This document shows, piece by piece, positions 1 through 16,995 of a DNA stretch of 16,995 nucleotides (its first letter is position 1; every line of letters starts with the position of its first letter). This DNA comes from Chloroflexota bacterium. GTDB taxonomy: Bacteria; Chloroflexota; Anaerolineae; B4-G1; SLSP01. The notes beneath the pieces were generated by a model. That model was not told where the DNA came from. It did no database searches and saw nothing but the letters and a program-made list of their open reading frames with translations. Where the stretch lies: the NCBI GenBank assembly GCA_022707665.1, contig JAKJAE010000001.1:1-16995 (forward strand). Direction: 5' to 3'. A program made the position numbers and the translations under genes.

Positions 1-66
1 ACGCGCTGCGTTCAGGGCGCAGTGATCCTTGCGGTCATGTGGGTTCAAATCCCACCTTCGGCACCA
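1..66 (+). tRNA. tRNA-Leu (CAG), 5' part outside the window
   Basis: The 3' two thirds of a class II tRNA are visible. The anticodon stem CTGCG/CGCAG (6-10 and 18-22) closes a 7-base loop TTCAGGG with anticodon CAG at 13-15, which reads CUG leucine codons. A long variable arm (23-38, stem TGATC/GGTCA) fits tRNA-Leu. The T arm is GTGGG-TTCAAAT-CCCAC (39-55). The acceptor 3' strand CTTCGGC, discriminator A63 and an encoded CCA (64-66) end the gene. The D arm and acceptor 5' strand lie left of the window, so the identity rests on the anticodon plus the long variable arm. Confidence 0.93.
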
Positions 67-70
67 AGAT

Positions 71-107
71 GAGCCCCCGGTATCATACCGGGGGCTCTCT
101 GTTTGTT
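71..107 (+). terminator. hairpin terminator after tRNA-Leu
   Basis: A perfect 12-bp stem (71-82 with 86-97, GAGCCCCCGGTA paired with TACCGGGGGCTC) has a 3-base loop and is followed by a T-rich tail TCTGTTTGTT on the plus strand. It starts 4 bases after the tRNA CCA end. It may also stop transcripts of the convergent minus-strand methyltransferase-like gene ending at 130, though the minus-strand tail is not T-rich. Confidence 0.8.
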
Positions 108-129
108 GAAGATCCGGGTCAACCTGAAG

Positions 130-1356
130 CTATGCTGCCCTGACCTCGCCAGCCGTTCTGTACATCGCGATCACCTTGTCGGGCGTGATCTCGGCGAGGA
201 TATTGTGGATGTTGCAGAAAACGAAGCCGCTATCCTCGCTCATGACCCTTACGACATCACGGACTTCCTCCTCGACCTGAGTTACCGTACCCAATGGCAA
301 CGTGACCTGGGCATTGACCCCCCCGCCCCATAGCGCAATGCGTCCACGTGCCTTGTCCTTCCATTCGCGGTAGGAATGACCACCAGCGGACCATTGGACC
401 GGGTTAAGTACATCGAAGCCGCTGTCAATGACCAGGTCGATAAGGTCGTAGATGGCGCCGCAGGAGTGAAGGAAGCACTTGACATCCGGCGCGATTTCGT
501 GCACAGCGGCGTTGATCCGTTGGTGATAGGGCAGGAAGAGCGAGCGATAGACCCGTGGTGACGCGATGAGGTTAGCTTGCGTCCCCCAGTCATCGGCTGC
601 CATCATTATGATGTCGACACTATCGCGGATTTCCGGGAGGAGGGCCCGTATGTTGTCCAAGGCGGCCAGGGTCAGCAGTTCGTGCAACTCGGCTACGTAA
701 TCAGGCTCGAGCACACAGAGCATAGGGAATATCGCCAACCCCCCAAAGTTGCCAATGCCCATCCACGCGCCAAGTGACCCGTCGTTTATGAATACGGCGC
801 GGTCCGTTGACTCCCTGACGCGGCGGCAGAAGCTGGCCTTCTGCATGATCTGGTCATCACGCAGACGCCATGACTCCAGCGAAGCCTTGACCTGCTTAAG
901 GTCCGGTCTTGGCAGGTCTGCCGAGAGATCCAGGGGCTGGCCTCCGTGGATTTCGTCGAAGACATAGGACGCGGGCACCATACGGCGGCGGTCTTGGACG
1001 ATGGTTCCATCGGGAAGGACGCTGAAGGCCTCTGGGTATTTGACCTGAGCCGCAAGCCGTCCGTTGAAGTCGTAGTCGTGCCACAACTCAGGTTGGTCGA
1101 AGGCGTTGGTCACGTCATCGTAGATCGCGATGACATCGCATTCTAGGGCATCCAGCACATCGCGATCTGGCACGGCGAGCATCTGCCCGGTGTCCTCGAT
1201 CCTGGTCAGTCGAGGTGGAAGGCCGAGTGCCTCGACGAGGTGAGGGTAAGCGAAAGCGCTGATGCCTGTCGAGCGCATTCCCCCGAGATCACGGGGAACG
1301 CGGTCGGTGGGCAGCAGGTTGAGTGCATTCATAACGCGGTCGCGCGGTGTTGTCAT
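130..1356 (-). CDS. uroporphyrinogen decarboxylase (URO-D) family protein, probable corrinoid-type methyltransferase
   Basis: The 408-residue cytoplasmic protein belongs to the URO-D superfamily. It resembles the MtaA/MtbA/CmuA-like methyltransferase branch rather than HemE, because the HemE N-terminal 'RQAGR' signature is absent. A zinc-site pattern HxC...C is visible: H297 and C299 in 'FLHSCGAI', and C381 in 'GFVFCNIHNI'. In characterised members this zinc activates a thiol that accepts a methyl group from a corrinoid protein; the true substrate here cannot be read. No corrinoid-binding protein or partner methyltransferase lies nearby. The start is supported by AGGAG 12 bases upstream and by a near-consensus promoter. 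The gene stands alone and converges on the tRNA-Leu terminator. Family assignment is confident, exact reaction is not. Confidence 0.85.
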   Translation of the reverse strand: MTTPRDRVMNALNLLPTDRVPRDLGGMRSTGISAFAYPHLVEALGLPPRLTRIEDTGQMLAVPDRDVLDALECDVIAIYDDVTNAFDQPELWHDYDFNGRLAAQVKYPEAFSVLPDGTIVQDRRRMVPASYVFDEIHGGQPLDLSADLPRPDLKQVKASLESWRLRDDQIMQKASFCRRVRESTDRAVFINDGSLGAWMGIGNFGGLAIFPMLCVLEPDYVAELHELLTLAALDNIRALLPEIRDSVDIIMMAADDWGTQANLIASPRVYRSLFLPYHQRINAAVHEIAPDVKCFLHSCGAIYDLIDLVIDSGFDVLNPVQWSAGGHSYREWKDKARGRIALWGGGVNAQVTLPLGTVTQVEEEVRDVVRVMSEDSGFVFCNIHNILAEITPDKVIAMYRTAGEVRAA

Positions 1357-1425
1357 CTTCGTGGCGCTCTCCTGGTTCTGGCGATATCAGGCACGCGGTA
1401 ACGATGGCCTGCGAGAAGTGCACGT

Positions 1426-1453
1426 AGTGTAGGGGGTTGTCGCCCATCGTCAA
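1426..1453 (-). promoter_or_regulatory. sigma-70-type promoter of the URO-D family gene
   Basis: On the minus strand TTGACG (plus 1448-1453) and TACACT (plus 1426-1431) are separated by 16 bases. The predicted transcript would start near 1419 and have a leader of about 60 bases. The region also carries the promoter of the divergent phosphofructokinase gene. Confidence 0.6.
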
Positions 1454-1457
1454 GTGG

Positions 1458-1485
1458 TTGCTGTACTTGATGGTCAAGCTACAAT
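1458..1485 (+). promoter_or_regulatory. putative promoter of the pfk-threonine aldolase pair with internal palindrome
   Basis: TACAAT (1480-1485) is a good -10 box. TTGCTG (1458-1463), 16 bases upstream, is a weak -35. Between them lies a perfect inverted repeat CTTGA-TGG-TCAAG (1466-1478), and another TCAAG stands at 1450-1454. A palindrome in this position could be a repressor operator. This is inference from position only. Confidence 0.45.
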
Positions 1486-1556
1486 CAGCGGGATTGTCTG
1501 GAGTGCTGGAAGGTCGTGTGTTGGGTTCGGTCTCACGGGCGCAGAAGGGGGGGGGG

Positions 1557-2645
1557 ATGGTAAAGAAATTCGTGGGGTTGTTGACGTCTGGCGGCGATTG
1601 TCCAGGTTTGAATGCAGCCATCCGCGGCGTCGGTAAGGCTGCCAATTCGCTGGATATTCAAGTGATCGGGTACCTTGATGGATTCCGCGGGCTGGTGGAG
1701 AACCGCTTTATCAGGCTGGATTCATCCCGGCTATCGGGCATCTTGAGCCTGGGCGGAACGATTCTGGGGACCAGTCGCGATAAGCCACACCAGATGCCGG
1801 CAGGCGAACTGGGGACGATTGACATGCGCCCCTTTGCCGTGGCAAACTACAAGCAACAACATCTCGACTGCCTGGTCTGCCTTGGGGGTGGGGGGACGGC
1901 CAAGAATGCGCGGCGCCTCATGAAAGAAGGTCTAAATGTCATCACGCTGCCCAAGACGATTGACAACGATGTCTGGGGCACTGATGTGACCTTCGGTTTT
2001 GACACCGCAATGGCGATCGCGACCGAAGCGATCGACCGCCTGCATAGCACCGCGGAGAGCCATCACCGTGTGATTATCGTAGAGATCATGGGACATAACG
2101 CGGGCTGGCTGGCATTGGGTGCGGGTGTTGCCGGCGGGGCTGACGTGATCCTCATTCCAGAAATCCCTTACGACATCGAGCGAGTTGCCGAAGCGGTGCT
2201 CCATCGTAGCTATGCCGGCAAGCGTTTCAGCATCATCGCGATGTCCGAGGGAGCAGTATCCAGAGAACAGGCTCCTGAGAGCGGCGATGATGCGACAACA
2301 GATGACACCGATGCGGCGGAATACCATTCTCCTGCTGAGAGCGTCAGCATGGTGTTGGCCCGCCGGCTGGAAGAGTTGACCCGGCTCGAATCACGGGTGA
2401 CATCGCTGGGCCATCTGCAGCGTGGGGGAGCGCCGTCGCCGACCGACCGGCTGCTTGCCACAAGACTCGGTACTACGTGCGCCAAGTTCATCGCGGAGGG
2501 GATGTACGGGGTCATGGTGGGGATCCGGGGCGAGACCTGCGTTCCGGTTCCGCTTGAGGAAGTGGCTGGGCGACGCAAGGTGGTGCCACTCGACCACCCA
2601 TGGATAGAAGCTGCACGGCTGGTAGGGACCAGCTTCGGAGACTGA
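1557..2645 (+). CDS. pfkA: 6-phosphofructokinase, GGGGT/PKTIDND type
   Basis: A 362-residue phosphofructokinase that would phosphorylate fructose 6-phosphate in glycolysis. Seen: phosphate-donor loop [14 protein letters not shown] (11-24), GGT-LGTSR (66-74, R74 equals E. coli R72), PKTIDND (132-138, catalytic D136), EIMGHNAGW (176-184), SEG (E231) and LGHLQRGG (284-291). At the position of E. coli D103-G104 the protein has G112-G113 (GGGGT). K133 stands where E. coli has G124. Gly at the 104 position favours ATP, while Lys at 124 is shared with PPi enzymes and with ATP-using trypanosomatid enzymes; donor use is therefore unsettled. A short acidic insert (about 238-258) follows the SEG motif. 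The ATG at 1557 is preferred over an in-frame upstream start at 1437 because homology begins here and a purine-rich site (AAG plus ten G) directly precedes it. Confidence 0.92.
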
Positions 2646-2672
2646 AGAGAACTGCCAGAGGGGGGACAGGGG

Positions 2673-3710
2673 ATGCATATCATCGATCTACGTAGCGACA
2701 CCGTAACACATCCCACGCCTGAGATGCGCGAGGCCATGGCCCGGGCTGAGGTGGGCGATGATGTCTATGGCGAGGATCCGACGGTGAATCGGTTGCAGGA
2801 AATGGCCGCGCACCGTCTGGGAAAGGAGGCTGCCCTTTTCGTCAGCAGCGGGACGATGGGAAACCTCGCTTCGTTTCTTGCCCATTGTGGTCGAGGCGAC
2901 GAGGCCATCATCGGCGATCAGAGCCACACATTCCTGCACGAGCAGGGCGGGATGGCGGCCCTGGGTGGCATCATGCCGTGCATCTTGCCGAATCAGGCGG
3001 ATGGGACGCTACGTCTCGATGACATCGAGGGCGCGATCCGAGGGGGGGACATCCATGAGCCTCGCACGCGTCTGGTGTCCCTGGAGAACACGCACAACGC
3101 CTGCCACGGTACGCCACTGTCGCCAGAATACGTAGCTGCGGTTACATCGCTGGCCCATCGTCACGGTCTGCAAGTCCACGTCGATGGCGCGCGCATTTTC
3201 AACGCGGCTATTGCCCTGGGGGTCGACGTCAAGACGCTCGTCAGCGATGTCGATTCGGTGACTTTCTGTCTCTCCAAGGGGTTAGCTGCTCCGGTGGGCT
3301 CGGTGGTGTGTGGGACTGCGCCCTTCATCGATGGTGTGCGCCGCGCTCGCAAAGTGCTCGGCGGCGGGACGCGCCAGGCAGGCATTTTGGCTGCTGCTGG
3401 CATCGTGGCGTTGGAAACAATGGTGGATCGATTAGCTGATGACCATACCCGGGCACGCCGCCTGGCTGAGGGCCTGGCCACTTTGCCAGGCATCAGCGTG
3501 GGGCCGACTCACACGAACATCCTCTATTTCTCACTCGACGCTTCGTGTCCTCTCGATGGCGCCGGGCTTGCGACTGCCCTCCGCACTCGCGGCATCCTGC
3601 TGCCGAATCGGGGGCCGCGCTCATTCCGGGCTGTCACGCACTGCTGGATCAGCGATGAAGACATCGAGCGTACTCTGACTGCTGTGGCCGACGTCGTCGC
3701 GGCGGCTTAG
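2673..3710 (+). CDS. ltaE: low-specificity L-threonine aldolase
   Basis: A 345-residue PLP enzyme of fold type I that cleaves L-threonine or L-allo-threonine to glycine and acetaldehyde. Seen: the N-terminal LRSDTVT..PT motif, GDDVYGEDPT (28-37), SSGTMGN phosphate-binding segment (58-64), the H85 region over the cofactor, HVDGARIFNA (169-178, D171 contacting the pyridine nitrogen) and the Schiff-base lysine K202 in CLSKGL. Full length for the family. It starts 27 bases after the phosphofructokinase stop, with GAGGGG upstream, so the two are probably one transcript, linking sugar breakdown with glycine/acetaldehyde metabolism. No clear terminator is visible in the 56 bases before the convergent YibE/F gene. 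Confidence 0.93.
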   Translation: MHIIDLRSDTVTHPTPEMREAMARAEVGDDVYGEDPTVNRLQEMAAHRLGKEAALFVSSGTMGNLASFLAHCGRGDEAIIGDQSHTFLHEQGGMAALGGIMPCILPNQADGTLRLDDIEGAIRGGDIHEPRTRLVSLENTHNACHGTPLSPEYVAAVTSLAHRHGLQVHVDGARIFNAAIALGVDVKTLVSDVDSVTFCLSKGLAAPVGSVVCGTAPFIDGVRRARKVLGGGTRQAGILAAAGIVALETMVDRLADDHTRARRLAEGLATLPGISVGPTHTNILYFSLDASCPLDGAGLATALRTRGILLPNRGPRSFRAVTHCWISDEDIERTLTAVADVVAAA

Positions 3711-3766
3711 GGGGGCATGCAGAGGATAGACACTCACCAAACCGTGATTTCGCGGTCCTAGGCGAT

Positions 3767-4966
3767 CTACTGTTTTCGTTCTGGTGAAGAGGTGGCAAAA
3801 TGGGGGGCCACCCAGGACGCGATGGCTGAGGTCAGAGGTACGGCCAGTAGCAGGCCCGTGCTGCCTACAAGTGCACGGATGATCTCCTCGGCGATGAGCT
3901 CGCGGTTGATCGTGAGGTACCAGGGCTCTGGATAGATATAGAAGAGGATCAGCAGGGGAAGGGCGCCGCTTGCATAGGCCAGCACCAGCGTGTTGATCAT
4001 CGATGCGAGGTGGGTCACTCCGATCCGCATCGAGCGCTCGTAGAGGGCGCGCGGTCGCAGTGATGGATCCGTGGCGCTGAGCTCGAAGACTGCCACGGAT
4101 TGGGCGATGATGACATCGTCCAGCACGCCAGCGGCGCCCAGAACCATGCCAGCCAGGAGCAGTCCCCGCATCTGCACCCCAATTCCCACGGCCTTCAAGA
4201 AGAGCGTTTCCTCCGAACCGAATCCAGTGAGGTAAGCCACCTTCGTGGCCAGCATTGCCAGGAGTCCTGTCACCAGGAGACTCACCAGCATACCCACGAG
4301 GGCTGTGTGTCCGGTGACGTTCCAACCCTGGATGAGATAAAGGGTGATGGCCAGAAGCAGACCGGTGCTGACGAGTGCGACCACCACCGGATCCCGGTGC
4401 GCCAGGATCTGGGGGATGACGAAGCCACCAATCAGGAGCCCGCTGAGTGCCAGACCCACGAGAGCCCTGACGCCCTTCCACCGTCCGATCACCACGATCA
4501 CGCCACCGAAGCTGGCAGCGATCAGCGCGAGGGGCACGAGGCGTACGTGGTCAGCCACCTGGTAAAGTGTGCGACCTTCTGCGTTCGTGCTATCCGGAAC
4601 GGTCGAAATCATCACGAGTGCCTGGCTGCCGGGGCGGAAGCGGACGGCGCTGAGAGTAGGGCCACTTCCGTTGTATTCGAGTATGACGACTTCTCCCTGG
4701 TGCTCACCTCTGCTCACGATGCGAACCTCGAGCTTCTGGTTCACCATGATCAGCCCATCCTCTCCCAACGAGTTGGACTCCTCGAGGACCTGCTGAACGC
4801 GTGCCCGCACGGTGACGCCAAGAGAGGCAGTCTCCTGGGAGTACCCGATGGGGGGGCGGCTCACGTGCATCGCGATGGCGATGGAGGCCAGCACGGCAAT
4901 GAGCAATACGGCGACTCCCTCGAGAACGTAGCGGATGGTTCGGTGTGGTTCGTGGTGAATTGTCAC
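3767..4966 (-). CDS. YibE/F family multi-pass membrane protein
   Basis: A 399-residue inner-membrane protein of unknown biochemical role. It has one N-terminal membrane segment (about 13-34), then a roughly 110-residue outside domain rich in beta-type sequence, then about seven membrane helices from residue 145 onward. Family hallmarks are GVLDDVIIAQS (280-290), THLASMINTLVLAY (318-331) and an EEIIRALVGS-type last segment (360-369). The open frame extends to 5095, but that extension overlaps the upstream gene. I chose the GTG at 4966 because GGAG lies 6 bases upstream and it is 50 bases after the preceding stop. It is the last gene of the AOR operon. In some bacteria YibE/F proteins lie near transporters or stress genes, but no function is assigned here. 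Confidence 0.85.
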   Translation of the reverse strand: MTIHHEPHRTIRYVLEGVAVLLIAVLASIAIAMHVSRPPIGYSQETASLGVTVRARVQQVLEESNSLGEDGLIMVNQKLEVRIVSRGEHQGEVVILEYNGSGPTLSAVRFRPGSQALVMISTVPDSTNAEGRTLYQVADHVRLVPLALIAASFGGVIVVIGRWKGVRALVGLALSGLLIGGFVIPQILAHRDPVVVALVSTGLLLAITLYLIQGWNVTGHTALVGMLVSLLVTGLLAMLATKVAYLTGFGSEETLFLKAVGIGVQMRGLLLAGMVLGAAGVLDDVIIAQSVAVFELSATDPSLRPRALYERSMRIGVTHLASMINTLVLAYASGALPLLILFYIYPEPWYLTINRELIAEEIIRALVGSTGLLLAVPLTSAIASWVAPHFATSSPERKQ

Positions 4967-5016
4967 GTGGGGCTCCGAGACCGTTGTGCCGTGGTGCTCT
5001 GCTGTCTCCAGGCGGA

Positions 5017-5514
5017 CTAGAGCCAGGCCCAGGCTGACCAAAGTGCCAGGCTGATGAAGCCCAAGCCCAGGCGTACGACGGTGGCCCATCCCCATCCAAG
5101 AAGCATCTGTTTCGTCGCCTGCATCGCCTGATCGGAATCGTGCCGTTTGCTGAACTCTATCAGGTACAGCGTCAGCAACGTGACCAGCACCCCGACGATG
5201 GGCGTCAAGAAGAGGCTGCTAATGAGGCCCGCGATGGACGCGATGGCTACCGACGACCACGATGCGCCACCCTCGCGTGCTCCCTTGATGCTGAAAACAT
5301 TGTCGGTGAGCCAGGAAGCAACCGTCAGCAGGGTGATGAGGACGAACACAATGATCCCGATCGTGCCAAATCCCTGGACGATACCGTAGACCAGGGCCAG
5401 GACCCACATCACTGTGGGTCCCGGGAAGATCGGTATGATCGTACCGATCCAGCTCAGGAGCATTCCTACCAGAATGAAGATCTTGAAACCCATGATCAGC
5501 CAAGGTGCATTCAT
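5017..5514 (-). CDS. DUF456 family small membrane protein
   Basis: A 165-residue hydrophobic protein with about five membrane segments (roughly 7-28, 33-50, 52-70, 88-120, 138-162). The motif GTIIPIFPGP (24-33) matches the Pro/Gly signature of DUF456, and the polar stretch 72-87 contains the Gly-rich region typical of the family. Function unknown. A strong AAGGAGG site 8 bases before the ATG fixes the start. It begins 21 bases after the sulfur-carrier gene and is followed by YibE/F, so both membrane proteins appear to be transcribed with the aldehyde oxidoreductase. Confidence 0.82.
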   Translation of the reverse strand: MNAPWLIMGFKIFILVGMLLSWIGTIIPIFPGPTVMWVLALVYGIVQGFGTIGIIVFVLITLLTVASWLTDNVFSIKGAREGGASWSSVAIASIAGLISSLFLTPIVGVLVTLLTLYLIEFSKRHDSDQAMQATKQMLLGWGWATVVRLGLGFISLALWSAWAWL

Positions 5515-5535
5515 TGCTCACGCCTCCTTGGCGTG

Positions 5536-5760
5536 TCAGCCTCCTGCCATCAGGTGGATTATACGCACATCTGCGTCGGCGGGCACTTCCGTCGATGCAT
5601 AGGCATCGCTCAGCACCACCGTGCCGTCGACGCTGACAACCAACTGAGGATAGGTGTAGTTCATCTGCTGGATGATATCACGCACAGTCATGCCGGGAGT
5701 CCACACAATGGACTCCCGGCGGTTGACCGTTATGGTGGGCGGAGTAGTCGGGCTACTCAC
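5536..5760 (-). CDS. MoaD/ThiS-like ubiquitin-fold sulfur carrier
   Basis: A 74-residue beta-grasp protein ending in Gly-Gly, the C-terminus that is adenylated and thiocarboxylated in MoaD and ThiS. The segment VSVDGTVV (42-49) and the VPADADVRIIHLMAGG tail (59-74) match the family. The GTG start overlaps the AOR stop by 4 bases (GTGA), implying translational coupling. Small MoaD-like genes beside AOR genes are known, and here the protein most likely supplies sulfur for the pterin dithiolene of the tungsten/molybdenum cofactor. Thiamin or 2-thiouridine sulfur transfer cannot be excluded, but no thi or moe genes lie near. Confidence 0.85.
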   Translation of the reverse strand: MSSPTTPPTITVNRRESIVWTPGMTVRDIIQQMNYTYPQLVVSVDGTVVLSDAYASTEVPADADVRIIHLMAGG

Positions 5761-7916
5761 AGGTATCGCTGGACGACCTCGAGGATACTAGCATCGGCGA
5801 GGTCCAGCGCCCGCAACGTGTCAGGTGTAGGTATCCCATTGGATGTCCAGCCGCGGCGGGCATAGACGGCATCAATCAGCCGTTCGTACTGGTCAGTACG
5901 ATGCTCACGATGCGCGGCTAGCTTCTCTTCAGTCGTCATCGTGTTGGGGTCCAGGCCTAGCCAGTCGCGCAGTTGCCGGTCATAGCGATCCTGGCGAGAG
6001 AGGTATTCAGCGGGTGTGACCGGTCCCTGAGAGCGGTACGGCACACGGTCGTGGTCTCGCTGGCCCTTGCCCAATCGGAGGTTGAACACGCGCTGCAGGT
6101 TATACACCCGTTCGGACATGCGGATCAGGTCGTCAGCGGTCACTTCGTGACCTGTCACACCCGAGAAGATCTGGATGTAATTCTCGACGTGGTGAGGGAC
6201 CTTGGCGGGGTCGACAGACAGCGCATTTTCGGGATCGACTACGTCATTCCAGGGGAGCTTGCAGAAGCCGCACAGCCCGAACCAGGTTCGCCACATCGGG
6301 AAGTAGTGCAGAGCCTCGGCCTTGTCCTCGAATGTCGGGATTTGGTTATTGACCTGGTCCATGAATATAAGCCAGGCCTCATCGTGTTGTGGTCCCTTGT
6401 TGGTGAGGCCGTAGCCCCCCTGCTGGGCGAGGGATTCCTTGGTCATGTACTCGGAGTATTCCAGTCCCTTGGCTTCCATTCCGATGTCATCAACGAAGCA
6501 TGGATCGGCGTCAAAGCGTTCCACGAATATCTGCTTCATCCTGCGTATCCCCTGTCCGAGGATCAAGCCGAAACCGACGCCTTCTGCCATCTGGTGGAGC
6601 ACAGCCAGTGCCCCGTCTGCGTTTCCAAAGGACAGATCGATGCCTCCGGTGAGGTCCTCTGTCAGCACACCGGCTTCGAAGCACTCCATAGCAAAGGCCA
6701 TCGAAGTGCCAAATGAGATCGTGTCAATGCCATAGGTGTCGCAGTAGAAGTTGATCTCCAGGATAGCCGCCGGGTCGAAGATACCGCAGTTGCTTCCCAC
6801 GCCAGCGATCGTCTCGTATTCGGGCCCATCGACGATGACACAGCCTCCGGCATAGGGTCCTGTCTGAACACGGTAGTTGTCCACAGCATGGGCACAGGCG
6901 AGGGTGCAGCCATACCAGCAGCCGTCGGGCATATTCTGGGTGAAACGCTGTTCCCATACATCTCCGCTGATCTGTGGGGCGTCCTCGTGCGTGCCGAACT
7001 GGAAGTTCTTGACCGGCAGCAGGTCATAGTCGTTCATGATCTGGACGAGATAGGAGGTGCCCCGGCTGCGCATACGGTTCTGCACAGGGTCCCAACGCGT
7101 TATCTCCTGGCGCATGTCGGCCCCCGTTCGGGCGATGCGGGCAGGATCGGCAGGTCCATTGGTATCGGCACCAAATGGTGTCGTGTGTACGATAACGGCG
7201 CGAATCCGTTTGTGACGGAAGACAGTGCCGATCCCGCCACGTCCGGCCTGCTTGTACCGGAGGTCACGCCGTTTTCGATCGTAGAGGCTGAAGTTGAGAC
7301 AGCCCATTCGCGTAGCCCTGGATCCGCTACCGGTGGATACGAAGGCCATTAACTGGCGATCCGATTCGGAGGCAGCGAACGTGCTATTGATCCAGTGCCC
7401 CAGGACGTGCGTGTCGACGGGGCAATCGTCGGGAACCTCAATGATCCTGACACGTCCCTCACCGCCCCTGCCGGCGCTTGCATCAATGGTCACGATGACA
7501 TCACGCTCAGCTAGCCCCTGGAGTTCGATCGCGTCCCAACCGGCGAACTTAAGATAAGGGCCAAAGTGCCCGCCGGCATTGCTGTCGATGACGATATCTG
7601 TCAGAGGTGATATGGTGGCGGCTATCGACTTCCCTGATCCAGGGTATTGCGATGTTCCACCGCACGGGCCCGAACTGATGACGATCTCGTTTTCTGGGCT
7701 ATCCCAGCGGGTCGCGTCATTGACGGCATGCCAAAGCAACCAGAGATCAAAGCCACGTCCTCCGACAAAGCGCTCCTTCATGTCGTCGGAGACGGGGCGC
7801 GCCACAATCTGGTCGTGACCCACGTTCACGTAGAGTGTTTGGTCCGCATAGCCACGACTCAAAGCGGGGATCGTATACGTGAACTCGGCCAGTACCGCCA
7901 ATTCCTGGTACCTCAT
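5757..7916 (-). CDS. aor: aldehyde:ferredoxin oxidoreductase family tungsten-pterin enzyme
   Basis: A 719-residue cytoplasmic AOR-family enzyme, expected to bind a bis-pterin tungsten (or molybdenum) cofactor and one [4Fe-4S] cluster and to oxidise aldehydes or related substrates with a low-potential acceptor. Seen: VGGRGFD (51-57), the GRGGIGTV segment (225-232) leading into the conserved basic strand, GPEYETIAGVGSNCGI (364-379), GLTNKGPQH (503-511) and GLCGFCKLP (547-555). Cluster cysteines are C333, C337, C341 and C549 or C552. The first triad is spaced Cx3Cx3C, one residue longer than the Cx2Cx3C of Pyrococcus furiosus AOR. It is longer than classical AOR (about 605 residues), with an Arg/Asp-rich C-terminal extension. 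The start is supported by GAGGAGG just upstream. First gene of a four-gene operon; substrate unknown. Confidence 0.9.
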   Translation of the reverse strand: MRYQELAVLAEFTYTIPALSRGYADQTLYVNVGHDQIVARPVSDDMKERFVGGRGFDLWLLWHAVNDATRWDSPENEIVISSGPCGGTSQYPGSGKSIAATISPLTDIVIDSNAGGHFGPYLKFAGWDAIELQGLAERDVIVTIDASAGRGGEGRVRIIEVPDDCPVDTHVLGHWINSTFAASESDRQLMAFVSTGSGSRATRMGCLNFSLYDRKRRDLRYKQAGRGGIGTVFRHKRIRAVIVHTTPFGADTNGPADPARIARTGADMRQEITRWDPVQNRMRSRGTSYLVQIMNDYDLLPVKNFQFGTHEDAPQISGDVWEQRFTQNMPDGCWYGCTLACAHAVDNYRVQTGPYAGGCVIVDGPEYETIAGVGSNCGIFDPAAILEINFYCDTYGIDTISFGTSMAFAMECFEAGVLTEDLTGGIDLSFGNADGALAVLHQMAEGVGFGLILGQGIRRMKQIFVERFDADPCFVDDIGMEAKGLEYSEYMTKESLAQQGGYGLTNKGPQHDEAWLIFMDQVNNQIPTFEDKAEALHYFPMWRTWFGLCGFCKLPWNDVVDPENALSVDPAKVPHHVENYIQIFSGVTGHEVTADDLIRMSERVYNLQRVFNLRLGKGQRDHDRVPYRSQGPVTPAEYLSRQDRYDRQLRDWLGLDPNTMTTEEKLAAHREHRTDQYERLIDAVYARRGWTSNGIPTPDTLRALDLADASILEVVQRYL

Positions 7917-7930
7917 CCTACCTCCTCAGT

Positions 7931-7959
7931 GTGATTGCCTCACCAGATACATGTATTAT
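7931..7959 (+). promoter_or_regulatory. possible promoter of the glycosyltransferase gene
   Basis: TATTAT (7954-7959) could be a -10 box, with GTGATT (7931-7936) 17 bases upstream as a poor -35. It would give a leader of under 20 bases ending in the GGGGGAG ribosome site. Weak evidence; listed because the gene must be read from this short divergent gap. Confidence 0.3.
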
Positions 7960-7983
7960 AGTGTCCGGGGGAGTCGCTGCCAA
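7955..7983 (-). promoter_or_regulatory. near-consensus promoter of the AOR operon
   Basis: On the minus strand TTGGCA (plus 7978-7983) and a perfect TATAAT (plus 7955-7960) are 17 bases apart. The -35 box touches the A of the divergent glycosyltransferase ATG, so transcription of the two genes may interfere. A 10-bp palindrome ATACATGTAT (7947-7956) overlaps the downstream edge of the -10 box and could be an operator. Confidence 0.7.
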
Positions 7984-9467
7984 TGGCCATAGATCATCCA
8001 GATCGGCACAAGGTATCCGCAGTGCACGATAGGATCGTTGTGGGCTTGCTCTGGATTGGATTTTGCGCGCGGGCCTTGCCGATTCTATCCCAGGGTCTCT
8101 GGCGTGATGAGGTCGACCAGTGGCGTTTCGCCTATTTCTCCCTGGATGAGCTTTTGGGCAACCTGACGCGTCCGGGGTGGAATGGTCCGCTCTACTCGCT
8201 ACTTCTCAGGGCATGGATTGCGGCCACAGGCAATACCGTCTATTCGATGCGCTATCTGTCGGTGTTGTTTGGTGTCCTGTCCATCAGTACCGCTTACGTG
8301 CTCGGGCGTTTGCTGATCGGGCGTCGACACGCTGTTACGGTAGCGCTCCTTGTAGCCGTGTCACCCTATATGGTCTGGTATGCCCAGGAGATCAAGATGT
8401 ATACCTGGGTACCTTTCCTCGTGATGTTGGCACTCTATGGAACCACCCAGGGTGCGGAGACGGGTCGCGGACGCTGGTGGTGGCTGGTGTTTTTCGTGAC
8501 GACACTTGCCGTGTACAGCCATATTCTGGCTGCGTTGCTGATACCGGTGCTCGTGCTCTGGTTCTGGCTGCATCCTCGTCGAGCTCCCGGAGCATGGGTT
8601 GGTGGGCTTCTGACGTTGGCGGGATTGAGCTTGCCCTATCTGCCGCTGCTGCGTTGGCAGGCTGCCCTCGCCTTTGTACCACGCGAGACAGGCTTCCCGG
8701 AACGCAGTCTGGGGCAGATGGCCGCTGCATTGCTGAACGGATGGAGCATGGGCATCAGCCAGGGAACCTGGGGAACACGGCTAGGCCTGGCTCTGGGCAT
8801 GAGCGTAGCTGGTGTTGTGGCCGTTCTCGGCTTTGTGGCCTTGTTTGCCAGGCGAGCCTCGGTGGCGCTGCGCCTTGTTGTCTGGTTGGCTGTACCACTT
8901 CTGGGTATCTGGTTGGTGTCACTGTGGAGTCCGATCTTCACCGACAGATATCTGATCTGGTCAGTGCCAGCCTTCTATGCGCTGGTTGCAGCAGGCCTAG
9001 GGCGTCTCGGACGCCCTCTGGGCCTCATTGGGCTGGGCATTCTCCTGGCATACTCCGTGCATGGCCTTGCGGTCCAGGCTACGGATCCGATCAAGCCGCA
9101 ATTCGAGCAAGCGGCGGACTATGTGACGCGGATGCGTGGGCCGGATGACCTGCTGCTGTTCCAGATCCCCTACAACCGTCTTGTCTACGAGGTGTATGCA
9201 GGGGATGCTCTGGGAGTGTGGGCCGAAGCGCCCTTCACCAACTGGCGTGAGCCGGATGGCAGCTATCGTGTCAATGGCACTTACGTGGCGCGCGAGTTAG
9301 CCGGGCTTGTGGGCGGTTACGATCGCGTCTGGTTGGTGTATTCCGAGGTCGCCCTATGGGATGACCGAGAGCTCGTGAAGGGGTGGCTGGACATCGCGAT
9401 GGAAGGGCTGGATCAGCAGCACTACCCCGGCGTATCCGTTTACCTATACGGCCGACGAACGCCCTAA
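7983..9467 (+). CDS. GT39/ArnT-like integral membrane glycosyltransferase
   Basis: A 494-residue GT-C fold protein that would move a sugar from a polyprenyl-phosphate carrier to an acceptor on the outer face of the membrane. Seen: a first membrane helix (about 17-37), then the GT-C acidic pair D42-E43 in LWRDEVDQW, the SPYMVWYAQEIKMYTW segment (127-142) that matches the family's 'SP..WYAQE.KMY' pattern, and about ten membrane helices up to residue 360. A soluble C-terminal domain of about 130 residues follows. The ATG is preceded by GGGGGAG at 9 bases. It stands alone between the AOR operon and the convergent LysM gene. Acceptor (protein, lipid or polysaccharide) is unknown; the nearby secreted Thr-rich LysM protein is a possible but unproven client. 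Confidence 0.82.
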   Translation: MAIDHPDRHKVSAVHDRIVVGLLWIGFCARALPILSQGLWRDEVDQWRFAYFSLDELLGNLTRPGWNGPLYSLLLRAWIAATGNTVYSMRYLSVLFGVLSISTAYVLGRLLIGRRHAVTVALLVAVSPYMVWYAQEIKMYTWVPFLVMLALYGTTQGAETGRGRWWWLVFFVTTLAVYSHILAALLIPVLVLWFWLHPRRAPGAWVGGLLTLAGLSLPYLPLLRWQAALAFVPRETGFPERSLGQMAAALLNGWSMGISQGTWGTRLGLALGMSVAGVVAVLGFVALFARRASVALRLVVWLAVPLLGIWLVSLWSPIFTDRYLIWSVPAFYALVAAGLGRLGRPLGLIGLGILLAYSVHGLAVQATDPIKPQFEQAADYVTRMRGPDDLLLFQIPYNRLVYEVYAGDALGVWAEAPFTNWREPDGSYRVNGTYVARELAGLVGGYDRVWLVYSEVALWDDRELVKGWLDIAMEGLDQQHYPGVSVYLYGRRTP

Positions 9468-9527
9468 CCGCCTGTTGTATGTCGTCGGGGTCGGGCTGAG
9501 AGTTACGGCTGCGTTACGATAGTAACA

Positions 9528-9555
9528 GCGCCGCTGCCCTACTGGGCAGCGGCGC
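9528..9555. terminator. hairpin between convergent glycosyltransferase and LysM genes
   Basis: A perfect 12-bp GC-rich stem (9528-9539 with 9544-9555) with loop TACT lies midway between the two convergent stop codons. It has no T tract on either side, so it is either a factor-assisted or a bidirectional terminator. GTTAC motifs flank it at 9502, 9513 and 9566. Confidence 0.6.
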
Positions 9556-9583
9556 CGACTGCAGAGTTACAACCCGTGGGAAG

Positions 9584-10585
9584 CTAAGGGATGCAGAGAA
9601 CCTGGCCTGGATAGATCAGGTTGAGATTGTAGATCGAGTTGGCCCGGCCAATGGCCCACACGCTCGCGCCGTAGCGTACGGCGATGGCTGTCAGAGTGTC
9701 ACCCCGCACCACAGTGTGGTAGTACCGGCAGCCCGGCACCGGAGTAGGGGTGACAGGATCCGGAGTTGGCACTGTGCCGCCAGGGGTGAACTGCTTCACT
9801 GCGACAGGACCAGCCGGAATCGGAGACCACGGTGCGACTGGGATGGCCAGTTTGGTCCCGACGTAGATCCGGCTCACGTTCACGATGCCGTTGCAGGAGG
9901 CGATCTTGTTGGGCAGCGTGGCGTACGCCCGACCAATCGAGTAGAGTGTCTCGCCAGCGCGTACGACATGGTACCCCTGCACGGTGCAGCCAGTCGGCGG
10001 AGTCGTGGTCGCTGTGGCTGTGGCGGTCGTGGTTGGAGCGGCCGTCGTTGGGACTGGCGTTGTTGAGCCACCGGAGACCGTCACTGCGCCATTCTGGAAG
10101 GTCGCCCCGATCTGCGTGCCACTGGAATCGGCCAGCAGGACGCTGCTGAAGGTGAGTGCGGCTGAGCCGTTCGCCTTGCCCTTGAACGTGACCGTAGCGA
10201 TGACACCGCTGCCGCTCACTGGGCCGTGAGGCGACATCTGCGAGACGCCGAAGTCGACGGTCCCCGCGGTATTGCTCGCCGTGTTCTGAGCAACGAAGTC
10301 ATTGCTCAGGAAACTGCCAAGGGCAACTTGCACCCCGTCAGTCGCTGGATCGGCATCGACCACCTCAAGCTTACCGGCGTCAAAGGTCAGATGGAACTCA
10401 GCCCCAAACAACGCTGTCACATCCGCGACGGTGACGTTGACCACCAGCGTCTCCCCGACGTTCACGGCACCTGCTGCAGGGCTGACTGCGACTATGGTCG
10501 AGGCAGCCATTGCCGGGGTGAACGAGGCGCTCAGCAGGACCACAAGGGTCAAGACCTGTAACGAGAGTCGAGCGATTCTGTTCAT
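9584..10585 (-). CDS. secreted cohesin-like protein with two LysM domains
   Basis: A 333-residue secreted protein. Domains in order: signal peptide (1-28, ending AMA-A); cohesin-like beta-sandwich (about 29-170, with F-H-L-T-F-D typical of the fold); a Thr/Pro/Ala-rich linker (171-198); LysM (204-249, 'YHVVRAGETLYSIG'); a Pro-rich linker; and a second LysM (288-333) ending at the stop. LysM domains bind N-acetylglucosamine-containing glycans such as peptidoglycan, and cohesin domains bind dockerins, so this could anchor dockerin-bearing partners at the cell surface. The ATG at 10585 is preferred over an upstream in-frame start at 10621 because AGGGGG lies 7 bases before it and the signal peptide begins here. 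It follows the cohesin-dockerin gene by 29 bases. Confidence 0.85.
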   Translation of the reverse strand: MNRIARLSLQVLTLVVLLSASFTPAMAASTIVAVSPAAGAVNVGETLVVNVTVADVTALFGAEFHLTFDAGKLEVVDADPATDGVQVALGSFLSNDFVAQNTASNTAGTVDFGVSQMSPHGPVSGSGVIATVTFKGKANGSAALTFSSVLLADSSGTQIGATFQNGAVTVSGGSTTPVPTTAAPTTTATATATTTPPTGCTVQGYHVVRAGETLYSIGRAYATLPNKIASCNGIVNVSRIYVGTKLAIPVAPWSPIPAGPVAVKQFTPGGTVPTPDPVTPTPVPGCRYYHTVVRGDTLTAIAVRYGASVWAIGRANSIYNLNLIYPGQVLCIP

Positions 10586-10614
10586 GTTATATCCCCCTAA
10601 CTGAGTCTTCCGGA

Positions 10615-11622
10615 TCACCACGCCGTTGGACCAACCTTGGTGAAGTTGCCGGCGGCAATGGTCAGATCGAAGATGTTGACCGTGCCGTCATCGTTGATGT
10701 CCGTGGATATTGTACCCCCGGTTCCAAAGACGCCAATGATGCCCACGATGTCAAGGATGTTCACGTTGTTGTCACCATTGACGTCGCCACCGAGGAGTCG
10801 CGTGGTTCCGATGCCGACAGTGGCACCTACGACGTAGACACTGCTCTTCTGAGCCTTGAGGTAACCGTGATCAAACGCCTGAACCTGGTACACGCCACCC
10901 TGCGGAACGGTGATGGTGAAGTTGCCTGCCGCGTCCGTCGTGGCCGTACCGACCACACCGCCCCCGGTGTTGTAAGCAGTCAGGCTAACACCCGAGAAGT
11001 CGGTCTGGCCTTGCTCCTCAACACGTCCGGTGATCGTTCCCGCCGGGACGATTGAGATAGCAGGAACCGAGGTGCTGTTGATGGGCACAGTGTTGCCATC
11101 GACATCCGCCAGAACTGTGTCGGTCAGGACAGCCAGCCCGGTGGGGCCTACGGCAAGGCCTCCCCAAGTGATCGTGGCAATCTTGCCGGTCTTGTTAGTG
11201 ATCGGCGCACCCGTATGGCTCAGTGCGAGGTGGACGCAGGAACCGCCACCTGGGCACGTCTCTGCTCCATAGGGAAGCACGATGTTTTTGGCGACCACAA
11301 CAGAACCGCCAAAGAACCCGGTGGACACGTTGACCTGAACGCCGTTGGCGGGGTTGTCGTCCGCGTCATCGACATTCACGATAGCCGGATCGAACCCGAG
11401 GTAGAGGTCGACCCCCATCACGCCCAACATCGGCGTTGCATTGTTGACGATCGAGAGGCTCACGTCGGTCGTGAAACTTCCCCCCACAACGGGGGCGCCC
11501 GAAGTGACATCGCTCACGATCACCGACGTGTAGTAGTTGGGAGCCTGGGCCAGGACAGCCTGCGGGAGCAGACTGAGCAGCATTGCCATTGCCAGTATCA
11601 GCGACCAGTGTTTCTTCTGCAT
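10615..11622 (-). CDS. secreted cohesin-like / carboxypeptidase-regulatory-like / dockerin protein
   Basis: A 335-residue secreted protein. Domains in order: signal peptide (1-25, cleavage after AVLA); cohesin-like domain (about 30-192); a carboxypeptidase-regulatory-like beta domain (195-276, with TTDAAGNFTITVP); and a C-terminal type I-like dockerin (278-331). The dockerin has two complete calcium loops with the D-x-N-x-D-x3-N-x2-D pattern: D280/N282/D284/N288/D291 and D308/N310/D312/N316/D319. No catalytic domain is seen. The dockerin could bind the cohesin-like domain of the next gene product, or the protein's own kind in chains. AGGAGG 6 bases before the ATG fixes the start. Such non-cellulosomal cohesin/dockerin proteins occur in several bacteria and archaea; the function is unknown. 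Confidence 0.87.
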   Translation of the reverse strand: MQKKHWSLILAMAMLLSLLPQAVLAQAPNYYTSVIVSDVTSGAPVVGGSFTTDVSLSIVNNATPMLGVMGVDLYLGFDPAIVNVDDADDNPANGVQVNVSTGFFGGSVVVAKNIVLPYGAETCPGGGSCVHLALSHTGAPITNKTGKIATITWGGLAVGPTGLAVLTDTVLADVDGNTVPINSTSVPAISIVPAGTITGRVEEQGQTDFSGVSLTAYNTGGGVVGTATTDAAGNFTITVPQGGVYQVQAFDHGYLKAQKSSVYVVGATVGIGTTRLLGGDVNGDNNVNILDIVGIIGVFGTGGTISTDINDDGTVNIFDLTIAAGNFTKVGPTAW

Positions 11623-11716
11623 GTCCTTCCTCCTCTACGGATTGAGCAAGATGCGATGGGCGAACAGGTAAGCCGGCTGACGAGCCAGAGCCATGCTTCG
11701 TTTCCCGTTCGTATTC

Positions 11717-11745
11717 ATTGTAACGTGAGCCTCAGAAGCAGCGGT
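11717..11745 (-). promoter_or_regulatory. putative promoter of the cohesin-dockerin / LysM operon
   Basis: On the minus strand TACAAT (plus 11717-11722) is a good -10 box, but the -35 position (plus 11740-11745, ACCGCT) is poor. Direct repeats sit over and upstream of the -35, which suggests an activator-dependent promoter. The predicted leader is about 90 bases. Confidence 0.5.
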
Positions 11746-11772
11746 TACAGAGCGATTACAGAACCGTAACCG
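11744..11772 (-). promoter_or_regulatory. three 7-bp direct repeats at 11-bp spacing, possible OmpR/PhoB-type operator
   Basis: On the minus strand CGGTTAC, CTGTAAT and CTGTAAC follow each other with 4-base spacers, starting every 11 bases (plus 11766-11772, 11755-11761, 11744-11750). The last two are 6/7 identical. A 7+4 layout is that of Pho boxes (CTGTCAT repeats) bound by PhoB-type winged-helix response regulators. It lies just upstream of the weak -35 of the cohesin operon and about 20 bases before the -35 of the divergent DksA-like gene. Confidence 0.45.
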
Positions 11773-11792
11773 GTGTCACACGACGGGGTTTC

Positions 11793-11820
11793 TTGTCTTC
11801 CCGTCGATCTCAGGTAGAAT
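11793..11820 (+). promoter_or_regulatory. putative promoter of the dksA-like/lspA operon
   Basis: TTGTCT (11793-11798) and TAGAAT (11815-11820) are 16 bases apart. Transcription would begin near 11827, giving a leader of about 23 bases before the ATG at 11850. Confidence 0.5.
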
Positions 11821-11849
11821 TGCGAGACAGCATACTAGGGAGAGGGATC

Positions 11850-12197
11850 ATGCCAGTAACCTATGCCGAACTACGGCGCCGTCTCGAGGAGAAGAGACAA
11901 GAGCTGCGCAGGCAGTTGGACGATGTCCAGCGTGAGGTGCGTGAGGACGGTGTTGGCTACAGCAACCACATGGCCGATGCTGGCACCGAAGTCTTCGAGC
12001 AAGAGCGTGATCTGAGTCTGGCCAAGCGGATGCAACACACCTATCGCAACGTCGAGGTCGCCCTGGAGAAGTTCGACGATGGAACTTACGGCATCTGCGA
12101 GTCGTGTGGCGCACGCATTGAGCTGGCCCGCCTGGAGGCAGTGCCAGAGGCTGCCTATTGCCTGGATTGCCAGTCACGTCGTGAACTCAGGCGATGA
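11850..12197 (+). CDS. TraR/DksA-type C4 zinc-finger protein (YteA/YlyA-like)
   Basis: A 115-residue cytoplasmic protein with an N-terminal charged coiled-coil region (about 5-75) and a C-terminal C4 zinc finger: C83 and C86, then C104 and C107 (Cx2C-x17-Cx2C). The segment SNHMADAGTEVFEQERD (38-54) matches the Gram-positive YteA/YlyA type rather than proteobacterial DksA. Relatives act on RNA polymerase through its secondary channel; that role is inferred here. The ATG at 11850 is chosen because AGGGAGAGGG lies directly upstream. Its TGA overlaps the lspA start. The order DksA-like - lspA - rluD-like matches ylyA-lspA-ylyB of Bacillus subtilis. Confidence 0.88.
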   Translation: MPVTYAELRRRLEEKRQELRRQLDDVQREVREDGVGYSNHMADAGTEVFEQERDLSLAKRMQHTYRNVEVALEKFDDGTYGICESCGARIELARLEAVPEAAYCLDCQSRRELRR

Positions 12198-12739
12198 TGT
12201 CGGCAGAGGGTGGGGCCACCCGGGCAGGTCCGGGGGCGTTCTCTTCCACTGTGGGGCATCTCCTTTTTTCCGGCATCGCCACCCTTGCTCTCATCGTGGA
12301 CCAGGTGACAAAGGCCAGGGTCGTCGCAATGCTGTCTCCCAATGAAACCACACAACTCGCGCGGTGGCTTGCCCCGATTCTATCGCTGACCCACGTTGAG
12401 AATCGTGGCGTCGCGTTTGGTCTGTTCCCGCGCCTTTCAGGCCTGTTCACGGTCCTGTCACTCATCGTGATCATCGGCATCCTTGTTTTCAGACGCTCTC
12501 TCCCTGCTGATGCTCTCTGGCTTCACGGAGCCCTGGGGCTGGTCACGGGTGGCGCTGTGGGTAACTTGTGCGATCGTGTCCTGCGTGGCCACGTGGTCGA
12601 CTTCATCGACGCAAACGTGTGGCCGCTGGCGACCTGGCCGGTGTTTAACCTAGCCGATGCGGCTATCGTTGCCGGCGTTGTGGTACTTCTGGTTGATTCT
12701 GTTCGCGCGGAACGTGAGGGGGCCCTTGTCAGTGCTTGA
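12194..12739 (+). CDS. lspA: lipoprotein signal peptidase (signal peptidase II)
   Basis: A 181-residue inner-membrane aspartyl protease that removes the signal peptide from diacylglyceryl-modified prolipoproteins. Seen: four hydrophobic membrane segments, DQVTK (36-40), ENRGVAFG (69-76), GGAVGNLCDR (119-128), VVDFID with catalytic D136, and FNLAD with catalytic D155. About 20 extra N-terminal residues precede the first helix. The start may be either ATG of the ATGATG at 12194-12199; both overlap or abut the upstream TGA, so translation is probably coupled. Expected to be active. Confidence 0.95.
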   Translation: MMSAEGGATRAGPGAFSSTVGHLLFSGIATLALIVDQVTKARVVAMLSPNETTQLARWLAPILSLTHVENRGVAFGLFPRLSGLFTVLSLIVIIGILVFRRSLPADALWLHGALGLVTGGAVGNLCDRVLRGHVVDFIDANVWPLATWPVFNLADAAIVAGVVVLLVDSVRAEREGALVSA

Positions 12740-13673
12740 TGAGAGAACGCTGTCGATCGAGAGGGCGACCCGTCTGGATCAGGCGCTTGTGGTTGTCTGG
12801 CCGGCGCTAGATCGCCGCCAGATCCGCTTGCTGGTGACCGGTGGCAGTATTGAAGTCAACGGTGAGAAAGCCCGCACTGTGGGCCAACGCCTTGAGGTCG
12901 GGGACGTGGTGAAGGTCCAGTTGCTGGCTGCACATCCTGCACCGGCGGCGGTGCCGCCGCCCGGGCTGGCCCTATCCGTGGTCTACGAGGATGATGTGGT
13001 GCTGGTCGTTGACAAGCCCGCTGGGATCCCTGTCCGGCCGACGCGCCGGTCGACGCTATCGGGGATGCTTTCTGCGACGGTGCCCCAACTCCTTGAGGAG
13101 CGCTACCCGCAGTCTGCACACGTTGGGGGTGTGGGGCGGGCCGGTGTCGTTACGACGTTGGGTGACGACGAATCGGGGTTGATCCTGGTGGCCAGGGACG
13201 AGGTGACCTACCGGGAGCTCAGGCGATCGGTGAAGCGCCAACGCGTTGCGGAGACCTATACAGCGTTGGTCGAAGGCAACTTACGCGGGGAATTCACGAT
13301 TGACCAGCCTATCGGGAATGCGAAACGCGCGCGCGAGCGCTTGACTGCTTCGCGCGAGGGACGTCCTGCCCTTACCTATGTGCGAGGTCAGCAACACTTC
13401 AAAGAGGACGACCGCGACTACACCGTGGTCCTGGTGCGACCACAGACGTCGCGACTTCACCAGATCCGGTTGCACCTGGCCTGGTATGGGTTCCCAATCG
13501 TTGGGGATCGCGTCTATGGCACTAAACGCCAGGCGGTGCTTCCCGACCGGATCTTTCTGCACCTGAGCGAGATGCGGTTCCCACATCCCGTGACGCTTGA
13601 GGAAGTGCGCGTGGAGTCGGTGTTGCCGCCGGAGCTGTTCTCGCTCCTCGCTTATATGCGACGTCCCAAGTAG
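12732..13673 (+). CDS. RluD/YlyB-family pseudouridine synthase homologue lacking the catalytic Asp
   Basis: A 313-residue protein with an N-terminal S4 RNA-binding domain (about 12-64) and an RluA/RluD-type pseudouridine synthase domain (82-300). Fold markers remain: VVYEDDVVLVVDKPAGI (83-99), TYTALVEG (175-182), IDQPIG (190-195), TSRLHQIRLHL (239-249) and VGDRVYG (257-263). The active-site motif HRLDxxTSGL is instead TTLGDDESGL (141-150), so the catalytic Asp is Gly144 (codon GGT, 13161-13163) and the preceding His-Arg are Thr-Thr. Uridine isomerisation by the usual route is not expected; it may bind RNA without modifying it. The GTG at 12732 (AGGGGG 9 bases upstream) overlaps lspA by 8 bases. 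There is no frameshift or stop. By position it corresponds to ylyB. Confidence 0.85.
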   Translation: MLDERTLSIERATRLDQALVVVWPALDRRQIRLLVTGGSIEVNGEKARTVGQRLEVGDVVKVQLLAAHPAPAAVPPPGLALSVVYEDDVVLVVDKPAGIPVRPTRRSTLSGMLSATVPQLLEERYPQSAHVGGVGRAGVVTTLGDDESGLILVARDEVTYRELRRSVKRQRVAETYTALVEGNLRGEFTIDQPIGNAKRARERLTASREGRPALTYVRGQQHFKEDDRDYTVVLVRPQTSRLHQIRLHLAWYGFPIVGDRVYGTKRQAVLPDRIFLHLSEMRFPHPVTLEEVRVESVLPPELFSLLAYMRRPK

Positions 13674-13726
13674 CTGCTCGCCAGCTGCGTGGATCCCGAC
13701 CCACTACGAGATCATAAGGAGAGACA

Positions 13727-14539
13727 ATGCGTGAGTTGAAAGTTGCCGTGGTGCAAATGCGTCCGGAGCTTGCCAAGATGGAGGAGAACGTTGGCAAGAT
13801 GTCCGAGACGATTGCGCGAATCGCTACGGAGCAGCCTGTTGATGTGATCGTATTCCCCGAGTTGTCGGTGACCGGCTATGAGGGTGGCGCGCGGTTTGCG
13901 CAAATGGCGCAGCGGGTCCCTGGAGCCGTTACGAACATTCTGGGCCAGCATGCCACCGATTTCGGCGTGTACGTCTTGATCGGGATGGCGGTCAAGGAAG
14001 ACGTTGAGACCGTTCTGTACAACGGCGCCGTCCTGATCGCGCCCGACGGAGAAGTCGCGGGTACGTACCGCAAAGTGCATTTGCCGGCAGAGGAGCGACT
14101 GAGCTTCCGCCCCGGTTACCAGATCAGGCCCATTGAGACCGAGGTCGGTGTGCTCGGTGTCATGACGGGCTGGGATCTCACCTTCCCGGAGATGGCCCGG
14201 AGCTTGATGCTGGGGGGTGCCGAGATCATTTTGCTGCCCGCAGCGTGGCAGGCCAAGGACGCTGACATGTGGCGCACGCTGCTCGTTGCACGTGCCTATG
14301 AGAACGACATCTTCATCGCGGCGGCGAACCGCATTGGTGAAGAACCGTCCTATTCGTTTGCAGGTCAGAGCGCTGTTCTATCGCCAGCGGGTGAGGTAAT
14401 GGCGGCGCTCGAAGAGCCAGAAGAAGGATACGTCGTCGTGCGCTTGGACCTCGATGAGGTGCGGCACCGGCGGGAGGAGTCCCAGATCATGCTGGCTCGA
14501 CAGCCGAATTCCTACCGGCCCATCGTGCGCAAGTACTAG
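13727..14539 (+). CDS. nitrilase-superfamily (carbon-nitrogen hydrolase) homologue lacking the catalytic Cys
   Basis: A 270-residue protein of normal length for the nitrilase superfamily, which hydrolyses amides or nitriles through a Glu-Lys-Cys triad. E45 (FPELSVTGY), K116 (YRKVHLP) and a second Glu around E123 are present. The nucleophile motif, usually ICYD or ICWD before FPE, reads TGWDLTFPE, so the Cys position is Gly148 (GGC, 14168-14170). The rest is well conserved: PAAW (171-174), LLVARAYENDIFIAAANR (185-202) and the GQSAVLSPAGEV end strand (213-224). The frame is intact, so a binding or regulatory role is more likely than decay. AAGGAG 5 bases before the ATG supports the start. It follows the RluD-like gene by 53 bases and is last in the operon. 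Confidence 0.87.
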   Translation: MRELKVAVVQMRPELAKMEENVGKMSETIARIATEQPVDVIVFPELSVTGYEGGARFAQMAQRVPGAVTNILGQHATDFGVYVLIGMAVKEDVETVLYNGAVLIAPDGEVAGTYRKVHLPAEERLSFRPGYQIRPIETEVGVLGVMTGWDLTFPEMARSLMLGGAEIILLPAAWQAKDADMWRTLLVARAYENDIFIAAANRIGEEPSYSFAGQSAVLSPAGEVMAALEEPEEGYVVVRLDLDEVRHRREESQIMLARQPNSYRPIVRKY

Positions 14540-14570
14540 GCGGAGAAGCACTAGTCCTGTGTTACAAGCG

Positions 14571-14609
14571 CAGAGCGGCTCTCATTGAGAGCCGCTCTGT
14601 TGTCTCTGG
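14571..14609 (+). terminator. hairpin terminator after the nitrilase-like gene
   Basis: A 13-bp perfect stem (14571-14583 with 14587-14599) with a 3-base loop is followed by TTGTCTCT on the plus strand. It ends the dksA-like/lspA operon and, being symmetrical, may also serve the convergent GNAT-like gene ending at 14642. Confidence 0.75.
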
Positions 14610-14641
14610 GGCTTGCTCACTTTTGGCAGAGGACTGCGAGT

Positions 14642-15796
14642 TCAGAGGCTTCGTTCGTAAATCCTGTACGTTCTGTAAAGGCGCCCATTCATGTTGGCTG
14701 CGGTCTGGCGCATCGGCAGGTTGCTCTCCAGGACCCAGGAGAACTCGATGTCCTTGTACTTCGGTACACACCGCTTCATCGTCTCGACAATAATGAGTGC
14801 GTGGAGACCCTGAGGACGGTACTCCTCAACCACCCCTCCGGCAAACGCCCGGATCGTCGTGACTCTCTTCCTCACCTTCCAGTTGTACAGCATCTTGGCC
14901 ATCGTCCACCACTCGGGAACGCCTGGGCGAGGATAGGCCCTGTGCAATGCCTGGTTCAGGTCCGGAATGGGGAGCCCTGCGGCGACAGGGCGCTCACCTT
15001 TGAACACGAAGAAGATCGTATCCGGGTCGATGATCGGCTTGAGCGCACTGATCTCATGATCGAGTTCCGCGTCGGTGAGTGGCACGAACCCCCAGTTTTT
15101 GGACCAAGCCTGGTTGTAGACTTCTTTGAAGAAGCCCGCATCTCGTTTGAAGTTCGCCATATCGATGGGGCGAATCGTGACGTCGGAACGTTGCCGGGCA
15201 TGCTCGGCAACCCGCAACAGTTTCGGGTTGAGCCCGGTTCCATCCGGTTTCACACTGCGGACATCGGACAGGAATGCGAACAGATTCTGTGCAGTCGAGT
15301 ATCCCGCGTTCTCGATGTAGTCGACGTAGTAGCGTGGATTGTAGGTCATCATAACCACGGGAGGGCCATCCCAGCCATCCACCAGCAGACCGCACTCCTC
15401 ATTCGTGGAGTAGTTCATGGGGCCGCGAATGGTGTCGAGCCCCTCTTCTCGCAGGAATGCCTCAGCGGTGCGCAGAAGCTCGCGCGCGGCCTCCTCGTCC
15501 TGCAGCACCTCGAACAGCCCAAAGAAGCCGACCTCGTCGTTCCAGTAGTAATTGTGGTTGTAGTTCACGATGGCGGCGATGGTGCCCACCATCTTGCCGT
15601 CACGCTTCGCCGCGAAGTAGCGCACCTTGGCGTGTTGGTGGAATGGGTGCCGCTCAGGATCTACGAACGCATCGCGTTCCGAGAGAAGTGGTGGGACCCA
15701 ATAGGGGTCACCGCGGTACACTTCCCACTGGAAACGGACAAACTGCTTCCTCTCGGCAGCGGTCTCGATCGGAACGATCGCAAGCTTGCCTGCCAT
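14642..15796 (-). CDS. GNAT-like acyltransferase-fold protein of about 380 residues
   Basis: A 384-residue cytoplasmic protein of a widespread family usually annotated as GNAT-like N-acetyltransferase or hypothetical. Seen: FQWEVYRGDPYWVPPLLSE (22-40), NPF-like 'HPFHQHAKVRYFAAKRDGK' (50-68), VGTIAAIVN (70-78), GFFGLFE (90-96), RGPMNYSTNEECGLLVDG (124-141) and YNPRYYVDYIENAGY (152-166). The first half carries the acetyltransferase-like fold and the second half a second GNAT-like unit. Substrate unknown. The open frame reaches 15847, but ATG 15796 is chosen because AGAGGAGG lies 7 bases upstream and a clear promoter precedes it. An open frame on the opposite strand of similar length is a shadow. 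Confidence 0.83.
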   Translation of the reverse strand: MAGKLAIVPIETAAERKQFVRFQWEVYRGDPYWVPPLLSERDAFVDPERHPFHQHAKVRYFAAKRDGKMVGTIAAIVNYNHNYYWNDEVGFFGLFEVLQDEEAARELLRTAEAFLREEGLDTIRGPMNYSTNEECGLLVDGWDGPPVVMMTYNPRYYVDYIENAGYSTAQNLFAFLSDVRSVKPDGTGLNPKLLRVAEHARQRSDVTIRPIDMANFKRDAGFFKEVYNQAWSKNWGFVPLTDAELDHEISALKPIIDPDTIFFVFKGERPVAAGLPIPDLNQALHRAYPRPGVPEWWTMAKMLYNWKVRKRVTTIRAFAGGVVEEYRPQGLHALIIVETMKRCVPKYKDIEFSWVLESNLPMRQTAANMNGRLYRTYRIYERSL

Positions 15797-15861
15797 AATG
15801 AGTCCTCCTCTATGATGCCAATGACGAGATGTGGGGCTACAGCGCACGCATAATGATACCG

Positions 15862-15889
15862 ATTATAGATGCCCCAATGCAGGCGTCAA
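15862..15889 (-). promoter_or_regulatory. near-consensus promoter of the GNAT-like gene
   Basis: On the minus strand TTGACG (plus 15884-15889) and a perfect TATAAT (plus 15862-15867) are 16 bases apart. The leader would be about 58 bases. An inverted repeat ATAAT-N7-ATTAT (15850-15866) spans from the -10 box to the start point and might be an operator. Confidence 0.7.
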
Positions 15890-16059
15890 TCCGCGTCCAG
15901 TTCCGATGCTTTTCTGATAGATCTCTAAGGCAACTCTAATCCCCGCCGTTTACACTGATAATGCTGGCTCCATTGGGCCTGGCACTTCGTTCGCGAGTGA
16001 AGGTTCAGCTCTGTAGAGGCCACTAACGAACCGGAGATGGGGCCATCAGGAGGTGACCT
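15890..16059 (+). other. intergenic leader of clpB, no clear promoter
   Basis: About 170 bases between the GNAT promoter and clpB. A GATAAT (15957-15962) could be a -10 box but has no fitting -35. GCACT-N8-GAGTG (15982-15999) vaguely recalls CIRCE but has the wrong spacing and poor outer positions. The ribosome site AGGAGGTGA (16048-16056) is a full match to the 16S 3' end, 3 bases before the ATG region, suggesting strong translation. Confidence 0.5.
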
Positions 16060-16995
16060 ATGGAAGCAAATAACTACACAGAGAAGACACAGCAGGCGCT
16101 GATCAGGGCACAACGCATGGCTACCGAGCGTGGAAACCCGCAGATCGAGCCGGAACATATGTTGTTGGCGCTCCTGGAGCAATCTGATGGAGTGGTGCCA
16201 CGCATCGTCTTGGCGCTTGGGGCCGATCCTCAGCGACTGAGACTGGACCTGGAACAGGTGCTCGCGAGAAAGCCCAGGGCTCAGGGAGCCGCAGCACAGG
16301 TGGCGATCTCGCCGGCGCTGTTGCGCGTGCTGCAGGCCGCGGACCGAGAGGCGCAGGCATTGCGGGATGAGTACATAAGTACGGAACACATCCTGCTCGC
16401 ACTGGCTGATACCACCGCCGGGGAGATCTCGCGTTACCTCGCTGCGCAAGGCATCAGCCGTGAGGCTGTGCTCCGCGCGCTGACCGGTATTCGGGGCTCC
16501 CGCCGGGTGGTGTCGCAGACGCCCGAGGACACGTATAGCGTCCTGGAGAAATACGGACGTAACCTCACGCAATTGGCCCATCAGGGCAAACTCGACCCCG
16601 TCATCGGTCGCGACGAAGAGATCCGACGGGTGATGCAGATTCTGTCGCGCCGCACGAAGAACAACCCTGTCCTAGTGGGGGAGGCGGGTGTTGGAAAGAC
16701 AGCCATTGCTGAGGGCCTGGCACAACGTATCGTCCGGGGTGACGTCCCGGAGGGTCTGCGGGATAGGGAGATCTTCCAGCTCGATATGGGGGCGCTCATT
16801 GCCGGGGCAAAGTACAGAGGGGAGTTCGAGGAACGCCTCAAGGCTGTGCTCACCGAGATTGCCAGTTCCCAGGGCAAGATGATCCTCTTCATCGATGAGC
16901 TCCATACAGTGGTAGGGGCAGGCAAGGCTGAGGGTGCTATGGATGCCGGCAATATCCTCAAGCCTATGCTGGCCCGCGGGGAGTTGCACACGATC
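16060..16995 (+). CDS. clpB: ClpB chaperone, N-terminal 312 residues (cut by window end)
   Basis: The first 312 codons of an AAA+ disaggregase, which with DnaK pulls polypeptides out of aggregates. Seen: the double Clp N domain (about 1-145, [13 protein letters not shown] and [10 protein letters not shown], then [11 protein letters not shown]), the linker ending [14 protein letters not shown] (160-173), [15 protein letters not shown] (176-190), Walker A GEAGVGKT (207-214), pore loop KYRG (251-254) and Walker B ILFIDE (275-280). The order with '[11 protein letters not shown]' and '[10 protein letters not shown]' fits ClpB better than ClpC, but the middle coiled-coil domain that would settle it is outside the window. 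The start is fixed by an ideal AGGAGGTGA site. The frame stays open to the last base. Confidence 0.9.

Follow-up and report, generated by a model that had tools for sequence, protein, structure and literature searches.

Loss of the catalytic residues from a selected, lspA-linked RluD-type protein in a family of Chloroflexota, a probable RNA-binding pseudoenzyme

We analyzed a stretch of 16,995 nucleotides from a metagenome-assembled Chloroflexota genome of the class Anaerolineae, and the term window denotes this whole stretch. Its central feature is an RluD-type gene that directly follows lspA within a conserved gene neighborhood. The features that matter for this locus, all on the plus strand, are as follows (clade denotes the degenerate clade to which the encoded protein belongs).

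11793..12197, plus strand: gene of a DksA/TraR-type zinc-finger protein, the start of the conserved neighborhood (Pfam zf-dskA_traR, synteny)
12194..12739, plus strand: lspA (signal peptidase II), the upstream neighbor (Pfam Peptidase_A8; neighborhood kept in relatives)
12732..13673, plus strand: putative RluD-derived pseudoenzyme gene, with a GTG start and 313 amino acids plus stop; S4 domain, then pseudouridine-synthase fold
12771..12911, plus strand: S4 RNA-binding domain, residues 14-60 (Pfam PF01479, 28.1 bits, cut-off 22.8)
12999..13481, plus strand: degenerate pseudouridine-synthase catalytic domain (PF00849, PseudoU_synth_2, 66.9 bits against a gathering cut-off of 26.8)
13152..13181, plus strand: degenerate motif II, residues 141-150, TTLGDDESGL where HRLDxxTSGL is expected (codons, alignment)
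13257..13259, plus strand: Tyr176, the conserved active-site Tyr, kept (Tyr in 91% and Phe in 9% of 140 clade rows, which still include locus/database repeats)
13452..13475, plus strand: RLHQIRLH, motif III, the substrate-groove segment, kept (read as R241-L242-H243-Q244-I245-R246)
13727..14539, plus strand: carbon-nitrogen hydrolase (nitrilase superfamily), the downstream neighbor, kept in the family of the window (Pfam CN_hydrolase, synteny)

The remaining genes that we note lie on the minus strand. Two adjacent secreted-type proteins are encoded at 9584-11622, one of which combines cohesin and LysM domains; its neighbor carries a carboxypeptidase-regulatory-like domain and, judged only by eye, a C-terminal dockerin-like pair of calcium-loop repeats; it is possible that they form a cell-surface cohesin-dockerin pair. 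An aldehyde ferredoxin oxidoreductase-type enzyme (AFOR_N, AFOR_C) lies at 5757-7916, and a protein with the uroporphyrinogen decarboxylase fold, whose best-matching stretch covers just the C-terminal half of the Pfam model, at 130-1356. The 401-residue protein at 14642-15847 has no Pfam match at E 1e-5, and a relative of it adjoins the nitrilase gene in another genome of the family (G003, locus L172, by eye).

The original prediction described an intact gene, coupled to lspA, that retains the S4 domain, the KPAG strand and the RLHQIR segment of a pseudouridine synthase. All of this holds: the reading frame at 12732-13673 is complete, it shares 8 bases (12732-12739) with the lspA frame, the S4 domain is recognized at the score given above, and both the KPAG segment and motif III can be read in the protein. 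The N-terminal S4 domain and the RluD-like fold are those of an RluD orthologue, and the PF00849 match, the active-site Tyr and the RxHQIR form of motif III are those of an RluA-family enzyme. What is missing from such an enzyme is the Asp of the xRLD motif, where the protein has Gly144, and the base-flipping Arg two residues earlier, where it has Thr142. The protein just misses the NCBIfam model TIGR00005 (rluA_subfam; 183.7 bits against a curated cut-off of 192.7) and falls far under the RluD equivalog model NF008385 (137.1 bits against 351).

The best phmmer match among PDB sequences is E. coli RluD, the 23S rRNA pseudouridine 1911/1915/1917 synthase (1v9f_A, E 5.7e-31, residues 12-310). 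In this alignment, IVHRLDKDTTGL of E. coli RluD is paired with VVTTLGDDESGL of the window protein, so that the catalytic Asp139 (numbered by counting along the 326-residue E. coli RluD chain 7bl5_7) falls on Gly144. Thr142 takes the place of the base-flipping Arg and Thr141 that of the motif His. The window protein thus differs from E. coli RluD in all three residues, and the replacement of His, Arg and Asp in TTLGDDESGL, first reported from the sequence, is confirmed by the codons and by the alignment. Related enzymes need the residue equivalent to Arg142: RluB R108A is reported to have 0.6% activity, and Met and Lys variants of RluA to be inactive (PMC3919597).

We also considered whether Asp145 or Asp146, placed one and two residues off the catalytic position by the original prediction, could be a relocated nucleophile. 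Of the 64 canonical rows, 62 have Lys or Arg at position 145, where the clade varies among Pro, Glu, Thr, Asp, Ala, Arg, Val, Lys and Ser. An acid (Asp or Glu) at position 146 occurs in 61 of those canonical rows and also in 121 of 131 clade rows. Neither residue therefore looks like a nucleophile that has moved; as far as an alignment can tell, both are off the catalytic position and a relocated nucleophile is rejected.

The degenerate motif is shared by relatives at the same locus. The window-type gene is present in 22 of 24 genomes of the family, and none of the 21 orthologues with a readable motif has HRLD (the copy in G005 is a fragment); HRLD at this locus in close relatives would have pointed to a sequence error. 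HRLD is likewise absent from the 120 best of 445 database matches, and the cluster of the window protein itself holds 7 member sequences on 10 contigs. Among the 64 canonical relatives that we aligned, 63 read HRLD and one HRID. The gene was not found in two family genomes: in G003, the contig stops 111 bases past the nitrilase gene, and in G015, which is 77% complete, the nitrilase neighbor was not found either (best match 37% identity).

Among 396 genomes drawn from the class, the full-length window-type matches, at 433-495 bits, all lie within this family, and the best match outside reaches 335.8 bits in a genome (G034) whose lspA-linked copy (L024) reads HRLD; this class-wide spread rests on match scores, the motifs having been read for a minority of the other class genomes. 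Outside the family, the catalytic Asp is kept in all 69 rows from 67 loci, which were picked through motifs other than the catalytic one. The named genomes with the window-type gene are all Chloroflexota (Chloroflexi, Chloroflexota, Anaerolineae, Thermoflexales, Thermoflexia, Thermoflexus). Where a JGI name is given among the best 120 of the 445 matches, it is '23S rRNA pseudouridine1911/1915/1917 synthase', which for much of the clade is probably an incorrect assignment of function.

The neighborhood is equally stable. Of the 21 family loci whose motif can be read, lspA lies upstream in 20, dksA in 19, and the nitrilase gene downstream in 18, and the loci that lack lspA or the nitrilase gene are at contig ends. 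For the two further families of the order that were sampled, the corresponding gene is accompanied by lspA in 21 of 22 loci, by dksA in 20 and, within the flanks examined, by the nitrilase gene in 8. The lspA-linked RluA-family enzyme of these sister families is an orthologue of the window gene by its neighborhood and its place in the tree (98/85), and is 43-49% identical to the window protein in 20 of 22 cases. It differs in that it has an intact HRLD in all 22 loci and is the sole match in 21 of the 22 genomes.

A separate copy with HRLD was found in 18 of the 24 family genomes, the motif being intact in all 18; in G005, it occurs together with the fragmentary window-type copy. The second, intact RluD that the original prediction proposed to look for thus exists in most of the family, although not in the 73%-complete assembly of the window itself, where the contig with lepA stops 101 bases upstream of this gene, short of the expected place of the HRLD copy, and where the search for TlyA yielded no more than a weak match of S4 length. 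The six family genomes in which no HRLD copy was found are all 69-84% complete. None of dksA, lspA and the nitrilase gene appears in the examined flanks of the HRLD copies. Instead, the HRLD copy is followed by an S4-FtsJ (TlyA-like) gene and lepA in four of five loci (G004, G002, G021 and G022), and neither tlyA nor lepA was found beside it in the fifth (G007). As a side observation, the order canonical rluD, tlyA-like S4-FtsJ gene, lepA is read at 6624-10288 of locus L204 (G004, with Pfam) and also at L205, L207 and L208, which places the intact RluD of the family among translation genes in four of the five loci examined.

To place the two copies, we built a first tree of 84 rows, which omits the fragments L022, L071, L073 and L077, the distant L078-L080 and the named family loci L081-L092 and L095, and which uses 14 of the 67 outside loci. 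In this tree, the degenerate clade is supported at 100/100, sits on a long stem branch (0.62 changes per column), and joins the lspA-linked enzymes of the order at 98/85. Together with the neighborhood, this identifies the window gene as the native lspA-linked RluD-type gene of its family. The HRLD copies, for their part, cluster with a different family of the class (93/97), which speaks against a duplication inside the family as the source of both copies; by the AU test, however, a sister relation of the two copies is not rejected (p 0.206), so that the additional HRLD copy may have arisen either way.

Across the clade, the active site has drifted rather than changed once. Among 131 non-redundant members, His141 is kept in none, and position 142 is Arg in 71 and has lost it in 60. 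Position 144 is Glu in 64, Asp in 43, Gly in 20, Ala in 3 and Val in 1, such that Asp144 is absent from 88, about two thirds of the clade. The original interpretation of a protein derived from a modifying enzyme is supported, with the addition that the Asp is not lost throughout the clade. Even a near relative, P0003, which is 88% identical to the window protein, has Asp at the position of its Gly, and a large MRxE subclade holds Glu there almost without change. A quick tree, built without the motif columns and without 9 locus rows that duplicate database rows, gives at least 16 switches between Asp and non-Asp at position 144, at least 8 changes of Arg142 and one of His141, counts to be read with its 51 weakly supported forks and its long-branch warning in mind.

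Arg142 and Asp144 are both kept in 12 of the 131 members and both missing from 29. The 12, all without the motif His, are P0075, P0076, P0079, P0087, P0091, P0098, P0099, P0102, P0103, P0117, L016 and L018. Since these members retain both residues, the sequence does not mark every member of the family as inactive; they are possibly still active and could serve as a useful contrast set. The clade may accordingly be functionally mixed, with some activity in these RxxD members and perhaps in the large Glu subclade, and residual or altered catalysis may persist outside the subclade of the window protein.

The rest of the protein tells of retention and of gain. Of 48 positions with an invariance of 95% or above among 47 canonical rows, 24 are still conserved at 90% or more in the clade; as a control, the HRLD copies of the same family keep 47. 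The residues retained by the clade include Lys95, Tyr176, Arg241, His243, Gln244, Arg246 and His248, and those kept in less than half of it are V101, H102, P103, L122, H141, D144, T147, G188, R196, G240, T242 and A278. By the same 140-row table as was used for Tyr176, repeats included, Tyr160 (100%), Leu278, Trp23, Asn196 and Gln52 are newly near-fixed. The dN/dS of the window-type gene is 0.09-0.21 in nine of ten pairs of related genomes, the tenth being saturated, compared with 0.08-0.16 for lspA (nine of ten pairs) and 0.06-0.16 for the HRLD copy (seven of eight pairs); dS exceeds 1 in several pairs, and three of the ten have the genomes G020, G022 and G023 in common. These values show that the protein is selected. 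Although it changes faster than the nitrilase gene downstream, the gene is clearly selected as a protein, and no stop was found inside any of the listed gene matches of the family. Altogether, loss of the catalytic residues is combined with a retained fold and protein-level selection, the features that mark a pseudoenzyme.

These observations bear directly on other explanations for the locus. A sequencing or assembly error is conceivable in a metagenome-assembled draft of 513 contigs and 73% completeness, but HRLD is missing from all 21 readable family genomes and from the 120 best of 445 database matches, and the same protein cluster recurs on several contigs; independent genomes without HRLD at the locus refute this explanation, to which we attach a negligible probability. 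Decay of a pseudogene that survives through its place in the lspA operon would account for the degenerate motif and the long stem branch. It is nevertheless rejected by dN/dS values similar to those of lspA in the same pairs, it is at odds with uninterrupted frames, with half of the family-invariant positions still fixed and with new ones nearly fixed, and we regard it as very improbable.

The explanations that grant the protein a function are harder to separate. The protein might still be a pseudouridine synthase or another RNA-modifying enzyme, with an active site re-tuned for a new substrate through Glu or Asp at position 144 or a nearby acid, and with the Gly members as an oddity. Glu and Asp are indeed the two commonest residues there, position 146 keeps its acid, and the kept Tyr176 and Arg241, the new near-fixed residues and the low dN/dS suggest a specific function. 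At least 16 changes between Asp and non-Asp are unexpected for a nucleophile, though, and the loss of Arg142 from 60 members, the normal presence of an acid at 146 in canonical enzymes and the Gly144, Thr141 and Thr142 of the window protein itself all weigh against this explanation, which we consider unlikely. Somewhat less likely still is a regulator or antagonist of canonical RluD, which would occupy the same rRNA site or pre-50S particle and time or limit modification. It would fit the joint presence of both copies in 18 of 24 family genomes (as a fragment in G005) and the loss of catalytic residues from a protein that keeps motif III and the S4 domain, and inactive RluC D144A, which is reported to have worsened the growth of an E. 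coli multi-deletion strain, indicates that such a protein can interfere (PMC11194073); against it, the two genes sit in different neighborhoods.

Known systems offer partial parallels. Vertebrate RPUSD3 resembles the window protein as an RluA-family member in which the catalytic Asp is replaced by Gly; this close homologue of the active RPUSD4 is reported to have no noticeable activity on human rRNA or tRNA, and its function is said to remain undiscovered (PMC12716993). On that account, the RluA family has made such a change at least once elsewhere. RPUSD3 is a vertebrate protein, and nothing in our analysis shows common descent of its Asp loss with that of the clade. The RluD-like chains 6yxx_EC, 7aoi_XP and 7am2_BZ of trypanosomatid mitoribosome assembly intermediates are about 20% identical to the window protein. 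A literature search, mainly of listings and abstract openings, found no report of a bacterial RluA-family pseudoenzyme.

Engineered mutants described in one report point in both directions (PMC11194073). Inactive RlmB and RlmKL still helped the growth of an E. coli multi-deletion strain, so that rRNA-modifying enzymes can have non-catalytic roles. Inactive RluC D144A, which makes no extra pseudouridine, gave no assembly rescue in that strain and worse growth, so that a dead enzyme is not automatically a chaperone.

We therefore return to the reading that we prefer, namely, that the lspA-linked RluD-type protein is a pseudoenzyme that would bind RNA without isomerizing uridine and act as a chaperone or placeholder in ribosome assembly, for which we estimate a probability of roughly 0.78. 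The loss of catalytic residues, the selection and the conserved neighborhood are observed; RNA binding and the role in assembly are probable, judging from the retained residues. The protein retains its fold, its S4 domain, Lys95, Tyr176 and motif III, has gained near-fixed residues and is under strong selection, and a non-catalytic RNA-binding protein is consequently the most likely product of the gene. The loss of catalytic residues under strong selection, with a second intact copy in most genomes, likewise suggests that the protein probably holds RNA rather than modifies it.

The course of events may be pictured as follows. The separate canonical HRLD RluD, encoded elsewhere in most genomes, presumably performs the pseudouridylation, which would have freed the lspA-linked copy. 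His141 was lost once, before the family diversified, and the catalytic position has since drifted among Asp, Glu, Gly, Ala and Val. The protein would bind structured RNA in the groove of RluD, with 23S rRNA or a pre-50S particle as the probable target, and would assist ribosome assembly as a chaperone or placeholder while isomerizing no uridine. We give slightly better than even odds to the broader proposal that across the whole family the RluD encoded in the operon has become an RNA-binding factor devoid of catalysis, with the second RluD keeping the modification, as a bacterial counterpart of RPUSD3.

A standing question is whether rRNA-modifying enzymes matter mainly for the modification or for the handling of RNA, and it is usually approached through engineered mutants (for example, PMC11194073). 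In this family, the chemistry appears to have been lost in the course of evolution and the protein retained family-wide, and the orthologue at the same locus in sister families keeps the motif. Given these intact orthologues and the repeated flips at the catalytic position, the locus would, if our reading is true, amount to a natural experiment in which the chemistry of an rRNA-modifying enzyme is uncoupled from its role as a chaperone.
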